DNA of 64,000 nt from Arthrobacter dokdonellae (GTDB lineage: Bacteria > Actinomycetota > Actinomycetes > Actinomycetales > Micrococcaceae). The number at the start of each line of letters is the position of its first letter. Position 1 is the stretch's first letter. A model generated the notes under the pieces. It made no database searches and was not told the DNA's origin. It worked only from the letters and a program-made list of their open reading frames with translations. The stretch lies in the NCBI RefSeq assembly GCF_003268655.1, contig NZ_CP029642.1, positions 744,001-808,000 on the forward strand. The letters are read 5' to 3'. Of this stretch, positions 1 through 64,000 are shown one piece after another. A program made the position numbers and the translations under genes.

Positions 1-45
1 TCTCCGGCATGACCGCCGGGGCAACCAAGGGATAGGCGTGCCTTC

Positions 46-1194
46 GTGACCCGCATTGTCAAGATAGAAACATTCCTGGTCCCGCCGCGCTGGCTGTTCG
101 TGCGGATCGAAACGGCAAGCGGGATCGTGGGGTGGGGGGAGGCCACCTGCGAGGGCCGCAGCGAAACCGTGCGCACCGCCGTCGAACAGCTCGCCGAGAT
201 CCTCCTCGGTGCCGACGCGCTCCGCATCGAAGACCACTGGCAGGTCATGACCAAGGGCTCCTTCTACCGGGGCGGGCCCATCCTCGCCAGTGCGGTTTCG
301 GGCCTTGACCAGGCGCTCTGGGACATCGCCGGCAAGCACTTCAACACCCCGGTCCACCAGCTCCTTGGCGGGCACGTCCGCGACCGCATCAGGGCCTACG
401 GCTGGGTGGGCGGCGACGAGCCGGGCGAAATCGCCGAATCCATCCAGGCGCAGCTGGACGTGGGGCTGACCGCGGTCAAAATGAACGCCAGCGGGCGGAT
501 GTCCCCTGTCGCGTCCGTGGCCGAGATCGACGGCGTGGTCCGGCGGGTGGCGGCGGCACGGGAGGTCCTTGGCGAGCACCGCGACGTTGCCGTGGACTTT
601 CACGGCCGGTTCACCCTGGCCAATGCGCGGCGCGTGGCACCGCTGCTGGAGCCGTACCGGCCGTTTTTCCTGGAAGAGCCCGTGGTCCCGGAAAACACGC
701 ACCTGCTGCGTGAATTCACCCGGTCCACCACCACCCCGGTCTCCACGGGGGAGAGGCTGTACAACCGGCAGGAGTTCCTGCCGGCGCTGCAGGCAGGCAT
801 TGCCGTGGCGCAGCCGGACCTCTCGCATGCCGGCGGCATCACCGAAGTGCGCAAAATTGCGGCCCTGGCCGAGGTTTACGACGTCCAGTTGGCCCCGCAC
901 TGCCCCCTCGGCCCGCTGGCGCTCGCCGCCTGCCTGCAGGTGGGGTTCGCCACACCCAACTTCCTCATTCAGGAGCAAAGCATCGGCATCCACTACAACC
1001 AGGGTGCCGAGGTCCTTGACTACGTGCTGGACAAGGAACCGTTGAAGTTTGTGGACGGGCACTTTGAGCGCCTGCGCGGGCCGGGACTGGGCATTGACAT
1101 TGACGAGCGTGCCGTGCGCGAGGCCGACAAGCGCGGCCATGCCTGGCGTGGACCGGTCTGGCGGCACGCCGACGGCTCGTTTGCGGAATGGTGA
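46..1194 (+). CDS. dgoD: D-galactonate dehydratase (enolase superfamily)
   Basis: Predicted to dehydrate D-galactonate to 2-keto-3-deoxygalactonate in the cytoplasm. The 382-residue length equals that of E. coli DgoD and the sequence follows it end to end. Metal ligands of the mandelate-racemase fold are visible as D184, E210 and E236, with the catalytic histidines H186 (in VDFHGR) and H285 (in APHCPLGP). The GTG start is chosen because AAGGGATAGG precedes it and the protein begins at the family's usual N-terminus. The aldolase gene follows after 7 bases and a kinase gene after that, giving a galactonate to pyruvate route. Anything upstream is cut off by the window edge. A related acid-sugar substrate cannot be excluded. 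Confidence 0.88.
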   Translation: MTRIVKIETFLVPPRWLFVRIETASGIVGWGEATCEGRSETVRTAVEQLAEILLGADALRIEDHWQVMTKGSFYRGGPILASAVSGLDQALWDIAGKHFNTPVHQLLGGHVRDRIRAYGWVGGDEPGEIAESIQAQLDVGLTAVKMNASGRMSPVASVAEIDGVVRRVAAAREVLGEHRDVAVDFHGRFTLANARRVAPLLEPYRPFFLEEPVVPENTHLLREFTRSTTTPVSTGERLYNRQEFLPALQAGIAVAQPDLSHAGGITEVRKIAALAEVYDVQLAPHCPLGPLALAACLQVGFATPNFLIQEQSIGIHYNQGAEVLDYVLDKEPLKFVDGHFERLRGPGLGIDIDERAVREADKRGHAWRGPVWRHADGSFAEW

Positions 1195-1201
1195 GGCAGC
1201 A

Positions 1202-1858
1202 ATGAACCAAACACCGGAAGACTTTCTCGCAGGGCTCCGGGCAGCCAAGCTCGTGGCCATTGTGCGCGGCACGGACAGGGACGCCGCCACGGCCGCGGCG
1301 CTGGCCCTCATGGAGGAGGGCTTCCGTTACGTTGAAGTGGCCCTCACGACGCCGGACGCGCCCGCCGCCATTGCCGCCATCCGTGCATCGGCGCCCCCTG
1401 GTGCGCTTGTCGGCGCCGGCACGGTTTTGAGCGTCGCCGACGTCAAGGACGTGGTGGCGGCCGGAGCCCAGTTCATCGTCACGCCCGCACTGGCGGACTC
1501 CATCCGCGAGGCCGCCCGCCGGGACCTCCCGGTCCTGGCGGGAGCCCTGACCCCCACCGAAGTGCACGAGGGCATGAACCGCGGAGCCACCCTGGTCAAA
1601 CTCTTCCCGGCGTTCATTGGCGGCCCACGCTACGTCAAGGCACTGCTGGATCCGTTCCCATCGGTCCCGCTGGTCGCCGTCGGCGGAGTCGGCGCCGCGG
1701 ACGCCGCCGCCTACTGGGATGCCGGAGCCGCCGCAGTGGGACCCGGCAGCCCGCTGGTCGGTGACGCGGCATCGCCGGGCGGGGACCTGGATGCGCTGCG
1801 GGCCCGTGCCCGGGACTACCTGCGGACGGCGGCCGGCCACCCGCGCGTGGACGGCTGA
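1202..1858 (+). CDS. KDPG / KDPGal aldolase
   Basis: Class I aldolase that splits 2-keto-3-deoxy-6-phosphogluconate or -galactonate into pyruvate and glyceraldehyde-3-phosphate. The 218-residue protein has the family's catalytic glutamate (E45, in VEVALTT) and the Schiff-base lysine K133 in LVKLFPA. The reading frame is open further upstream, but the ATG at 1202 gives the normal family N-terminus and lies just after dgoD. Being next to dgoD, it probably acts as the DgoA-type 6-phosphogalactonate aldolase. The sequence alone does not fix the sugar epimer. A second, divergent aldolase lies at 14602-15276. Confidence 0.85.
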   Translation: MNQTPEDFLAGLRAAKLVAIVRGTDRDAATAAALALMEEGFRYVEVALTTPDAPAAIAAIRASAPPGALVGAGTVLSVADVKDVVAAGAQFIVTPALADSIREAARRDLPVLAGALTPTEVHEGMNRGATLVKLFPAFIGGPRYVKALLDPFPSVPLVAVGGVGAADAAAYWDAGAAAVGPGSPLVGDAASPGGDLDALRARARDYLRTAAGHPRVDG

Positions 1859-1868
1859 GGACGACGCC

Positions 1869-2828
1869 GTGACTTCCGTTGACGTGTTGACCTTCGGGGA
1901 GACCATGGTCTCGCTGCGCTCCGACGGGCCCCTGGCCCAGGGCGGGACGCTTGCCATGCACGCCGCCGGGGCAGAATCGAACGTGGCTGTCGGCCTGGCC
2001 CGACTGGGGCACTCCGTGCGGTGGGCCGGGCGCGTGGGCCGCGACCCGCACGGGGATTTCATTGAACGGGCGCTGCGGGCCGAGGGTGTGGACCTTGTCC
2101 TGGCCAGGGACGGCGGCCGGCCCACAGGGGTGATGTTCCTGGAACGCCGCACCGCGGACGTCAGCCGCGCGTTTTACTACCGCCGCGGTTCGGCCGGTTC
2201 GCGCATCAGCCGCCCGGACCTCGAGGAGCCCCTGGCCGACGGCGCCAAGGTCCTGCACCTGACCGGAATCACCCCTTCCCTGTCGCCGCAGGCACTCGAC
2301 GCCTTTGCGTTCGCCGCCGAAACCGCTGCCGGGCGGGGCATGCTTGTCTCCCTCGACGTCAACTACCGCGCCAAGCTATGGTCCCGGGAGGAGGCACGTG
2401 CGGCCCTTGCCCCGGTGGCCCGGCATGCCGGCGTCGTCATCGCCTCCGATGACGAGCTGGACCTCCTCTGCGCGCGGCCCCGCGGTGCCGACGGCGTCGC
2501 CGGAACGGCCGCCGAGCTGCTGGAAACCGGGGTCCGGGAGGTCGTCGTCAAGCTCGGTGCGCGGGGCGCCGCGGCGTACACGGCCGACGGTACCAGCCAT
2601 GCCGACGCCGTTGCCGTCGAGGTGGTGGACACCGTGGGCGCCGGGGATGCCTTTGTGACCGGCTACCTGTCCGCGCTCCTTGAGGGCGGGGACGTTGCCG
2701 CGCGGCTGCGGCGCGGAGCCACGTTGGGCGCCTTCGCCGTGAGCACGGCGGGCGACTGGGAGGGCCTTCCGCGCCGGGATGAACTGGCGCTCCTGGATGC
2801 CCTGGCGCCCGGCAGCACCGACCGCTGA
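1869..2828 (+). CDS. kdgK: 2-keto-3-deoxy sugar acid kinase (PfkB family)
   Basis: Ribokinase/PfkB-family kinase predicted to phosphorylate 2-keto-3-deoxygluconate or -galactonate at C6, feeding the aldolase just upstream. The protein has 319 residues. The N-terminal GETM signature is followed by the GAESNVAVGLARLG sugar-binding segment, and the C-terminal PfkB motif DTVGAGDAF carries the catalytic base D260. The GTG start at 1869 follows GAGGACG and is 10 bases after the aldolase stop. It ends only 9 bases from the convergent response-regulator gene. It is a paralogue of the kinase at 13562-14605, with the same motifs but clearly diverged. Confidence 0.85.
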   Translation: MTSVDVLTFGETMVSLRSDGPLAQGGTLAMHAAGAESNVAVGLARLGHSVRWAGRVGRDPHGDFIERALRAEGVDLVLARDGGRPTGVMFLERRTADVSRAFYYRRGSAGSRISRPDLEEPLADGAKVLHLTGITPSLSPQALDAFAFAAETAAGRGMLVSLDVNYRAKLWSREEARAALAPVARHAGVVIASDDELDLLCARPRGADGVAGTAAELLETGVREVVVKLGARGAAAYTADGTSHADAVAVEVVDTVGAGDAFVTGYLSALLEGGDVAARLRRGATLGAFAVSTAGDWEGLPRRDELALLDALAPGSTDR

Positions 2829-2837
2829 ACGTGCCGC

Positions 2838-3506
2838 CTACGCGATGGTGTACGAGTTGAGCGGGCGGCCCGTGGTTCCGTAGCTGAGGTCGAGGACCAC
2901 CAGGCCCTTGCGCTCCAGCGCCCCGAGGTAGCGCTGGGCAGTGGGCCGGCTGACCCCGAGCTTGTCCGCGATCTCAGCTGCGCCGACGGGGCCGCCGGCT
3001 GTCCTGACGGCGTCGAGGACCTTCTGCATCGTGGGTTGCAGGCGCGGTGTCGGCGCCGCGGCGCGGACCGCAGCGGACCTCGTGCTGTACAGGCTGTCCA
3101 CCACGGCCTGGCTGGCCGTAGGCGCGGAGTCCAGTTCGTGCCGCCAGCGTTCGTAGGCCTCCAGCTGGGTTCGCAGCTGCTCAAAGCTGAAGGGCTTGAC
3201 CAGGTAGTACACCGCGCCGCTGCTCATGGCCGACCTGACCGTGGCCAGGTCCCGCGCGGCAGTGATGATGATGCAGTCAATTTGCGTGCCGGCGGCCTGC
3301 AGGGACCGCAGCAGGGAGATTCCGTCCTCATCCGGCAGGTGCACGTCAAGCAGCAGCAGGTCCGGGGACAGCCGGGCGATGGCCTCCCTGGCCGATGCCG
3401 CGCTGTACACCTCGCCCACGCATTCAAAGCCGTCAACGCGGGCCACCCGTGCGGCATGGATGCGCGCAACCCTGAAGTCGTCGTCGACCACCAAAGTCCT
3501 GATCAC
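2838..3506 (-). CDS. CitB/DcuR-type response regulator
   Basis: Response regulator of the citrate/C4-dicarboxylate class, 222 residues. The receiver domain has the phospho-acceptor D54 in LLLDVHLPDEDG and the conserved K104 in VKPF. A helix-turn-helix (about 172-195, AEIADKLGVSRPTAQRYL) lies in the C-terminal domain. The GTG start overlaps the kinase stop as GTGA, so the two are translationally coupled. An in-frame upstream start would extend into the kinase and is not needed. The likely target is the ABC operon starting at 5327. Confidence 0.87.
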   Translation of the reverse strand: MIRTLVVDDDFRVARIHAARVARVDGFECVGEVYSAASAREAIARLSPDLLLLDVHLPDEDGISLLRSLQAAGTQIDCIIITAARDLATVRSAMSSGAVYYLVKPFSFEQLRTQLEAYERWRHELDSAPTASQAVVDSLYSTRSAAVRAAAPTPRLQPTMQKVLDAVRTAGGPVGAAEIADKLGVSRPTAQRYLGALERKGLVVLDLSYGTTGRPLNSYTIA

Positions 3507-5149
3507 TGCGTGTTCCTCGCTTCCATGCCTGCCGTGTCCCCAGTTTCCGCGTGCGCCGGCAGCCACACCTCAAAGTTACCGCCCGGCCCTGGGAAAACAT
3601 CGAGGGTTCCCCCGGCGCGGTGCACAATCCGCCGCACCAGGGCCAAGCCAATGCCGCGGCGCATGCCGGGCCTGGTGTCCTTCGTGGAATAGCCGTCCAC
3701 CACCACGTCGTCGATCTTGTCCGCGGGCACGCCGGGGCCGTTGTCCCGGACCGCGATGAAGACGCCGTCGGCGTCGTCAAGCTGGACGCTCACGGTGCGG
3801 GGCCGGGGGGAGCTGGCCAGCGCATCCACGGCGTTGTCCAGGAGGTTTCCGACGATCGTCAACAGCTCCGTCTGGTCCACCAGGGGCCGTTCCAGCCGGG
3901 ACTCGGCGGTGACCTCGATCCGCACGTCCTGTTCGGCCGCCACGGTGATCTTCGCCAGCAGCAGGGCGGCCAGTTCCGGCGGGGCAATGCGCGAGCGCAG
4001 CCCCTCGCCCAGGGAGCGGGACGTGGCGGAGATCTGTGAGACATACGTCCTGGCCTGGTCCACGTCGCCGAGTTCCAGCAGCCCGTCAACAACGTACAGG
4101 CGGTTGGCGTATTCATGCTCCAATGCCCGCATGGCCTCCATCAGGCCCTGGACGGAGTGCAGGTCGCGCACCAGCCCCTCGATCTCGGTCCGGTCCCGCA
4201 GCGTCACCACGGAGCCGATGCTCCGCCCGCCGATGGACACCGGCATGCGGTTGACCACCAGCAGCGCGTCCTCCGTCAGCGCCACCTGGTCGACGCCGTC
4301 GAGCGTCCCGGTGAGCAGCTGGCGCAGCCGGCCGTCCGGAACCAGCTCGGCGACGGGGGTCCCCAGTGCCGTCTCCTCGACCTTGAGCAGGCGCCGCGCC
4401 TCCTCGTTGATCACCGTCACCCGGCCGTCGTCGTCAAGCCCGACGACGGCCTCCCGGATTCCATGGAGCAGCGCCTCCCGCTCCTGCAGCAGGAAGGCGA
4501 TCTCGGCCGGCTCCAGATTGAAGGTGACACGCTTGATGCGCCGCGACAACAGCAGCGAGCCCGCCACGCTGAGCAGCAGCACCAGCGCCGAAAAGCCCGC
4601 GATCAACCAGATGTTCGACGCCTGCTCGTCCCGCTCCCTGGTGTCCAGAATGCCGACCGACACCTCACCGATCACGGCGCCGTCCGCGCCGAAGATCGGG
4701 GCCTTGGCATTGGCGGAGAGCCCCAGGCTGCCGGGATCGAAGCCGAGGTGTGTCTTTCCGTCCAGGACGGCGACGGGTTCTTCCAGCTTCCGCCCGATCA
4801 GGGCCGGGTTGGGGTGGGAGTACCGGATGCCGTCGCGGTCGGTCACCACCACGTAGGAGGGATTGGCCGAGGCCACGATTTTCTGGGCCAGGGCCTGGAT
4901 GCTGCGGTGGGGGTCCTTGGCCTCCAGCGCCGAGCGGACCTCGGGCATGGCGGCGGTGGTGGTGGCGATGCCCAGCGCCCGCAGCTGGTACTGCCGGTCC
5001 AAGGTCTGGTTGCTGACAACGGTGAACAGGAACGCGCCAAGGACCACGGCCAGCACCAGCAGCGAGAGCATGCTCAGCAGGATCTGGGTGGTCAGCGTCA
5101 TGGACCGGTGCCGCCCGCGGGCCGCGTGTGCCGGGGAAATGCCGTTCAC
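3503..5149 (-). CDS. CitA/DcuS-type sensor histidine kinase
   Basis: Membrane sensor kinase, 548 residues from the GTG at 5149. That start is preferred because GGAAGG lies 8 bases before it; the internal ATG at 5101 has no such site. Order of parts: transmembrane segment about 23-45, extracytoplasmic PAS-like sensor about 46-179, second membrane segment about 180-202, cytoplasmic PAS about 215-320, then the phospho-acceptor H345 in ALEHEYANRL. The ATPase N-box is NLLDNAVDAL, followed by DNGPGVP and RGIGLAL. The HExxNRL box is typical of the CitA/DcuS group, which senses carboxylates outside the cell. The ligand here is unknown. Confidence 0.87.
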   Translation of the reverse strand: MNGISPAHAARGRHRSMTLTTQILLSMLSLLVLAVVLGAFLFTVVSNQTLDRQYQLRALGIATTTAAMPEVRSALEAKDPHRSIQALAQKIVASANPSYVVVTDRDGIRYSHPNPALIGRKLEEPVAVLDGKTHLGFDPGSLGLSANAKAPIFGADGAVIGEVSVGILDTRERDEQASNIWLIAGFSALVLLLSVAGSLLLSRRIKRVTFNLEPAEIAFLLQEREALLHGIREAVVGLDDDGRVTVINEEARRLLKVEETALGTPVAELVPDGRLRQLLTGTLDGVDQVALTEDALLVVNRMPVSIGGRSIGSVVTLRDRTEIEGLVRDLHSVQGLMEAMRALEHEYANRLYVVDGLLELGDVDQARTYVSQISATSRSLGEGLRSRIAPPELAALLLAKITVAAEQDVRIEVTAESRLERPLVDQTELLTIVGNLLDNAVDALASSPRPRTVSVQLDDADGVFIAVRDNGPGVPADKIDDVVVDGYSTKDTRPGMRRGIGLALVRRIVHRAGGTLDVFPGPGGNFEVWLPAHAETGDTAGMEARNTQ

Positions 5150-5218
5150 CGCTGCCGCCTTCCGGATTGCTCTGGGCGCGTGGTGCAGAAAACGCACAAA
5201 ACGTGCACTTTTGCGGAT

Positions 5219-5232
5219 AAGTTGCACAACTT
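5219..5232. promoter_or_regulatory. Inverted repeat in the kinase/ABC divergent region
   Basis: AAGTTG-CA-CAACTT is a perfect inverted repeat with 6-base arms in the 177 bases between the kinase start and the ABC operon start. Nearby (5182-5210) GTGCA and its complement recur around an A-rich core. A site for the response regulator at 2838-3506 is a reasonable inference, but no family consensus was matched. A weak -35-like TTGGCA lies at 5244-5249. Confidence 0.35.
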
Positions 5233-5326
5233 ACTGAAGTCTTTTGGCACCGACCATCTCTTTCTAAGCTCGACATAGTTTATGTGATCCGACTCACGTA
5301 CGCGAACGAAGCCAGGAAGGGAAAAA

Positions 5327-6202
5327 GTGACAACGGTGTCAGAACTACACAGAAGCGGCCACGTGCCGACAACGCCAGCGGGCGGGGGAGGCGATGAGGC
5401 GGGGCGCATCGAAATCCGCGGCCTGACCAAGCGCTACCTCACGCCGAAGGGGGAGACGTTCACAGCCATCCAGGATGTGTCGCTCACCGTGGAGCCGGGG
5501 CAATTCTGCGCGATTGTCGGGCCAACGGGCTGCGGCAAATCGACCACGCTGGCCCAGGTCTCGGGCCTGGAGCGGCCCAGCGCCGGCTCCGTCAGCGTCG
5601 GCGACCGCGTCGTGGAGGGCATCACCAAAGGCGTCAGCTACATGTTCCAGGCGGACGCGCTGTTCCCCTGGAAGACGGTGCTCAACAACGTGCTGATCGG
5701 TCCGGTCCTGCTCGGCACGCCTAAGAAGGAAGCAACCGCCCTGGCCATGGACTGGCTGCGCCGGGTTGGCCTGTCCGGCTTTGAGGACCGCTACCCCCAC
5801 CAGCTGTCCGGCGGCATGCGCAAGCGCGTCGCCATGGCGGCGGCGCTGATCAACAATCCACGGATCCTGCTCATGGACGAGCCCTTCGGGGCCCTCGACG
5901 TGCAGACCAAGGCCATCATGCAAAACGAGCTCCTGCAGCTCTGGGAGGGGCTGCGGCCCTCGGTCCTGTTCATCACCCACGACCTGGACGAGGCCGTGGC
6001 GCTCGCCGACAAGGTGGTCATCATGACCAGCAGCCCCGGCTCGGTCAAGAACGTCTTCGACATCGACCTGCCCAGGCCGCGCGGCGACGTCCAGCAAATT
6101 CGGCACGAGGAACGCTTCCTGGAACTGCAGGGGCAGATCTGGTCTTCCCTGAAGGACGAGGTCACCCGCGCCTACAAGCAGACGGCAGGTGTGTCAGCAT
6201 GA
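5327..6202 (+). CDS. ABC importer ATPase, taurine/nitrate class
   Basis: ATPase of an importer resembling SsuB/TauB/NrtD, 291 residues. Walker A is GPTGCGKST (about 65-73), the signature is LSGGMRKR, and Walker B ends in LLMDEPFGALD. The switch histidine is in FITHDLDEA. The GTG start at 5327 follows AGGAAGGG. The permease start overlaps its stop as ATGA. It lies divergent from the CitA-type kinase, which suggests the kinase pair senses the importer's substrate or a related compound. Confidence 0.88.
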   Translation: MTTVSELHRSGHVPTTPAGGGGDEAGRIEIRGLTKRYLTPKGETFTAIQDVSLTVEPGQFCAIVGPTGCGKSTTLAQVSGLERPSAGSVSVGDRVVEGITKGVSYMFQADALFPWKTVLNNVLIGPVLLGTPKKEATALAMDWLRRVGLSGFEDRYPHQLSGGMRKRVAMAAALINNPRILLMDEPFGALDVQTKAIMQNELLQLWEGLRPSVLFITHDLDEAVALADKVVIMTSSPGSVKNVFDIDLPRPRGDVQQIRHEERFLELQGQIWSSLKDEVTRAYKQTAGVSA

Positions 6203-7056
6203 CGGCAACCATCGCGGTTGAGCAATCGACCGACATCCAGGCCGAGGGCCGGCGCAAGGCCCGGCGGCGCACGTCGGCCATCTGGATCGGCCGCATCGTC
6301 CTGGCGGTCGTCGTGATCGGGGGCTGGCAGTGGTTTACGGCGGTCGGCTGGGTGGACAAGTTCTTCTTCGGCCAGCCGACCGAAGTCTGGAACAGCCTGG
6401 TCAAGCTCTTCACGGACGGCACGGCGTTCGGCTCGATTTGGGAGAACCTGTGGATCACGGTCCAGGAGGCGATCTTGGGATTCCTGGTCGGAACCCTCGC
6501 CGGAGTCATCCTCGGCATCCTCCTGGGCTCCAACCGGTACCTGTCTGAAGTCGTCGGACCCTACATCCGGATCGTCAACTCCATTCCCCGCATCGTGCTC
6601 GGCTCGATCTTCATCGTGGCCTTCGGCCTCGGCATGGGTCCGAAGGTGCTGCTCGCCGCGGTGCTGGTCTTCTTCGTGGTCTTCTTCAACGCCTTCCAGG
6701 GCGTCCGTGAGGTGGACCAGAACCTGATCTCGAACGTTCGGGTCCTGGGTGCCTCGCCGCTTCAGGTGGCCATCAACGTGACCATCCCGTCCGCGATGAC
6801 CTGGATCATTGCCAGCCTGCACACGGCGTTCGGTTTTGCGATCATCGGCGCCCTGGTCGCCGAGGTCCTCGGCGCCCAGCACGGCGTCGGACTGATCATC
6901 AGCCAGGCGCAGGGGACCTTCGATCCAAACACCGTCTTCGCCTGCATGGTCATCATTGCCGTCGTCACGCTGGGCGCGGAATACCTCATCAGCCTGCTGG
7001 AGAGTTCACTGCTGAAGTGGCGACCGCCGAGCCGTTCCGAGGCCCAAGCCATCTGA
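6199..7056 (+). CDS. ABC importer permease, taurine/nitrate class
   Basis: Inner-membrane permease of the SsuC/TauC type, 285 residues with about six hydrophobic segments beginning at IVLAVVVIGGW. The EAA loop is recognisable in FFNAFQGVREVDQNLISNVRVLGAS. It overlaps the ATPase by four bases and the binding-protein gene follows after 66 bases. Substrates known for this class are sulfonates, nitrate, bicarbonate, aromatic acids and thiamine precursors. The sequence does not choose among them. Confidence 0.87.
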   Translation: MTATIAVEQSTDIQAEGRRKARRRTSAIWIGRIVLAVVVIGGWQWFTAVGWVDKFFFGQPTEVWNSLVKLFTDGTAFGSIWENLWITVQEAILGFLVGTLAGVILGILLGSNRYLSEVVGPYIRIVNSIPRIVLGSIFIVAFGLGMGPKVLLAAVLVFFVVFFNAFQGVREVDQNLISNVRVLGASPLQVAINVTIPSAMTWIIASLHTAFGFAIIGALVAEVLGAQHGVGLIISQAQGTFDPNTVFACMVIIAVVTLGAEYLISLLESSLLKWRPPSRSEAQAI

Positions 7057-7122
7057 GTACCCCGTTCCATTCACTGAATTAGGCAAACGCCCGGATTTCG
7101 GGAAAAACAAGAAGGAAAAATC

Positions 7123-8214
7123 ATGATCAAGCACAAGATCTACGCGGCCGCGGCCGCCGGGACCATGGCGCTCAGCCTCGCCGCTTGCGGCGGCGGCGCC
7201 GCAAGCAGCAGCAGCGGTGCCAGCGGCGCCGCCTCCGTTCCCACCGTCAAATTGATGGTGGGCGGCATCGACAAGCAGATTTACCTGCCCTACGAACTCG
7301 CCCAGCAGCTGGGCTACTACAAAAAGTACGGCGTGAACGTGGAGCTTTCCACGGAGCAGAACGGCGGCGTCGGCGCCGAGGACGCCATGGCCTCCGGTCA
7401 GGTCGACATGGCCGGTGCCTGGTACGTCCACACGGTTGACTTCCAGGCCAAGGGCAAGGATGTCATCAACCTGGTCCAGCTCTCCGGCGCCCCGGGCGAA
7501 CGCATCATGTGCGGAAACGACAGCGGCGTCCATTCGGCAGCCGACTTCAAGGGCAAGACCATGGGCGTCACCGACCTCGGTTCCGGCACCGACGAGCTGA
7601 CCCAGTTCGTCGCCTCCAAGGCCGGCGTCACGAAGAAGGATTACCACACGCTCGCCGTCGGCGCCGGGTCCACGGCCATCGCCGCCATCCAGCGCAAGTC
7701 CGCCGACTGCGTCATGACCACCCAGCCCACCGTCGGCGCCCTGGAGAGCAAGAAGCTCGCCTACACCGCCGTCGACCTGGCCACCTCGGCCGGGGCCACG
7801 AAGGCGCTCGGCGGCGACTGGCCCGCTGCCGGCGTCCTGGCCAACGCGAGCTGGGTCAAGGACCACGAGGACGCCGCCCAGAAGGTGGTGGACGCCCTGG
7901 TCGCGACGATGCATTGGATCAACACGCACACCGCAACGGACATCGCCAACGCGCTGCCGTCGTCGTACGTCCAGAACAGCACCATCAGCAAGGACCAGTA
8001 CATCGCCGGCCTGACCACGGACAAGGGGCAGTTCCTGCCCGACGGGATCATGCCCGCCGGCGGACCGAAGGTCATCTTCGCCATGGAGAAGGGCAACGGC
8101 GTGGACACCTCGAAGGTCACCATCGCCGGCACGTTCACCAACAAGTACGCGCTGGCGGCGAACAAGCTGGAGGGCTTCACCACCACCACGACGCCTGCCG
8201 GGGCCGACGGGTAG
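7123..8214 (+). CDS. ABC substrate-binding lipoprotein, TauA/NMT1-like
   Basis: Extracellular solute-binding lipoprotein of 363 residues. The signal peptide ends in a lipobox LAAC with the lipidated C22, followed by a Gly/Ser/Ala linker. The mature domain begins VKLMVGGIDKQIYLPYELAQQLGYYKKYG, typical in pattern of the TauA/SsuA/NMT1 group. The start follows AAGAAGGAAAAATC. It completes the three-gene importer, and a strong hairpin follows at 8244-8284. The choice of ligand remains open. Confidence 0.86.
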   Translation: MIKHKIYAAAAAGTMALSLAACGGGAASSSSGASGAASVPTVKLMVGGIDKQIYLPYELAQQLGYYKKYGVNVELSTEQNGGVGAEDAMASGQVDMAGAWYVHTVDFQAKGKDVINLVQLSGAPGERIMCGNDSGVHSAADFKGKTMGVTDLGSGTDELTQFVASKAGVTKKDYHTLAVGAGSTAIAAIQRKSADCVMTTQPTVGALESKKLAYTAVDLATSAGATKALGGDWPAAGVLANASWVKDHEDAAQKVVDALVATMHWINTHTATDIANALPSSYVQNSTISKDQYIAGLTTDKGQFLPDGIMPAGGPKVIFAMEKGNGVDTSKVTIAGTFTNKYALAANKLEGFTTTTTPAGADG

Positions 8215-8243
8215 GCCGGAAGGCAAAACTGAACAATCCTGTC

Positions 8244-8284
8244 CCGTTCTGCGCGCCACTCCCACCGGGTGGCGCGCAGAACGG
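8244..8284 (+). terminator. Hairpin after the ABC operon
   Basis: A perfect 16-base-pair stem (8244-8259 with 8269-8284; core arm GTTCTGCGCGCCAC) closes a 9-base loop. There is no T-run after it, as is usual in high-GC actinobacteria. Confidence 0.7.
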
Positions 8285-8333
8285 CGTCATGCGCAAGGCC
8301 CGTGGCTGGCCGTGCGCACAACAGGACACCACC

Positions 8334-8346
8334 TAGAATGGAGGCC
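8334..8346 (+). promoter_or_regulatory. -10 box placing the pyrE mRNA start at its ATG
   Basis: TAGAAT (8334-8339) ends 7 bases before the ATG at 8347, so transcription would begin at or next to the start codon and give a leaderless message. The GGAGG between them is too close to the ATG to serve as a ribosome site, which supports this reading. No good -35 box is visible. Confidence 0.5.
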
Positions 8347-8913
8347 ATGACCCAGACACCTGCCGCCGACCGCGCCCGCCTGCTCGAACTCATCAAGGAA
8401 CTGGCCGTGGTCCACGGCAGGGTTACCCTCTCCTCCGGCAAGGAGGCCGACTACTACATCGACCTGCGCCGCATCACCCTCCACCACGAAGCCTCCCGCC
8501 TCGCCGGCCGCGTCATGCTGGCCATGCTGGACGACGCCGGCATCGAGTTTGAGACTGCCGGCGGCTTGACCATGGGTGCGGACCCCGTCGGCACGGCCCT
8601 GATGCATGCGGCCGCCGACGCCGGCCGGGCCATTGACGCGTTCGTGGTCCGCAAAGCCCAAAAGTCCTACGGCATGGGCCGCCAGGTGGAGGGTCCGGGC
8701 GTCGACGGGCGCGACGTCGTCGTGCTGGAGGACACTTCGACCACGGGTGGCTCCGCGCTGGCCGCCGTCGAAGGCGTGCGTCGGGCGGGCGGCAACATCA
8801 AGGCCGTCGCCGTGATCGTGGACCGCGACACGGGCGCCAAGGAGCGCATCGAGGCGGAAGCCGGAGTGCCATACCTGTTCGCGTTTGGCAAGGACGAGCT
8901 CGGCCTCGACTGA
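8347..8913 (+). CDS. pyrE: Orotate phosphoribosyltransferase
   Basis: Transfers the phosphoribosyl group from PRPP to orotate in pyrimidine synthesis. The 188-residue protein has SSGKEADYYIDLRRITL at the N-terminus, the KAQKSYGMGRQVEG flexible loop, and the PRPP-binding motif VVVLEDTSTTGGSAL. Starts at 8338 (MEAMTQ) and 8347 are both possible. I chose 8347 because the -10 box at 8334-8339 would place the mRNA end there. The gene is separated from the ABC operon by a strong terminator and is followed by thymidine kinase. Confidence 0.92.
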   Translation: MTQTPAADRARLLELIKELAVVHGRVTLSSGKEADYYIDLRRITLHHEASRLAGRVMLAMLDDAGIEFETAGGLTMGADPVGTALMHAAADAGRAIDAFVVRKAQKSYGMGRQVEGPGVDGRDVVVLEDTSTTGGSALAAVEGVRRAGGNIKAVAVIVDRDTGAKERIEAEAGVPYLFAFGKDELGLD

Positions 8914-8988
8914 CCCAAGAGGCTGTCGAGACACCGGCGGCGGAGCCGTGACGGCAGAAGCCAACATCCAACGCACGAAAGGACCGTT

Positions 8989-9612
8989 TTGGCCAAGCTG
9001 TACTTCCGCCACGGCGCCATGAACTCCGGCAAGTCGACAGGCCTGCTCCAGGTCGCCTTCAACTATGAGGAACGCGGGCAGCGGGTGCTGCTGGCCAAGC
9101 CCGGCGTCGACACCAAGGGCGCCGGGGAGGTTGTCTCTCGGCTGGGGATGACGCGCAGCGTGGACTTCCTGATCCAGCCCGCCGACGACGCCCGCGCGGT
9201 CTTTGCCGCCCATGCCGCCGGCGACGACCCGGATGCGCTGCTTGAACACGTCCAGGTCCCTCCCGTGGCCTGCCTGCTGGTGGACGAGGCGCAGTTCCTG
9301 ACGCCCGCGCACATTGATGACTTGTTCCGCATAGCCGTCCTGGACCGCGTCCCGGTCATCGCGTACGGGCTTCGCACCGACTTCCGCACCCGCGCCTTCC
9401 CTGGATCCGCGCGGCTGCTGGAGATTGCGCACTCCCTGGAGGAGCTAAAGACCATCTGCCGGTGCGGGCGCAAGGCCCTGTTCAACACCCGCCGGGTCGG
9501 TGAGGACATAGTGTTCGACGGCGACCAGGTCGCCATCGACGGCGCCGACGTCTGGTACGAGTCATTGTGCGGAAACTGCTACCTGGAGGCGTCGGGCGGC
9601 CGCCTGCTGTAG
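8989..9612 (+). CDS. tdk: Thymidine kinase
   Basis: Type II thymidine kinase of the salvage pathway, 207 residues. The P-loop is GAMNSGKST (9-17) and the Walker B-like motif is LLVDEAQFLT. The lasso region and C-terminal zinc site show CRCGRKA and LCGNCY. It starts with TTG at 8989, justified by GAAAGGA just upstream and by the family N-terminus AKLYFRHGAMNSGKS. It probably is co-transcribed with pyrE, 75 bases away, putting two pyrimidine-nucleotide genes together. Confidence 0.9.
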   Translation: MAKLYFRHGAMNSGKSTGLLQVAFNYEERGQRVLLAKPGVDTKGAGEVVSRLGMTRSVDFLIQPADDARAVFAAHAAGDDPDALLEHVQVPPVACLLVDEAQFLTPAHIDDLFRIAVLDRVPVIAYGLRTDFRTRAFPGSARLLEIAHSLEELKTICRCGRKALFNTRRVGEDIVFDGDQVAIDGADVWYESLCGNCYLEASGGRLL

Positions 9613-9616
9613 TGGG

Positions 9617-9681
9617 CGCGCGAACGGGCAGATGATGGCGATGTTGGGCCCCGACGCCGCCGTTGCCTCCCCATTCGCGCG
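9617..9681. terminator. Hairpin between convergent tdk and HAD genes
   Basis: CGCGCGAACGGG (9617-9628) pairs with CCCATTCGCGCG (9670-9681), 11 of 12 matched, enclosing a 41-base loop that is itself GC-rich. It fills the gap between convergent genes and could stop transcription both ways. The long loop keeps confidence moderate. Confidence 0.4.
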
Positions 9682-10476
9682 TCAGATGTGCGCGATCAGG
9701 TCGGCCACGGAATCGAGCACCTGGTCCGGCCGGAACGGGTAGGCGTTGATGTCGGCCGGCTGTGTGATGCCGGTGAACACCAGCACCGTGTGAAGTCCGG
9801 CCTCCATGCCAGCGATGATGTCGGTGTCCATGCGGTCGCCGATCATCGCCGTGGTTTCCGAATGGGCCTCGATGCGGTTCATGGCGGACCGGAACATCAT
9901 GGGGTTCGGCTTGCCAACAATGTACGGTTCACGGTTCGTTGCCTTCGTGATCAGGGCGGCGATGGCCCCGGTGGCCGGGATCGGGCCCTCGGCGGACGGG
10001 CCGGTGGCGTCGGGGTTGGTGGCGATGAAGCGGGCCCCCTCGGCGATGAGCCGGATGGCGCGCGTGATCGCCTCAAAGGAATAGGTGCGGGTTTCCCCGA
10101 GCACCACATAGTCCGGGTCCTGGTCGGTGAGGATGAAGCCGGCCTCGTGCAGCGCCGTCGTCAGTCCCGCTTCGCCAATGACAAAGGCACGCCCGTGCGG
10201 CATCTGCGCCTTCAGGAACTGCGCCGTGGCCAGGGCCGACGTCCACAGGTTCTCCTCGGGCACCTCCAGGCCGGAGGCCCGCAGCCGGGCGGCGAGGTCC
10301 CGCGGGGTGAAGATCGAATTGTTGGTCAGCACCAGAAACCGCTTGGACGTGTCCACCCACCGCTGGATCAGCTCCGCGGCGCCGGGAACGGCCTGGTTTT
10401 CATGGACCAGCACCCCGTCCATGTCGGTGAGCCAGCATTCAATGTCGGCAGGCTTGCGGTTGGTCAGCTTGGTCAT
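9682..10476 (-). CDS. HAD superfamily phosphatase (IIA, NagD-like)
   Basis: Cytoplasmic phosphatase of 264 residues. All HAD motifs are present: DMDGV with the nucleophile and acid/base aspartates near the N-terminus, LTNNS, the lysine in GKPNPMMF, and GDRMDTDI. Subclass IIA members act on small sugar or nucleotide phosphates; NagD prefers UMP. Its placing beside pyrE and tdk would suit a nucleotide role, but this is only inference. The ATG start follows AGGAGGCACC. Confidence 0.82.
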   Translation of the reverse strand: MTKLTNRKPADIECWLTDMDGVLVHENQAVPGAAELIQRWVDTSKRFLVLTNNSIFTPRDLAARLRASGLEVPEENLWTSALATAQFLKAQMPHGRAFVIGEAGLTTALHEAGFILTDQDPDYVVLGETRTYSFEAITRAIRLIAEGARFIATNPDATGPSAEGPIPATGAIAALITKATNREPYIVGKPNPMMFRSAMNRIEAHSETTAMIGDRMDTDIIAGMEAGLHTVLVFTGITQPADINAYPFRPDQVLDSVADLIAHI

Positions 10477-10579
10477 GGTGCCTCCTGGTGCCGAATGATT
10501 CCCTTGGGTCCCAGTCTGGCAGATGGATGGCCGTGGCGGCCGGTGAACGTGACGACACCCGTCCGCGCGGGCCAGCGGC

Positions 10580-10591
10580 TAAAATTGGACC
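10580..10591 (+). promoter_or_regulatory. -10 box for a leaderless RNA methyltransferase mRNA
   Basis: TAAAAT (10580-10585) is followed by six bases and then the GTG at 10592. No ribosome-binding sequence lies in the gap. Confidence 0.5.
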
Positions 10592-11293
10592 GTGACCAGT
10601 CCCCCCAATGCCCCTGCCCGCGAGCCCGCCGAAGCACTAGAGCCCGCCGAGGCGCTGGATTCCGCCGGGCGCCCGGAACTGCACCACGAGGTGGGCGTGG
10701 GCCCGTGGGAGGGTGAACTGCCCGAGGGCGCGCACTGGGACCCGGAACTGCTGGCCGCAGGCGACCGGCGCAACGTCCTGGACCAGTACCGCTACTGGAC
10801 GATGGACGCCATCATCGCCGAGCTGGACACGCGCCGCCACGATTTCCACATCGCCATTGAAAACTGGCAGCACGACATGAACATCGGCACCGTGGTGCGC
10901 ACCGCAAACGCCTTCCTGGCCAAGGAAGTCCACATCATCGGACGACGCCGGTGGAACCGCCGCGGGGCCATGGTCACCGACCGCTACCAGCACGTCCGCC
11001 ACCACCCGAGCGTGGACGACTTTGTGGAATGGGCCGCCGGCGAGGGACTGGCGATCATCGGCGTCGACATCTTCCCCGACTCCGAAAAACTGGAGACCTT
11101 CGACCTGCCACGCAACTGCGTGCTGGTCTTTGGCCAGGAAGGCCCCGGACTCAGCGAGGAGGTGCACGCCGCCGCGCAGACCACGCTGTCCATTGAGCAG
11201 TTCGGCTCCACACGCTCCATCAACGCCGCCTCAGCCGCCGGAATCGCCATGCACGCCTGGATCCGCCGCCACGTGTTCAACCAGCTGGTGTAG
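10592..11293 (+). CDS. TrmH/SpoU-family RNA methyltransferase
   Basis: SPOUT-fold methyltransferase for 2'-O-methylation of tRNA or rRNA, 233 residues. Motif 1 is NIGTVVRTANAF, motif 2 is CVLVFGQEGPGLSEEV, and motif 3 is SIEQFGSTRSINAASAAGIA, which together form the knotted S-adenosylmethionine site. The N-terminal 45 residues are Ala/Glu/Pro-rich with a repeated EPAEAL. The GTG start is placed by the -10 box just before it. The target nucleotide cannot be read from sequence. Confidence 0.85.
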   Translation: MTSPPNAPAREPAEALEPAEALDSAGRPELHHEVGVGPWEGELPEGAHWDPELLAAGDRRNVLDQYRYWTMDAIIAELDTRRHDFHIAIENWQHDMNIGTVVRTANAFLAKEVHIIGRRRWNRRGAMVTDRYQHVRHHPSVDDFVEWAAGEGLAIIGVDIFPDSEKLETFDLPRNCVLVFGQEGPGLSEEVHAAAQTTLSIEQFGSTRSINAASAAGIAMHAWIRRHVFNQLV

Positions 11294-11316
11294 CATCCCG
11301 TCCTGGCCGCAATTGG

Positions 11317-11343
11317 CTGCTGTCGTACGGGACAACAGTTTTT
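11317..11343 (+). terminator. Intrinsic terminator after the RNA methyltransferase
   Basis: CTGCTGTC pairs with GACAACAG (7 of 8) around the loop GTACGG and is followed by five T residues, a classical rho-independent form. Confidence 0.6.
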
Positions 11344-11473
11344 ACACGGCATCGTGCAACGTGTAACAAAAGACCAAAAAGTTTGCCCACAGGCTCTAGT
11401 CAGCCCTCATGCGTCGGGTTTAGGCTCGGGCATGTGCGGGCGCAGAGGGTGCCCGACCGGTGGAGGATCTCTA

Positions 11474-13474
11474 ATGAGAGCACCAGGCAAACCACGAAAA
11501 TTCGTCACCAAAATTCTGGCCACCGGCGCGGCCGTGGCCTGTGTAGTTGCGATGGGTGCCACGGGTGCCACGGCCGCCCCCGTGTCGCCGGACACACCGT
11601 ACCCCGGCTCGGTCCCCAGCTGGGCCCAGCCGTCAAACGACCAAGGGGCCGCCGCCGCGGACACCTCGGTTGAAGGCGAACTGTTTTTGTCCTTGCGCAA
11701 CCAGGACGGTGCGAAGGCACTGGCCGAGGCGGTCTCCAACCCACGCAGCAGCAAGTACCACAAGCCGTTGAGCCCGGCGCAGTGGATCGCCCGGTACTCG
11801 CCCTCGAAGGCCGACTATGCCGACACGGTAAGCTTCCTGAAGTCCAAGGGGCTGACCATCACGGGAACGCCCGACAGCAGGCAGTACGTGGTGTTCCGCG
11901 GGACCGCCGCCCAAGTGAACGCAGCCTTTGGCGCGCAACTGCACCGGTACGATTTCAAGGGAACCACCCTGGTCGGTCCGTCGAAGGCGCCCCAGCTGCC
12001 GAAGGCCGTCGCAGCCCACGTTGTGGGCGTCACCGTGGACCAGGGGGCAGCGAAGCACCCGAATTATGCCACGCCGGATGCTGGGCAAAATGCGGCGCCG
12101 CAGGCGCGCACGGCGCCAGCCGCCCCAACCGCAGCCTGTTCAAACTATTTCGGGCAGAACTCCGATACCGTGCCGACGGCGTATGGCAAGACGAGCTTTC
12201 CGACCAACATCTGTGGATACACGCCCAGCCAAATCCAGTCGGCCTACGGCAGGGGCGAGCTTGCAAAAACCAGGCCCGGCAACGGCGGCAGGCACGGGCA
12301 GGCACCGGACGGCAGAGGCCAGACCGTGGCGATCATTGACGCGTACGCGTCGCCCACCATCCTCGCCGACGCCAACGCCTATTCCACCGCCTACGGCCTG
12401 CCGCCCCTGAACTCGAGCAACTACCGGCAGATCGTCCCGTCGCCGCCCCAGTTCAAGGATGAGAAGCTTTGCTCGTTCCCCAGCGGCTGGCAGCCGGAGC
12501 AATCACTCGACGTCGACGCCGTGCACGGCACGGCGCCGGGCGCCAAGATCCTCTACGTCGGAGGCGACAACTGCAACGCGGGGATCGACCTTGCGCTGTC
12601 GACGATCCTTGACGGAAAGCTGGCCAACATTGTCAGCAACAGCTACGGCAACCAGGGCGAGGCAGTGTCGGCCAACTATCTTTTCGGCCAGGTCAACCTG
12701 GAACTGCAGGCCGCGGGTGAAGGCATCGGGCTGTACTACTCCAGCGGCGACAACGGCGACGAGGCGGCCGGCCTGGGCTACGCGTCCCCGGACTTCCCGG
12801 CCAGCTCGCCGTGGGTCACCGCGGTGGGCGGCACCAGCCTGGCCATCGCCAAGAACGGTTCCTACCAGTTTGAAACCGGATGGGGCGACACCAGGGACCA
12901 GATCGTCAACGGCGCCTACAGCGCGCCACTGCCCGGTCCATTCCGGTTCGGGGCCGGCGGCGGTGTGAGCGCCGCCTTCGCGCAGCCCGCCTACCAGAAG
13001 GACGTGGTCCCGAACTCCCTGGCCAACGGAAAACGGGTATCGCCGGATGTCTCCTCGGTGGCGGATCCGTACACGGGCTACGTTGTGGGCATCAGCTCCA
13101 TCAATGACAACGCCACGCTGTCCACGGACCCGTTCGCCATCTTCACCTATGGCGGCACGTCCCTGGCCTGCCCCCTGACCGCCGGCCAGATGGCCGTCGC
13201 GCAGCAGGTCTCAGGAAAGGTGCTTGGTTTCGCGAACCCGGCCATCTACGCTGCCAGCCGGCAACAGGCCCGGACGGTGAGGGATGTCGTGCCCCCACGG
13301 ACGCAGCAGGCGCTGGCGTTCACCAGCACCAGCACGGGCGGCAAGTACCTCGTCTCGCTGAACTTGGACACCTCGCTGACAACGGCGAGAGGGTACGACG
13401 ACGTCACCGGCCTCGGGAGCATGAACTACCAGTTTGCGCTTGCCGTCGCCCAACAGCGGCGCCACGGCGGCTGA
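11474..13474 (+). CDS. Secreted sedolisin (S53) serine-carboxyl protease
   Basis: Acid-active extracellular peptidase of 666 residues. A signal peptide (about 1-35, ending ATGATAAP) leads to a pro-domain (about 60-200, with SSKYHKPLSPAQW) and then the catalytic domain. The S53 catalytic residues are visible: E342 and D346 in PEQSLDVDAVHG, D426 in YSSGDNGD, and S563 in YGGTSLACP. The C-terminal calcium loop appears as GYDDVTGLG. The ATG at 11474 has GGAGG 7 bases upstream. The frame is open further upstream but lacks signals. Expression probably serves protein scavenging. Regulation is not evident. Confidence 0.9.
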   Translation: MRAPGKPRKFVTKILATGAAVACVVAMGATGATAAPVSPDTPYPGSVPSWAQPSNDQGAAAADTSVEGELFLSLRNQDGAKALAEAVSNPRSSKYHKPLSPAQWIARYSPSKADYADTVSFLKSKGLTITGTPDSRQYVVFRGTAAQVNAAFGAQLHRYDFKGTTLVGPSKAPQLPKAVAAHVVGVTVDQGAAKHPNYATPDAGQNAAPQARTAPAAPTAACSNYFGQNSDTVPTAYGKTSFPTNICGYTPSQIQSAYGRGELAKTRPGNGGRHGQAPDGRGQTVAIIDAYASPTILADANAYSTAYGLPPLNSSNYRQIVPSPPQFKDEKLCSFPSGWQPEQSLDVDAVHGTAPGAKILYVGGDNCNAGIDLALSTILDGKLANIVSNSYGNQGEAVSANYLFGQVNLELQAAGEGIGLYYSSGDNGDEAAGLGYASPDFPASSPWVTAVGGTSLAIAKNGSYQFETGWGDTRDQIVNGAYSAPLPGPFRFGAGGGVSAAFAQPAYQKDVVPNSLANGKRVSPDVSSVADPYTGYVVGISSINDNATLSTDPFAIFTYGGTSLACPLTAGQMAVAQQVSGKVLGFANPAIYAASRQQARTVRDVVPPRTQQALAFTSTSTGGKYLVSLNLDTSLTTARGYDDVTGLGSMNYQFALAVAQQRRHGG

Positions 13475-13493
13475 CGCCTGTTCCTGATGTGTT

Positions 13494-13533
13494 CACGGGC
13501 GGGCCCCGGCGCGTACGCCGGGGCCCGCCCGTG
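13494..13533. terminator. Long hairpin between convergent protease and kinase genes
   Basis: A perfect 18-base-pair stem (13494-13511 with 13516-13533; outer arm CACGGGCGGGCC) with the loop CGTA. It lies between convergent genes and could act in both directions. Confidence 0.7.
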
Positions 13534-13561
13534 GTCGTGGAAGTCCGTGCTCTGCCGCACG

Positions 13562-14605
13562 CTAGCGGAATACCTGCTCCGTCGCCTCCAGCATTGCCAA
13601 TTCACTGCGGCGGGGCATGCCTTCCCAGTCGCCCGGCACCAGACAGGCGAAGGCCCCGGTCCGGACCGCGGTCACCAGCCGCTGGGCAACAGGCTCGGCG
13701 CGGAGCAGCTCGGCGAGGTATCCAGCGACGAATGCGTCGCCAGCCCCCACGGTGTCCACGGGACGGATGGGTACCGCAGGCTGGGTGAAAAGCTCACCGT
13801 CAACCAGGGCCGTGGCGCCGGCGGCACCGCGCTTGATGATCACTTGGGACGGGCCCAGACCGGCAATTCGGCGTGCCAGAGTGTCGGGTCCGGTGCACTC
13901 ACCCACGGCAATGGCCGCCTCGTCATCGCCTGCGAAAACCACATCGGCTTTGGCGATCAGGGCCTGAAATGCGATCGAGGCTTCCGCGCTGGACCACAGG
14001 GCGGAGCGGTAGTTCAGGTCAAAGGAAACCAGTGTTCCAGCCTCCCGCGCCCTTGCCACCGCGTAGTGGATGGCATCGGCGGCGGACGCAGACAACGCTG
14101 GAGTGATGCCGGTGACGTGCAAAAGCTTCGCGCCAATGATGAGATCTGTTGGAATGTCTTCTGGTGAAAGCCGCGAGCCGGCGCTGCCGGCCCGGTAGTA
14201 CATCACATTCACGGCATCGGCTGTCCGGCGTTCCTTGATCATCAACCCGGTGGGCGCCGTCCCGTCACGGACGGCGCTGAGCTGCAGGTCTTCTGCCCGC
14301 AATTCGCGAAGTACCAGATCTCCCAGACTGTCGGAGCCGACCCTCCCAATCCACGCCACCGAGGCTCCCAAGCGCCGCAATGCGATGGCCACGTTGCTTT
14401 CGGCCCCGCCTATCCCCAGTTCCAGAGACGCAGCATGGGACAGTGGACCCGGCGCAACAGACCTCATCAGGGCCATGGTTTCCCCGATCGTGACCACGTC
14501 GATGACCTTGCGCGGCCAAACGATTCCCGGTGGAGGGGAATGTTCGGCGGATTCCGCCGGCCAGCCAGGTTCGCCATCCCGGGGGGCATCCAGGACGCGA
14601 TTCAT
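13562..14605 (-). CDS. kdgK: 2-keto-3-deoxygluconate kinase (PfkB family)
   Basis: Phosphorylates 2-keto-3-deoxygluconate, the product of mannonate dehydration by ManD. The 347-residue protein has TIGETMALMR and GGAESNVAIALRRLG near the N-terminus and DTVGAGDAF with the catalytic Asp near the C-terminus. The ATG at 14605 overlaps the aldolase stop as ATGA. About 35 extra N-terminal residues precede the conserved domain, so a downstream start is possible. It is last in the five-gene hexuronate operon and ends at a shared terminator. Confidence 0.85.
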   Translation of the reverse strand: MNRVLDAPRDGEPGWPAESAEHSPPPGIVWPRKVIDVVTIGETMALMRSVAPGPLSHAASLELGIGGAESNVAIALRRLGASVAWIGRVGSDSLGDLVLRELRAEDLQLSAVRDGTAPTGLMIKERRTADAVNVMYYRAGSAGSRLSPEDIPTDLIIGAKLLHVTGITPALSASAADAIHYAVARAREAGTLVSFDLNYRSALWSSAEASIAFQALIAKADVVFAGDDEAAIAVGECTGPDTLARRIAGLGPSQVIIKRGAAGATALVDGELFTQPAVPIRPVDTVGAGDAFVAGYLAELLRAEPVAQRLVTAVRTGAFACLVPGDWEGMPRRSELAMLEATEQVFR

Positions 14606-15276
14606 CGTGCGCCCCTGGCTGCGACGGCGGCAGCCGCCAGTGCCGTGACGCGTTGGGCGCGCCCGGTCAGGGCGGTGAGGTCCCCGCCACGAAACGCGTC
14701 GCCGAGCAGCGGGCCGCCCAGGCTGACAGCCAATGCCCCGGCAGCGATCCATGCGGGGGCGTCCTCAATGGATACGCCACCCGAGGGGATCACCTCGATG
14801 TCGGGGAACGGACCGCGCAGGTGCCCGACATAGCCGGGTCCAACGGTCCCGGCCGGAAAGACTTTCACGGCCGTGGCCCCGGCGTTCCAGCCTGACCATA
14901 GCTCGGTGGGGGTTAGCCCGCCGGGAAAGATCGGCACGTCGCGGTCCACGGCAGCCTCGACCACCTCCAACTTGGTGACCGGCGTCACTAAAAATGCTGC
15001 CCCGGCATCCATGGCCTCATTGGCTTGTTCAGCCGTGGTGATGGTCCCTACGCCGATGTCCACTCGGGCACCAAACAGCTCCACCAGAGCGGGAAGATGC
15101 GCAAACACTCCTTCCGTGCTCAGCGTGAGTTCAATGGAGGTGACGCCCCCTGCGGCCAGGGCCTCGATGACTGGGGCATATTCACTGGCATGGGAGGCGC
15201 GCAATACCGCCACGACAGGATTCCCACGCAGGGCCAGCCCTACTCCGGGGCGCCTGGTCATTCGTTCCTGACTCAT
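14602..15276 (-). CDS. KDPG aldolase
   Basis: Cleaves 2-keto-3-deoxy-6-phosphogluconate to pyruvate and glyceraldehyde-3-phosphate, the final step of the hexuronate route here. The 224-residue protein shows the catalytic Glu in SIELTLST and the Schiff-base Lys in AVKVFPAGTVG. The ATG at 15276 overlaps the upstream stop as ATGA, and an in-frame start at 15297 would intrude further. It resembles the paralogue at 1202-1858 in plan but differs in most positions, so the two are not a recent duplication. Confidence 0.85.
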   Translation of the reverse strand: MSQERMTRRPGVGLALRGNPVVAVLRASHASEYAPVIEALAAGGVTSIELTLSTEGVFAHLPALVELFGARVDIGVGTITTAEQANEAMDAGAAFLVTPVTKLEVVEAAVDRDVPIFPGGLTPTELWSGWNAGATAVKVFPAGTVGPGYVGHLRGPFPDIEVIPSGGVSIEDAPAWIAAGALAVSLGGPLLGDAFRGGDLTALTGRAQRVTALAAAAVAARGAR

Positions 15277-16853
15277 GTCACTGTTCCCAACTGCCACGGT
15301 ACGAACTCTTCCTGTCCAAGATCAAGCTCTTCGCTGACGGTCTCCTGGCCGGAGGCGACGGCGAGAATGGTGGCGAAAATTTGTTCGCCCATTTCCTGTA
15401 CCGTGCATTCGCCATCCACGATGACCCCGCAGTTGATGTCCATGTCCTCGGGCATCTGCCGGTACATTTCCGTGTTCGTGGCCAGCTTGATGCTCGGCAC
15501 CGGCTTGCACCCCAAAACTGAGCCGCGGCCCGTGGTGAAGCAGACGACGTTGGCGCCCCCTGCAACAATCCCAGTCACCGAAACGGGGTCGTAACCGGGA
15601 GTGTCCATGAAGACGAAGCCATGTTCCGTCACGGCCTGGGCATATTCGTAGACGGCCGCAAGTTCGGCCTGGCCGCCTTTCGCTACCGCTCCGAGCGATT
15701 TCTCCAGAATGGTTGTCAGACCACCGGCCTTGTTGCCAGGGGAGGGATTGTTATCCAGGCTGCCTCCGCCCCGCGCAGCATACCCCTGCCACCAATCGAT
15801 CCGGTCAAGCAGCTTTTGGCCCACTGCTTCAGAGACGGCCCGCCGGGTCAGTAAATGTTCGGCACCGAACACCTCCGGCGTCTCAGCGAGGATTGATGTG
15901 CCGCCGTAGGAAACCAGCAGATCTGATGCCACGCCGAGGGCAGGGTTCGCCGTGATTCCTGAATAGCCGTCGGAGCCGCCGCAGTTGAGTCCCAAAATCA
16001 GTTCCGAGACATCGATTGGCTCGCGCTGCAGTGCGTTGATGTCGGGCAGCATTTCCTTGATCCGGGCAACAGCGGCCTTTACGGTGGCCCGGATCCCGCC
16101 GGTTCCCTGAATGGTCATCCGCTCAATCAGCTTGGCGGGGTCATCGGCGTCAAGGAATCGGTCGGTTTGCAGCATTTCACAGCCGAGGCCAATGACCAGC
16201 AAACCGGCGAAGTTCGGGTGCTTGGAATAGCCGTGAAGGGTGCGGACCAACACGTCGGCGCCTTCACTGCCCAAGACCATGCCGCAGCCGCTTCCATGGG
16301 TCAGCGCAACAACACCGTCCACATTGGGGTAGGCGTCCAGCACCGGCCCACGAAACTGTTCTGCGATCATTTTGGCTGTGCTCGCGGAGCAGTTGACGGA
16401 GGTGAGGATGCCAACGTAGTTTCGGGTTCCAACCCGGCCGTCCTTGCGGCGGTACCCCATAAATGACGGCCGGGGGCCCGGCCGGACCGGCGGGGAAATC
16501 CGGGCCGTGCCGAAGGCGTATTCCCGGGGTCCGGTGTCCATGCCGAGATTGTGGGTGTGGACATGCTCGCCGCGCTTGATGGGTCGCGTTGCCAGACCGA
16601 TGGACTGGCCGTATTTGTGCACCTGGTCTCCGGCACTGACATCGCGCAGGGCAATCTTGTGTCCGCGGGGAACGTCGGTGCTGACCGACAGGGGCGCCTG
16701 GCCAGGGTGGTCCACCACGGATCCTGCCACCAAGGCCGAGGTGGCGACAGCAACGTCGTCGCCCCCGGCCAAAATCAAGATGCTTCCGCCGTCGCGGGCC
16801 GTCCCCTGGCCGTGGGCAGCTCCGGCGTGCCGTAGAGGCTGGGGGGAGTTCAC
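15273..16853 (-). CDS. uxaA: UxaA/GarD-family altronate or galactarate dehydratase
   Basis: Iron-dependent dehydratase of the altronate/galactarate family, 526 residues. An N-terminal SAF-type domain (about 20-110, with [11 protein letters not shown] and [11 protein letters not shown]) is joined to the large catalytic domain starting at [14 protein letters not shown]. The conserved Cys segments NCSAST, GSGCGM, GLGCEM and [11 protein letters not shown] are present. The GTG start overlaps the ManD stop as GTGA. In this operon it would convert D-altronate to 2-keto-3-deoxygluconate, adding the galacturonate branch to the glucuronate branch. A different acid sugar is possible. Confidence 0.82.
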
Positions 16854-18076
16854 CAGTCATGCACCGTCCCGTCAACTAGACGGTTGACCGGCAAATACGC
16901 CGGCGTGTACTGGTACTGCTCGGCACGTTGATCGTTGTAATCCACGCCGAGCCCCGGGTTGTCCCCTGGATGTAGAAGGCCTTCCTGGAACGTGTAACTG
17001 GTCTCGAAGACTTGCAGTGTTTCGGGCGAATGTTTCATGTACTCCTGGATGCCAAAATTGTGGATGGCCATGCCCAGGTGCAGCTGGGCCGCCTGCCCGA
17101 CCGGGGAGATGTCGGTGGGCCCGTGGAAGCCGGACTTGATCTGGTAAATCGCAGCGAAGTCCATGATCTTGCGCAGCGCGGAGATTCCGCCCGTGTGGGT
17201 CACGGCCGAGCGGACGTAGTCGATCAGCTGTTCGGTAATCAGCGTTTGGTAGTCGTAGATGCTGTTGAAAACCTCACCAATGGCCAGCGGTGTGGTGGTC
17301 TGGGACCGTACCCGTCGCAGCCCTTCCTGGTTTTCCCCCGGGGTGCAGTCTTCGAGCCAGAACAAGTCGTAGGGCTCCAACGACTTGCCCAGCGTTGCGG
17401 CCTGATTGGGGGTCATCCGGTGGTGGCCGTCGTGGAGCAGGATCAGTTCGGGACCAAACTCTTTCCTGACGGCAGCAAAAACCGTGGGGACGTGGCGCAG
17501 GTAGGCGCGTGTGTCCCATGTTTCCTCAGCCGGCAAGGGCAGGCGTTTGGCTGGCTCGTAGTCGTAGCGTTCGCCAGGGCGTTGGTCCGTGGCAACGCCG
17601 TAGATCTGGCCCAGTCCCGGGACGCCGGTCTGCACGCGGATGGCCTTGAAGCCTTGGTCCAAGTGGTTCCGGATGGAATCAAACAGGGATGGCGTGTCTG
17701 ATCCCGAGGCGTGTCCGTACGCCAAGGCTCCGGTGCGGGATGCGCCGCCAAGCAACTGGTACAGCGGCATCCCAGCCGCCCTGGCCTTGATGTCCCATAG
17801 GGCCACGTCCACGGCGGCAATTGCGGCCATCGTGACGGGTCCACGGCGCCAATAAGCGCTGCGGTACAAGAACTGCCAGGTGTCCTCAATCTTTTGCTCG
17901 TCCCTTCCGAGCAGCAAGGGGACCACGTGCTCCTTCAAATACGCCGCCACCGCCAATTCACGGCCGTTGACCGTGGCGTCGCCAAGGCCCACCACGCCTT
18001 CCTCGGTGGTGATGCGCAGCGTGACAAAATTCCGGCCCGGACTGGTAATCAGTACCTCAGCAGAACGAATCGCCAT
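16850..18076 (-). CDS. manD: D-mannonate dehydratase, ManD/RspA type
   Basis: Enolase-superfamily enzyme predicted to dehydrate D-mannonate to 2-keto-3-deoxygluconate, 408 residues, the usual ManD length. Metal-site motifs include [19 protein letters not shown] and LAIGEVFNS. The C-terminal tail with [13 protein letters not shown] is characteristic. AGGAGAAAACC precedes the ATG. It replaces the unrelated UxuA enzyme, which is not seen in the window. It sits between uxaC and uxaA in an operon, which supports mannonate rather than gluconate as substrate. Confidence 0.86.
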
Positions 18077-18101
18077 GGTTTTCTCCTCTAGTCAATGATG
18101 G

Positions 18102-19529
18102 TTAGGTGCGGGCAGCGTAGGACTGCAGGGGCAGGTTGTACGCGAGGTCGATAGCCGTCTCGATGCCTTCATCGAGGCCCAGCCGCCCCTCGGCCACCAG
18201 GCGGGCCAGGTATCCGGCGTCGATCCTGCGGGAAAGGTCGTGTCTGGCAGGTACCGAGGCCAAGGCCCTGGTGTCGTCAACAAATCCGCTGGTGTTGTAG
18301 AACCCGGCCGTTTCCACAGCTGATTCCCGGAACCGGCGCATCTGCTCCGGGCTGTCAAGGAACCACCAGGGGGCCCCGAGCCGCATCGCCGGATAGGCCC
18401 CGGCCAAAGGCGCCAGCTCCCGGGAGTACACCGTTTCATCGGTGGTGAAGGCGATGACGCGGAAGTCCGGGTTCATGCCGAAGGCGTCAAGCATGGGGGC
18501 GAGGGCCCTGGTAAATTCCATCTTGACGGGAATGTCAAATCCGGTGTCGGGGCCATATGTGCCCAGCACATTGGCGTTGTGGTTGCGCAGCACCCCGGGA
18601 TGCAGCTGCATCACCAGTCCGTCCTCGGTGGACATGCGGGCCATTTCAAAGATCATGTTGGCCGCAAATGCCTCCGCTTCCCGGGCGGTTGCAGTTCCTG
18701 TGAGGGCCGCTGCAAAAATACGCTGGGCGTCCGCTGGCGGAAGCGGCGTTGTGTCGGCACTGAGGTGGCCGTGGTCGGTGGCACGGGCACCGGCGGCAAT
18801 AAAGGCGGTTCGACGCTGGCGCAGGGCGGCTAGGAATGTGGAATAGTCGCCGACTTCGACGCCGGAGACCTGCGACAGGGTCCTAATTTCTTTCTGCCAC
18901 TGGCTGTTGCGCACGTGCAGGAGGGAGTCCGGACGGAAGGTGGGAACAATCGTGTGATTGCCAGGAAGTTGGGCCAGCTTATGGTGGGCCGCCAGGTCCG
19001 AAATGGCGGGGTCCGTGGTGGCCAAAATTTCCACCTTGAAACGCTCCAGAATGGAGCGGGGGCGGAACGCCTCAGTGTTGAGTGACGCCTGCAGTTCGTC
19101 GTACAAGGCGTCTGCGGTTTCTTCCGAGGGGGCCGTTGTTGCCCCAAAGACTATGGCGAGTTCGTGTTCGAGCCAAAAGCGGGTCGGTGTTCCCCGAAAC
19201 AACTTCCAGTTCCGGCAAAAAAGCCGCCAGATGGCGCGGGGATCGCTTTCCACCACGCTTCCATCTTTGCTGGGCACACCCAGCTCGGCATGGCTGTGGC
19301 CCTGCGAGACCAACATGCGGACCAGGTAGTGGTCCGGAATGATCAGCAGCTCAGCCGGGTTGCCAAAAGTTTCGTTGCGCAGGAACAGGTCGGCCTCCAC
19401 GTGACCATGCATGGACACGAGCGGCAGGTGCTGGGTGTGTCGGAAAATTTCCAGGGCATGGGCTCGCGTCGCGGAATCAGCTGGCAGTCCGCGCGCCGGG
19501 TCCAAAGTCCATTCATTGCCACGTGTCAT
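18102..19529 (-). CDS. uxaC: Glucuronate/galacturonate isomerase
   Basis: Isomerises D-glucuronate to D-fructuronate and D-galacturonate to D-tagaturonate, the entry step for both hexuronates. It has 475 residues, typical for UxaC. Amidohydrolase-like motifs include SMHGHVEADLFLRNE near the N-terminus, the ILATTDPA segment and the C-terminal MRLGAPWWFLDS and DDTRALAS motifs. It is the first gene of the minus-strand operon. Three copies of TGTTTCA (coding strand) lie within about 50 bases upstream of its start, probably overlapping the promoter. Confidence 0.92.
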   Translation of the reverse strand: MTRGNEWTLDPARGLPADSATRAHALEIFRHTQHLPLVSMHGHVEADLFLRNETFGNPAELLIIPDHYLVRMLVSQGHSHAELGVPSKDGSVVESDPRAIWRLFCRNWKLFRGTPTRFWLEHELAIVFGATTAPSEETADALYDELQASLNTEAFRPRSILERFKVEILATTDPAISDLAAHHKLAQLPGNHTIVPTFRPDSLLHVRNSQWQKEIRTLSQVSGVEVGDYSTFLAALRQRRTAFIAAGARATDHGHLSADTTPLPPADAQRIFAAALTGTATAREAEAFAANMIFEMARMSTEDGLVMQLHPGVLRNHNANVLGTYGPDTGFDIPVKMEFTRALAPMLDAFGMNPDFRVIAFTTDETVYSRELAPLAGAYPAMRLGAPWWFLDSPEQMRRFRESAVETAGFYNTSGFVDDTRALASVPARHDLSRRIDAGYLARLVAEGRLGLDEGIETAIDLAYNLPLQSYAART

Positions 19530-19549
19530 GGTTCATCCAAGCTCTCCAT

Positions 19550-19687
19550 TGAAACAAAATGAAACAAAATATGAAACAGTCTATTTTTCTAATATCAGCC
19601 AAATAGGTTGAAAAAGCAAGGAGGTTGACGAAACTTCACAACACCTCCAGAGCGTAACCGGAAAGTTATGAAACAAATCATGAAATG
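19550..19687. promoter_or_regulatory. TGAAACA repeat array in the hexuronate control region
   Basis: TGAAACA occurs at 19550, 19560, 19572 and 19669, with TGAAATG at 19681, all on the plus strand. Starts are 10 or 12 bases apart, about one helical turn. Three lie just before uxaC and two upstream of the LacI gene. They are likely binding sites for a regulator of both divergent units, and the LacI protein is the obvious candidate. They are direct repeats, unlike the palindromes usual for LacI proteins. Confidence 0.5.
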
Positions 19688-19689
19688 CA

Positions 19690-19718
19690 TTGACATGTTG
19701 GAAGGTCGGTTGCAGACT
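19690..19718 (+). promoter_or_regulatory. Possible promoter of the LacI gene
   Basis: TTGACA (19690-19695) is followed after 17 bases by CAGACT, a poor -10 box. Two TGAAACA-like boxes lie just upstream, which would suit control of this promoter. Confidence 0.3.
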
Positions 19719-19814
19719 GTGATGCAATGCACAAGCCGGCCACGGCAACCGGGGGCCGGCAATGATCGCAACGCCGGCACCCGTCTGCAGGGCGGGCAAT
19801 GAAAGGAGCATTTC

Positions 19815-20804
19815 ATGGCTGGAGCAGTGACCGTCAGGGACGTCGCGCGAGTTGCGAACGTCTCCCCGGCCACCGTCTCGCGGGTACTGACGACGCCGCA
19901 CATTGTCGCCCCGCTGACCCGCCAACGGGTCCTCGAGGCAGTGGACCATATGGGTTACCGGCCGGTTGGGTCCGCCGGAGTTGGAAAAGTTCGCACCGGC
20001 TACCTGGGGCTTGTGGTCCCGGACTTGGAGAACCCCTACTTCGCGTCCGTCACCAAGGGTGTCCAGGCCAGGGCGCTCGCCCGCGGATTTTTCGCTCTCG
20101 TGGCCGATTCGGACGAAGACCCGCATGCGGAGCGCGACCTGGTGGAGCAGTTGAGCACCCAGGTTGATGGCCTGATCCTGTGCTCCGCCCGCATGTCTGA
20201 CGAGGATTTGCTGGCGTGCGCCGAAGGCTCCTCCACCGTCTTGGTCAACCGCAGGCTGACCGGTGTTCCCAGCCTCCACGTCGACGACGCCCAGATCATC
20301 CGACAAGCGCTGGAGCACCTCTACGCACTCGGGCACCGCCATGTAGCTTACGCTGGAGGGCCCACCGGCTCATGGTCGGACCGCCAGCGCCGGGAAGGCA
20401 TTGAAACCGTCCTGGCCGACCTCGCAGGGATGACTGTGAGCTCCCTTGGCGCCTTTGCACCCGTGTTTGGCGGTGGCCAGTCCGCCGCGGATCTGGCCGT
20501 GGCCAGTCATGCCACGGCCGTCCTTGCCTACAACGACCTCATCGCCTTGGGGGTGCTGTCCCGTCTGCGCAGCCGGGGGATCGACGTACCCACACAGATG
20601 AGCGTGATCGGCATTGATGACATCAGCGCCGCTTCCCTGGTTTCTCCAGCGCTCACCACTGTCCGTGCCCCGCTGCGGCGTGTCGGCCGGGTCGCGGTGA
20701 ATTTGTTGTTGGACGTCATCGCCGCGGGGGAGGGCTACCGTCCACCCGAGGAAATCCAGGTCCAGCTGGTGGTCCGAGAATCCACCACAGTACCCAGCAG
20801 CTAG
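19815..20804 (+). CDS. LacI-family regulator of the hexuronate locus
   Basis: DNA-binding repressor of 329 residues. The helix-turn-helix is at the N-terminus (VTVRDVARVANVSPATVSRVL) followed by the hinge helix. The periplasmic-binding-protein-like sensor domain contains GLVVPDLENPYFASV and SVIGIDDISAASLVSPALTTV. The ATG follows GAAAGGAG. It lies divergent from uxaC and before the importer genes, so it most likely controls both. The inducer is probably a hexuronate or an intermediate such as 2-keto-3-deoxygluconate, by inference from position. Confidence 0.87.
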   Translation: MAGAVTVRDVARVANVSPATVSRVLTTPHIVAPLTRQRVLEAVDHMGYRPVGSAGVGKVRTGYLGLVVPDLENPYFASVTKGVQARALARGFFALVADSDEDPHAERDLVEQLSTQVDGLILCSARMSDEDLLACAEGSSTVLVNRRLTGVPSLHVDDAQIIRQALEHLYALGHRHVAYAGGPTGSWSDRQRREGIETVLADLAGMTVSSLGAFAPVFGGGQSAADLAVASHATAVLAYNDLIALGVLSRLRSRGIDVPTQMSVIGIDDISAASLVSPALTTVRAPLRRVGRVAVNLLLDVIAAGEGYRPPEEIQVQLVVRESTTVPSS

Positions 20805-20830
20805 CGCGATCGCGCGGGGGCACACGCCCC
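20804..20830 (+). terminator. Weak double hairpin after the LacI gene
   Basis: The 12-base palindrome GCGCGATCGCGC (20804-20815) is followed at once by GGGGC-ACAC-GCCCC (20817-20830). It may attenuate read-through into the importer genes. Both stems are short. Confidence 0.3.
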
Positions 20831-20914
20831 TGGCAGCCTCCGCGCGTCCCAAACCGCATCACGTTTCAGCCGATCCGTACCGCAAAGCCGCGGAACACCA
20901 TGAAAGGTCACACC

Positions 20915-22138
20915 ATGCCAATATCAAGAAAAATCCAGTGGGCAGCCACGCTTGCCCTCGCCAGCCTGGTCGTCACAGGCTGTGGCGCGCCGGGCAGCGA
21001 CGCCGGGGCGGCGAAAACCCTGACCAGCAACGACGTTCCGACCAAGCCCCCAAAGGCCGTGACGTTGAACATCCTGGACGTTGCCGGAAACAAGCAGTTG
21101 ACGGAGGGAATATTCGACTCCTTCGTCAAGGAACATCCGGACGTCATTTCCAACGTCACCTGGGAAACTGCCGGAGCGCCGGACATGGCGGGTAAGGTCA
21201 AGGCCCAGCAGCAGGCAGGGAATTTGAAGATCGATCTGGTGCTCACCGGCACAGACGGCTTGGCCGCAGGCATCAGCCAGAGCTTGTTCACCCCCGTTGC
21301 CGCTGATTTCAAGGACCGCCTGTCCAACATGGACAACTATCAGGAACCCGCCGCGGCCATGCAGAAGCTGGCTCAGGACCAGGCGGTGGAGCTGACTTAC
21401 TACCCGTCCGGACCGCTGCTGGAGTACAACCCGGCCAAGGTGGCCAACCCGCCCACCACGGCCGAAGAACTGCTCGCGTGGGCCAAGGCGAACCCGGGGA
21501 AGTTTGGCTACGCCCGTCCCGCCAACTCCGGTCCCGGGCGGACATTCCTCATGGGCCTGCCGTACATCCTCGGCGACAAGGATCCCAAGGATCCGGTCAA
21601 CGGCTGGGACAAGACCTGGAATTACCTGAAGGAACTTAACCAGTACATTCCGTCCTACCCGACCGGCACCGGGGTCACCATGAACAACCTGAAGAACGGC
21701 ACGTGGGACATGGCCATGACCACGACGGGATGGGACATCAACCCGCGCGCACTCAATCAAGTGCCCAGCAACTTCAAGGTCCAGGCCGTCAAGGGCTTCA
21801 CCTGGGTCACCGATGCCCAGTACGCCGCGGTCCCCAAGGGTGTCTCGGCCGATAAGATGTCCGCGATCCTGCAGGTGCTCCAATACGCGTTGACTCCGGT
21901 GCAGCAGGCCAAGACGTACGACGACGGCTACTTCTACCCCGGCCCGGCGGTCAAGGACGTCACGTTGTCCATGGCACCGAAGTCAAGCCAGGACGTCATC
22001 GCCAAGTTCGGCCGCCCCGAATACGACGCCTTGATCGCCGACAATCCCAAGGCCACCCCCATCGATGCCGACTCCCTCGTCAAGGCCTTTGCCAAGTGGG
22101 ACACCGACGTCGCCAACGGAAAGTTTGTCAAGAAGTAA
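20915..22138 (+). CDS. ABC substrate-binding lipoprotein (hexuronate importer)
   Basis: Extracellular binding protein of 407 residues, with a signal peptide and lipobox VTGC (lipidated C23). The ATG at 20915 has GAAAGG 7 bases upstream. An ATG 15 bases earlier lacks a site and would add MKGHT. The mature domain resembles the polyamine/iron-type (PotD-like) extracellular binding group rather than the usual sugar family 1. It overlaps the ATPase gene by one base (TAATG). A hexuronate or oligouronide ligand is inferred from the catabolic neighbours. Confidence 0.82.
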   Translation: MPISRKIQWAATLALASLVVTGCGAPGSDAGAAKTLTSNDVPTKPPKAVTLNILDVAGNKQLTEGIFDSFVKEHPDVISNVTWETAGAPDMAGKVKAQQQAGNLKIDLVLTGTDGLAAGISQSLFTPVAADFKDRLSNMDNYQEPAAAMQKLAQDQAVELTYYPSGPLLEYNPAKVANPPTTAEELLAWAKANPGKFGYARPANSGPGRTFLMGLPYILGDKDPKDPVNGWDKTWNYLKELNQYIPSYPTGTGVTMNNLKNGTWDMAMTTTGWDINPRALNQVPSNFKVQAVKGFTWVTDAQYAAVPKGVSADKMSAILQVLQYALTPVQQAKTYDDGYFYPGPAVKDVTLSMAPKSSQDVIAKFGRPEYDALIADNPKATPIDADSLVKAFAKWDTDVANGKFVKK

Positions 22139-23271
22139 TGAGCGCCGACGCAAGCACCTTTGAAACCCTCGAACTGGAGAACGTGGCCCGTAGTTTCGGC
22201 GGCCAGAGCGCACTTCGCGGGTTGAACCTCTCGATCAAGCGGGGCGAATTCATCGCCCTGCTTGGTCCCTCCGGATGCGGCAAATCAACCGCCTTGAACT
22301 GCCTGGCCGGCCTGCTTCCCCTCACGGGCGGGCGGATCATGATGGACGACCGGCAGATTGACCAGCTCCCGCCGGAAAAGCGCGGCTTCGGCATGGTTTT
22401 TCAAAACTATGCCTTGTTCCCTCACCTGAGCGTGGAAAAGAACATCGCCTTTGGCCTGGAAATGCGCAACGTCCCCCGTGCCGAGATCAAGAAGCGGGTG
22501 GCTGAAGCGGTTGAGCTGGTGCAGCTGGGACCCCATGCCAAGAAGCTTCCGGGGCAGATGTCCGGTGGGCAGCAGCAGCGCGTGGCCATTGCCCGGGCCG
22601 TGGTCCTGCGCCCGCCGCTGGTGCTGATGGATGAACCGCTTTCCAACCTCGATGCCAAACTTCGTTTGGAAATGCGCACGGAGATCCGCCGCCTCCACCA
22701 GTCACTGGGCCTGACCACCCTGTACGTCACCCACGACCAGGAGGAAGCACTTTCCCTGGCCGACCGGCTGGTGGTGCTGCGGTTGGGCCAGGTCCAGCAA
22801 GTGGGTACTCCGCAAGAACTTCATGAGCACCCGGCGAACTGGCACGTGGCAGACTTCATGGGCTACCGAAACCTGCTCGAAGGCAGGGTCGAACGCGCCC
22901 ACGGGGCCAGCATCACCGTTTCCGTGCTGGGAACCGCACTTACCGGCACCAGTGCACACCCGGTGGTTGCCGGGGACACCGTAAAAGTCGGCCTGCGTGC
23001 CGAAGACCTGCACATCGTGGACGGGGACCAAGGCGGCGGTGCGCGCTCCCTGGTCGAAGCCGTCGTTGAGGTGGTCGAATATCAGGGCCGCGAGTTTGCG
23101 GTGGAAGCCCGTGCCCTGGACGGCACGGCCCTGCACATGCGCACTGACCGGCATGTCCAGGCCGGCCAGCGAATTTCCGTGGCCGCCGCCCCTGACCGGG
23201 TTTTGGTTTTCCCGGCTGAACTGGAAAATGTTGCTGGCGCCGAGCTTGAATTGCAGGGCGTGGCGTCATGA
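22138..23271 (+). CDS. ABC importer ATPase, PotA-like
   Basis: ATPase of 377 residues. Walker A is GPSGCGKST, the Q-loop is FQNYALFPHL, the signature is MSGGQQQR, and Walker B is LVLMDEPLSNLDAKLR. The C-terminal third is a TOBE-type regulatory domain, with VGLRAEDLHIV. The start chosen is the ATG that overlaps the binding-protein stop. It feeds energy to the two permeases that follow with 4-base and 1-base overlaps, so all are translated from one message. Confidence 0.9.
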   Translation: MSADASTFETLELENVARSFGGQSALRGLNLSIKRGEFIALLGPSGCGKSTALNCLAGLLPLTGGRIMMDDRQIDQLPPEKRGFGMVFQNYALFPHLSVEKNIAFGLEMRNVPRAEIKKRVAEAVELVQLGPHAKKLPGQMSGGQQQRVAIARAVVLRPPLVLMDEPLSNLDAKLRLEMRTEIRRLHQSLGLTTLYVTHDQEEALSLADRLVVLRLGQVQQVGTPQELHEHPANWHVADFMGYRNLLEGRVERAHGASITVSVLGTALTGTSAHPVVAGDTVKVGLRAEDLHIVDGDQGGGARSLVEAVVEVVEYQGREFAVEARALDGTALHMRTDRHVQAGQRISVAAAPDRVLVFPAELENVAGAELELQGVAS

Positions 23272-24200
23272 CGATCACGGCCCGCAAGCCGCCGGTCGGA
23301 CGGGACCGGCGGGATGGGTCAAACGCCCGTCCCGCCTTGACCCACCGCCTGGCCGAACGCGGCATCGATAAGCTCCTGCTTCTCCTGCTGCCGGCGCTGC
23401 TGTTTTCCCTGGCGCTTTTTGTCTATCCGTTTCTTTACGGACTCGGACTGTCCTTCCAGCCAAAGGAGGGTGGCTTCTTCGGCGCCTATAAAACGTTCTT
23501 CACGGATCCGGACATGCGCGGTCTCGAGTCCATCTGGATCACATTGCGCCTGGCCGTGCCGGCCGCTTTGTTCAACGTGTTGGCGTCCATCCCGTTGGCG
23601 TTCAAAATGCGGGGAAAATTCAGGGGCAAGCGGGCCTTGACCACTATCCTGGTCATTCCGATCACGCTGGGAACCGTCCTCACGGCCGAAGGTCTGTTGA
23701 ACTTCTTTGGGCAGCGCGGCTGGTTTAACCGCGTTCTGGGTCTCATCGGAATCGGCCCGCTGGACCTGGTGCAGAACTACTGGGGCGTGCTGTGGTCGTT
23801 GATCATCTCCGGGTTCCCTTTTGCCTTCCTGCTCATCCTCTCCTACCTGTCCGGGATTGATCCCTCGCTGGAGTCGGCTGCCCGCACCCTGGGCGCGGAC
23901 TGGAAGCAACGATTCCGGCGCATTACCTTTCCCCTGCTGGCGCCCGGCCTGGCCATCACCTTTTGCCTGACGTTCGTGCTGGCCTTCAGCGTGTTCCCTT
24001 CCGCCATATTGGTCGGCGACCCCTCGGGTTCGACCCGGGTGATTGCCTATGTTGCCTATAACGCCTGGGGACAGCAGTTCGATTATCCGCTGGCATCCGC
24101 CGCCGCGATCATCATGGGCGCCGTGGAACTGCTCGTCATCTTGCTGGTTCTGGTGTGGCGTTCACGCATGTACAAAGGTTCAACCGGAGGTAAGGGCTGA
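23268..24200 (+). CDS. ABC importer permease, PotB-like
   Basis: Inner-membrane permease of 310 residues with about six hydrophobic spans, the first at LLLLLLPALLFSLALFVYPF. The EAA motif region is ESAARTLGADWKQRFRRITFPLLAPG. The ATG overlaps the ATPase stop as ATGA. Together with the next gene it forms the heterodimeric channel of the importer. Confidence 0.88.
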   Translation: MTITARKPPVGRDRRDGSNARPALTHRLAERGIDKLLLLLLPALLFSLALFVYPFLYGLGLSFQPKEGGFFGAYKTFFTDPDMRGLESIWITLRLAVPAALFNVLASIPLAFKMRGKFRGKRALTTILVIPITLGTVLTAEGLLNFFGQRGWFNRVLGLIGIGPLDLVQNYWGVLWSLIISGFPFAFLLILSYLSGIDPSLESAARTLGADWKQRFRRITFPLLAPGLAITFCLTFVLAFSVFPSAILVGDPSGSTRVIAYVAYNAWGQQFDYPLASAAAIIMGAVELLVILLVLVWRSRMYKGSTGGKG

Positions 24201-25072
24201 TGAGTGTCGCGATGAAAGAACCGTCAGTCAAGGCGCCGCAAAAAAAGCGGATTGTGGCCACTCCAGGCACCTTCCTGGTGGCCGGTGGCATGGCACTCTT
24301 CCTGCTCCTGCTTCTCGGCGTGGTGGGTTCGGTTCTGGTGAACTCCTTCGCCACACAGTGGTTTGACAGCTGGTTGCCCGATGGCCTGACATTGTCCTGG
24401 TACGGAGCGGCTTGGAAGGATTTCGACCTGGCCCAGGTCGTGGGGGTGACGCTTATTGTGGCGGTTGCGGTCGTGGGGATCTCAGTTCTCATTGGGGCTC
24501 CTGCCTCCTACGTCCTTGCCCGGCGGAGCTTCCCCGGAAAGTCACTGGTAATGCTGGTGTTCCTGCTCCCCATCATGATGCCGCCCATCACCTACGGCAT
24601 CCCGCTGGCGACGTTGCTGACATACCTGCACTTGGCTCCGGGACTTACCGGCGTCATTCTTGCCAACTTGGTTCCGTCCGTGCCATTCGTCATCCTGACC
24701 ATGACGCCATTTATCGAACAGATCAACCCGGGCATTGAGTCCGCGGCCCGCATGTGTGGCGCCAACATGTTCAAGTTGTTTACGAAGATCCTGGCGCCAC
24801 TGCTCATTCCGGGCATCCTGGCGGCGGCGGTGCTGGTTTTGGTGCGCACCGTCGGCATGTTTGAGCTGACGTTCCTGACCTCGGACTCGACGTCGAACAC
24901 CCTCGTCGTGGCCCTGTTCACGGCCATGACAGGTGCCGGCATCCGGGCACAGCAATCGGTGGATGCCATGGCGGTCATATACATGCTCATGATGATGATT
25001 CTGCTGGTGGTTGCACTGCGCTTCGTCAACCCAACGCAACTCGTTTCCCAAGTGAAGGAGGACCTGGACTGA
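24200..25072 (+). CDS. ABC importer permease, PotC-like
   Basis: Second permease, 290 residues, with about six membrane spans. The EAA region is ESAARMCGANMFKLFTKILAPLLIPG. It starts at an ATG overlapping the previous stop by one base (TGATG), and the reductase gene overlaps its own stop in the same way. This keeps transport and catabolism genes tightly coupled. Confidence 0.88.
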   Translation: MSVAMKEPSVKAPQKKRIVATPGTFLVAGGMALFLLLLLGVVGSVLVNSFATQWFDSWLPDGLTLSWYGAAWKDFDLAQVVGVTLIVAVAVVGISVLIGAPASYVLARRSFPGKSLVMLVFLLPIMMPPITYGIPLATLLTYLHLAPGLTGVILANLVPSVPFVILTMTPFIEQINPGIESAARMCGANMFKLFTKILAPLLIPGILAAAVLVLVRTVGMFELTFLTSDSTSNTLVVALFTAMTGAGIRAQQSVDAMAVIYMLMMMILLVVALRFVNPTQLVSQVKEDLD

Positions 25073-26580
25073 TGACTGCGGACGTGGACAGTTCCCGGGA
25101 AACGACCCTGTCGCTGGCAACCCTGGACCGGGCAGCCGCCCGGCCCGGCGTCACGGGCCCCACAATGGATCCCCGCGAACTGACGGTAGGACTGGTTCAC
25201 CTGGGATTGGGCGCCTTCCACCGCGCTCACCAGGCTGTCTTCACTGAGGATGCTGCGACCGCAACCGGCCAGACCCGGTGGGGGATCCTCGGCGTGACCG
25301 GGCGCAGCGCCGCGGTTGCCGACCAGTTGGCGCCCCAAGACGGGCTGTATTCCGTGCTGACCCGCTCACCGCGGCAACGTTCGCTTCGCATCATGGGCTC
25401 GCTCCGGGCAGTGGCTTTCCCTGGCCGTGACACCGAACGCGTCGTCGATGCCTTGGCAGCCCCAGGAACCGCCGTCGTCTCCACCACCATCACCGAAAAG
25501 GGCTACCCCCGCACGGGAACCGGTGGGCTGGATTGCCGCCAGGCCGGAGTCGGCGTTGACATTGACGCCCTCAGACAGGAACTTCTCGGACAGCACGTCG
25601 AAGGTGCCGCGGCGACGGCGCTCGGACTGCTGGCGCGGGGACTCGGCAGGCGTTTTCGCCTGGATGGTGGCCCCCTGACGGTAGTGCCCTGTGACAACCT
25701 GCCCTCCAACGGCCGGCTCACGCGGACGCTACTGACCGATTTTGCGGAGCAGGCCGGAGGCGGCCGGTTTCAGGACTGGCTGCAGGAATCAGTGGCCTTC
25801 GCCGGCACGATGGTCGATCGGATCGTGCCGGCGACAGCGGAGGCCGACCGCCGCGAAACACAGAAGATCCTGGGGATGGCCGACCATGGCCTTGTGGTGG
25901 CGGAGCCGTTTGGACAGTGGGTGATCGAGGACAACTTTGCCGGGGCCCGACCTGCCTGGGAACAGGCCGGGGCAACCGTCACCAGGGACGTGGAACCGTT
26001 TGAGGTAGCGAAACTGCGCATGCTCAACGCCACGCACTCCCTCTTGGCCTACCTCGGCGCCCTGCGCGGATTCGCCACCATCGCTGAGGCCGTCTCTGAC
26101 CCCGCGCTGCTTGACGCTGCCCGGAGGCTCCAGCGCGAGGACGTCATCCCCACCCTGGAAGCCCCGGAGGGAATGGACCTTCCCACCTACGGTGAATCCA
26201 TCCTTGACCGGTTTGCGAATCCGGCGCTGGGGCACACCACGGTGCAGGTGGCCATGGACGGCTCGGAGAAGCTGCCCATCCGGGTGCTCGGGACCGTTGC
26301 AGACAGATTGGCGGCCGGCGCTGTCCCGGAGGCGGCAGCGTTGGCGGTGGCCGCATGGATGGTTTTCGTCCACCGTGGGCGTGATGTCGACGGCCGCGAC
26401 CTTGCGCTCAATGATCCTCTGGGGGTGACGCTGCGGGCGACCGCTGCCGGCCCCGACGCTGGCCTTTCAGCGCGGATGTTTGCCTTGGCAGGCGTCTTCC
26501 CGCGGGCCGTGGCGGAGCATGACGGATTTCGGGACGCTGTGGGCCGGCATGTGCAGGACCTTCTTCACGAAGTCCGCTGA
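25072..26580 (+). CDS. uxuB: Fructuronate reductase / mannitol dehydrogenase family
   Basis: NAD-dependent long-chain polyol dehydrogenase family member, 502 residues. The N-terminal nucleotide-binding fold has VGLVHLGLGAFHRAHQA. The catalytic segment includes the lysine in FEVAKLRMLNATHS. In this locus it would reduce D-fructuronate to D-mannonate (UxuB), linking UxaC to ManD. No separate altronate oxidoreductase (UxaB) is present in the window, so this enzyme may also reduce tagaturonate, which is speculation. It ends the plus-strand operon, before a strong terminator. Confidence 0.82.
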   Translation: MTADVDSSRETTLSLATLDRAAARPGVTGPTMDPRELTVGLVHLGLGAFHRAHQAVFTEDAATATGQTRWGILGVTGRSAAVADQLAPQDGLYSVLTRSPRQRSLRIMGSLRAVAFPGRDTERVVDALAAPGTAVVSTTITEKGYPRTGTGGLDCRQAGVGVDIDALRQELLGQHVEGAAATALGLLARGLGRRFRLDGGPLTVVPCDNLPSNGRLTRTLLTDFAEQAGGGRFQDWLQESVAFAGTMVDRIVPATAEADRRETQKILGMADHGLVVAEPFGQWVIEDNFAGARPAWEQAGATVTRDVEPFEVAKLRMLNATHSLLAYLGALRGFATIAEAVSDPALLDAARRLQREDVIPTLEAPEGMDLPTYGESILDRFANPALGHTTVQVAMDGSEKLPIRVLGTVADRLAAGAVPEAAALAVAAWMVFVHRGRDVDGRDLALNDPLGVTLRATAAGPDAGLSARMFALAGVFPRAVAEHDGFRDAVGRHVQDLLHEVR

Positions 26581-26596
26581 GCCAACCCTGTTCCAC

Positions 26597-26641
26597 GCAC
26601 GACGGCGGCCCCTGGCACCCAGCCCGGGGCCGCCGTCGTGC
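26597..26641 (+). terminator. Terminator of the hexuronate importer operon
   Basis: A perfect 16-base-pair stem (26597-26612 with 26626-26641; arm GCACGACGGCGGCCCC) with a 13-base loop, 17 bases after the uxuB stop. Confidence 0.75.
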
Positions 26642-26671
26642 GCTCCGGCGGCCGGGCACCGCTTCATCTTC

Positions 26672-26700
26672 TTCGACACCGTGGCGGCAATCGCTAGGAT
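26672..26700 (+). promoter_or_regulatory. fba promoter
   Basis: TTCGAC (26672-26677) and TAGGAT (26695-26700) with a 17-base spacer. The predicted transcript starts near 26707, about 60 bases before the ATG. Confidence 0.55.
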
Positions 26701-26768
26701 GGGGGTAGCCATGCTGGAGGCGGCCATCTACCCCGCCTTTGTACCGTTTAGCCCCTAAGGAGCTTTTC

Positions 26769-27791
26769 ATGCCCATTGCAACGCCGGAGAAGTATGCCGA
26801 AATGATCGACCGCGCCAAGGCTGGCGGATTTGCCTACCCCGCGGTCAACGTGACGTCCTCGCAGACGCTCAACGCAACGCTCCAGGGCTTCGCCGATGCC
26901 GGCACCGACGGCATCATCCAGGTATCCACCGGCGGCGCGGCGTACTGGTCCGGCGCCGGCGTGAAGGACATGGTGGCCGGCTCCCTGGGCTTCGCCGCGT
27001 TCGCCCGGGAAGTGGCCAAGAAGTACCCCGTCAACGTGGCCCTGCACACCGACCACTGCCCCCAGGACAAGCTGGACGGCTTCGTGCTGCCGCTGCTGGC
27101 GGCTTCCGAGGCCGAGGTCAAGGCCGGCCGCGATCCGATCTTCAACTCCCACATGTGGGACGGCTCCGCCGAGACCCTTCAGGAGAACCTGCGGATCGGC
27201 CGCGAGCTGCTGGCCCGCACCTCCGCGGCCCACATCATCCTCGAAGTGGAGATCGGCGCCGTCGGCGGCGAGGAGGACGGTGTCGAAAACGCCATCAACG
27301 ACAAGCTCTACTCCACGGTGGCGGATGGCTTGGCCACGGTCGAGGCGCTGGGCTCAGGCGAGCACGGCCGCTACATCACGGCCCTGACGTTCGGCAACGT
27401 GCACGGCGTGTACAAGCCCGGCAATGTCAAGCTGCGCCCGGAGATCCTCAAGGAGATCCAGGCCGCCGTCGGTGCCAAGATCGGCAAGGAAAACCCGTTC
27501 GACCTCGTGTTCCACGGCGGCTCCGGCTCCTCCGCGCAGGAAATCGCTGACGCCGTTTCCTACGGTGTCATCAAGATGAACATCGACACGGACACCCAGT
27601 ACGCGTACACCCGCCCCGTGGCCGGGCACATGTTCGCCAACTACGACGGCGTCCTGAAGGTGGATGGCGACGTCGGCAACAAGAAGACCTACGATCCCCG
27701 CGTCTGGGGGGCCGCGGCCGAAAAGGGCCTGGCCGCCCGCGTGGTGGAAGCCGCGCAGCAGCTCGGCTCCGCCGGGAAGACCTTCGCGTAG
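26769..27791 (+). CDS. fbaA: Class II fructose-bisphosphate aldolase
   Basis: Zinc-dependent glycolytic/gluconeogenic aldolase of 340 residues. The zinc-binding histidines lie in ALHTDHCP, ALTFGNVHGVY and LVFHGGSGSS, and the substrate-binding NIDTDTQYAYTRP motif is present. The start is the ATG at 26769, with AAGGAG 6 bases upstream. An earlier ATG in the frame lies before this site. The DUF3151 gene overlaps its stop by one base (TAGTG), an arrangement typical of Actinobacteria. Confidence 0.95.
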   Translation: MPIATPEKYAEMIDRAKAGGFAYPAVNVTSSQTLNATLQGFADAGTDGIIQVSTGGAAYWSGAGVKDMVAGSLGFAAFAREVAKKYPVNVALHTDHCPQDKLDGFVLPLLAASEAEVKAGRDPIFNSHMWDGSAETLQENLRIGRELLARTSAAHIILEVEIGAVGGEEDGVENAINDKLYSTVADGLATVEALGSGEHGRYITALTFGNVHGVYKPGNVKLRPEILKEIQAAVGAKIGKENPFDLVFHGGSGSSAQEIADAVSYGVIKMNIDTDTQYAYTRPVAGHMFANYDGVLKVDGDVGNKKTYDPRVWGAAAEKGLAARVVEAAQQLGSAGKTFA

Positions 27792-28216
27792 TGAGCGACG
27801 AATTCCGCCGGAACCTCCTCGGACCTGCGCCCACGCTGCTCCCGGCCGAGGAGAACATCCAGGCGCGGCTGGACGCGGGGGACGAGGCCGTCGACCTGGC
27901 AGCTTCGCACCCGACGTCGTCACTGCTGTGGGCCATCCTGGCCGACGAGGCCTTCGCGGAGGGGCGGACCATCGAGTCCTATGCGTATGCCCGGACCGGC
28001 TACCACCGCGGGCTGGATTCGCTGCGTCGCAACGGCTGGAAGGGAACCGGCCCTGTGCCTTACTCGCATGAGGGCAACCGCGGCTTCCTGCGCGCGCTCT
28101 ACGCGCTGGGCCGGGCCGCCGGTGCCATCGGCGAAGCCGACGAGGCCGCACGCATTGAGAAGTTCCTGGACGATTCCGATCCTGCCGCGCAGGCAGCTAT
28201 CGAGGCCGCACTGTAG
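27791..28216 (+). CDS. DUF3151 family protein
   Basis: Conserved actinobacterial protein of unknown function, 141 residues, mostly helical and acidic. Recognisable family segments are LLGPAPTLLP at the N-terminus, SLLWAILADEAF, and YARTGYHRGLDSLRRNGWKG. It is found next to fba in many actinobacteria, suggesting a shared transcript rather than a proven role in glycolysis. It starts with GTG overlapping the fba stop and ends before a bidirectional terminator. Confidence 0.88.
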   Translation: MSDEFRRNLLGPAPTLLPAEENIQARLDAGDEAVDLAASHPTSSLLWAILADEAFAEGRTIESYAYARTGYHRGLDSLRRNGWKGTGPVPYSHEGNRGFLRALYALGRAAGAIGEADEAARIEKFLDDSDPAAQAAIEAAL

Positions 28217-28225
28217 CCCGCACGG

Positions 28226-28293
28226 AAAATGCCGCCGCTCCCGCTTTTTGCCACCGCTGTACCGGCGGCAATTTGCGGGAGTGGCGGCATTTT
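28226..28293. terminator. Bidirectional terminator
   Basis: A 19-base-pair stem with one G-U pair (28226-28244 with 28275-28293). AAAA lies at one end and TTTT at the other, so it reads as rho-independent from either side. The 30-base loop contains a smaller imperfect hairpin. It separates the convergent DUF3151 and DUF2249 genes. Confidence 0.75.
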
Positions 28294-28320
28294 TGCTGCC
28301 GGCTGGTGGGCCGGTGGGAA

Positions 28321-29073
28321 TTAGTTCCGGACCATGCTGAGCTTCCAGGTCTCCGGGCCGTTCTCCACATACTCGACGGCGAACTTGCCGGCCGAGCGCT
28401 GCTCGAGCTGTGCCAGCAGCGGCAGCGGGTTGTGGTTGGCGATCAGCAGGATTCCCTTGCCGGCCGACAGCCCCTCAAGGGCGCCAAAGATGGTGGCGTG
28501 GCGGATGGCGTGCGGGATGGCACGGGTGTCGAGTTCAGACAGGCCGGGTTCGTCGTGGCCGCCGCAGGCACAGCCGCCGGTTGCCGGCACGGCCGCGGGG
28601 GCCGCTTCAGCGGACCGCTCCGGGAGGATCCCGGACAAGGTGAGGGTCGGGTTCTGTGCCAAGACCGGCACCACCAACTCGGTGGCATGGTCCAGGAACG
28701 CGGCGGCAGCTTCCTGCAGCCGGGCACCTGCGTGAACAATCTGCACCGGCGTCTCCTGGGATTCCAGCGTCTTGGTGGCCTCGACCAGCCGCGCGTTGTC
28801 GCCGTTGGCCAGGGCGGCAACCACCGCGTCCGGGCCGGTGGCGCCGGAGAGCGCCTCGGCAAAGGCTGCGGCCAGCGGCTGCAGTTCCTTTTCGGCGAAG
28901 TCCACCAGCTTCAGCTGGTCTTCCGCGGCCAGTTCCCCGCCGGCCGCGGAAGCCGCGGAGACGAGGTTCCCGCCCAGCGTTCCCAGTGTTCCGCCCGCTT
29001 CGGCGAGGCGGGTTTTGACGTCTTCGAGCGCGGCAGCCTCGGCAGACGAGGAGGCAAGGACCAGATTGTTCAC
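28321..29073 (-). CDS. DUF2249 protein with helical N-terminal domain
   Basis: Cytoplasmic protein of 250 residues. The C-terminal 70 residues are a DUF2249 domain (LDTRAIPHAIRHATIFGAL, then LIANHNPLPLLAQLEQR). Before it is a GGCACGGHDEPG motif with two cysteines. The N-terminal 150 residues form an Ala-rich helical bundle in the place of the hemerythrin-like domain often fused to DUF2249, but the iron-binding histidine set is not evident. DUF2249 proteins are often near nitric-oxide and denitrification genes. Here it is divergent from the nitrite reductase unit. GTG start with GAAGGG 9 bases upstream. Confidence 0.75.
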   Translation of the reverse strand: MNNLVLASSSAEAAALEDVKTRLAEAGGTLGTLGGNLVSAASAAGGELAAEDQLKLVDFAEKELQPLAAAFAEALSGATGPDAVVAALANGDNARLVEATKTLESQETPVQIVHAGARLQEAAAAFLDHATELVVPVLAQNPTLTLSGILPERSAEAAPAAVPATGGCACGGHDEPGLSELDTRAIPHAIRHATIFGALEGLSAGKGILLIANHNPLPLLAQLEQRSAGKFAVEYVENGPETWKLSMVRN

Positions 29074-29115
29074 GGGGGACGACCCTTCTTGGTGGAGCGA
29101 ATGGAGATTGTGGAC

Positions 29116-29137
29116 TTATATTACTACAATAAATTCC
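29116..29137. promoter_or_regulatory. Leaderless -10 box and imperfect palindrome in the nir control region
   Basis: TACAAT (29125-29130) ends 7 bases before the GTG at 29138. It lies inside TTATATTACTACAATAA (29116-29132), an imperfect palindrome matching itself at 12 of 16 non-central positions. The surrounding stretch is strongly AT-rich for this genome. It could be the site where the neighbouring regulator, or a nitric-oxide sensor, controls both divergent genes. Confidence 0.45.
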
Positions 29138-29857
29138 GTGGAAAATAATATTTCGGGACCACCGCTGCGCGGGCCCAGACCGGGCGGCACGGAGCCCGTC
29201 GCCCCAATGTCCAAGGCTCGCGCAGCGGTCCTCGAGCGGCTCCGCGGCTCGGGCGGACCGCTCACGGTGGACGCCTTGGCCGCCGAAACGGGCCAGCACG
29301 CGAACACGGTCCGTGAGCACCTGGATGCCTTGGTGGGCTCCGGCTTTGCCACAAGAACGACGGCGCCCCGTTCCGGGCGCGGGCGTCCGGCTTCCCTCTA
29401 CCTGCCTGCCCAGCCCGACCCGCGCCCGGCCGGGTACGCGGCCCTGGCCGCCGCACTCGCCCGCCACATTGCCTCCACGAGTGCGGACCCGGCGGCCGCC
29501 GGAGAACTCGCCGGCCGGCAGTGGGCCCGTGTCTTGGCTGGAGCGGGCCGGCCCACCGCCCCGAGCGCCGCGCCGAGCGCCGCACGTCGCCGCAGCTCGC
29601 GGCTCAACGTGGCCGCGTCGCTGCGGGAGGCCGGCTTCGGCATCGAAGGCAACGCCGACGCCACCGACTTCACGCTCACCACCTGCCCCATCCTGGCGGC
29701 GGCCCGGGAAAACCCTGATGTGGTCTGCGCCGTGCACCTGGGCCTCGTCAAGGGGCTGCTGGAAGGCACCGGCGTCCCGGAGGTCGGCGTGGAGCTCGTG
29801 CCCTTTGCCGCGCCCGGAATCTGCACGCTGCACCTACCGTCGGCTGCTGCCACGTGA
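29138..29857 (+). CDS. HTH regulator with Cys-containing C-terminal domain
   Basis: Predicted transcriptional regulator of 239 residues. A winged helix-turn-helix lies at about 25-85 (LTVDALAAETGQHANTVREHLDALV). The C-terminal domain has three cysteines, in LTTCPIL, DVVCAVHLG and GICTLHL, spaced in a way reminiscent of Fe-S regulators such as SufR. A metal or Fe-S sensor of nitric oxide or nitrite is therefore plausible but unproven. The GTG start is supported by the -10 box just upstream; an ATG at 29207 (MSKARAAV) is the alternative. The stop overlaps the NnrS-like gene start as GTGA. Confidence 0.72.
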   Translation: MENNISGPPLRGPRPGGTEPVAPMSKARAAVLERLRGSGGPLTVDALAAETGQHANTVREHLDALVGSGFATRTTAPRSGRGRPASLYLPAQPDPRPAGYAALAAALARHIASTSADPAAAGELAGRQWARVLAGAGRPTAPSAAPSAARRRSSRLNVAASLREAGFGIEGNADATDFTLTTCPILAAARENPDVVCAVHLGLVKGLLEGTGVPEVGVELVPFAAPGICTLHLPSAAAT

Positions 29858-31113
29858 GCGACCCCGGGCAGCCCGGCGCCCAGCAGGAAACCGAGGCGCG
29901 CGGACCCGGGAAGCCGGTGCCCTCCACGCCGCAGGTATCCAAGCGCCAAGTGTCCAAGGCGCAGGTGTCCAGGAAGCCCCTGTCCAGGAAGCCCCTGTCC
30001 AAGGCGGCGAGGGAACGGCGGGTCCGGACATTCCTGCGCCGGCCCGCCTTCAGAATGCTCTTCCTGCTGCCTGCCGGCGCCGCACTGCTGGTCGGCCTCA
30101 ATGCCGGGCTGCAGCTGCTTGGCGCCGACGCCCCACTGAAGCTGGACAGGTTCCCGGAGATCCACGGCATGCTGCTGGTCCTGTCCTTTGTGGGCACCGT
30201 GATCGCGCTGGAACGCACAGTGGCGTTGGGGAAGGCGGCCGGATACCTTTCCCCGGCGCTTCTGGGCGTCGCCGGCCTGTTCATGATCTCCCCGCTGCCC
30301 CTGCTGGTGGGCAAGCTGGTGCTGCTCGCCGGCACCATCGCCATGCTGTTGGTCTACGTCCCCCTGTGGCGGCGCCAGAGGGACAACGTGGTGTTGATCC
30401 AGGTTCTGGGCGGCGTGACGGCCGTCGGGGCGGCGGCCCTGTGGCTGCGCGTGCCCAACGTTGCCGTCCTGCTCCCGTTCCTCATCAGCTTTGTGGTCCT
30501 GACCATTGCCGGCGAACGGCTGGAGCTGGCCAGGATCGGCATCACCAGCCCACGCGCCGAGCCCATCCTGACCGCGCTGGCCTTCGGGATGACCATGGCC
30601 ACCGTCGCCACCTTGCTCTGGCCAGCCGCGGGCTACCCGCTCTTTGGGCTGTCGCTGCTGGCCATGGTCGCCTGGCTGGCGGGCTTCGACGCCGCCCGCA
30701 AGACCATCCGAGGCCAGGGCCTGCCGCGCTACATCGCCGCGTGCCTGCTGGCGGGCTATGGCTGGCTGGCGATTGCCGGCGTCGTGCTGGCGCTGCACGA
30801 CACCACGCTGACGGGTGCCTCCTACGACGTCGTGCTGCACTCGGTGTTCCTCGGCTTCACCCTTTCCATGATCATGGCCCATGCGCCCGTGATCCTGCCC
30901 GCCGTGCTGCGCAAGCCGCTGCCCTACACCGAGCTGTTCTGGGTGCCGGCGGTGCTGCTGCACCTGTCGCTGCTGTTGCGCCTCGGCCTGGGCGACGCCG
31001 CCGGCATCCAGGGCGCGTGGGTCGCCGGCGGTGTGCTCAATGTCATTTCCATCCTGCTCTTTGCCGTCATGGCATTCTGGCAGGCCACCCATCCACCGAA
31101 GGTCGCTGCGTGA
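29854..31113 (+). CDS. NnrS-like membrane protein
   Basis: Polytopic membrane protein of 419 residues with about ten to twelve hydrophobic spans after a charged 50-residue N-terminus. Conserved histidines typical of the NnrS group appear in FPEIHGML, VVLHSVFLGF and MIMAHAPVILPAVL. NnrS is a haem- and copper-containing protein that protects against nitric-oxide stress in denitrifiers. It overlaps both neighbours by four bases, so it is made with the nitrite reductase, whose product is nitric oxide. The N-terminus carries five 5-residue repeats (see 29935-30009). Confidence 0.75.
   Translation: MSDPGQPGAQQETEARGPGKPVPSTPQVSKRQVSKAQVSRKPLSRKPLSKAARERRVRTFLRRPAFRMLFLLPAGAALLVGLNAGLQLLGADAPLKLDRFPEIHGMLLVLSFVGTVIALERTVALGKAAGYLSPALLGVAGLFMISPLPLLVGKLVLLAGTIAMLLVYVPLWRRQRDNVVLIQVLGGVTAVGAAALWLRVPNVAVLLPFLISFVVLTIAGERLELARIGITSPRAEPILTALAFGMTMATVATLLWPAAGYPLFGLSLLAMVAWLAGFDAARKTIRGQGLPRYIAACLLAGYGWLAIAGVVLALHDTTLTGASYDVVLHSVFLGFTLSMIMAHAPVILPAVLRKPLPYTELFWVPAVLLHLSLLLRLGLGDAAGIQGAWVAGGVLNVISILLFAVMAFWQATHPPKVAA
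29935..30009 (+). repeat. Five 15-base tandem repeats inside the NnrS-like gene
   Basis: Units encode VSKRQ, VSKAQ, VSRKP, LSRKP and LSKAA. Two neighbouring 15-base units (TGTCCAGGAAGCCCC) are identical, indicating recent slippage. The result is a strongly basic cytoplasmic tail before the first membrane span. Confidence 0.85.
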
Positions 31114-33839
31114 ACATCAACCTGACCCCGCCCGGGAAGCCCGCATCCCCGCAGGGCCCCGGCGGGATGAGCCGGGCCGGCTGGCATCTGCGCGCGAACG
31201 CCCCGGCCGTGGCGTGGCTGGTGGCGCTGGTGGTGGTGGTCCTGATCCACCGCAACGTGCCGGACTCGGGCTGGCTCATGGTGCACCTGCTGTTCCTGGG
31301 CGCCATCACCAACTCCATCCTCGTGTGGAGCTGGCACTTTGCCCAGGCGCTGCTGCGCGGTCCCACCCCGGGCTCCCGCGGCATGGCATGGCGGCTGGCG
31401 CTCCTCAACGTGGCCGTGCTGGCCGTGGTGGTGTCCATGACGGCCGACATCTGGCTGCTGACACTGATGGGCAGCATCCTGGTCGGAGCCGTGGTGGCGG
31501 CGCACGCCGTGGTGCTGGGACTGCGCGCCCGCAAGGCCCTGCCGTCGCGCTTTGGCGCCACTGTCTGGTACTACGTTGCCGCCTGCCTTCTGCTGCCCGT
31601 GGGCGCCGGGGTGGGTGCAGCGCTTGCCTCCGGGCTGACCGGTGAGGCGCACGCGAGGCTGCTGCTGGTCCACCTGTCCGTCAACGTGCTGGGCTTTGTT
31701 GGCCTGACGGTCCTTGGCACGCTGATGACGTTGCTGCCCACCATGCTGCGCACCCGCGTCGCCGGCGGCGCCGATTCGACGGCCCGCCACGGCATCTTTC
31801 CGCTGCTGGCCGGGGTGGTCCTGACCGCCGCCGGGGCCGCCGCGGGCGTCATGTTCCTGTGCACGGTGGGCCTGCTGGCCTATCTCGGCGGTGTCGTGTA
31901 CGTGTGCATTCCGCTGGCGAAGGCCGTCCGGGGCAAGCCGCCGGTGAACTTTCCGCCGCTGTCCGCGATCGCCGCCTTGGCGTGGCTGGCGGTCTCGCTC
32001 GTGTGGCTGGCCGGACTGACGGCAACCTCCGGATCGTGGACGGCGCTGCACCGTGGCATCGAGTCCGTGGCCCCGGTGCTGGCGGCGGGCTTTGCCGCAC
32101 AGGTGCTCGGCGCGGCGCTGAGCTACCTGGTGCCGGTGGTCCTGGGCGGCGGTCCGGCCCGGGTCAGGCAGCGCACCGCCATCCTGGACAAGGCCGCCGT
32201 GTTCCGCGTGGTCCTGACCAACCTTGCGCTCGTGGCTTCCCTGCTGCCCGTGCCCAGCCTGGTCCGCGTGGGCACCACCTTCCTGGTCCTGGCCGGGCTG
32301 GCCTGGTTCCTGCCGCTGCTGGGCATGGCCCTGCTCGCGAAGCCCCGGGAAACCACGACGCCGGGAGCCCCGGCCGCCCGGCCCGCTGCGGGCGCCGTCG
32401 TCGCCGCCCGGCCCGCTGCGGGCGCCGTCCCGGCGGGGCCATCGGGGGCGGGTGCCCCCTGGAACCCTGCCCCGGGCAGGAGGTGGGGGATGGCGGCCAC
32501 GGGACTGGCCGTCGTCGTGCTGGTGGTGGTGGCGGGCATCGTGGCTGATCCGTCCGTCCTGCCCGGCCTCAGCCAGGCCGGTGCGCAGTCGGCCGTTGCG
32601 GCCACGGGAAAGACCACCACGGTGGAGATGACCATGAAGAACATGCGCTTCCAGCCGGACAAGGTGGACGTGCCGGTGGGGAACAGGCTGGTCATCCATG
32701 TCACAAACGTGGACAGCATGGTGCACGATCTCGTCACCGCCGGCGGAGCGGAGTCCGGTCGCCTGTATCCAGGGGAGAAAGCCACCGTGGACGCGGGGGT
32801 GATCGGCGCCGACATGGACGGCTGGTGCAGCATTGTGGGGCACCGGCAGCAGGGCATGGTCTTCAGCATTGTCGCCACGGGCCCTGCGCCGGCCCCGACT
32901 GCCCGCGCCATGCCCGGCATGCCGGGCATGGACCACGGGGCTGCCGCCGGGTCCAGTGCCGCACCGCAGCTGGACTTCATGAAGCAGCCCGCCGCCGGCT
33001 TCACCGCGCACAACGCCGCGATCCCGCCGCTGCCCACCGGCACGGTGCACAACGTCACCCTGAAGGTCACGGACCAGCTGACGGAGGTGGCACCGGGCGT
33101 GAAGCAAACCCTGTGGACCTACAACGGCACCGCCCCCGGGCCCACGCTGCGCGGCAGGATCGGCGACAAGTTCAAGGTCACGCTCATCAATGACGCCACG
33201 ATGGGCCACTCGATCGACTTCCACGCAGGCACGCTTGCCCCCGACGTGCCGATGCGCACCGTCAATCCCGGCGAATCGCTGACCTACACGTTCACCGCCA
33301 CACGCGCCGGAATTTGGCTGTACCACTGCAGCACCATGCCCATGAGCCAGCACATCGCGAACGGCATGTTTGGCGCGGTGATCATCGACCCGCCCAACCT
33401 GCCCAAGGTGGACAAGGAGTACGTCCTCATCCAGTCCGAGCTGTACCTGGGCCCGCAGGGAGGCGTGGCGGACCTGGCCAAAATCCAGGCCGACAAGCCG
33501 GACGCCGTGGTGTTCAACGGCTACGCCAACCAGTATAGTTTCCGCCCGCTGCCCGCGAAGGTGGGCGGGAAGGTGCGCATCTGGGTGCTCGACGCCGGAC
33601 CCGACCGGGCGACGTCGTTCCACGTGGTGGGGGGCCAGTTCAGCACGGTGTGGAGCGAAGGCCGCTACCTGCTGGACGGTTCGGACCCTTCCGCCGGGTC
33701 GCAGGCGCTGGCGCTGGCCCCCGCGCAGGGCGGCTTCGTGGAGCTGACGTTCCCGCAGGCCGGCAGCTACCCGTTCGTTTCGCACTACATGGTCGACGCC
33801 GAACGGGGCGCCCACGGCACCTTCAAGGTGGCCGGCTGA
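31110..33839 (+). CDS. nirK: Copper nitrite reductase fused to membrane and cupredoxin domains
   Basis: Predicted to reduce nitrite to nitric oxide outside the membrane, 909 residues. Residues 30-410 hold about ten to eleven membrane spans with histidines in WLMVHLLFLG, VWSWHFAQ and LLLVHLSVNV. A Pro/Ala repeat linker and one more span (461-478) follow. A cupredoxin (500-590) has type 1 copper ligands H539, C573, H578 and M583. The NirK part (640-909) has H700, D703, H705, H739, C740, H748, M753, the catalytic H838, and H892. GTG start overlaps the NnrS-like stop. Classical NirK is periplasmic and about 350 residues. Confidence 0.82.
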   Translation: MNINLTPPGKPASPQGPGGMSRAGWHLRANAPAVAWLVALVVVVLIHRNVPDSGWLMVHLLFLGAITNSILVWSWHFAQALLRGPTPGSRGMAWRLALLNVAVLAVVVSMTADIWLLTLMGSILVGAVVAAHAVVLGLRARKALPSRFGATVWYYVAACLLLPVGAGVGAALASGLTGEAHARLLLVHLSVNVLGFVGLTVLGTLMTLLPTMLRTRVAGGADSTARHGIFPLLAGVVLTAAGAAAGVMFLCTVGLLAYLGGVVYVCIPLAKAVRGKPPVNFPPLSAIAALAWLAVSLVWLAGLTATSGSWTALHRGIESVAPVLAAGFAAQVLGAALSYLVPVVLGGGPARVRQRTAILDKAAVFRVVLTNLALVASLLPVPSLVRVGTTFLVLAGLAWFLPLLGMALLAKPRETTTPGAPAARPAAGAVVAARPAAGAVPAGPSGAGAPWNPAPGRRWGMAATGLAVVVLVVVAGIVADPSVLPGLSQAGAQSAVAATGKTTTVEMTMKNMRFQPDKVDVPVGNRLVIHVTNVDSMVHDLVTAGGAESGRLYPGEKATVDAGVIGADMDGWCSIVGHRQQGMVFSIVATGPAPAPTARAMPGMPGMDHGAAAGSSAAPQLDFMKQPAAGFTAHNAAIPPLPTGTVHNVTLKVTDQLTEVAPGVKQTLWTYNGTAPGPTLRGRIGDKFKVTLINDATMGHSIDFHAGTLAPDVPMRTVNPGESLTYTFTATRAGIWLYHCSTMPMSQHIANGMFGAVIIDPPNLPKVDKEYVLIQSELYLGPQGGVADLAKIQADKPDAVVFNGYANQYSFRPLPAKVGGKVRIWVLDAGPDRATSFHVVGGQFSTVWSEGRYLLDGSDPSAGSQALALAPAQGGFVELTFPQAGSYPFVSHYMVDAERGAHGTFKVAG
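32373..32429 (+). repeat. Tandem 30-base repeat coding the nirK linker
   Basis: A 27-base sequence recurs exactly 30 bases later (32373-32399 and 32403-32429). It encodes ARPAAGAV twice, in the flexible linker between the polytopic domain and the anchor of the cupredoxin. Confidence 0.85.
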
Positions 33840-33845
33840 GCAAGC

Positions 33846-33893
33846 CCCGGCGCGGCACCACGTCCGACGGATTTTTGCCCGGCGCGGCACCAC
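33846..33893. repeat. Short direct repeat downstream of nirK
   Basis: CCCGGCGCGGCACCAC occurs at 33846-33861 and 33878-33893. The core GCACCACTTCCGG of the second copy recurs inverted near 34462-34474. No terminator hairpin is clear in this 275-base gap. Confidence 0.5.
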
Positions 33894-34114
33894 TTCCGGG
33901 GATTCACGGAAATGGGGCTGGTGCTGTCTTGTCCGCCCGGTCGGGATTGGCGGTGCAGCTGAGCCCCACACGGCCGCCCGAGACGGTCCGGGATGACGAA
34001 ACGGATAAATGAGGTCGATAAATCAGGATCAATTCTCCATACCGTCATCCTGGGCAGGACCCGCTCACGGAGGCGCCTCTCGACGGGGGGCGCTGCGTCG
34101 GGCATGATTCAGGC

Positions 34115-34450
34115 ATGGAGAAACCTGAGCCGTCGCCAGCGGCCGTTGCCGCCTTTAAGGCCCTTGCCGCAGACGTTGTGCATGCCGGTGCCACGGTTGG
34201 CAAAATGTTTGGCGCCGTGTCGCTGATGGTGGGCGGCAAGGCGATCGGTTGCCTTTACGGCGACGCCGTGGCGTTCAAGCTGGGCCGGGAATCCCCAGCG
34301 CACGCCGAGGCGCTCGCACTGCCTGGCGCCGTGCCCTTCGATCCGTCGGGCATGGACCGGCCGTTCAAGGACTGGGTGGTGGTGCCGCTGGCCTCATCCG
34401 GAAAGTGGCCGTCGTTGGCCGACGCCGCCCTTGCCTTCACGAAAGGCTGA
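34115..34450 (+). CDS. TfoX N-terminal-domain protein
   Basis: Small protein of 111 residues resembling the TfoX/Sxy N-terminal domain, with GKMFGAVSLMVGGKAIGCLYGDAVAFKLG and a C-terminal DWVVVPLASSGKW. In gamma-proteobacteria TfoX regulates competence. The stand-alone domain in actinobacteria has no known function. No strong ribosome site precedes the ATG. It lies on the same strand as the monooxygenase gene, 47 bases away. Confidence 0.65.
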   Translation: MEKPEPSPAAVAAFKALAADVVHAGATVGKMFGAVSLMVGGKAIGCLYGDAVAFKLGRESPAHAEALALPGAVPFDPSGMDRPFKDWVVVPLASSGKWPSLADAALAFTKG

Positions 34451-34497
34451 CGGAAAACCCGCCGGAAGTGGTGCGGCGTCGCCGGAAAGAGGACGGG

Positions 34498-35730
34498 ATG
34501 GCAGCAGAACGGCCGCAGGCAGGTGTGCCGGTGGTTATTGCCGGCGCTGGGCCAGTCGGGCTGATGCTCGCCTGCGAACTGGCCGCCGCGGGGATCGCCA
34601 CGACCGTCCTCGAGCGCGCCCTTGAGCCCAGCGCCATGCCGAAAGGCAACGGCCTGGTGGGCGAGATTGCGGGCGTCCTGTCGCGGCGGGGCCTGCTTCG
34701 CGGGCAGAAGGGCCTGCACGCATTTCCCGCGCCCCGGTACTCGTTCGGGGCCCTGCCACTGCGCCTGAACCCGCTCCGGCCCAACGCGCTGCGGATCCTG
34801 CCCATGCCGCAACGGCGCCTGGAAGGGCTGCTCGAGGCCCGGGCGCGCGCCACGGGCGTGGACATCCGCCGCGGGCACGCCGCCACCGCGTTTAAGGACG
34901 ACGGCGGTCGCGTGCTCGTGGAGGTCGCCTCCGCCGCGGGCCGCTACACGCTCGACGCCGGATTCCTGGCCGGGTGCGACGGCGCCCACAGCTTCGTCCG
35001 GCACCACCTCGGCATCGACTTTCCGGGCACCACGGGCAGCCAGCTGGTGCGGATCGGGCACGTCACGATCCCTGCGGGCGCGATCCACCGGACCAGGAAC
35101 GCGATCGAGCTTCCCGGCGGCGCGCGCCTGGCCTTGTTCCAGGCGAACCACACTGCGGCGGGTTCCCTCACGGTCGCCCCCGTGTCGGTGCTGGACCGCG
35201 GCGCTCCGAAGGAGCTGTACATCGTTGCCACGCAGGAGCCGCTCGGCACCCAGGAACCGGCCGCGCAAATTTCACTGGAGGAGATGGAGGCCAGCATCCG
35301 GCGCGTGTTGGGCGCCCGGCTCCCGGTCAGCGGCGGCCAGTGGCTGCGCTCCACGGTGGCCAACAGCCGCCTGGCCGCGCGCTACAGGATCGGGCGGGTG
35401 TTCCTCGCCGGCGACGCCGCCCATGTGTTCTCCGCGGGCGGGTCATCGCTCAACACGGGAATGCTAGACGCCGTCGACCTCGCCTCCCGCCTGGCCGCGG
35501 TGCTGGACGGCAGTGAGCCCCTTGAAACGCTCGAGGACTACCACACCGTGCGCCACGCAGCGGGCGAACTGGCGCTGCGCCAGACCCGGGCGCAGTCCGC
35601 GCTGTCCGCGCCAGGGCCCGAGGCCGAAGCCCTGCGGCAGGTCCTCGGCGCCGCGTTCCGCAGCCGCAACCCGCACCGCTACCTGGCCACCCTGCTCATC
35701 GGCAAGCCGGCCCGGGAGCGCAGGGCATGA
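34498..35730 (+). CDS. FAD-dependent monooxygenase
   Basis: Flavoprotein hydroxylase of the PheA/TfdB group, 410 residues. The FAD-binding GAGPVGLMLACELA motif is at the N-terminus, the DG motif appears as GCDGAHSFVRHHLGI, and the second FAD motif is FLAGDAAHVFSAGGSSLNTGMLDA. The usual C-terminal thioredoxin-like domain of phenol hydroxylases is absent. The ATG follows GAAAGAGG. The substrate is unknown; aromatic compounds or antibiotics are typical for the family, and no partner genes help. Confidence 0.8.
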   Translation: MAAERPQAGVPVVIAGAGPVGLMLACELAAAGIATTVLERALEPSAMPKGNGLVGEIAGVLSRRGLLRGQKGLHAFPAPRYSFGALPLRLNPLRPNALRILPMPQRRLEGLLEARARATGVDIRRGHAATAFKDDGGRVLVEVASAAGRYTLDAGFLAGCDGAHSFVRHHLGIDFPGTTGSQLVRIGHVTIPAGAIHRTRNAIELPGGARLALFQANHTAAGSLTVAPVSVLDRGAPKELYIVATQEPLGTQEPAAQISLEEMEASIRRVLGARLPVSGGQWLRSTVANSRLAARYRIGRVFLAGDAAHVFSAGGSSLNTGMLDAVDLASRLAAVLDGSEPLETLEDYHTVRHAAGELALRQTRAQSALSAPGPEAEALRQVLGAAFRSRNPHRYLATLLIGKPARERRA

Positions 35731-35768
35731 CGGGAGTGGCTGCGCTGCATCGGTCATCGACAACCCGG

Positions 35769-35978
35769 CTAGTGGCGCTGCGGACGGCCGGCAACAAACC
35801 ACAAGAGGGCGCCGGCGAAGCTGCCGAAAAGGAGAATCAGCAACCAGGCTTCCTGCGGGAAGGAACGAATCTCCAGCTTGTCCGTCCGGGCAAAATCGAC
35901 AACGCCGTAGACCCACAGGCAGAGGGCGCAAAGGACTATCAGCACTGGAAGGCCGGTCAAGAAAAAGCTGTTGCCCAT
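35769..35978 (-). CDS. Small membrane protein, PLDc_N-like
   Basis: 69-residue protein with two hydrophobic spans (about 7-28 and 43-64), matching the short phospholipase-D N-terminal-type proteins of actinobacteria. The first span begins LTGLPVLIVLCALCLWVYGVVDF. The pair of helices is separated by a charged segment with RTDKLEIRSFPQEAW. The function is unknown. The start is placed by the -10 box immediately upstream. Confidence 0.68.
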   Translation of the reverse strand: MGNSFFLTGLPVLIVLCALCLWVYGVVDFARTDKLEIRSFPQEAWLLILLFGSFAGALLWFVAGRPQRH

Positions 35979-35990
35979 AGAGCCATTATC
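35979..35990 (-). promoter_or_regulatory. -10 box for the leaderless small membrane protein mRNA
   Basis: On the minus strand GATAAT (35990-35985) is followed by six bases and then the ATG at 35978. Confidence 0.5.
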
Positions 35991-36345
35991 AACCTGATTT
36001 CCGCAATCGAACCATGGTTTCCCGGCAGCAGCTGCGGGCACCAGTTGGTTTCGCCGGGGCCGGTAGGGCCCACACCGCCACGTCGAAAACCGGGGCCCCG
36101 CAGGGGCGGCCCGGACGAGAAACCGGGTTCCGGCGTCGCGCGTCCGGCGCCTTAATGTGCGGCGGGTGCACGGTTCCGGTAAACTTGGGACGCAAGACCC
36201 CCTTGATTGCCTGCCGCGGTACAGCCTTGCTGGAGACGGCCGGTGCGTTGACAAGGGGCATTTTCGTGTCCGGACGGTGTACGGCGGAACAACCGCTGAT
36301 GCATGCAGCGACCGGCTCAACTTTATGAGCAAGGGGGAGGATCCC
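35991..36345. other. Intergenic region before purA
   Basis: About 355 bases without a supported gene. It holds a TAAACT -10-like box at 36180-36185 and a perfect -35-like TTGACA at 36248-36253 that lacks a matching -10 box. The purA ribosome site AAGGGGGAGG lies at 36331-36340. I see no riboswitch fold. Confidence 0.4.
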
Positions 36346-37644
36346 ATGCCAGCAATCGTGATCGTCGGCGCCCAGTGGGGCGACGAAGGCAAGGGCAAGG
36401 CCACAGACCTGTTGGGCGGCCTGGTCGACTATGTGGTGAAGCCAAACGGCGGCAACAACGCCGGGCACACCGTGGTCGTGGGCGGTGAGAAGTACGAGCT
36501 CAAGCTCCTTCCCGCCGGCATTTTGAGCCCCAACGCCACACCCATCATCGGCAACGGCTGCGTGGTAAATCTGGAGGCCCTGTTCGAGGAAATCGAGGGC
36601 CTGCAGGCGCGCGGCGCCGACACCTCCAAGCTGCGGATTTCCGCCAACGCGCACCTGGTGGCCCCGTACCACCAGGTCCTGGACAAGGTGACCGAACGTT
36701 TCCTGGGCAAGCGCGCCATCGGCACCACCGGGCGCGGGATCGGCCCCGCCTACATGGACAAGGTGGCCCGCCTGGGCATCCGCGTCCAGGACGTGTTTGA
36801 CGAATCGATCCTGCGCCAAAAGGTGGAAGGGTCGCTGAAGCAAAAGAACCAGCTCCTGGTCAAGGTCTACAACCGCCGCAGCGTCGAGGTTGAGGAAATC
36901 GTGGAGTACTTCCTGGGCTTCGCCGAACGGCTGCGCCCCATGGTCATCGATTCCACCTTTGTGCTCAACGAGGCGCTGGACCGCGGCGAGGTGGTGCTCA
37001 TGGAAGGCGGGCAGGCCACGTTCCTGGATGTGGACCACGGCACCTACCCGTTCGTGACGTCCTCCAACCCGACCGCCGGGGGAGCCTCCGTGGGCTCGGG
37101 AATCGGCCCCACCCGGATCACCCGCGCCGTGGGCATCATCAAGGCGTACACCACCCGTGTTGGCGCCGGACCGTTCCCCACCGAGCTCTTTGACGAGATG
37201 GGCATCTACCTGCAAAAGACCGGTGGCGAGTTCGGTGTCAACACCGGCCGCCCGCGCCGCTGCGGCTGGTACGACGCCATTCTGGCCCGCCACGCCTCCC
37301 GCGTCAACGGCTTCACGGACTACTTCGTCACCAAGCTGGACGTGCTCACCGGGATCGAGCAGATCCCCGTCTGCGTGGCCTACGACGTCGACGGCGTGCG
37401 TTTCGACGAAATGCCGATGACGCAGACGGACTTCCACCACGCCGTGCCCATCTTCGAGTACTTCCCCGGTTGGACCGAAGACATCACCGGCGCCCGCACC
37501 ATGGAGGACCTGCCGGAGAACGCCCGGAACTACATCCTGGCGCTGGAAAAGATGTCCGGCACGCGCATCTCGGCCATCGGGGTGGGCCCGGACCGCGACC
37601 AGACCATCGTGCGGCACGACCTCATCCCCACGCCCGCCCAATAA
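36346..37644 (+). CDS. purA: Adenylosuccinate synthetase
   Basis: Joins IMP and aspartate with GTP to form adenylosuccinate, the first committed step to AMP. It has 432 residues. The GTP loop [16 protein letters not shown] is at the N-terminus, followed by NAGHTVVV with the catalytic His, [10 protein letters not shown], and [14 protein letters not shown]. The ATG at 36346 follows the very strong AAGGGGGAGG. The 3' end of the gene is part of a 61-base duplication (37628-37716). Confidence 0.96.
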
Positions 37645-37716
37645 ATCGCTGGCGCGATTTTCCGGGGCCCTCGGGCGCGTGGGCCCATCCACGCCCGCCC
37701 AATAAATCGCTGGCGC
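37628..37716 (+). repeat. Duplication of the purA 3' end
   Basis: A 28-base stretch covering the purA stop codon (37628-37655) recurs 61 bases downstream (37689-37716), including the sequence CGCCCAATAAATCGCTGGCG. The intervening bases contain inverted GGGCCC blocks. It looks like a local tandem duplication next to the terminator. Confidence 0.85.
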
Positions 37717-37736
37717 TCCGTACGGCAGCGCCGCCC

Positions 37737-37782
37737 AAGGAGGGACGACGGCGGAACGCAAGTTCCGGCGTCGTCCCTCCTT
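37737..37782 (+). terminator. purA terminator
   Basis: A 21-base-pair stem with one G-G mismatch (37737-37757 with 37762-37782; outer arm AAGGAGGGACGACG) capped by a GCAA tetraloop, a stable GNRA type. Confidence 0.75.
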
Positions 37783-37840
37783 CGTTGCGGGCTGGGAAGA
37801 CTACGCTGGAGGTAAGTCAAGCCACGGTAAGGAAGATGCC

Positions 37841-38647
37841 ATGAAGGTCAGTGTTGGACAGTTCAACCCCGGCGGGGACGTGGCCGCGAACCTGGCGGTG
37901 ATGCGCCGGCTCGCCGCGGAGGCCCGTGCGGATGGCGGGCGCCTGGTGGTCTTTCCCGAGGAGTCGATGTTTTCGGTGGGCAGGGTTGCGGGCGGGTTCG
38001 TGGCAGCCGTGGAAGCGGAATGGACAACGTTTGTCCAGGGCGTCTCCCGCATCGCGGCGGACGTCGGCATTGCCGTCATTGCCGGGGGTTATGAGTCCAG
38101 CGCGGAGGCCCGCCCCTACAACACGCTCGTGGCCGTGGACGAGGACGGCGCCATCCTGGGCACCTACCGTAAGCTGCATCTCTATGACGCGTTCTCCTAC
38201 CAGGAATCGCGCAGGATCAAGCCCGGCGACAACGGCGTGACCCTGGTGGACATCGGCGGCTTCCAGGTGGGCATCATGACCTGCTACGACATCCGCTTCC
38301 CCGAGCAGGCCCGGGCGCTGGCGCTGGCCGGGGCGGACCTGATCTGCGTCGCGGCGGCCTGGTTCAAGGGCGACCACAAGGTGGACCACTGGGAGACGCT
38401 GCTGAAGGCCCGTGCCATTGAAAACACGGTGTGGATTGCGGCGGCGGGAACCTCGAGCGACCATTGCATCGGCCATTCGGTGGTGCTGGATCCCATGGGC
38501 ATTCCGCAGGACTTCCTGGACGACGAGGCGGAGGGCGTGGCCACGGCGGACGTGACGCACAAGCGCATCGAGGAAGTGCGCGAATTCCTGCCGGTGCTGC
38601 GCAACCGGCGTTTTGAGAGCAATGCGGTGGTGGTTCCGGCCGGGTAG
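37841..38647 (+). CDS. Carbon-nitrogen hydrolase (nitrilase superfamily)
   Basis: Amidase-type hydrolase of 268 residues with the Glu-Lys-Cys triad visible: E40 in VVFPEES, K111 in YRKLHLYDAF, and C148 in GIMTCYDIRFPE. The overall pattern resembles omega-amidase and deaminated-glutathione amidase-like enzymes. The exact amide substrate is not identifiable. TAAGGAAG precedes the ATG, and a TACGCT box near 37802 may be its -10. It stands alone between the purA terminator and the next promoter. Confidence 0.83.
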   Translation: MKVSVGQFNPGGDVAANLAVMRRLAAEARADGGRLVVFPEESMFSVGRVAGGFVAAVEAEWTTFVQGVSRIAADVGIAVIAGGYESSAEARPYNTLVAVDEDGAILGTYRKLHLYDAFSYQESRRIKPGDNGVTLVDIGGFQVGIMTCYDIRFPEQARALALAGADLICVAAAWFKGDHKVDHWETLLKARAIENTVWIAAAGTSSDHCIGHSVVLDPMGIPQDFLDDEAEGVATADVTHKRIEEVREFLPVLRNRRFESNAVVVPAG

Positions 38648-38657
38648 AAATATTCCA

Positions 38658-38686
38658 TTGACGGCACGGTTCCCGGTGGTTAGTGT
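38658..38686 (+). promoter_or_regulatory. Promoter of the acidic SUKH-like gene
   Basis: TTGACG (38658-38663) and TAGTGT (38681-38686) with a 17-base spacer, one of the best -35/-10 pairs in the window. The transcript would start near 38693. Confidence 0.55.
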
Positions 38687-38710
38687 CAGGAATAAGGGCA
38701 GGAGGAAGCC

Positions 38711-39226
38711 ATGAATGATTCCAGAATTTGGGCGGCGCTTGAGCCGCTGCACCCCTCGGCGTTGGAGGACATGCCGATGGACGGCACCTGGCTGAAACCC
38801 CCGTACCACAACGATCCTGCCGGGCGTGCCGTGGTGTGCAACGACGGCGACTTCCAGTTTGTCGTGGTCGATCGCAAGAAGGGGGCCGTGCTCTTTGTCT
38901 GCGAGGACGACGAGTCCCTTGTTGCCTCCAACCTGGACACGTTCGTCCAAATCGTGTCCGCGTGGGGCTCCATTGACAGCGACGCACCCGGCCCGGAGGA
39001 CGACGAGGAGTTTTCCGCGGTCAGGAAGTCCTTCGAATCCCAGCTGAAGGTCCTGGACCCCCCGGCCGCCGGCCCCAACGAGTTCTGGTCCCTCTACACG
39101 GAGGAACTGACCAGCGACGACTACGTGGATTACGACGACCTGGACGACGACGAGGAAGATGAACGCGAGACCGACACCGGGGACAACGACCGCCCCGGCG
39201 CCGACGAGTCCTTCAGCGTCGCCTAG
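38711..39226 (+). CDS. Acidic protein, possibly SUKH-like
   Basis: 171-residue protein not confidently recognised. The first 120 residues look like a compact fold, with VVCNDGDFQFVVVDRK and LFVCEDDESLVASNLDTFV. The latter recalls the SMI1/KNR4 (SUKH) immunity fold. The last 50 residues are extremely acidic (DYVDYDDLDDDEEDE). No toxin gene is adjacent, so an immunity role is unsupported. AGGAGGAAGCC precedes the ATG. The 3' end overlaps the convergent methyltransferase gene by 14 bases. Confidence 0.7.
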   Translation: MNDSRIWAALEPLHPSALEDMPMDGTWLKPPYHNDPAGRAVVCNDGDFQFVVVDRKKGAVLFVCEDDESLVASNLDTFVQIVSAWGSIDSDAPGPEDDEEFSAVRKSFESQLKVLDPPAAGPNEFWSLYTEELTSDDYVDYDDLDDDEEDERETDTGDNDRPGADESFSVA

Positions 39227-40439
39227 GTCCTTTCCAGAGTCGGCGTGAGGCTATTTCCGCGCCCTGCCCCAGCGCCTCCAGCTTGGCCGCCGCGATCTGC
39301 GGGTGGACGCGGCCGCCCAGGCCGCAGTCGGTGGATGCGATGACGGCCTCGCGGCCCACCACCGAGGCGAAGCGCTCGATACGGTCCGCCACGAGTTCCG
39401 GGTGTTCCACCACGTTCGTCGCATGGGAAACCACGCCGGGGATGATGGATTTGCCTTCCGGCAGCCTGGCGTCCTGCCAGATTTTCCATTCATGTTCGTG
39501 CCGGACATTGGCGGCCTCGAAGGAATAGGCGCCCGCTTGGATGGCGAGCACCTCGTCGAGAATGTCGGCGAAGGGGATGTCCGTGGTGTGTGGGCCGTGC
39601 CATGAGCCCCAGCACACGTGGAGGCGGATCTTGTCCTCGGGAAGTCCCCGGAGGGCGTAGTTGGTGGCCTCGACCCGCAGTTGGATGAACTTCTTGTAAT
39701 CGGCGAGGGCCGGTTCCGGGTTGACCTGGTCCCAGCTCTCGGCCAGCGAGGGATCGTCGAGCTGGACCGTCAGGCCGGCGCCGATGATCGCCTTGTACTC
39801 CTCGCGCATGGCGTCCGCGCAGGCGTAGAGCAGTTCCTCGTCGGTGGCGTAATACTCGTTGGCCAGCCGGGCGCAGGAGCCGGGTGACAACGCTGCCATG
39901 AACCCCTCCGTCAGGCCGGCGGAGGCAAGTCCCTTGCCCAGGTTGGCAACGTCGGAGGCGACCTGTGCGTGTCCCGTGTAGGTCAGCGGTCCGACAATCT
40001 TCGGCTGCGTCGTGGCCTTGCGATGGGCCAGGATGCCGGAGGCCGGGTCGCTGTAGGCCTCGTTGAATTTCTGTCGGTCTCGACGGTCCGGAAAGGAAGT
40101 CAGCACCACGTTGCCGGGCGTGGATCGGTGCGCTTCGTCGTCGGCCCAACGGTCCACGGTGGTTGCCTCCAGCCCACCGAGGCGGCCGAACGAGTAGTTC
40201 CACCAGGCGCCGTAGTCGACGGCGTTGGACATGGTGTGGCCGTACTCGCCGTCATTGGGAATGTCGATGCCGGCGGCCTGCTGCCGGGCAACGATGTCCA
40301 CCACGGAATCCGCAAGCAGGGCTTGGTATTCGTCGGTGTCGCCGCCGGCCTCCCGTTCGGCGTTGGCGGCCAGCAGGGCAGGGGTGCGGGGCAGCGAGCC
40401 GGCGTGGGTGGTGCGGATGTGGTCGGTGTTTAAAGCCAC
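39213..40439 (-). CDS. Cobalamin-independent methionine synthase-like protein
   Basis: Core MetE-type methyltransferase of 408 residues, about half the length of full MetE because the N-terminal half is missing. Zinc-binding residues are suggested by RLHVCWGSWHG, SFEAANVRHEHEW and ASTDCGLGG. The N-terminus reads RTTHAGSLPRTP, typical of the YxjG group. These short forms may use methyl donors other than methyltetrahydrofolate triglutamate. The GTG at 40439 with GGAAGGA 8 bases upstream is preferred to earlier in-frame starts. It stands alone on the minus strand. Confidence 0.78.
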   Translation of the reverse strand: MALNTDHIRTTHAGSLPRTPALLAANAEREAGGDTDEYQALLADSVVDIVARQQAAGIDIPNDGEYGHTMSNAVDYGAWWNYSFGRLGGLEATTVDRWADDEAHRSTPGNVVLTSFPDRRDRQKFNEAYSDPASGILAHRKATTQPKIVGPLTYTGHAQVASDVANLGKGLASAGLTEGFMAALSPGSCARLANEYYATDEELLYACADAMREEYKAIIGAGLTVQLDDPSLAESWDQVNPEPALADYKKFIQLRVEATNYALRGLPEDKIRLHVCWGSWHGPHTTDIPFADILDEVLAIQAGAYSFEAANVRHEHEWKIWQDARLPEGKSIIPGVVSHATNVVEHPELVADRIERFASVVGREAVIASTDCGLGGRVHPQIAAAKLEALGQGAEIASRRLWKGPRRR

Positions 40440-40707
40440 GAATGGATTCCTTCCATCGTTTCTGGCGGTAGCACCGGTCCCCGACGCTGCCGAACACTGT
40501 TCAGGCACGGCCAAGGAGGGTTGCTGCGGCGTCGCTGAGCCAGATCTCTCGGCCGCTCGGGATGGTCACGCCCATTGTGCCCTCGGGCCGGGCTCCACGC
40601 CAAATCATTGCGCCGCGTTGCGCCGCATTGCGACGAGGACTTCCGCGGACGGGCCGTACCTGCCCCTGCCACGGCCGTGCCTGAGGCCAATCCTCCGGTC
40701 GGGCACA

Positions 40708-40720
40708 TAAAATTGGCTCC
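40708..40720 (+). promoter_or_regulatory. -10 box for the leaderless CoA-binding gene
   Basis: TAAAAT (40708-40713) ends 7 bases before the ATG at 40721. No ribosome site is present. Confidence 0.5.
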
Positions 40721-41137
40721 ATGAGCCATGTCAACGATCCCGCGGTCATCCACCGCCTGCTGACCACGCCCGCCCGCTGGGCGGTGGTCGGGCTGTCCAA
40801 CAACCCGCTGCGGGCGGCGGTGGGTGTGTCGTTGTTCCTGCAGCAGCACCTGGGACAGGAAATCATTCCGGTCAACCTGTCGGGCGACGACGTCCACGGG
40901 GTCAAGGGCTACAGGACCCTCGCCGAGATTCCAGGAGCAATTGACGTCGTCGACTGTTTTGTGAACTCCACCAAGGTGGGCGCGGTGGTGGACCAGGCCA
41001 TCGCCGTCGGCGCCAAGGCGGTCTGGCTGCAAGTGGGGGTCGTCGACGAGGCCGCGGCACAGCGGGCGGCCGACGCCGGCCTGGACGTGGTCATGGACAC
41101 CTGCCCCAAAATACAGGCCGCCGCCATCGGCCTGTAA
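40721..41137 (+). CDS. CoA-binding domain protein
   Basis: 138-residue Rossmann-fold protein of the CoA-binding (YccU-like) family. The fingerprint is WAVVGLSNNPLRAAVGVSLFLQQ at the N-terminus, then PVNLSGDDVHGVKGYRTLAEIP. The end of the fold is KAVWLQVGVVDEAAAQRA with the cysteine in VVMDTCPKIQ. The family resembles the CoA-binding domain of succinyl-CoA synthetase, but the role is unknown. The deacetylase gene follows after 20 bases. Confidence 0.82.
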   Translation: MSHVNDPAVIHRLLTTPARWAVVGLSNNPLRAAVGVSLFLQQHLGQEIIPVNLSGDDVHGVKGYRTLAEIPGAIDVVDCFVNSTKVGAVVDQAIAVGAKAVWLQVGVVDEAAAQRAADAGLDVVMDTCPKIQAAAIGL

Positions 41138-41157
41138 GTTCAACCCCAAAGGCCGAC

Positions 41158-42039
41158 ATGCCCCGCCATATGCGCACCATCCCGAACACGGCCCGCTGGA
41201 TTACGCTCGCCGTGGTGGTGGTGCTCGCCGCGCTCGCCGTGGGCGTCCTGCGCGTTGCCGCCGGAACCACGACGCCGGCCGGCACCTCCGCGACCACCGC
41301 GCCGACGGCACCGTCCTGGACCACGACGGCGGCCGGGGCCGTGAGCGCAACGCAGGCTCCGGCGTCGTCCGCGCCCTCAGCCCTGGATCCGACGACGGGG
41401 CGGCACAGCACCTTGGGCGGGCTGGTGCCGGACTATACGCTGCCGCCCATTGAGGACGGCATGGTCCCGGTCATCACCAAGATCCCCACGCAACAAAAGG
41501 TGGTGTTCCTGACCATTGACGACGGGGCGGTGAAGCGGGCATCCGACCTGGCGCTGCTGGAGCGGAACGGCATCAAGGCGTCGCTGTTTTTGGCGCACAC
41601 CTTCATTGCCGGGCACGCGGGCTTCTACCAGGCCTATCTCGACGCCGGATACCTCATCGAGGACCACACGATGACCCACAACCTGGGCTTCATCAACCTC
41701 CCGTACCCGCAGGTCAAGGCCGAGATCTGCGGCATGGCGGACTATGAGGAAAAGTACTTCGGCCGGCGTCCCGTCCTCTTCCGTCCACCGGGAGGCCCGT
41801 ACACGCAGGCCGTGCGCAGGGCCGCCGCGGAGTGCGGCATGAAAGCGATTGTGGACTGGGAGGCGAAGGCCAACGCGCGGTCCATGCAGTACCAGGTGGG
41901 CCAGGCACTGCGCCCGGGGGACATCGTACTGATGCACTTCCGGCCAGAATTGCCCGCGGACCTGGCGGCGTTCATCAGGGCGCAGAAGGCGGCCGGGCTG
42001 AAGGTTGTGCTGCTGGAGGACTACCTGGGCGTGAAGTAA
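41158..42039 (+). CDS. Membrane-anchored polysaccharide deacetylase
   Basis: NodB-domain carbohydrate esterase family 4 protein, 293 residues. One N-terminal membrane span (WITLAVVVVLAALAVGVL) and a Thr/Ala/Pro-rich linker put the catalytic domain outside the cell. Motifs are TIDDGA, HTMTHNLGF (metal histidines), RPPGG, DWEAKA and LMHF. In motif 1 the usual TFDDG is TIDDG, with the catalytic Asp kept. It probably modifies peptidoglycan or an extracellular polymer. AAAGG precedes the ATG by 5 bases. Confidence 0.82.
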   Translation: MPRHMRTIPNTARWITLAVVVVLAALAVGVLRVAAGTTTPAGTSATTAPTAPSWTTTAAGAVSATQAPASSAPSALDPTTGRHSTLGGLVPDYTLPPIEDGMVPVITKIPTQQKVVFLTIDDGAVKRASDLALLERNGIKASLFLAHTFIAGHAGFYQAYLDAGYLIEDHTMTHNLGFINLPYPQVKAEICGMADYEEKYFGRRPVLFRPPGGPYTQAVRRAAAECGMKAIVDWEAKANARSMQYQVGQALRPGDIVLMHFRPELPADLAAFIRAQKAAGLKVVLLEDYLGVK

Positions 42040-42097
42040 GGCAGACTGTTCAGCTGGCAAAGGCCGCCGTACGGCGACCGGACAAGGAGCATGGAGC

Positions 42098-42913
42098 ATG
42101 GATGATTCCCCGGTGGATGCGGCCGAAGTCATGACCGAGCAGCGGGCGCTGGCGCAGCTGCCCGTGGTGCTGGCGCTGGCGGAGGCCGGCAAATTGCGGG
42201 TCAGCGCTGCGACGCGCAAGCCGTCTGCAGCCACCGTGAAGCTGCTGGCCGAGAACCTCCCTGGCGGCGACTTTTATGCCAGTGAAGCCATCTCGGCTTT
42301 CGCCTGGCCGCTGCTTCTTCAGGCGGGAGGACTCGCCGACGGGCCGCGCATGCAGCTCACGCCCCGCGGAAGGGCTGCGCTGCGCAAGGACCCTGCCTTG
42401 ACGGTGAAGCTGCTCTGGGAACGGTGGCTCAAGGCAGGCATTATTGACGAATTCAGCCGGGTTGATGGCATCAAGGGCCAGCGGGCCAGCAATGTGCTCA
42501 GCGCCCTGCGGCCGCGGCGCCAGCTGGCGGCCGAAGGGCTTTCCCTCCTGGGGACGGACGAGTGGACCGCCACGGATGATCTTTTTACCCAGATGCAGCA
42601 CGAAGGCATGGACCCGGTGATTCAGCGTAGTGACATGCGCCTGTGGAAACTGTACATAGTGGATCCGGAGTATGGTTCCATTGGTTATGACGGCATGCAC
42701 GACTGGGACGTGCTGCAGGGTCGGTATGTGCTGGCGCTGTTCTTTGAATATGCCGCAACGCTGGGTCTGATCGATGTGCGCTACACGTCCCCGGTGGGCG
42801 CGCGAGGCGACTATGCCGATCGCTGGGGTGGGGACTTCCTGCCGTCCCTGAGCCGATATGACGGGCTGCTCGCCGTGCGGCTGACGCCGCTGGGGAGGCT
42901 TTGTACTGGGTGA
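42098..42913 (+). CDS. Conserved hypothetical, apparently shortened at the C-terminus
   Basis: 271-residue protein without a certain name. It shows segments I associate with a family of larger actinobacterial hypotheticals: FAWPLLLQAGGLADG, WLKAGIIDEFSRVDGIKGQ, and HDWDVLQGRYVLALFFEYAATLGLIDV. In those proteins the chain continues after the SRYDGLLAVRLTPLG motif. Here a stop follows six codons later, before the start of the next gene. It may be a truncated remnant or a short paralogue. ATG at 42098 after AAGGAGCATGGAGC. Confidence 0.6.
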   Translation: MDDSPVDAAEVMTEQRALAQLPVVLALAEAGKLRVSAATRKPSAATVKLLAENLPGGDFYASEAISAFAWPLLLQAGGLADGPRMQLTPRGRAALRKDPALTVKLLWERWLKAGIIDEFSRVDGIKGQRASNVLSALRPRRQLAAEGLSLLGTDEWTATDDLFTQMQHEGMDPVIQRSDMRLWKLYIVDPEYGSIGYDGMHDWDVLQGRYVLALFFEYAATLGLIDVRYTSPVGARGDYADRWGGDFLPSLSRYDGLLAVRLTPLGRLCTG

Positions 42914-42942
42914 GTTTCAGGGCCCCGGCATCTGGAATCCGG

Positions 42943-42955
42943 TACCGTTGTCCCC
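42943..42955 (+). promoter_or_regulatory. -10 box for the leaderless reductase gene
   Basis: TACCGT (42943-42948) ends 7 bases before the ATG at 42956. It fits TANNNT only. Confidence 0.4.
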
Positions 42956-43531
42956 ATGACCCGGATTGTTTACTACACCGCCAGCACGCTTAACGGGTTC
43001 CTGGCGGATGCTGACAACTCGCTCGCGTGGCTCTTTGCCGTGGACGACGCCGGAGGACCGGACATCGCCGCGTTCATGGACGGCATGGGCGTCTTTGTGG
43101 AGGGCTCCGCCACCTACGAATGGGTCCTGCGCGAGGAACGGCTGCTGGAGAACCCGGCCAAGTGGCAGCAATTTTACGGCGCCAAGCCAACGTACGTTTT
43201 CACCTCCCGGGAACTGCCCGTGCCCGACGGCGCCGACGTCCGGTTTGTCTCCGGTCCCGTCGCGGACGCCCTGCCCGGGATTGTGGCTGCGGCAGGGGAC
43301 AAGAATGTCTGGGTGGTGGGGGGTGGCGACGTCGCCGGCCAGTTCCTGGACATCGACGCTCTGGACGAACTGGTGGTCACCATGGCCCCGGCCGTGTTGG
43401 TGGGCGGCGCCCCGCTGCTCCCGCGCACGCTGGGCCCGGACCGGATGGAGCTGCTCTCCGCGGGCAAGCACGGCCAGTTCGCCCAGCTGACGTATGGCGT
43501 CAAAAAGGCCGGGCTGGGTGTCTCGCCGTGA
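42956..43531 (+). CDS. Dihydrofolate reductase / RibD C-terminal family protein
   Basis: NADPH-binding reductase-fold protein of 191 residues. Family features are RIVYYTASTLNGFLADADNSLAWLF at the N-terminus, the cofactor segment NVWVVGGGDVAGQFLD, and the ending DELVVTMAPAVLVGGAPLLP. These lone proteins are related to RibD and DHFR, but their substrates are mostly unknown. The next gene overlaps as GTGA, and three small genes follow as a likely operon. Confidence 0.83.
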   Translation: MTRIVYYTASTLNGFLADADNSLAWLFAVDDAGGPDIAAFMDGMGVFVEGSATYEWVLREERLLENPAKWQQFYGAKPTYVFTSRELPVPDGADVRFVSGPVADALPGIVAAAGDKNVWVVGGGDVAGQFLDIDALDELVVTMAPAVLVGGAPLLPRTLGPDRMELLSAGKHGQFAQLTYGVKKAGLGVSP

Positions 43532-43935
43532 CACTTTCGGCGGAGCGGCTCCGCGCCGCCGCCCTGGCATTTCCCGGCGCCTACGAAGGCTTTCCTTTCG
43601 GCCCTGAGACCTCCGTCTTCAAGGTCAGGGCGCCCAGCAGTGGCGGCGACACCTGGGTCGGCAAGGTGTTTGCACTGGGCGATCTCAGCCTGCCGACGCC
43701 GTTGATCAACCTGAAGTGCGATCCCCTGCTGGCCGTCCAGCTGCGCTCCGCCCACCCGGGCATCGTTCCCGGTTACCACCAGAACAAGCGGCACTGGAAC
43801 ACGGTTGACTGCTCCATGGTGGCCGCGGAGATGGTGCTGGACATGCTCGAGGATTCCTACGACCTGGTGGTGGCCGGGCTGACCCGCAAACAACAAGCAG
43901 CATTGAATTGGAGTGCCCGTGTCGCCAAAGGATAG
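43528..43935 (+). CDS. MmcQ/YjbR family DNA-binding-fold protein
   Basis: 135-residue protein of the MmcQ/YjbR family, with ALAFPGAYEGFPFG, INLKCDPLLAVQLR and the ending HWNTVDCSMVAAEMVLDMLEDSYDLV. The fold resembles DNA-binding proteins, but the function is unknown. The GTG start is set by the GTGA overlap with the reductase gene. Its 3' end overlaps the DUF1990 gene by 17 bases. Confidence 0.82.
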   Translation: MTLSAERLRAAALAFPGAYEGFPFGPETSVFKVRAPSSGGDTWVGKVFALGDLSLPTPLINLKCDPLLAVQLRSAHPGIVPGYHQNKRHWNTVDCSMVAAEMVLDMLEDSYDLVVAGLTRKQQAALNWSARVAKG

Positions 43936-44491
43936 CCGCGAGGGCTTGTTTTACCCGGAGCTGGGCAGGACCCGTCTCAATGCCGAAGTGCCGACAGGGG
44001 AGGGGCACTGGCCCGCCGGCTTTGGGCACGTGGACCGGCAGATCCGCGTTGGCTCCGGCGACGCGGCGTTCAAGGCGCTGGCCGAGGGCATCATGACGTG
44101 GCAGATCCAGAGGCGCGCGGGCCTGCGTGTCGCGGCTCCCCCGCGGGCCGTGGTCGGGGCGCGGGTGGTGAGCGGGTTCGGTGTCGGCGATCTGCGGCTG
44201 CCGGTTCCTTGCGAGGTGGTGTGGGCGCTGGAACCCGCCGGCATGCTGCGCAGCGACGGCACCGACGTGGAACTGGCCGGGTTCGGCTACGGCACCCTCC
44301 CCGGGCATCCGGCGTTGGGCGAGGAGGCTTTCCTGGCGATGAAAGCCTCCGACGGCGGCGTGTACTTCCGGCTTCTGGCCTTCAGCCGGCCGTCGGGGCT
44401 GCTGTTCAAGCTGGGCTCGCCGGTCACGAAGCTGACCCAGCGCAACGTCACGAGGGCGTACCTCCAAGCCGCCCGCTCCCTCGCCCCTTAA
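43919..44491 (+). CDS. DUF1990 family protein
   Basis: 190-residue protein of unknown function, recognisable by GFGHVDRQIRVGSGDAAFKALAEGIMTW and GFGYGTLPGHPALGEEAF. The GTG at 43919 is favoured over the one at 43913, because TTGGAG ends 5 bases before it. Actinobacteria and plants carry this family; some members may bind hydrophobic ligands. The IS-like terminal repeat begins only 4 bases after its stop. Confidence 0.82.
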   Translation: MSPKDSREGLFYPELGRTRLNAEVPTGEGHWPAGFGHVDRQIRVGSGDAAFKALAEGIMTWQIQRRAGLRVAAPPRAVVGARVVSGFGVGDLRLPVPCEVVWALEPAGMLRSDGTDVELAGFGYGTLPGHPALGEEAFLAMKASDGGVYFRLLAFSRPSGLLFKLGSPVTKLTQRNVTRAYLQAARSLAP

Positions 44492-44532
44492 ACAACTATG
44501 TTGCCGTTGTTGGACCAAAAACGCTGTGTCAT

Positions 44533-44607
44533 GTCTCGGACCTCTGTAGACAGTTCATGTCTCGCACCTGTGTTGACAGTTGATGTCTCATTGTTGTGTA
44601 GACACTT
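44533..44607. repeat. Left subterminal repeats of the IS (period 26)
   Basis: Three 23-base copies start at 44533, 44559 and 44585, exactly 26 bases apart. The consensus is GTCTCRNACCT then TGTNGACANTT. They are likely transposase binding sites. Confidence 0.75.
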
Positions 44608-44640
44608 CCGGTCTGAGTAGTGGCCAGACCGGAAGTGTCT
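44600..44640 (-). terminator. Hairpin after the transposase gene
   Basis: AGACACTTCCGGTCTG (44600-44615) pairs perfectly with 44625-44640 around a 9-base loop, directly after the transposase stop. It would also block transcription entering the element. Confidence 0.65.
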
Positions 44641-44649
44641 CACTTCTTT

Positions 44650-45945
44650 TTAGACGGTTTCTGGTTCGGGCTGTTCGGTCGTAGTTGTTGTTTTGACTGG
44701 CCTGATTTTACGTTTCCGCACGGCGCCGGCGGGGTCTGCCGCGATGCCGGAGGGTTTGCCGTTGCCTACGTATGGGGTGCCTTTGGGTGGGATGGGGTGG
44801 CTGATAATTTCTGAGCCAAGGCTGTCGAAGAACATGATGTCGGTGTCGTCGTGAATGATGTTCACGGTGGTGCCGATGTATTTCTTGCCCATCTTGAAAT
44901 GCGTCCCCAAGACGGTGACATTGCCGTCTCGTCCGACACGACGCTGGCCGCTGAACCGCTCTGCCCCTACCGTGGGTTCTTCTGGTTCCGGCGGGCCGGG
45001 TGCCGGGGCCTTGGGTGTGGCGTTCCAGGCTTCGTGCGGTGTCATACCCGGCTTCAGGGCCTGGTGTTCACGTTCGGTGTTGTAGTACCGGTCGAAGGCA
45101 TCGATCTGGGTTTGCAGGACCTCCAGCGTGGTGGCTGGTGGCTGCTGCTTCAGGTACCGGTGCAGGGTTTGATGGAACCGCTCGTTCTTGCCCTGGGTAG
45201 TGGGTTTGTAGGGTTTTCCGGTGATGGGTTCCACGCCCCGGGCCTTCAGGAATTCCACCAGTTCCCCGCGCCTGCCCAGCCGTGTCGGGTTAAGAGCCGC
45301 GCCGTTGTCACTGAGGAAGCGCTGGGGTACCCCGTGTCGGTCAATCGAGGTTGTCACGACCCTGATCGCGGCCTCGCTGGTTTCCCCGGAAGCAGCCAAC
45401 GAGGCCAGGGCCAGCCGTGAATGGTCGTCGATGAGTTGGAAGATCGTGACCTTCGTCCCGCACGCCAGCACCCACTCGGTGGCGTCAATCTGCCAGCACG
45501 CATTCGGCTGCGGATAGACGAACCGGATATAGGCGCTGCGGGGCTTCTTCTTCGGCTCCGGCACCACGACGCCGGCACGGGTGAAGATCCTGGCCACAGT
45601 CGCCCTGGAGGGCGGTTGGAAGCCCTGTCGGCGCAACTTGGCGATCACTGAGAGCGGGCCGGCATCAAAGCCGGCCTTCTCCAACTCCTCGCGGGTTCCC
45701 AGCAGCAGATCGACCATGGAAGCGGGAGTGGTTTTCGGATGCCGCAACGCGATCGGAGGCCTCTTCTCCAACGCCTTGACCGGGCCGAGCGCTTGGGCTG
45801 CCGCCCGGACCTGGTAGAACCAGGCCCGGGAGACATTATGTTGTTTACAAAACGCGCTCACGGCACCGCGAGGAGCATCGGAAGGCCATGTAGCAACGAG
45901 ATGACGGACTTTGATTGATGGTTGTGTTTTATGCACAATCCACAA
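44650..45945 (-). CDS. IS481-family transposase
   Basis: DDE transposase of up to 431 residues. An N-terminal helix-turn-helix region (SAFCKQHNVSRAWFYQVR) precedes the RNase H-like core. The catalytic residues are the Asp in CWQIDATEW, the Asp in RFLSDNGAAL, and the Glu in TQGKNERFHQTL. The C-terminal 130 residues, Pro-rich and with GTHFKMGKKYIGTTVNI, form an SH3-like tail seen in some members. TTG at 45945 or GTG at 45936 is the start; neither has a clear ribosome site. The gene is intact, so the element may be active. Confidence 0.85.
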   Translation of the reverse strand: MWIVHKTQPSIKVRHLVATWPSDAPRGAVSAFCKQHNVSRAWFYQVRAAAQALGPVKALEKRPPIALRHPKTTPASMVDLLLGTREELEKAGFDAGPLSVIAKLRRQGFQPPSRATVARIFTRAGVVVPEPKKKPRSAYIRFVYPQPNACWQIDATEWVLACGTKVTIFQLIDDHSRLALASLAASGETSEAAIRVVTTSIDRHGVPQRFLSDNGAALNPTRLGRRGELVEFLKARGVEPITGKPYKPTTQGKNERFHQTLHRYLKQQPPATTLEVLQTQIDAFDRYYNTEREHQALKPGMTPHEAWNATPKAPAPGPPEPEEPTVGAERFSGQRRVGRDGNVTVLGTHFKMGKKYIGTTVNIIHDDTDIMFFDSLGSEIISHPIPPKGTPYVGNGKPSGIAADPAGAVRKRKIRPVKTTTTTEQPEPETV

Positions 45946-45957
45946 GCAAAACCGACC

Positions 45958-46029
45958 AACTGTCTACAAGGCGATGAGACAGAGTGTCTACGAAGGTCCG
46001 AGACAAAACTGTCCAATAAGGTATGCGAG
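45958..46029. repeat. Right subterminal repeats of the IS
   Basis: Inverted counterparts of the left repeats: 45958-45980, 45982-46004 and a degenerate third copy at about 46007-46029, spaced 24-25 bases. The first two carry TGTCTACAAGG and TGTCTACGAAGGTCCGAGAC. Confidence 0.65.
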
Positions 46030-46092
46030 ATCACAGAACCAAAAACAGTGAAAATCGACGAAATCGGTCCAACTGCTGCAACATAGTCGCCG

Positions 46093-46144
46093 GGTGCGCG
46101 GGGTGCGCGGGGTGCGCGGGTGAGCGGGGTGCGCGGGTGCGCGG
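46093..46144. repeat. GC-rich tandem repeat at the purL end
   Basis: Imperfect units of GGTGCGCGG, 9 to 10 bases each, recur about five times between the IS end and the purL stop codon. Confidence 0.7.
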
Positions 46145-48475
46145 CTAGCCGAAATGCTTCGGCAGGGTCCCTTCGTGTGCCGCGCCGAGCTCGTCGAGCG
46201 TCGCCGTGAACAGGCCCTGCACGTCGAGGGCTCCGCCGGCGGCGTCCACGACGCCGATCCGGGAGACCGGGAAGCGGCGGGCCGTGCACATGTCGTTGAA
46301 GCGGACCTCTTCGCTGCGCGGGACGGACACGATGGCCCGGCCCTGCGTCTCGGAGAACAGCAGCGTGAAGAGGTCCACGCCGTCGCGGGCGGCAACCTCG
46401 TCCAGGGCAACCCGGGCGCCGGTGTTGAAGCGCAGCGCCGACTCCACCAGGGCTGCCGCGAGGCCGCCCTCGGAGAGGTCGTGGGCGGAGTCGATCATGC
46501 CGTCGCGGGAGGCGTTGATGAGGATCTCGCCCAGCTCGCGCTCCAGTGCAAGGTCGGCCTTGGGTGGCAGGCCGCCCAGGTGGCCCCGGAGGTTGGCCCA
46601 CTCGGAGCCGTCCAGTTCGGCGGCCGTGGTGCCCAGCAGGTAGATGGCCTGCCCGTCCTCGGCCCAGCCCGACGGCGTGCGCCGGGCGACGTCGTCGAAC
46701 TTGCCCAGGACCGCCACCACGGGGGTGGGGTGGATGGGCGTGGAGCCGGTCTGGTTGTACAGGGAGACGTTGCCGCCGGTGACCGGGATGCCCAGTTCCA
46801 TGCAGGCGTCGGAGAGGCCGCGGATGGCCTCGGCCAGCTGCCACATGACGTTTGGGTCCTCGGGGGAGCCAAAGTTCAGGCAGTCGGAGACGGCCATGGG
46901 AATGGCGCCGGAGGTGGCGACGTTGCGGTAGGCCTCGGCCAGGGCCAGCTGGGCGCCGTGGTACGGGTCCAGGAAGGTGTAGCGGCCGTTGGCGTCGGTG
47001 GCCAGGGCCACACCCAGGCCGCTTTCCTCGTCCACACGGATCACGCCGGCGTCGTCCGGGAACGCCATGGCCGTGTTGCCGCCGACGTAGCGGTCGTACT
47101 GGTTGGTGATCCAGTCCTTGGAGCACATGTTGGGGGAGGCGATGAGCTCCAGCACGGCGGCCTTCAGCTCCTCGGCGGTGGCCGGCCGTCCGGCGTCCTG
47201 CACGGAACCGGTGAACGTGTCGGCCTGCAGGGCGTCCTGCCACTCGGGCCGGGCGTACGGGCGGTCGTAGACGGGGCCGTCGTGCGCCACGGTGCGCGGG
47301 TCGACGTCGACAATGACTTCGCCCTCCCACTTGATGATCAGGCGGCCGGTGTCCGTGACCTCGCCCAGCCAGGAGTACTCCACGGCCCACTTGTCCATGA
47401 CGGACTCAAACGCGGCCACGTTCTCCGGGGAGACCACGGCCATCATGCGTTCCTGCGACTCGGACATGAGGATCTCGCCCGGCGTCAGGGTGGGGTCGCG
47501 CAGCAGCACGGACGTCAGCTCAACCTCCATGCCGCCGTCGCCGTTGGAGGCCAGCTCACTGGTGGCGCAGGAGATGCCCGCGGCGCCCAGGTCCTGGATG
47601 CCCTCCACCAGGGAGCCCTTGAACAGTTCCAGGCAGCACTCGATCAGCACCTTCTCGGCGAAGGGGTCGCCCACCTGGACGGCGGGGCGCTTGGACGGCT
47701 TGGTGGAATCAAAGGACTCGGAGGCGAGCACGGAGGCGCCGCCAATGCCGTCGCCGCCGGTGCGGGCGCCGAACAGGACCACCTTGTTGCCCAGGCCGGA
47801 GGCATTGGCCAGGCGGATGTCCTCGTGGCGCATAACGCCCACGGCCAGCGCGTTGACCAGCGGGTTGCCCTGGTAGATCGGGTCAAAGACCATCTCCCCG
47901 CCGATGTTCGGCAGGCCCAGCGAGTTGCCGTAGCCGCCGATTCCGGCCACGGCGCCGTGCATGACGCGGGCCGTGTCCGGGTGGTCGATGGCGCCGAAGC
48001 GCAGCGGGTCCATGACGGCCACGGGGCGGGCGCCCATGGAGATGATGTCCCGGACAATGCCGCCAATGCCGGTCGCGGCACCCTGGTAGGGCTCCACGAA
48101 CGACGGCGAGTTGTGGCTTTCGATCTTGAACGTCACCGCCCAGCCGTCCCCAAGGTTGGTGACGCCGGCGTTTTCGCCGATGCCCACCAGCATGTCCTTC
48201 TTCATTTCCTCGGTGACCTTCTCGCCAAACTGGCGAAGGTGGTTCTTGGAGGACTTGTAGGAGCAGTGCTCGCTCCACATGACCGAGTACATGGCGAGCT
48301 CGGCGCCGGTGGGGCGGCGCCCCAAAACCTTGACGACGTCGTCGTACTCGTTTTGCTTCAGGCCCAGCTCGGCCCAGGGCAGCTCGACGTCGGGGGTCAC
48401 GGCGGCGTTTTCAACGGTGTCGATGTTAAACTTCTTCGTCGGCTCGCTGATCGAGCCTGTCGAGATCTCGCCCAT
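46145..48475 (-). CDS. purL: Phosphoribosylformylglycinamidine synthase, large subunit
   Basis: ATP-dependent amidotransferase subunit that makes FGAM from FGAR in purine synthesis, 776 residues, the short PurL form that needs PurS and PurQ. Motifs include [16 protein letters not shown], the [13 protein letters not shown] active-site region, [16 protein letters not shown], and the AIR-synthase-like second half with [13 protein letters not shown]. It starts directly after purQ (TAAATG junction), so the three genes are one operon, purS-purQ-purL. An IS element lies 58 bases past its stop. Confidence 0.95.
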
Positions 48476-49237
48476 TTATTTGCCTCCCAGAAGCGTGTTC
48501 AAGACTGAGGTGAAGAAGCCCCGGCCGTCCGTGCCCGTGTGGCCGGGGCCGTAGCCGGCCTCCACCGCGTGCTCCGGGTGCGGCATGAGGCCCACCACGC
48601 TGCCGGCGGCGTTGGCGATGCCGGCGATGTCGCGGCGGGAGCCGTTCGGGTTGCCGCCCACGTAGCGGAACGCGACGCGGCCCTCGGCCTCCAGTGCGTC
48701 CAGGGTCTTCTCGTCCGCGATGTACTGGCCGTCCTGGTTCTTCAGCGGGACGGTGATCTCCTGGCCGGCCGCGTAGGCGTTGGTCCAGGCGGTCGAGTTG
48801 TTTTCCACGCGCAGGACCTGGTCGCGGCACAGGAACTTCAGGTGGTCGTTCTTGATCATGGAGCCCGGGAGCAGGTGCGCCTCGGTCAGGATCTGGAAGC
48901 CGTTGCAGATGCCCAGCACGGGCAGGGGATTCGAGGATGCCCCGCCGGTTGCCGCCTTGACGATTTCACCCATGAGGGGGGCAAAGCGGGAAATGGCGCC
49001 GGCGCGCAGGTAATCGCCGTAGGAGAATCCGCCGGGGATGATCACGGCGTCCACGCCGCCCAGGCTGGAATCGCCATGCCAGAGTTCGACGGCGGTGGCG
49101 CCGGACACGCGCACGGCACGGGCCGCGTCGCGGTCGTCGAGCGTGCCGGGGAACGTGACGACGCCAATGCGGGCGCCGTTCAGGGGGGCGTCGGCAGGGC
49201 CCGCCGGGTAGGCGCCGATCAGGGGGGTTTCAGTCAT
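48476..49237 (-). CDS. purQ: Phosphoribosylformylglycinamidine synthase, glutaminase subunit
   Basis: Class I glutamine amidotransferase that supplies ammonia to PurL, 253 residues. The nucleophile cysteine is in [11 protein letters not shown], with the histidine and glutamate in [10 protein letters not shown]. The [11 protein letters not shown] motif is present. The first 20 residues, [15 protein letters not shown], are a non-conserved extension. The ATG overlaps the purS stop as ATGA. Confidence 0.95.
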
Positions 49238-49491
49238 GGCAGGTCCGCCACAACTTCCACGTTGACCACGTCTTCGATGACCGGGTTGGAGAGCATGGTT
49301 TCCGCCGCCTCGCGGGCCTGGGAGAGGATTTCATCGGTGACGTCGCCGTCAACGGTCAATTCAAAACGCTTGCCTTGGCGGACAGCGGAGAAAGCGGTGA
49401 AACCCAGACGCGGAAGGGCGCCAACAATGGCCTTTCCCTGCGGGTCGAGGATTTCGGGCTTGAGCATGACATCGACAACGATCCGGGGCAT
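49234..49491 (-). CDS. purS: Phosphoribosylformylglycinamidine synthase subunit PurS
   Basis: 85-residue bridging subunit that joins PurQ to PurL and helps channel ammonia. Family features are [17 protein letters not shown] at the N-terminus and [14 protein letters not shown] at the end. AGGAGT lies 8 bases before the ATG. It is the first gene of the operon, with a -10 box (TAGAAT) about 110 bases upstream. Confidence 0.93.
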
Positions 49492-49600
49492 CCGTTGGAC
49501 TCCTGTTGAGAAGGGGGGTGGCCACGGATTGCCGTCTTACGCCGTTCTTTGGCCAGGCCAGGGGCCTGAACGATCTAGCGCTCCGCGAGCTTGCGCTCCC

Positions 49601-49630
49601 ATTCTACCGAGTGTTTGCGAACTCCCAGAA
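49601..49630 (-). promoter_or_regulatory. purSQL promoter
   Basis: On the minus strand TAGAAT (49606-49601) is preceded after about 18 bases by TTCTGG. Transcription would start near 49594 and give a leader of about 100 bases. No purine riboswitch fold is apparent in that leader. Confidence 0.45.
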
Positions 49631-49719
49631 TTGGTGTGGCGCAGCTCGCAGCCGCTGTTCGGCGGCCGCCTCCGCGGCGTGGGCGAAACATTGCGGCGGG
49701 TTTCGGCCGGCGACTGTCC

Positions 49720-49751
49720 ATGTGATCCATCACATAGTACGGTGGTACCAC
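49720..49751. promoter_or_regulatory. Two palindromes before the sialidase gene
   Basis: ATGTGAT-CC-ATCACAT (49720-49735) is a perfect inverted repeat, followed by the perfect palindrome GTGGTACCAC (49742-49751). A weaker GTCCCA...TGGGAC pair follows at 49752-49776. The first has the look of a GntR or CRP-like operator. The rest of the 345-base gap between purS and the sialidase gene shows nothing more except the purS promoter. Confidence 0.5.
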
Positions 49752-49836
49752 GTCCCACCTCCCAGAACCTTGGGACTGGGCGGGATGAGTTGCCTCCAAT
49801 TCTTTGCGGCCGATGAGGGCCGCCTGAAAGGATCAC

Positions 49837-52518
49837 ATGAAGTCCACCGACAAATTGCGCCGATGGAAGGGCGTGCCGCGGATGGCCGCCGCCTGCGCGC
49901 TGAGCGCGGGCCTGCTCGCCAGCATGGTTTCCCCGGCCCTTGCCGCCGTCCCATCCGCCCCGGATGCCGCTCCGCCGGCCCCAAGCTACACGGAACAGGT
50001 GCTGGCCAGCAACGGGGACAATGCCATTGACCCCGTCCTGGGCAAGTACTACCGCATTCCGGCCCTTGCCGACCTGGGCAACGGCGTCCTGCTGGCAGCC
50101 TACGACGGACGTCCCGATGGCGGGGACGCGCCGTCGGCCAACTCCATTGTGCAGCGCCGCAGCACCGACGGCGGCAAGACGTGGGGCGCTCCCACCTACA
50201 TCGCGCGCGGCCAGGTCGCAGCCGCCGGAACCTTGCGCTACGGCTTCAGCGACCCCAGCTTCGTGGTGGACAAGGAAACCGGCACGGTGTTCAACTTCCA
50301 CGTCTACTCCAAGGACCAGGGCTTTGGCGGCAGCACCTTCGGCAACAACGACGCCGACCGACAGGTCATCAGCACCGAGGTCTCAGTCTCCACCGACGGC
50401 GGCCTGAGCTGGTCCACGGACCCGGCCAACATGCCCACGCTGCCCGTCCCGCCCGGCTATCCCGCCGGGTCCCCCTACGCCGGCTTCGCGGGCCCGCTGG
50501 CCACCTCCGTGGCGAAACCTGCAGGAACCACGGTCAACGGCGTGGCCAACGTCGGCGGGGTCGCGGGCATGTTCGCGTCCTCCGGCGAGGGCATCCAGCT
50601 GAAGTACGGCCAGTACAAGGGCCGGCTGATCCAGCAATACGCCGGCAAGGTCAAGCAGGCCGACGGGAGCACCGTGATCCAGGCCTACAGCGTCTACTCG
50701 GACGACCACGGCAAGACGTGGCAGCGCGGGGCCTTTGTGGGCACCGGCATGGATGAAAACAAGGTGGTGGAGCTCTCCGACGGGCGCGTCATGCTCAACT
50801 CGCGCGACAGCACCAACGGTGGCGGCCGCAAGGTGGCCATCTCCACCGACGGCGGCGCCAGCTACGGTGCCGTCCGCTACGACTCCGCCCTGGTGGACCC
50901 CACCAACAACGCGGGGCTGACCCGCATGTTCCCGGACGCCGCGCACGGCACCGCGGCAGCGAAGGTGCTGCTGTTTTCCAACGCCAACAACCGCTCCTCC
51001 CGATCCAACGGCACGGTCCGCTACTCGTGCGACGACGGGGCGACCTGGAGCGCCGGCAAGCAGTTCAAGCCCGGCACCATGAGCTACTCCACCATCACGG
51101 CCCTTTCCAACGGCAACTACGGGATCCTGTACGAGGGCGACGGCAACACCATCACGTTCGGCCAGTTCAATGCCGGCTGGATCGACGCGTTCTGCGACGC
51201 CGGGCTGAAGGCCGCACCCGTCACCGGAGACAACGGCGCCACGGTTTCGGCCTCGCTGACGGTCACCAACACCTCGGCCGCCCCCATTGCCGGGGCCACC
51301 GCGACGTTTGCACCGCTGCCCGGCTGGCAGTTCGGCTCCGTGCAGGTCCCCACGATCCCGGCCGGCAGCCAGGTGGTGGTCACCGTTCCCGTGACCCTCC
51401 CGGCCTACGCCAAGGCGGGCGGCACCAGCATTACCGCGCAGGCCACCGTCCTGGGCCACGTGCTCACCGCCTCCGTCCCCGTGACCATCACGGGCGGCGC
51501 CACAGCGACCATCGTGGGCGCGGCCATCACCGGCGCCCGCAACGACTCCGGCCGCGACCTGGCAGCCAACCCGTACGCGGCCGGCGATTCCGTGCCGTAT
51601 TCCTTCGCGGTGGCCAGCACGGGCAACATCACCGAAGCCGTGGTGCCCCAGTCCGGGAACGTGGCACCCTTCCTGCCGCCGGGCGCCGGCAACTGCCGCT
51701 ACATGTCCCTGCCTGTCTGGGGCAGCTACAACTGCACCACGCCCAAGCACGTGGTCACCGCGGAGGAAGCAGCCAACGGTTTCTTTGTCCCGGTGACAAC
51801 GTGGCAGGTCACCGGCACGGGCGCGGCAACGCAGAACTACACCGTCACGGGCGACGAAGTTGACCTGCTGGTGCGCAACCCGCAGCTCTCCGGCACGGCC
51901 ACCGTGGCCTGGAACGATGCCGACGGCAACGGATTCGCCAACACCGGGGACACCGCCACCACCACCGTCACCCTGACCAACTCCGGCAACGTGGCACTCA
52001 CCGACGTGGCCGCTGCCGGCGTCGGCTCGCCGGCCGCCGTCCTGGCTCCTGGCGAGTCCGCCACGTTCACGTCCAGCCGGACTGTGACGGCCGACGAGCT
52101 GGCCGCCGGGCAGGTCCGGGCATCCACGGTGGCGGCCACCGGGCACAACGGCGCCAAGACGGCCACGGTGGCGCTCGCCGCGGCCGCCGTCGTGCTGCCG
52201 ACGATGCCTCCCAAGCCGGCGGCCAGCCCCGCCGTCGAACGGGCCAACCTCAACGGTCAGCCGCCGGTTGACCTGGGCCTGCGGGACGGCAAGTACCGCG
52301 TGGGCGACACCGTCACCGTGCACGGCGCACCCGCCCGCCAGTGGGGTTACGTGTACCTGAACCAGCACGGTCAGCGGTTCGGCTGGTTCCTGGCCGACGC
52401 CGAAGGCACCATCACGTTCACGGTCCCCGTGGGCACCAAGAATGGCCGGGACACGCTGGTGCTGCTGGACAAGGACGGAGCCCCGGTCTCCTTCGGGACC
52501 TTCCACGTCACCCCGTAG
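49837..52518 (+). CDS. Secreted sialidase (GH33)
   Basis: Extracellular exo-alpha-sialidase of 893 residues. Signal peptide to about residue 36 (SPALAA). The beta-propeller has the arginine motif YYRIPAL (R73) and Asp boxes STDGGKTW, STDGGLSW, SDDHGKTW, STDGGASY and SCDDGATW. The nucleophile tyrosine is probably in GTMSYSTITAL. From about 460 on come beta-sandwich repeats (NEW3-like and DUF11-like, with SASLTVTNTSAAPIAG and TTVTLTNSGNVALTD). No sortase signal is seen. GAAAGGA precedes the ATG. No sialic-acid catabolic genes are nearby. Confidence 0.9.
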   Translation: MKSTDKLRRWKGVPRMAAACALSAGLLASMVSPALAAVPSAPDAAPPAPSYTEQVLASNGDNAIDPVLGKYYRIPALADLGNGVLLAAYDGRPDGGDAPSANSIVQRRSTDGGKTWGAPTYIARGQVAAAGTLRYGFSDPSFVVDKETGTVFNFHVYSKDQGFGGSTFGNNDADRQVISTEVSVSTDGGLSWSTDPANMPTLPVPPGYPAGSPYAGFAGPLATSVAKPAGTTVNGVANVGGVAGMFASSGEGIQLKYGQYKGRLIQQYAGKVKQADGSTVIQAYSVYSDDHGKTWQRGAFVGTGMDENKVVELSDGRVMLNSRDSTNGGGRKVAISTDGGASYGAVRYDSALVDPTNNAGLTRMFPDAAHGTAAAKVLLFSNANNRSSRSNGTVRYSCDDGATWSAGKQFKPGTMSYSTITALSNGNYGILYEGDGNTITFGQFNAGWIDAFCDAGLKAAPVTGDNGATVSASLTVTNTSAAPIAGATATFAPLPGWQFGSVQVPTIPAGSQVVVTVPVTLPAYAKAGGTSITAQATVLGHVLTASVPVTITGGATATIVGAAITGARNDSGRDLAANPYAAGDSVPYSFAVASTGNITEAVVPQSGNVAPFLPPGAGNCRYMSLPVWGSYNCTTPKHVVTAEEAANGFFVPVTTWQVTGTGAATQNYTVTGDEVDLLVRNPQLSGTATVAWNDADGNGFANTGDTATTTVTLTNSGNVALTDVAAAGVGSPAAVLAPGESATFTSSRTVTADELAAGQVRASTVAATGHNGAKTATVALAAAAVVLPTMPPKPAASPAVERANLNGQPPVDLGLRDGKYRVGDTVTVHGAPARQWGYVYLNQHGQRFGWFLADAEGTITFTVPVGTKNGRDTLVLLDKDGAPVSFGTFHVTP

Positions 52519-52534
52519 CAGGCAACGAGTGGAC

Positions 52535-52566
52535 GGGGCCGTCTCGCCGCACGGCGGGGCGGCCCC
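52535..52566 (+). terminator. Sialidase terminator
   Basis: GGGGCCG...CGCCG pairs with CGGCG...CGGCCCC, 15 base pairs with two G-U pairs and a minimal loop, 17 bases after the stop. Confidence 0.65.
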
Positions 52567-52727
52567 AGCCATCGATGGGGTTTCTTCATGGTTTCAGTTC
52601 CCGCCCGGTGGTCCGGCCAACCGCGCCGCCATGCCCGCAGGCACCCGGGCATGCTGGCGCACGGCAGCGGCACCCGCACGCTGGCCGGGGTGCTCACGGC
52701 ATGCGCGGCCTTCGAACGCTGCTAACA

Positions 52728-52818
52728 GACGCTCCTGCAGTTCCGGGGTGGTTTTTGCGGACGCCCTGTGGTGCTGCGGGAGCGTCGTGGATATCCCGCC
52801 CTGAACTGCAGGAGCGTC
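52728..52818. repeat. Long inverted repeat with an extra arm copy
   Basis: GACGCTCCTGCAGTTC (52728-52743) is perfectly inverted at 52803-52818. The 59-base interval contains a third, degenerate copy of the right arm (GCTGCGGGAGCGTCG). It lies between convergent genes. The remaining bases of the 311-base gap from 52519 to 52829 show no gene. Confidence 0.7.
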
Positions 52819-52829
52819 GGAGGTGGGGG

Positions 52830-53804
52830 TCAGCCGGCAGAAGCGTCAAGCACCCCGAGCGCCGCTCCGAGCCGTTGCCGCAGCACGGCGGCCTCGGCAC
52901 TGAAGGCGCGCTGGCGGGCCACGTAGTCCGCCTTGCCGGCCGCCGTCTCAATCGGGATCGGCGGGTAGCCCCATGCGGCGAGGTCGTACGGCGAGGCCTG
53001 CATGTCCATGGCACGGATCCGCCACGACAGTTCGAAGCAGTCCATGACCAGCTCGCTGGGCAGGGCCGGCGAGAGCTTGTACGCCCACTTGTACAGGTCC
53101 ATGTTGGCGTGCAGGCAGCCCGGCTGCTCCAAGTCGCGCTGGTTCGCCCGCGTGGGCGTCAGCTCATTGCGCCCTGAGGCCTGCGGCGTGTAAAAACGGT
53201 AGGCGTCAAAGTGCGTGCAGCGGATCCTGTTCTCCTCCACGACGGCGTCCGTGCCGGCCGGGCCCAGCCGCAGGTCTAGGTATTCGTGCCGGACCTGGTT
53301 GGCCTCCTGCCTGTACACCATGGCCCATTCGTGCAGGCCAAAGCAGCCAAACTGCGCGGGCCGGGCAGCCGTCCGGCCCAGGATGATGCGGGCAAAGTCC
53401 ACCGCTTCCCGGCGCTGCTCCAGGAACCCCCGTGCGTCAAGCACGACGCCGGCGCCCGGGCCGGGTGCCCCGGGAACCCGGGTGCCGGCGTCGTCCGCGG
53501 ACGGGTCGCTGCCGGTGGCGGGGCGGTAGAACTTCCAATCCAGCCGTGCCTCGGCGCCTTCCAGGACCACGCCCGCGCCCGGGTGCCACCGTCGCAGCTG
53601 GCCGGGCTTTTGCGTGTAATAGGTGAACAGGAAGTCTTCGACCGGGTGCTTCAGCCCGGTAGAGCGGCGGGCCAGGTAAGGAAGTGCGTAGCGGTCCACA
53701 CGTTCCTGGTGGGCCGCTTCCCGTTCGCGCCACGATTCCGGGGCTAGGGACGCCGTGACGGATAATCCGCCGGCGTTCTGCGGCGGTGTGACGGAAGTTC
53801 TCAT
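52830..53804 (-). CDS. Putative 3-methyladenine DNA glycosylase
   Basis: 324-residue protein of an actinobacterial family annotated as 3-methyladenine DNA glycosylase. Conserved segments are HPVEDFLFTYYTQKPGQLRRWHPG, FGCFGLHEWAMVYR and NMDLYKWAYKLSPALPSELVMD. I see no clear helix-hairpin-helix motif, so the enzymatic claim rests on family annotation. The ATG at 53804 is 8 bases past the ohrR stop, and a -10 box overlaps that stop. A role in alkylation repair would suit the neighbouring peroxide-type regulator. Confidence 0.65.
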   Translation of the reverse strand: MRTSVTPPQNAGGLSVTASLAPESWREREAAHQERVDRYALPYLARRSTGLKHPVEDFLFTYYTQKPGQLRRWHPGAGVVLEGAEARLDWKFYRPATGSDPSADDAGTRVPGAPGPGAGVVLDARGFLEQRREAVDFARIILGRTAARPAQFGCFGLHEWAMVYRQEANQVRHEYLDLRLGPAGTDAVVEENRIRCTHFDAYRFYTPQASGRNELTPTRANQRDLEQPGCLHANMDLYKWAYKLSPALPSELVMDCFELSWRIRAMDMQASPYDLAAWGYPPIPIETAAGKADYVARQRAFSAEAAVLRQRLGAALGVLDASAG

Positions 53805-53817
53805 GTCCCCAATTATC
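53805..53817 (-). promoter_or_regulatory. Internal -10 box overlapping the ohrR stop codon
   Basis: GATAAT (53817-53812) contains the ohrR stop TAA and ends 7 bases before the glycosylase ATG at 53804. The glycosylase gene can thus be made from its own leaderless message as well as by read-through. Confidence 0.5.
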
Positions 53818-54286
53818 GGGCATGCCGCGCGGGGGCGGATGCGCCGTCCGCCCGGGTTGCGGCGTCGATCAGCGCCATCATGCTGCGGTGCAGGGCCATG
53901 GCGGTCGCGCGGTCCAGGCCCAGCCGGGCCAGCATGGTCCCCGGAACGGACAATGCCTTCTCCCGCAGGGCGGCGCCGGCGGGGGTCAGGTCCACGGCCA
54001 GCGCCCGGTGGTCCGCGGCGGAACGGTGCCGCGTCACGTAGCCCAGGGCCTCGAGGCGCTTGAGAAGGGGGGAGAGGGTCGCCGGTTCCAGCAGCAGGGC
54101 CTCGCCAATGTCCTTGACCTGCCGCGGTGCCTGCTCCCAGAGCGACAGCATGACCAGGTACTGCGGGTGCGTCAGCGACAGCTCGGCAAGCACCGGCTTG
54201 TAGGCCGCGATGACGCTGCGCGAGGCGACGCTGAGCCCGAAACACAGCTGGCGTTCAAGCAGCAGATCATTGTCCTGAGCGGTCAC
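53813..54286 (-). CDS. ohrR: OhrR-type MarR regulator
   Basis: MarR-family regulator of 157 residues with the peroxide-sensing C15 in ERQLCFGLSVASR, at the same position as in B. subtilis OhrR. The HPQYLVMLSLWE segment and winged helix (KDIGEALLLEPATLSPLLKRLEALGYV) also fit. It would repress until oxidised by organic peroxides. GTG start with GAGGAGAG upstream. No ohr peroxidase gene is adjacent. The divergent small gene at 54382 is the probable target, through the palindrome at 54317-54330. Confidence 0.82.
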   Translation of the reverse strand: MTAQDNDLLLERQLCFGLSVASRSVIAAYKPVLAELSLTHPQYLVMLSLWEQAPRQVKDIGEALLLEPATLSPLLKRLEALGYVTRHRSAADHRALAVDLTPAGAALREKALSVPGTMLARLGLDRATAMALHRSMMALIDAATRADGASAPARHAR

Positions 54287-54316
54287 GAATCTCTCCTCGG
54301 GTCGACGGCGGAATTA

Positions 54317-54344
54317 GTTAGTGCACTAACCAAAAGGGTACTAT
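54317..54344. promoter_or_regulatory. OhrR-like operator and -10 box
   Basis: GTTAGTGCACTAAC (54317-54330) is a perfect 14-base palindrome in the ohrR/small-gene gap. It sits where the -35 box of the plus-strand promoter would be, 8 bases before TACTAT (54339-54344). Binding would block that promoter and probably ohrR itself. Confidence 0.6.
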
Positions 54345-54381
54345 GGATTGAATTGTTGCCCACATGATCGAAGGATTTCCC

Positions 54382-54606
54382 ATGGCAGACGAGCCCCTTG
54401 TCCAGCGGTTCATGCGCTTCACCGGCCGCCTGCGCGTGATCTTTGGCCCCGCCCACAGCAGCCCGCTGGACCATGAGATGACGGAGGAAAATAGGCACCT
54501 CCTGGCCCGGCAGCAGGCTGCGGCCGAGCAGTGGACCGCGGTCACGCGGGCCGACGGGACCACGTACCTGGTGCCCAAGGATCCGAACGACGAGTCCCTG
54601 CGCTAA
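54382..54606 (+). CDS. Small protein of unknown function, paralogue 1
   Basis: 74-residue protein that I do not recognise. It begins MADEPLVQRFMRFTGRLRVIFGPA and ends in ADGTTYLVPKDPNDES. GAAGGA lies 6 bases before the ATG. The next gene encodes a related protein (FMHATEKFQKVFGPAD and DSDGHHYAIQKDDE), so the two are tandem paralogues. It lies directly after a probable OhrR operator, which suggests induction by organic peroxides. Confidence 0.72.
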   Translation: MADEPLVQRFMRFTGRLRVIFGPAHSSPLDHEMTEENRHLLARQQAAAEQWTAVTRADGTTYLVPKDPNDESLR

Positions 54607-54607
54607 C

Positions 54608-54623
54608 TGGCGGCGCGCCGCCA
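54608..54623 (+). terminator. Short perfect palindrome after the first small gene
   Basis: TGGCGGCGCGCCGCCA begins 1 base after the stop. It is followed within about 12 bases by a T-rich stretch. Confidence 0.45.
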
Positions 54624-54664
54624 ATTAGGGCATGTTTTTATTATCTTTTCGGCCCCGGGCCGAC

Positions 54665-54670
54665 TAGGAT
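54665..54670 (+). promoter_or_regulatory. Possible -10 box for the second small gene
   Basis: TAGGAT 48 bases before the ATG; no good -35 box is seen. Confidence 0.35.
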
Positions 54671-54718
54671 GATGGGATATCAGTCACATGATGTCCAGCC
54701 GGAGAGGGGTTGTTGATC

Positions 54719-54937
54719 ATGGCACATGACGACAAATTCGTCACCAAGTTCATGCACGCCACGGAAAAGTTCCAGAAGGTCTTCGGGCCGGCAGATCAAG
54801 GTGACATGGACGCACCGGTGGTGCACAAGCATGACGCGTTTGAGGACGAAAGTGAGAAGGAACTGGCGCACATCGAGCAGCGCACCGATTCCGACGGCCA
54901 CCACTACGCCATCCAAAAGGACGATGAACCCGCGTAG
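54719..54937 (+). CDS. Small protein of unknown function, paralogue 2
   Basis: 72-residue acidic protein, MAHDDKFVTKFMHATEKFQKVFGP... It aligns with the upstream 74-residue protein at the FxxxF-x-FGPA core and the C-terminal TDSDGHHYAIQKDDE. The middle is more acidic, with EDESEKELAHIEQR. GGAGAGG precedes the ATG by 11 bases. It has its own possible -10 box, so the pair may be regulated separately. It ends 15 bases from the convergent lysC gene. Confidence 0.72.
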   Translation: MAHDDKFVTKFMHATEKFQKVFGPADQGDMDAPVVHKHDAFEDESEKELAHIEQRTDSDGHHYAIQKDDEPA

Positions 54938-54952
54938 CGAACGAGTCGTGGG

Positions 54953-56239
54953 CTAGCGGCCGGTGCCGCCATAGACGGTGGCCTCGTCCTCGCCGTCGAG
55001 TCCGAACGCCTTGTGCACGGCGCGCACGGCCGTGTCCAGCAGGTCCGCGCGCGTCACCACGGAGATGCGGATCTCGGAGGTGGAGATCAAGTCGATGTTC
55101 ACACCGGCGTCGGACAGAGCCTGGAAGAAGCTGTAGGACACGCCGGGGTTGGAGCGCATCCCGGCGCCGATCAGGGACAGCTTGCCGATCTTGTCGTCAT
55201 AGATCAGGTCCTCAAAGCCCACATCAGCCTGCCGGCCGCGCAGGGCCGACAGCGCCTCCTCGCCCTCCACCATGGGCAGCGTGAAGGAGATGTCGGTCTT
55301 GCCGGTCCCTTTGGTGGAGATGTTCTGCACAATCATGTCGATGTTCGAGTGCGCCCCGGCAATGATGCCGAAGATCATGGCGGCCTTGCCTGGAATGTCC
55401 GGGACGCCAACCACGGTGACCTTGGCTTCGGACCGGTCGTGGGCCACGCCGGAGATGATGGGCTGCTCCAAGGCAACTCCTTCTGTGAACTTGATTTTGT
55501 CGTCGGGGCTGGGCAGCACCCAGGTGCCTTCATTGTCGCTAAAGGATGACCGGACGTGGATGGGCAGGCCAAAGCGGCGCGCGTATTCCACGCAGCGCAG
55601 GTGCAGGATCTTGGCGCCGGACGCCGCCATCTCCAGCATCTCCTCGCTGGAGATCTTGGTGATTTTCTGGGCGCTGGAGACCACGCGCGGATCGGCTGTA
55701 TAGACGCCGTCCACGTCCGTGTAGATTTCGCAGACATCCGCGTTCAGGGCCGCTGCCAGGGCGACGGCGGTGGTGTCCGAGCCGCCCCGGCCCATCGTGG
55801 TGATCTCGTGGGTGGTGCGGCTCATGCCCTGGAAGCCGGCCACGATCGCCACCTTGCCCTTGTCCAGGGCGGTCCGCACGCGGTGGGGATCCACGTCGAT
55901 GATGCGGGCCTTGCCGTGGATGCCGTCCGTGATCATGCCGGCCTGGCTGCCCGTGAATGACTGGGCCACGCCGCCTTCGGCGCTGATGCCCATGGCCAGC
56001 AGGGCCATCGAAATGCGCTCACCGGCGGTCATGAGCATGTCCAGCTCGCGTGCCGGAGGGTGCTCGGCCACCTCGCCGGCCAGGTCCAGCAGCTCGTCGG
56101 TGGTGTCGCCCATGGCGGAGACCACCACCACCACCTCGTGGCCCTCGTTCTGCGTCGCCACCACGCGGCGGGCAACACGGAGGATGCCGGCGGCATCGGA
56201 CACGGACGATCCACCGTACTTTTGGACGATCAAGCTCAT
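54953..56239 (-). CDS. lysC: Aspartate kinase
   Basis: Phosphorylates aspartate, the first step to lysine, methionine and threonine, 428 residues. The kinase half starts [15 protein letters not shown] and has [19 protein letters not shown]. The regulatory half has two ACT domains ([13 protein letters not shown] and [22 protein letters not shown]). The ATG at 56239 gives the family N-terminus. A strong internal ribosome site and in-frame TTG (55484-55469) could yield a separate 172-residue ACT-only beta subunit, as in Corynebacterium glutamicum. It stands alone on the minus strand. Confidence 0.94.
55469..55484 (-). promoter_or_regulatory. Internal ribosome site for an aspartokinase beta subunit
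   Basis: On the coding strand AGAAGGAG (55484-55477), five bases, then TTG (55471-55469), in frame at codon 257. Translation from it gives 172 residues containing both ACT domains. Confidence 0.6.
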
Positions 56240-56544
56240 GGGTGCACACTCATCGGCTAACCTAACGCAACAACTTTTAGGGGAATTCATTCGCTGCCGT
56301 TCACTCCCGAACAGCGCCACGCGCGGCCTGTGCGGCATGTTCGGCGCGGAGGGCAGTTGCAGCCAGTTTATCCCCCGCGTCCCGCCGTTCCGGAATCCGG
56401 GCGTCCACATGACGGACACGTCCTTTCTGCCCGGCCATCCCCAGCAAATGTCCGACGGCGGGATGAGGCTTTCGCTCCCGGTCCCACCTTAGGATGGGCA
56501 AAGGCCGCGCCGCGGCCGCCAAAGAGCGCGACATTGGGGCATTT
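56240..56544. other. Divergent control region of lysC and the ABC exporter
   Basis: About 305 bases without a supported gene. It holds TAGGTT at 56264-56259 (minus) as a possible lysC -10 box, and TAGGAT at 56490-56495 (plus) as the -10 box of the ABC genes. The latter overlaps the first in-frame ATG at 56494, which argues for the later start at 56545. Confidence 0.4.
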
Positions 56545-57477
56545 ATGGAAACGGACATATATGGCGGACTGGCCGCCGTGGGGGTTTCGCGGAGCTTTGG
56601 CGCCGTCAAGGCTGTGGCCGGCATGGACCTGCACGCGCCTGCCGGCGAAGTGACGGCGTTGATCGGCCCCAATGGCGCTGGAAAAACCACGCTTCTGCTC
56701 ATGCTGGCGTCCCTGCTGGCCCCGGACACCGGCACCGTGCGCGTCATGGGGATCGACCCGCTGAAGGAGCCCGCCGCCGCCCGGGCAAGGATTGGCTGGA
56801 TGCCCGACACGCTGGGCGTGTGGGAGGCGCTGACAGCCCGCGAAATCCTGACCGTCATGGGCAAGTTTTACCGGCTGCCCAAGGCCGGCATCCCGGCCCG
56901 CGTCGACGAGTTGCTGGCACTGGTGAAACTGACCGAACTCGCAGACCAAAAGGCGCGCGTGCTCTCCCGCGGCCAGCAGCAGCGGCTGAGCCTGGCCCGG
57001 GCGCTGATCCATGATCCCGACGTGCTGTTGCTGGACGAACCGGCCTCCGGGCTTGACCCGGGCTCACGGGTCTCCCTGCGCCACATCCTGAGGGGGCTCG
57101 CGGCGCAAGGGAAAGTCGTCGTCGTCTCTTCACACGTTCTGGCGGAACTGGATGAAATCGCCGACCGCGCAGTTTTTGTCAGCGCCGGGCGCACTGTCCT
57201 GGCCCAAAGCGTGGAACAGGCCGCCTCGCAGGGCCGCCGCTACGCGATCACGGCCCTGGATCCTGCCGCCGCGGCTGCGGAGTTGACACGGCTGGGTGTG
57301 GCCTTCGAGGCGGGGACCGGCCGCCGGGAATCCGTGTCCGTGGCGGTGGCCACGGAGGCCCGTGCCGCGCAACTTCTGAGCGATTTAGTGCGCGCCGGAG
57401 TGGCCGTCACGGCTTTTGCCCCCGCCGCGGGCGCCCTGGAGGAGAGCTATCTTGGCCTGGAGGTGGAACAACGATGA
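56545..57477 (+). CDS. ABC exporter ATPase
   Basis: ATPase of an ABC-2 type exporter, 310 residues from the ATG at 56545. An upstream ATG at 56494 lies inside a -10 box. Walker A is GPNGAGKTT, the signature is LSRGQQQR, and Walker B is DVLLLDEPASGLDP. The C-terminal 100 residues (ALDPAAAAAELTRLGV) are typical of drug or lipid exporters. The permease overlaps its stop as ATGA. The cargo is unknown. Confidence 0.86.
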   Translation: METDIYGGLAAVGVSRSFGAVKAVAGMDLHAPAGEVTALIGPNGAGKTTLLLMLASLLAPDTGTVRVMGIDPLKEPAAARARIGWMPDTLGVWEALTAREILTVMGKFYRLPKAGIPARVDELLALVKLTELADQKARVLSRGQQQRLSLARALIHDPDVLLLDEPASGLDPGSRVSLRHILRGLAAQGKVVVVSSHVLAELDEIADRAVFVSAGRTVLAQSVEQAASQGRRYAITALDPAAAAAELTRLGVAFEAGTGRRESVSVAVATEARAAQLLSDLVRAGVAVTAFAPAAGALEESYLGLEVEQR

Positions 57478-58706
57478 CCATCATGAGTAACGGGACCGCC
57501 GCGGCACCCAAGGACGGGCATGGCCCGGGCAGGTTCGGCGCCTGCCTTTCCGGGGCGTGGGCGGTGGTCGGCATGGAATTGCGCCAGCGGCTGCGCTCCC
57601 GAGGCTGGTACATCATGCTGGTGGTCTGGATGGCGGTCATCGCGATCGTCACGGCGTTTACCTGGTCCAGTTGGAAGGCCCAGTCAAGCTACAACAACGG
57701 CGGCTTCGGCTACGTTGGGCCCCAGCTGGGATCGATGATCTTTGAAGTGGTGCTGGCCTTTGTCCTGCTGTTTGCCTTGCTGGTCGCGCCGGCCCTCTCC
57801 GCCAACGCCGTCAACGGGGACCGGGCCGCGGGTACGCTGGCCGTCCTGCAGGTCACACTGCTGCGGCCCGGCCAGCTTTTGTGGGGCAAGTTCCTGGCCT
57901 CCTGGATTGCGGGGCTCGCGTTCCTGGTGGCCAGCCTGCCCTTTTTGGTCTTTGCCGTCCTCCAGGGCGGGCTGGGGGCGTGGCAGATCGTGGTCGCACT
58001 GGCCATGCTGGCCGTGGAAGTGGGGATTGTCTGCGCCATCGGGGTGGGCATTTCGGCGCTCGCCACCCGGCCCTTGTTCTCCATTGTGGTCACTTACATG
58101 GTGGTCGCCGCATTGGGCCTGGGCACCCTTGTTGCCTTTGGACTGGGCAGCCTGGTCAGCGAAGGCACCGTCGAGGCCAATCAGGTGTACTACAAAAATG
58201 CCGCCGCGTATCAGGGCAGCGGGGACAGTTCCGGGGATGGTGAATACGTGGATGGGACATACGTTGACGGCGGCAGTCCCGACCTGTACCCGGCCCCGCC
58301 GCAGCCGAAGGACATCACGGGCCAGAACGCCGAATATGCGTGCTTTGGACCGCTGGTGGAGCAGCGGGCGGCGCGGACGGAGCGGGTGGCGTGGATCCTT
58401 GGCCTGAACCCGTTTGTGGTGGTGGCCGACGCCATCCCATTCCCGTTGCACACAGGGGACCGGAGCTACTCCGGAGGGGCCTTTGAATCCATTAGCCAAG
58501 GTGTCCGCTACCTGCAGGCGGGACCCGACGCAACGTACCAGTGCGCGGGAGGCAAGGTCGCGCCGTCGTACATTGAGCAAAAGGTGCCCCTGTGGCCGCT
58601 GGGGCTTGGATTGCAACTGCTGGTTGCGGCAGGCATCCTGGCCTTGGGGTGGCGGGCGCTGCGCACGCCGGCACGAAGATTGCCGAAAGGCACCCGGGTG
58701 GCCTGA
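57474..58706 (+). CDS. ABC exporter permease
   Basis: ABC-2 type membrane protein of 410 residues. About six spans begin at WYIMLVVWMAVIAIVTAF. Between the fifth and sixth lies a large external loop (about 225-375) with many acidic and Tyr residues, for example GDGEYVDGTYVDGGSPDLYP. It pairs with the ATPase just upstream. A long palindrome follows 14 bases after the stop. Confidence 0.84.
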   Translation: MTIMSNGTAAAPKDGHGPGRFGACLSGAWAVVGMELRQRLRSRGWYIMLVVWMAVIAIVTAFTWSSWKAQSSYNNGGFGYVGPQLGSMIFEVVLAFVLLFALLVAPALSANAVNGDRAAGTLAVLQVTLLRPGQLLWGKFLASWIAGLAFLVASLPFLVFAVLQGGLGAWQIVVALAMLAVEVGIVCAIGVGISALATRPLFSIVVTYMVVAALGLGTLVAFGLGSLVSEGTVEANQVYYKNAAAYQGSGDSSGDGEYVDGTYVDGGSPDLYPAPPQPKDITGQNAEYACFGPLVEQRAARTERVAWILGLNPFVVVADAIPFPLHTGDRSYSGGAFESISQGVRYLQAGPDATYQCAGGKVAPSYIEQKVPLWPLGLGLQLLVAAGILALGWRALRTPARRLPKGTRVA

Positions 58707-58720
58707 CCGGCGGCCAAATT

Positions 58721-58773
58721 GTTGAGGTTGGAGATAATGACATCCCAAGGACGTCATTATCTCCAACCTCAAC
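58721..58773. repeat. Long perfect palindrome, copy 1 of an intergenic family
   Basis: A 21-base perfect stem (58721-58741 with 58753-58773) beginning GTTGAGGTTGGAGAT, with an 11-base loop. The arm and the trailing CAACGGAGGG are shared with the palindrome at 61586-61650. It lies between convergent genes and can serve as a bidirectional terminator. Confidence 0.8.
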
Positions 58774-58780
58774 GGAGGGG

Positions 58781-60676
58781 CTAGGAGACGGGCACCGACG
58801 TCCGCGGCGCGCTCATCAAGACCACGTCGTCCGGGATCTGCCGGACGGCGCCCTTGTCGGCGCTGGTGGCCATGGAGGCGTAGGCGCGCAGGGCCGCGGA
58901 GATCTCGCGTTCTCGGGCCGCCGGGCGGTAGCCGGTGCTCGCCTCGAGGAGTTCGCGCCGTGCGTCCAGCTCGACCGGGTCAACCAGGAGTTCCAGGGAC
59001 CGGTTCGGGATGTCGATCCGGACAAGGTCGCCGTCCTCCACCAGGGCGATGGTGCCGCCGGCGGCAGCCTCGGGGGAGATGTGGCCGATCGAGAGTCCGG
59101 AGGTGCCGCCGGAGAAGCGGCCGTCGGTGATGAGCGCGCAGACCTTGCCCAGGCCCAGCCCCTTCAGGAACGACGTCGGGTACAGCATCTCCTGCATGCC
59201 CGGGCCGCCGCGCGGTCCCTCGTAGCGGATGACCACCACGTCGCCGGCCTTGACGGTCTTGCTGAGGATCTTCTCCACTGCCTCGTCCTGGGACTCGCAC
59301 ACCACGGCCGGGCCCTCGAACGTCCAGATGGATTCGTCCACGCCTGCCGTCTTGACCACGGCGCCGTCCAGGGCGATGTTGCCGCGCAGCACGGCCAGGC
59401 CGCCGTCCTTGGAGAAGGCATGCGCGACGTCGCGCAGGCAGCCGCCGGCGGCGTCGGTGTCCAGGGAGGTCCATTCGGCCGACTGTGAGAACGCGGTGGA
59501 GGAGCGCTGTCCGCCGGGGGCTGCGGTCCACAGCGCCTTGGCCTCGTCGGTGGCCTTGCCGCCGCGCAGGTCCCAGTCGTCAAGCCAGTCGCTGAGGTTG
59601 TCCGAGTGGACGGAGGTGACGTTCGTGTGCAGCAGCCCGCCGCGGTTCAGCTCGCCCAGGAGGGCCGGGATGCCGCCGGCGCGGTGCACGTCCTCCATGT
59701 AATACGTCTTGTCGCCGGCCACATTCGGGGCCACCTTCGCCAGACAGGGCACCATCCGGGACTTCGCGTCAATGTCCTCGAGGTCGTACTTAAGGCCCGC
59801 CTCCTGCGCCGCGGCGAGCAGGTGCAGGATGGTGTTGGTGGAGCCGCCCATGGCGATGTCCAGGGCCATGGCGTTGTCGAACGCCTCGAAGCTGGCGATC
59901 GAGCGCGGTAGGACGGAGGCGTCGTCGTCCTCGTAGTAGCGCTTGGCCAGCGCGACGGCGGTGGCTCCGGCTCGCTCATAGAGCGCCTTGCGCGCGGTGT
60001 GGGTTGCGAGCAGCGAGCCGTTGCCGGGCAGCGACAGGCCGATGGCCTCGGTGAGGCAGTTCATGGAGTTGGCGGTGAACATGCCCGAGCAGGATCCGCA
60101 GGTGGGGCACGCGTTGGCCTCGATGAGGTCGATGTCGGCGTCGGAAACGGAGGAGTCCACGGCGTCGGAAATGGCGTTGACCAGGTCCAGCGAACGGACG
60201 GAACCGTCGGTCAGGGTGACGCGGCCGGCCTCCATGGGGCCGCCGGAGACAAACACGGTGGGGATGTTCAGGCGCAGCGCGGCCATGAGCATGCCGGGGG
60301 TGATCTTGTCGCAGTTGGAGATGCACACCAGCACGTCGGCGCAGTGGGCGTTGACCATGTACTCGACGGAGTCGGCGATGAGGTCGCGGGAGGGCAGCGA
60401 GTAGAGCATGCCGCCGTGGCCCATGGCGATGCCGTCGTCCACCGCGATCGTGTTGAATTCGCGCGCGATGGCGCCGGCCGCATGGATGGCCTCGGAGACG
60501 ATCCGGCCCACGGGGGCAAGGTGCGTGTGGCCGGGGACAAACTCGGTAAAGGAGTTGGCGACGGCGACGATCGGCTTGCCGATGTCCGCCTTGGCGACGC
60601 CGGAGGCCATCATGAGGGCGCGGGCCCCCGCCATGTTGCGGCCGTGGGTGACTGTGCGTGAACGTAGTGAAGGCAT
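58781..60676 (-). CDS. ilvD: Dihydroxy-acid dehydratase
   Basis: Iron-sulfur dehydratase of valine, isoleucine and leucine synthesis, 631 residues, the long enterobacterial-type IlvD. Cluster ligands are in [13 protein letters not shown] and [19 protein letters not shown]. The start is the ATG at 60676, giving [21 protein letters not shown] four codons earlier is possible, and neither has a clear ribosome site. It is divergent from the XRE regulator, with a 78-base gap. Confidence 0.94.
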
Positions 60677-60722
60677 AAAACCAGTCAACCAGCGTCGGCG
60701 CCGGCTGCGGAAGACGGTGCTG

Positions 60723-60754
60723 CTACTAGTAGTGGCAGTGCTAGATTTACGTAC
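60723..60754 (+). promoter_or_regulatory. XRE gene promoter with a palindrome
   Basis: CTACTAGTAG (60723-60732) is a perfect palindrome near the expected -35 box. TAGATT (60742-60747) ends 7 bases before the GTG at 60755, again a leaderless layout. Autoregulation through the palindrome is likely. Confidence 0.5.
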
Positions 60755-61591
60755 GTGTTAGAAGAACGACGCCGGGAGCTGGGACAGTTCCTGCGCGACC
60801 GCCGCGGCAACCTGGTCCGCGCCGAGCTGGGCCTTCCCCCCATTGGCCGCAGCCGCCTGGTGGGACTGCGGCGCGAGGAAATCGCCGCCTTCGCCGCCGT
60901 CAGCGTCACCTGGTACACGTGGTTGGAACAGGGGCGTGACATCAATGCCTCGCGCCAGGTGCTCGAGTCGGTGGCCCGCGTGCTCCGCCTGACCGCCGCC
61001 GAGCAGCAGTATGTGCTGGCCATGGGAGGGTATGCCGCCGTCCCCGCCGACGAGGTGGCGGTGATCGAGGCCGCGCCGACGCACCTGCAAGCGCTGCTGG
61101 ACGCCTTGGATTTTCCCGCGTTTGCGGTGGCCCCGGACTGGGGAATCGCCGGCTGGAACAGCGCGTATGGCCTGCTGTATTCGCGGATTGCCGAGACCGA
61201 CCCGGCCGCGCGGAACCTGTTGTGGCTGATTTTCACGGACCCGCAGCTGCGCAGGATGCTGCCCGACTGGGAAGAGACATCGCGCCACTTTGTGGCCGAG
61301 TTCCGCGCTGAGGCGGGGCCCCGGCTGGGGTCCACCGCCCACGCGTCACTGGTGGCAAGGCTTCAGGCGGCCAGCCCGGAGTTCGCGCGCATCTGGGCGG
61401 ACCGGGGCGTCGAAGGCTTTTCCTCGCGGCAGCGCGTGTTTGTGCACCCGGCCGTGGGCGAACTGGTTTTTGAGCAGCACCGGCTGGTGCCCTCCGACGC
61501 GCCCGAGCTGCACTTTGTCCTGTATGTGCCCACGCCGGGGACGCCGACGCGGGAGCGGCTGGCGGGGCTTTCGCGCACGCACACCCGTTGA
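60755..61591 (+). CDS. XRE-family regulator with MmyB-like ligand domain
   Basis: Regulator of 278 residues. An N-terminal helix-turn-helix (about 28-70, [25 protein letters not shown]) is followed by a PAS-like ligand-binding domain of the MmyB type ([22 protein letters not shown] and the C-terminal [23 protein letters not shown]). Homologues often control a neighbouring oxidoreductase gene, but here the neighbour is ilvD. The last codons are part of a long palindrome. Confidence 0.83.
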
Positions 61592-61677
61592 GGTTGGAGA
61601 TGACGACGCCTCTTCGTTCCTCAGAGGCGTCGTCATCTCCAACCTCAACGGAGGGAGCGGTCGTTATCTCGAACCTC
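61586..61677. repeat. Long perfect palindrome, copy 2, with a partial third copy
   Basis: A 28-base perfect stem (61586-61613 with 61623-61650) with a 9-base loop. Its outer arm repeats the GTTGAGGTTGGAGAT of the palindrome at 58721-58773. A degenerate third arm (TCGTTATCTCGAACCTC) lies at about 61660-61677. The left arm includes the stop codon of the XRE gene. Confidence 0.8.
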
Positions 61678-61697
61678 GGGGGGCGGGAGGGAAACGT

Positions 61698-62297
61698 TTA
61701 GGTCAGTGCGTTGCGGCGGCCCTCAAATGCGCGGCCCAGCGTGACCTCGTCGGCGTATTCCAGGTCGCCGCCGACGGGCAGGCCCGAGGCCAGGCGGGTC
61801 ACGGTGATGCCGATGGTTTTCAGCATGCGCGACAGGTACGTTGCGGTGGCCTCGCCCTCCAGGTTGGGGTCCGTGGCGATGATGATTTCCTCGATCTTGC
61901 TGTCATTGAGCCGCGCCAGCAGTTCGCGGATGCGCAGCTGGTCCGGCCCGATCCCCGCGATCGGATTGATGGAGCCGCCGAGCACGTGGTAGCGGCCCCT
62001 GAACGCGCGCGTGCGTTCCACGGCCAGCACGTCCTTGGATTCCTCCACGACGCAGATGACGGTGGGGTCCCGCCGCTCGTCCCGGCAGATGTTGCAGGTT
62101 TCCGATTCGGTGACGTTGCCGCAGATGGTGCAGAACTTCACGCGCTCCTTCACGGTGATGATGGATCGGACCAGCCGCTGCATGTCCTCGGTCTCCGCCT
62201 CCAGGATGTGGAAGGCCAGCCGCTGTGCGGACTTGGGCCCGATGCCCGGCAGGCGCCCCAGTTCGTCGATAAGCTCCTGGACTGCTCCCTCGTACAC
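61698..62297 (-). CDS. recR: Recombination mediator RecR
   Basis: DNA repair protein that helps load RecA with RecF/RecO, 199 residues. An N-terminal helix-hairpin-helix ([21 protein letters not shown]), a four-Cys zinc finger ([16 protein letters not shown]) and a Toprim domain ([16 protein letters not shown]) are in order. GTG start at 62297. It lies downstream of dnaX, 61 bases away, in the conserved dnaX-recR order. Confidence 0.95.
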
Positions 62298-62358
62298 TGG
62301 TGACTCAATTCTTTTGGTTTCAAAGCTGGCGGGTGAAAGTGGCGGACGTGCGGGCGGG

Positions 62359-64000
62359 TCAGTAGGCGCCGCCGTTGAGCGGCCTTTCCTCCACCAGTTG
62401 TCCGCCCAGAATACGCTCCACGGCGGCCTGGCCGGCCACGCCCGATTCCTCGATGGTCACGTCGTCAGGGCTCGGCACGTCCTCCACATAGGGAGCATCC
62501 ACCGGGCGCGGCTGCACGCGCGTGCGTCCCGCCAGGGCCTCCGGACTGTTGGAGAGACGCTGGTACATGCTGAGCTTTTCGCGGGCCGCGGGGGCAGGTG
62601 CTTCCGGCGCCGCGTGCGACGCCGTTCCTCCGGACTCTGTCCGCCCGGGTTCCCGCCGTGGTGCGACGCCGGTCCCGCCAGCCCCCGTGGCGGGAACCAG
62701 ACCGGACGCCGCCGGCTTCGGGGAAGCGGCCTGGCCGTTTGCCGCTGGACCATTCCCTGCCGAGTCCGATCCTGCTGGGCCGGATGCCTCGTTGGGAGCG
62801 CCGCTGACATGGCTGGCACCGTCCGGCGCGTCGTCGGCGGAGGGGGGTGCCGGCTGGGCCCAGTCGGGTGCACTGGCAGGGGTGCCCCAGCCGGGGTCGG
62901 CCACGGTGTTTCGCGACGGCCCGCCAAAGGAGACTCCCCAGTCCTGGGGGGAGTCCTGCTGGCTGTTCGGATTGGCGGACTGCTGTGCCTGTGCCGCCAG
63001 CAGCTGGCTGCGGCGGGGTGCGGCCTTCTCCTCAGGTGCTGCCGGCCGTGTCTCCGACGCCTGGTCGGCGGGCACGTCCCAGCCCGTGGTCCACGCCGAG
63101 ATGGACGACACCTTGGGGCGGTACGGCGCAGCCGCCGCCGGCGCGGGCGCAGGTTCGCTTGCGCCGGTTCCGCGGGGCGGCATGCCCGTGGGGGCCGTGT
63201 CCGGCTCCCTGACCTGGTCGTCAGCTGGTCCCTGGGCGGGGCGCGGCTGTTCGGGCACGGCAGGCCTGGCAACGCCACCGTCTCGGGGACCGTCACTGGC
63301 CGCCGTGGGGTGGCGGAACTGCTGTGGTGCAGGCTCCGCCCAGTCATCGAACGGCGGCTCATCATCCCAGGCGGGCTCGTCCGGGATGGGTCCCTCCCAG
63401 TCCGAAACGCTAACGCCCGGGCGCGTCCGGGGCTCGGCCGGACCATTGCGATTTTCGGGTCGGGCCGGGAGCGGCGCGTCGGACGACGATGAGGCCTGGG
63501 CTGCTGCATCGACCCGTTCGTCGTGGGATGACCCAGCGTCCGATGGTGAGGCGTGGGCTGCTGCAGGGTCCTGCGCCTCGGGGGGCGGCGCAGCGTTCCG
63601 CGGCTGCACAGCCGATGTCAGGGTCGACGGCCGACCTGGACCCGCCGCGGGCGCGGGCTCCGATGATCCCGGGCGCGGAGCGGCGGCGTGTCCAAAAACC
63701 GCCCCGCCAACCCCCGTGGCGTCAGTTTGTTTCGCGTCAATTTGCGTCGCGTCACCTCGTGTCGCGTCGGCGGGTGTGGCTTCAGCCGGCGTCGCGTCAT
63801 CCGGCGCGGGCCCGGACAGCGGGGTGCCGGCGGGGGCGGCCGGAGCCATGCCCGAGGCCGGCTGGCCGGCGCTGCCGGCCAGCCTGTCAGCCGGTCCTTT
63901 TGGGTTTGGCTCAGCGCTCGATCCCGGGGCATCGCCCGTGATGGGGTCAAGTTGGCAGGTGATCCCCAGGGTCGTGTGGATGGCCTGGCGGAGGTTGTCG
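62359..64000 (-). CDS. dnaX: DNA polymerase III gamma/tau subunit, C-terminal part
   Basis: Partial gene running off the right edge. The visible 547 codons begin with [20 protein letters not shown], a DnaX domain segment, then a long Pro/Ala/Asp-rich region, and end in [10 protein letters not shown]. The N-terminal ATPase is outside the window. The frame was confirmed open to position 63999. Low-complexity tails of this sort are common in actinobacterial DnaX and bind the polymerase and helicase. Five 15-base repeats lie at 63730-63804. Confidence 0.85.
63730..63804 (-). repeat. Five 15-base repeats within dnaX
   Basis: Units of the form YGTCGCGTC followed by six variable bases, encoding [20 protein letters not shown] and QIDAK. 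They expand the flexible tail in frame. Confidence 0.8.

Follow-up and report, generated by a model that had tools for sequence, protein, structure and literature searches.

The window analysed here is the 64,000 nt stretch of the soil bacterium Arthrobacter dokdonellae at positions 744,001 to 808,000 (forward strand) of contig NZ_CP029642.1, assembly GCF_003268655.1. On its plus strand an open frame for 909 amino acids runs uninterrupted from 31110 to 33839, as the initial annotation had described, and the residue numbers given there were all correct; the start codon is GTG. The product comprises a membrane domain (31173..32336, residues 22-409) of 12 helices with a predicted heme-copper oxidase subunit I fold, a separate membrane helix (32472..32546, residues 455-479) recognised as a model helix and as a hydropathy peak, a type 1 cupredoxin domain (32580..32891, approximately residues 491-594), placed by its ligand residues and by a match to Pfam Cupredoxin_1 at 497-561, and a NirK domain (33009..33836, residues 634-909). 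The earlier description, in which a single polypeptide carries a polytopic part followed by a type 1 cupredoxin and a complete NirK, so that the cupredoxin is built in, is therefore confirmed. The membrane part, placed there at about 30-410, is indeed polytopic; its borders were refined to those given above and the extra helix was added, which in the predicted model sits after the membrane domain and before the cupredoxin.

The fusion is preceded on the same strand by a gene (29854..31113) encoding a polytopic membrane protein of 419 aa without a Pfam family, called UP here, the 3′ end of which overlaps the start of the fusion by 4 nt. A full-length UP is encoded at 68 of 81 loci; compared by profile with the membrane domain, of which it may be a paralogue, it scored a probability of 20%. 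Outside the class UP is not tied to NirK: of 198 genomes, 8 encode it, of which 5 also have the membrane domain and 4 show no NirK match. Further upstream, again with an overlap of 4 nt, lies a regulator-like gene on the plus strand (29138..29857, 239 aa) starting with GTG at 29138 or, alternatively, with ATG at 29207. It probably encodes a regulator of the HTH type, judged by its own sequence and by the Pfam matches of genes in a similar position at two other loci (L118 and L132). A conserved promoter-like element (29115..29150, plus strand), with TACAAT at 29125 and including the GTG at 29138, may act as promoter. A divergent gene on the minus strand (28321..29073) encodes a DUF2249 protein of 250 aa (Pfam PF10006, E 1.4e-22).

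Both copper-binding parts of the fusion carry complete sets of ligands. In the cupredoxin these are the type 1 copper ligands H539, C573, H578 and M583, located ahead of NirK as in the Hyphomicrobium type. The NirK domain shows the two-cupredoxin fold with T1 copper ligands at H700, C740, H748 and M753, T2 copper ligands at H705, H739 and H892, and catalytic residues at Asp703 and His838, roles which we assign on the basis of established NirK knowledge. In an alignment of 45 fusions, out of 121 collected at that point, all four cupredoxin ligands are invariant, as are H700, D703, H705, H739, C740, H748, H838 and H892, and M753 is conserved in at least 90%. By fold and ligand set the fusion would thus be a copper nitrite reductase NirK with predicted nitrite reductase activity. 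With 166.6 bits it stayed below the curated cut-off of the NCBIfam equivalog TIGR02376 (296.3 bits), which describes a model rather than the enzyme class and is exceeded in only 4 of 198 actinobacterial genomes.

The membrane domain is more difficult to classify. The initial annotation had proposed to search this domain against protein families and to predict the structure of the whole chain; the search gave no Pfam and no NCBIfam match in the domain, and structure prediction an oxidase-like fold. The fusion gave no match to Pfam COX1 and so did not reach its gathering score, the family profile retrieved no PDB sequence at a threshold as lax as E<=10, a profile comparison with 30 actinobacterial COX1 sequences was not significant and one with a single qNOR found no match. 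Below threshold, COX1 was matched by 2 of 28 and by 3 of 114 relatives and ccoN by 2 of 28, but these matches prove nothing alone, because the unrelated DUF3040 was matched by 9 of the 114 relatives and COX1 by none of ten unfused relatives scanned one by one. At the level of sequence, homology to oxidases thus appears weak. NnrS (PF05940), a membrane protein that contains heme and copper, resembles the domain in being polytopic and associated with nitrogen-oxide genes, but none of 114 relatives matched its profile at E<=0.1; one NnrS match among 38 relatives was dropped, as it was located in a GGDEF-like protein. After these sequence routes the question of family was decided by fold comparison of the isolated domain, whereas a search with the full-length model listed NirK and related copper-oxidase entries and was uninformative on the membrane part. 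According to the predicted structure, the domain has the 12-helix fold of heme-copper oxidase subunit I, on the side of cbb3 oxidases and NO reductases, without most ligands of the reducing centre.

The motifs WLMVHLLFLG, VWSWHFAQ and LLLVHLSVNV, in which conserved histidines had been noted before, contain H59, H76 and H188, respectively; together with H47 these are invariant in the 45 aligned fusions. When unfused relatives are included, invariance holds only for H59 and H188 (114 of 114), with H76 kept in 100 and H47 in 20 of 114. Inside the membrane, Q331 is nearly invariant among relatives and N192 is also kept. H59 lies on helix II and H188 on helix VI, two helices that bear ligands in heme-copper oxidases, an equivalence based on helix order only. 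With helices matched in the same way, the HxH of helix X (heme ligands, region 305-345) is found in 1 of 114 relatives and the HH of helix VII (ligands of the second metal, region 214-247) in none of 114. The missing ligands preclude the low-spin heme pair that is usual in qNOR and leave no ground for assuming a heme, and they led us to reject an active centre of the NO-reductase or oxidase type.

A chance origin of the fusion is excluded by 1015 proteins that match at E<=1e-3 among 8000 candidates scored. Among the matches listed, the best 120 of the 1015, the fusion architecture is widespread in actinobacteria. The membrane domain is genomically linked to NirK: at E<=1e-15, a threshold that also admits partial copper-oxidase matches, 28 of 198 genomes contain both, 27 NirK-like proteins only, 3 the domain only and 140 neither. 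The fused form occurs in 6 genomes, and unfused copies of the domain are retained alongside NirK. With a criterion for full-length NirK of E<=1e-40, chosen after inspection of the list, 7 of 31 domain-bearing genomes lack a full-length NirK. Parts of the fusion have been lost in some lineages (L020, L024, L038 and L080), and L038 retains membrane domain and cupredoxin without NirK. At L115 and L126, copper-oxidase genes close to the membrane domain resemble NirK, but the NirK of these genomes lies on other contigs, and the neighbouring genes were therefore left uncounted.

As best explanation we tentatively propose, without calling it probable, a membrane-integral NirK whose oxidase-fold N-terminal domain serves as electron-entry module. 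The domain would accept electrons at the outer face of the membrane, most likely from menaquinol, via a cofactor or quinol site near H59 and H188, and hand these on to the type 1 copper of the tethered cupredoxin; from there they would reach the type 1 and then the type 2 copper of NirK, where nitrite is reduced to NO. Against an electron-entry module stand the missing ligands of helices VII and X, the weak homology to oxidases, the genomes with the domain and no full-length NirK together with L038, and two further cupredoxin-like frames in the genome, which could also act as donors. A more far-reaching version, possible but doubtful, is a self-contained quinol:nitrite reductase, in which the stripped fold itself oxidises quinol and feeds cupredoxin and NirK, bypassing cytochrome bcc; in other classes of actinobacteria the unfused form would work as a complex of several parts. 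It might hold one heme between helices II and VI, an arrangement that oxidases do not use in that way.

Since the histidines of helices VII and X are missing, cytochrome bcc could instead supply the electrons by way of the cupredoxin. The domain would then mimic an oxidase, docking to bcc as subunit I with the cupredoxin as subunit II, and bcc-bound cytochrome c would reduce the cupredoxin directly; NirK would serve the supercomplex as its alternative terminal reductase, and no redox cofactor in the membrane would be needed. This we consider somewhat unlikely, as docking itself does not explain the conservation of H59, H188, Q331 and N192, and one genome (G086) carries the domain and NirK with no COX1 match. 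That the domain is a relative of NO reductases without full catalysis, which by binding, sensing or transport deals with the NO that NirK produces and so protects a cell without recognisable NorB, is improbable: the HH and HxH of the known NO-reducing centre are absent, and electron transfer explains the link to the cupredoxin better. The loss of most canonical ligands and of parts of the fusion in the four lineages mentioned would fit a structural role without electron flow, either as relic anchor or as aid to copper loading and trimer assembly. We find such a role hardly convincing, given the strong conservation of intramembrane residues, the retention of unfused copies with NirK and the extra helix at 455-479, which could anchor the protein alone.

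If the cupredoxin does receive its electrons from the domain, as in our preferred explanation, the fold runs opposite to oxidases, where subunit I obtains electrons from a cupredoxin or from cytochrome c. An oxidase-like membrane part is a concrete clue to how such NirK enzymes may be fed, and its recognition provides exact residues (H59, H188 and Q331) and a clear inhibitor test. The amount of energy conserved depends on whether quinol or bcc feeds nitrite reduction, and the answer would alter predictions of denitrification versus ammonification in these bacteria.

Among known systems, the matched chains of Hyphomicrobium denitrificans NirK (2dv6, 6tfd) have, unlike the fusion, no membrane domain; superposition with the fusion model gave an rmsd of 16.9, so the model places the two parts differently. 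The cbb3 oxidase subunit CcoN (3mk7, 8smr) shares approximately 14-16% identity with the membrane domain, which lacks the HH of helix VII and the HxH of helix X; NorB (4xyd, 3o0r) provided the NO reductase structures for comparison. Unlike the fusion domain, qNOR retains H331, H487, H538, H539, H630 and H632, and reduces NO itself. Among the titles and abstract openings listed for the open-access literature, none mentions a fold for the membrane domain or a NirK fusion supplied by quinol. Excerpts of two studies state that most actinobacterial NirK fall into one large clade, clade 3, prevalent in nearly all surveyed biomes (PMC10999283), and that their electrons are assumed to arrive via bc1 (PMC6349771). 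The contrast with soluble NirK had hinted at a new architecture, which did not hold, as the architecture is widespread in actinobacteria and was described previously: in the relevant excerpt, the long NirK of the Propionibacterium acnes type consists of approximately 900 aa with a transmembrane domain of 400 aa, a cupredoxin and NirK (Decleyre 2016, PMC4770552). Compared with this published description rather than by alignment, the Arthrobacter fusion has the same architecture, with a membrane domain of approximately 400 aa, cupredoxin and NirK in one chain. The difference lies in the membrane part, listed in that excerpt as of unknown function and recognised here, by structure prediction, as a probable stripped heme-copper oxidase fold.

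The fusion gene (31110-33839, + strand) is a single open frame of 909 residues in which Pfam places Cupredoxin_1 at residues 497-561 and Cu-oxidase_3 at 654-763. Among PDB sequences, the best match is the Geobacillus NirK (residues 628-907), and the Hyphomicrobium enzyme that joins a cupredoxin to NirK matches over residues 521-907. The residue numbers given in the initial annotation all agreed with the sequence, and the NirK set is complete as claimed there: type 1 ligands H700, C740, H748 and M753, type 2 ligands H705, H739 and H892, plus Asp703 and His838. Across 45 aligned fusions this set is invariant, except for M753 (at least 90% conserved). The fold of the membrane domain is predicted; in a model of the full fusion (pTM 0.64; pLDDT below 50 at residues 420-446 and 597-612) the placement of the parts relative to each other is uncertain.

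Among 8000 scored candidates, 1015 proteins matched the fusion at E<=1e-3. The 120 relatives listed are 859-946 aa long, with one exception of 789 aa, and the organism-named entries among them are actinobacterial. From a genome scan with 398 confirmed loci, the 80 best were analysed together with the window's own locus: membrane domain, cupredoxin and NirK lie within one open frame in 75 of these 81, two are truncated by the locus end (L048, L077), and three hold the membrane domain only (L020, L024, L080). Since the architecture is common, and Decleyre et al. (PMC4770552) already describe a P. acnes-type NirK of ~900 aa, the fusion itself is not new. In the remaining locus (L038, 2476-5136) the frame stops after the cupredoxin, leaving membrane domain and cupredoxin without NirK; two proteins named cupredoxin domain-containing, P0122 (637 aa) and P0286 (539 aa), also lack NirK. 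In these three cases the module may have an existence of its own, or the copies may be broken. This actinobacterial locus also turns up, with high similarity, in L010 and L055, whose record titles name Sporosarcina beigongshangi and Bacillus sp. AZ43; both records are probably mislabelled or contaminated.

In a 62-row tree, all 37 fused sequences fall into one clade of 41 rows (support 99/94) with four unfused ones inside. The fused/unfused label requires five changes on this tree, which is rooted at the midpoint only. The simplest, though not proven, reading is one ancient fusion with losses afterwards.

The membrane domain is present in 31 of 198 actinobacterial genomes. It shares one frame with NirK in six (G000, the window's own, G023, G038, G062, G139, G182); in the other 25 there are 24 open frames of 410-638 aa and a short partial match in G127. 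One of the 24, in G073 (L133:7849-9156), carries an internal stop codon. Full-length NirK (TIGR02376 E<=1e-40, a threshold fixed after the list was seen) was found in 28 of the 198 genomes. Both occur in 24, NirK without the domain in four (G003, G078, G091, G111), the domain without full-length NirK in seven (G001, G009, G028, G124, G127, G135, G183) and neither in 163 (Fisher 9e-21 for the whole table, p-values of this link being inflated by shared ancestry). The corresponding counts are 18, 4, 7 and 152 outside the actinobacterial class of the window's organism, 23, 4, 7 and 84 in the 118 genomes with a COX1 (oxidase subunit I family) match at E<=1, and 28, 27, 3 and 140 when any TIGR02376 match at E<=1e-15 is accepted. 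The pattern recurs inside one family (f13), where, among the genomes listed, G051, G075, G097 and G108 have both, G009 the domain only, and G024, G063 and G194 neither domain nor full-length NirK.

In five genomes (G025, G051, G075, G097, G172) the unfused gene adjoins NirK or lies one gene off. Ten genes near other unfused copies were chosen by eye for a family scan; one had no family, and nine were assigned, comprising MFS and a response regulator (L112), a cupredoxin (L116), molybdopterin oxidoreductases (L117, L118), HTH regulators (L118, L132), Rrf2 (L119) and hemerythrin (L132).

Upstream of the fusion lie a regulator-like gene (29138-29857) and UP (29854-31113), encoding a polytopic membrane protein. 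Each overlaps the next gene by 4 nt (GTGA), which suggests translational coupling of all three. An element like TATATTACTACAATAAATTCCGTGGAAAATAA is located at 29115-29150, in the divergent region between the DUF2249 and regulator genes. GTGGAA occurs in 14 of the 14 sequences retrieved (window and 13 of 80 loci) and TACTAC in 12; TACAAT stands 7 nt ahead of the GTG at 29138 and would fit the -10 element of a leaderless transcript. Full-length UP is found in 68 of the 81 loci, and one more copy (L070) is cut by the contig end. Its homologue on Cupriavidus necator pHG1 (L182:25868-27160; 277.8 bits), which matches no Pfam family, has hemerythrin, DUF2249, Rrf2, qNOR, YtfE and NorR genes nearby. 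This neighbourhood ties UP to NO metabolism beyond actinobacteria; UP looks like an undescribed NO-linked membrane protein family common to two phyla. In the genome survey outside the class, UP presence does not follow NirK.

The window's genome encodes NarG (1565.9 bits). The COX1-family search of this genome gave one match, an oxidase-like gene, and therefore no recognisable NorB. Nar would probably reduce nitrate to nitrite, and the fusion nitrite to NO outside the cell, with the membrane domain most likely delivering electrons to the cupredoxin. Our first choice of source would be menaquinol near H59/H188. Assuming an external cupredoxin, counting helices would place the N-terminus inside and both histidines near the outer face, on the cupredoxin's side. 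Menaquinol has been proposed, directly or not, for the Bacillus azotoformans NirK (PMC3475470). Alternatively, the domain might bring the electrons by holding the fusion on cytochrome bcc in the oxidase's place. An actinobacterial study puts NirK downstream of bc1 in electron flow (PMC6349771). In the PF13442 search of the window's genome, class I cytochrome c matches lie in one 280 aa frame ~5 kb from COX1. This genome also has two other cupredoxin-like frames, one of 154 aa and one of 179 aa, the longer being below cut-off. For the Hyphomicrobium NirK, the N-terminal copper is given as first electron acceptor despite a distance of ~24 A to the T1 copper of the core (PMC7201279). According to Decleyre et al. 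(PMC4770552), a mutant of this N-terminal copper surpassed the wild type in activity, which speaks against a simple relay.

Within the membrane domain, H59 (helix II) and H188 (helix VI) are kept in all 114 fused and unfused relatives aligned. The comparison qNOR carries H331, H487, H538-H539 and H630/H632, on helices II, VI, VII and X. With helices paired by order, none of the 114 sequences has HH in the helix VII region and a single one has HxH in the region of helix X, so that the active site appears stripped; some histidine occurs within 308-330 in 21. Conservation is high at H76 (100/114), N192 (103/114), Q331 (112/114) and N100 (109/114). At the alignment columns of residues 164 and 190 of the window's protein, on helices V and VI, further histidines occur in 57 and 59 of the 114 sequences, respectively. 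On helix VI, H188-x3-N192 has the spacing of the qNOR helix VI HxxxE, and in the sequences with added histidines the motif AHLHxNVLGW is reminiscent of the HxH that oxidases carry on helix X.
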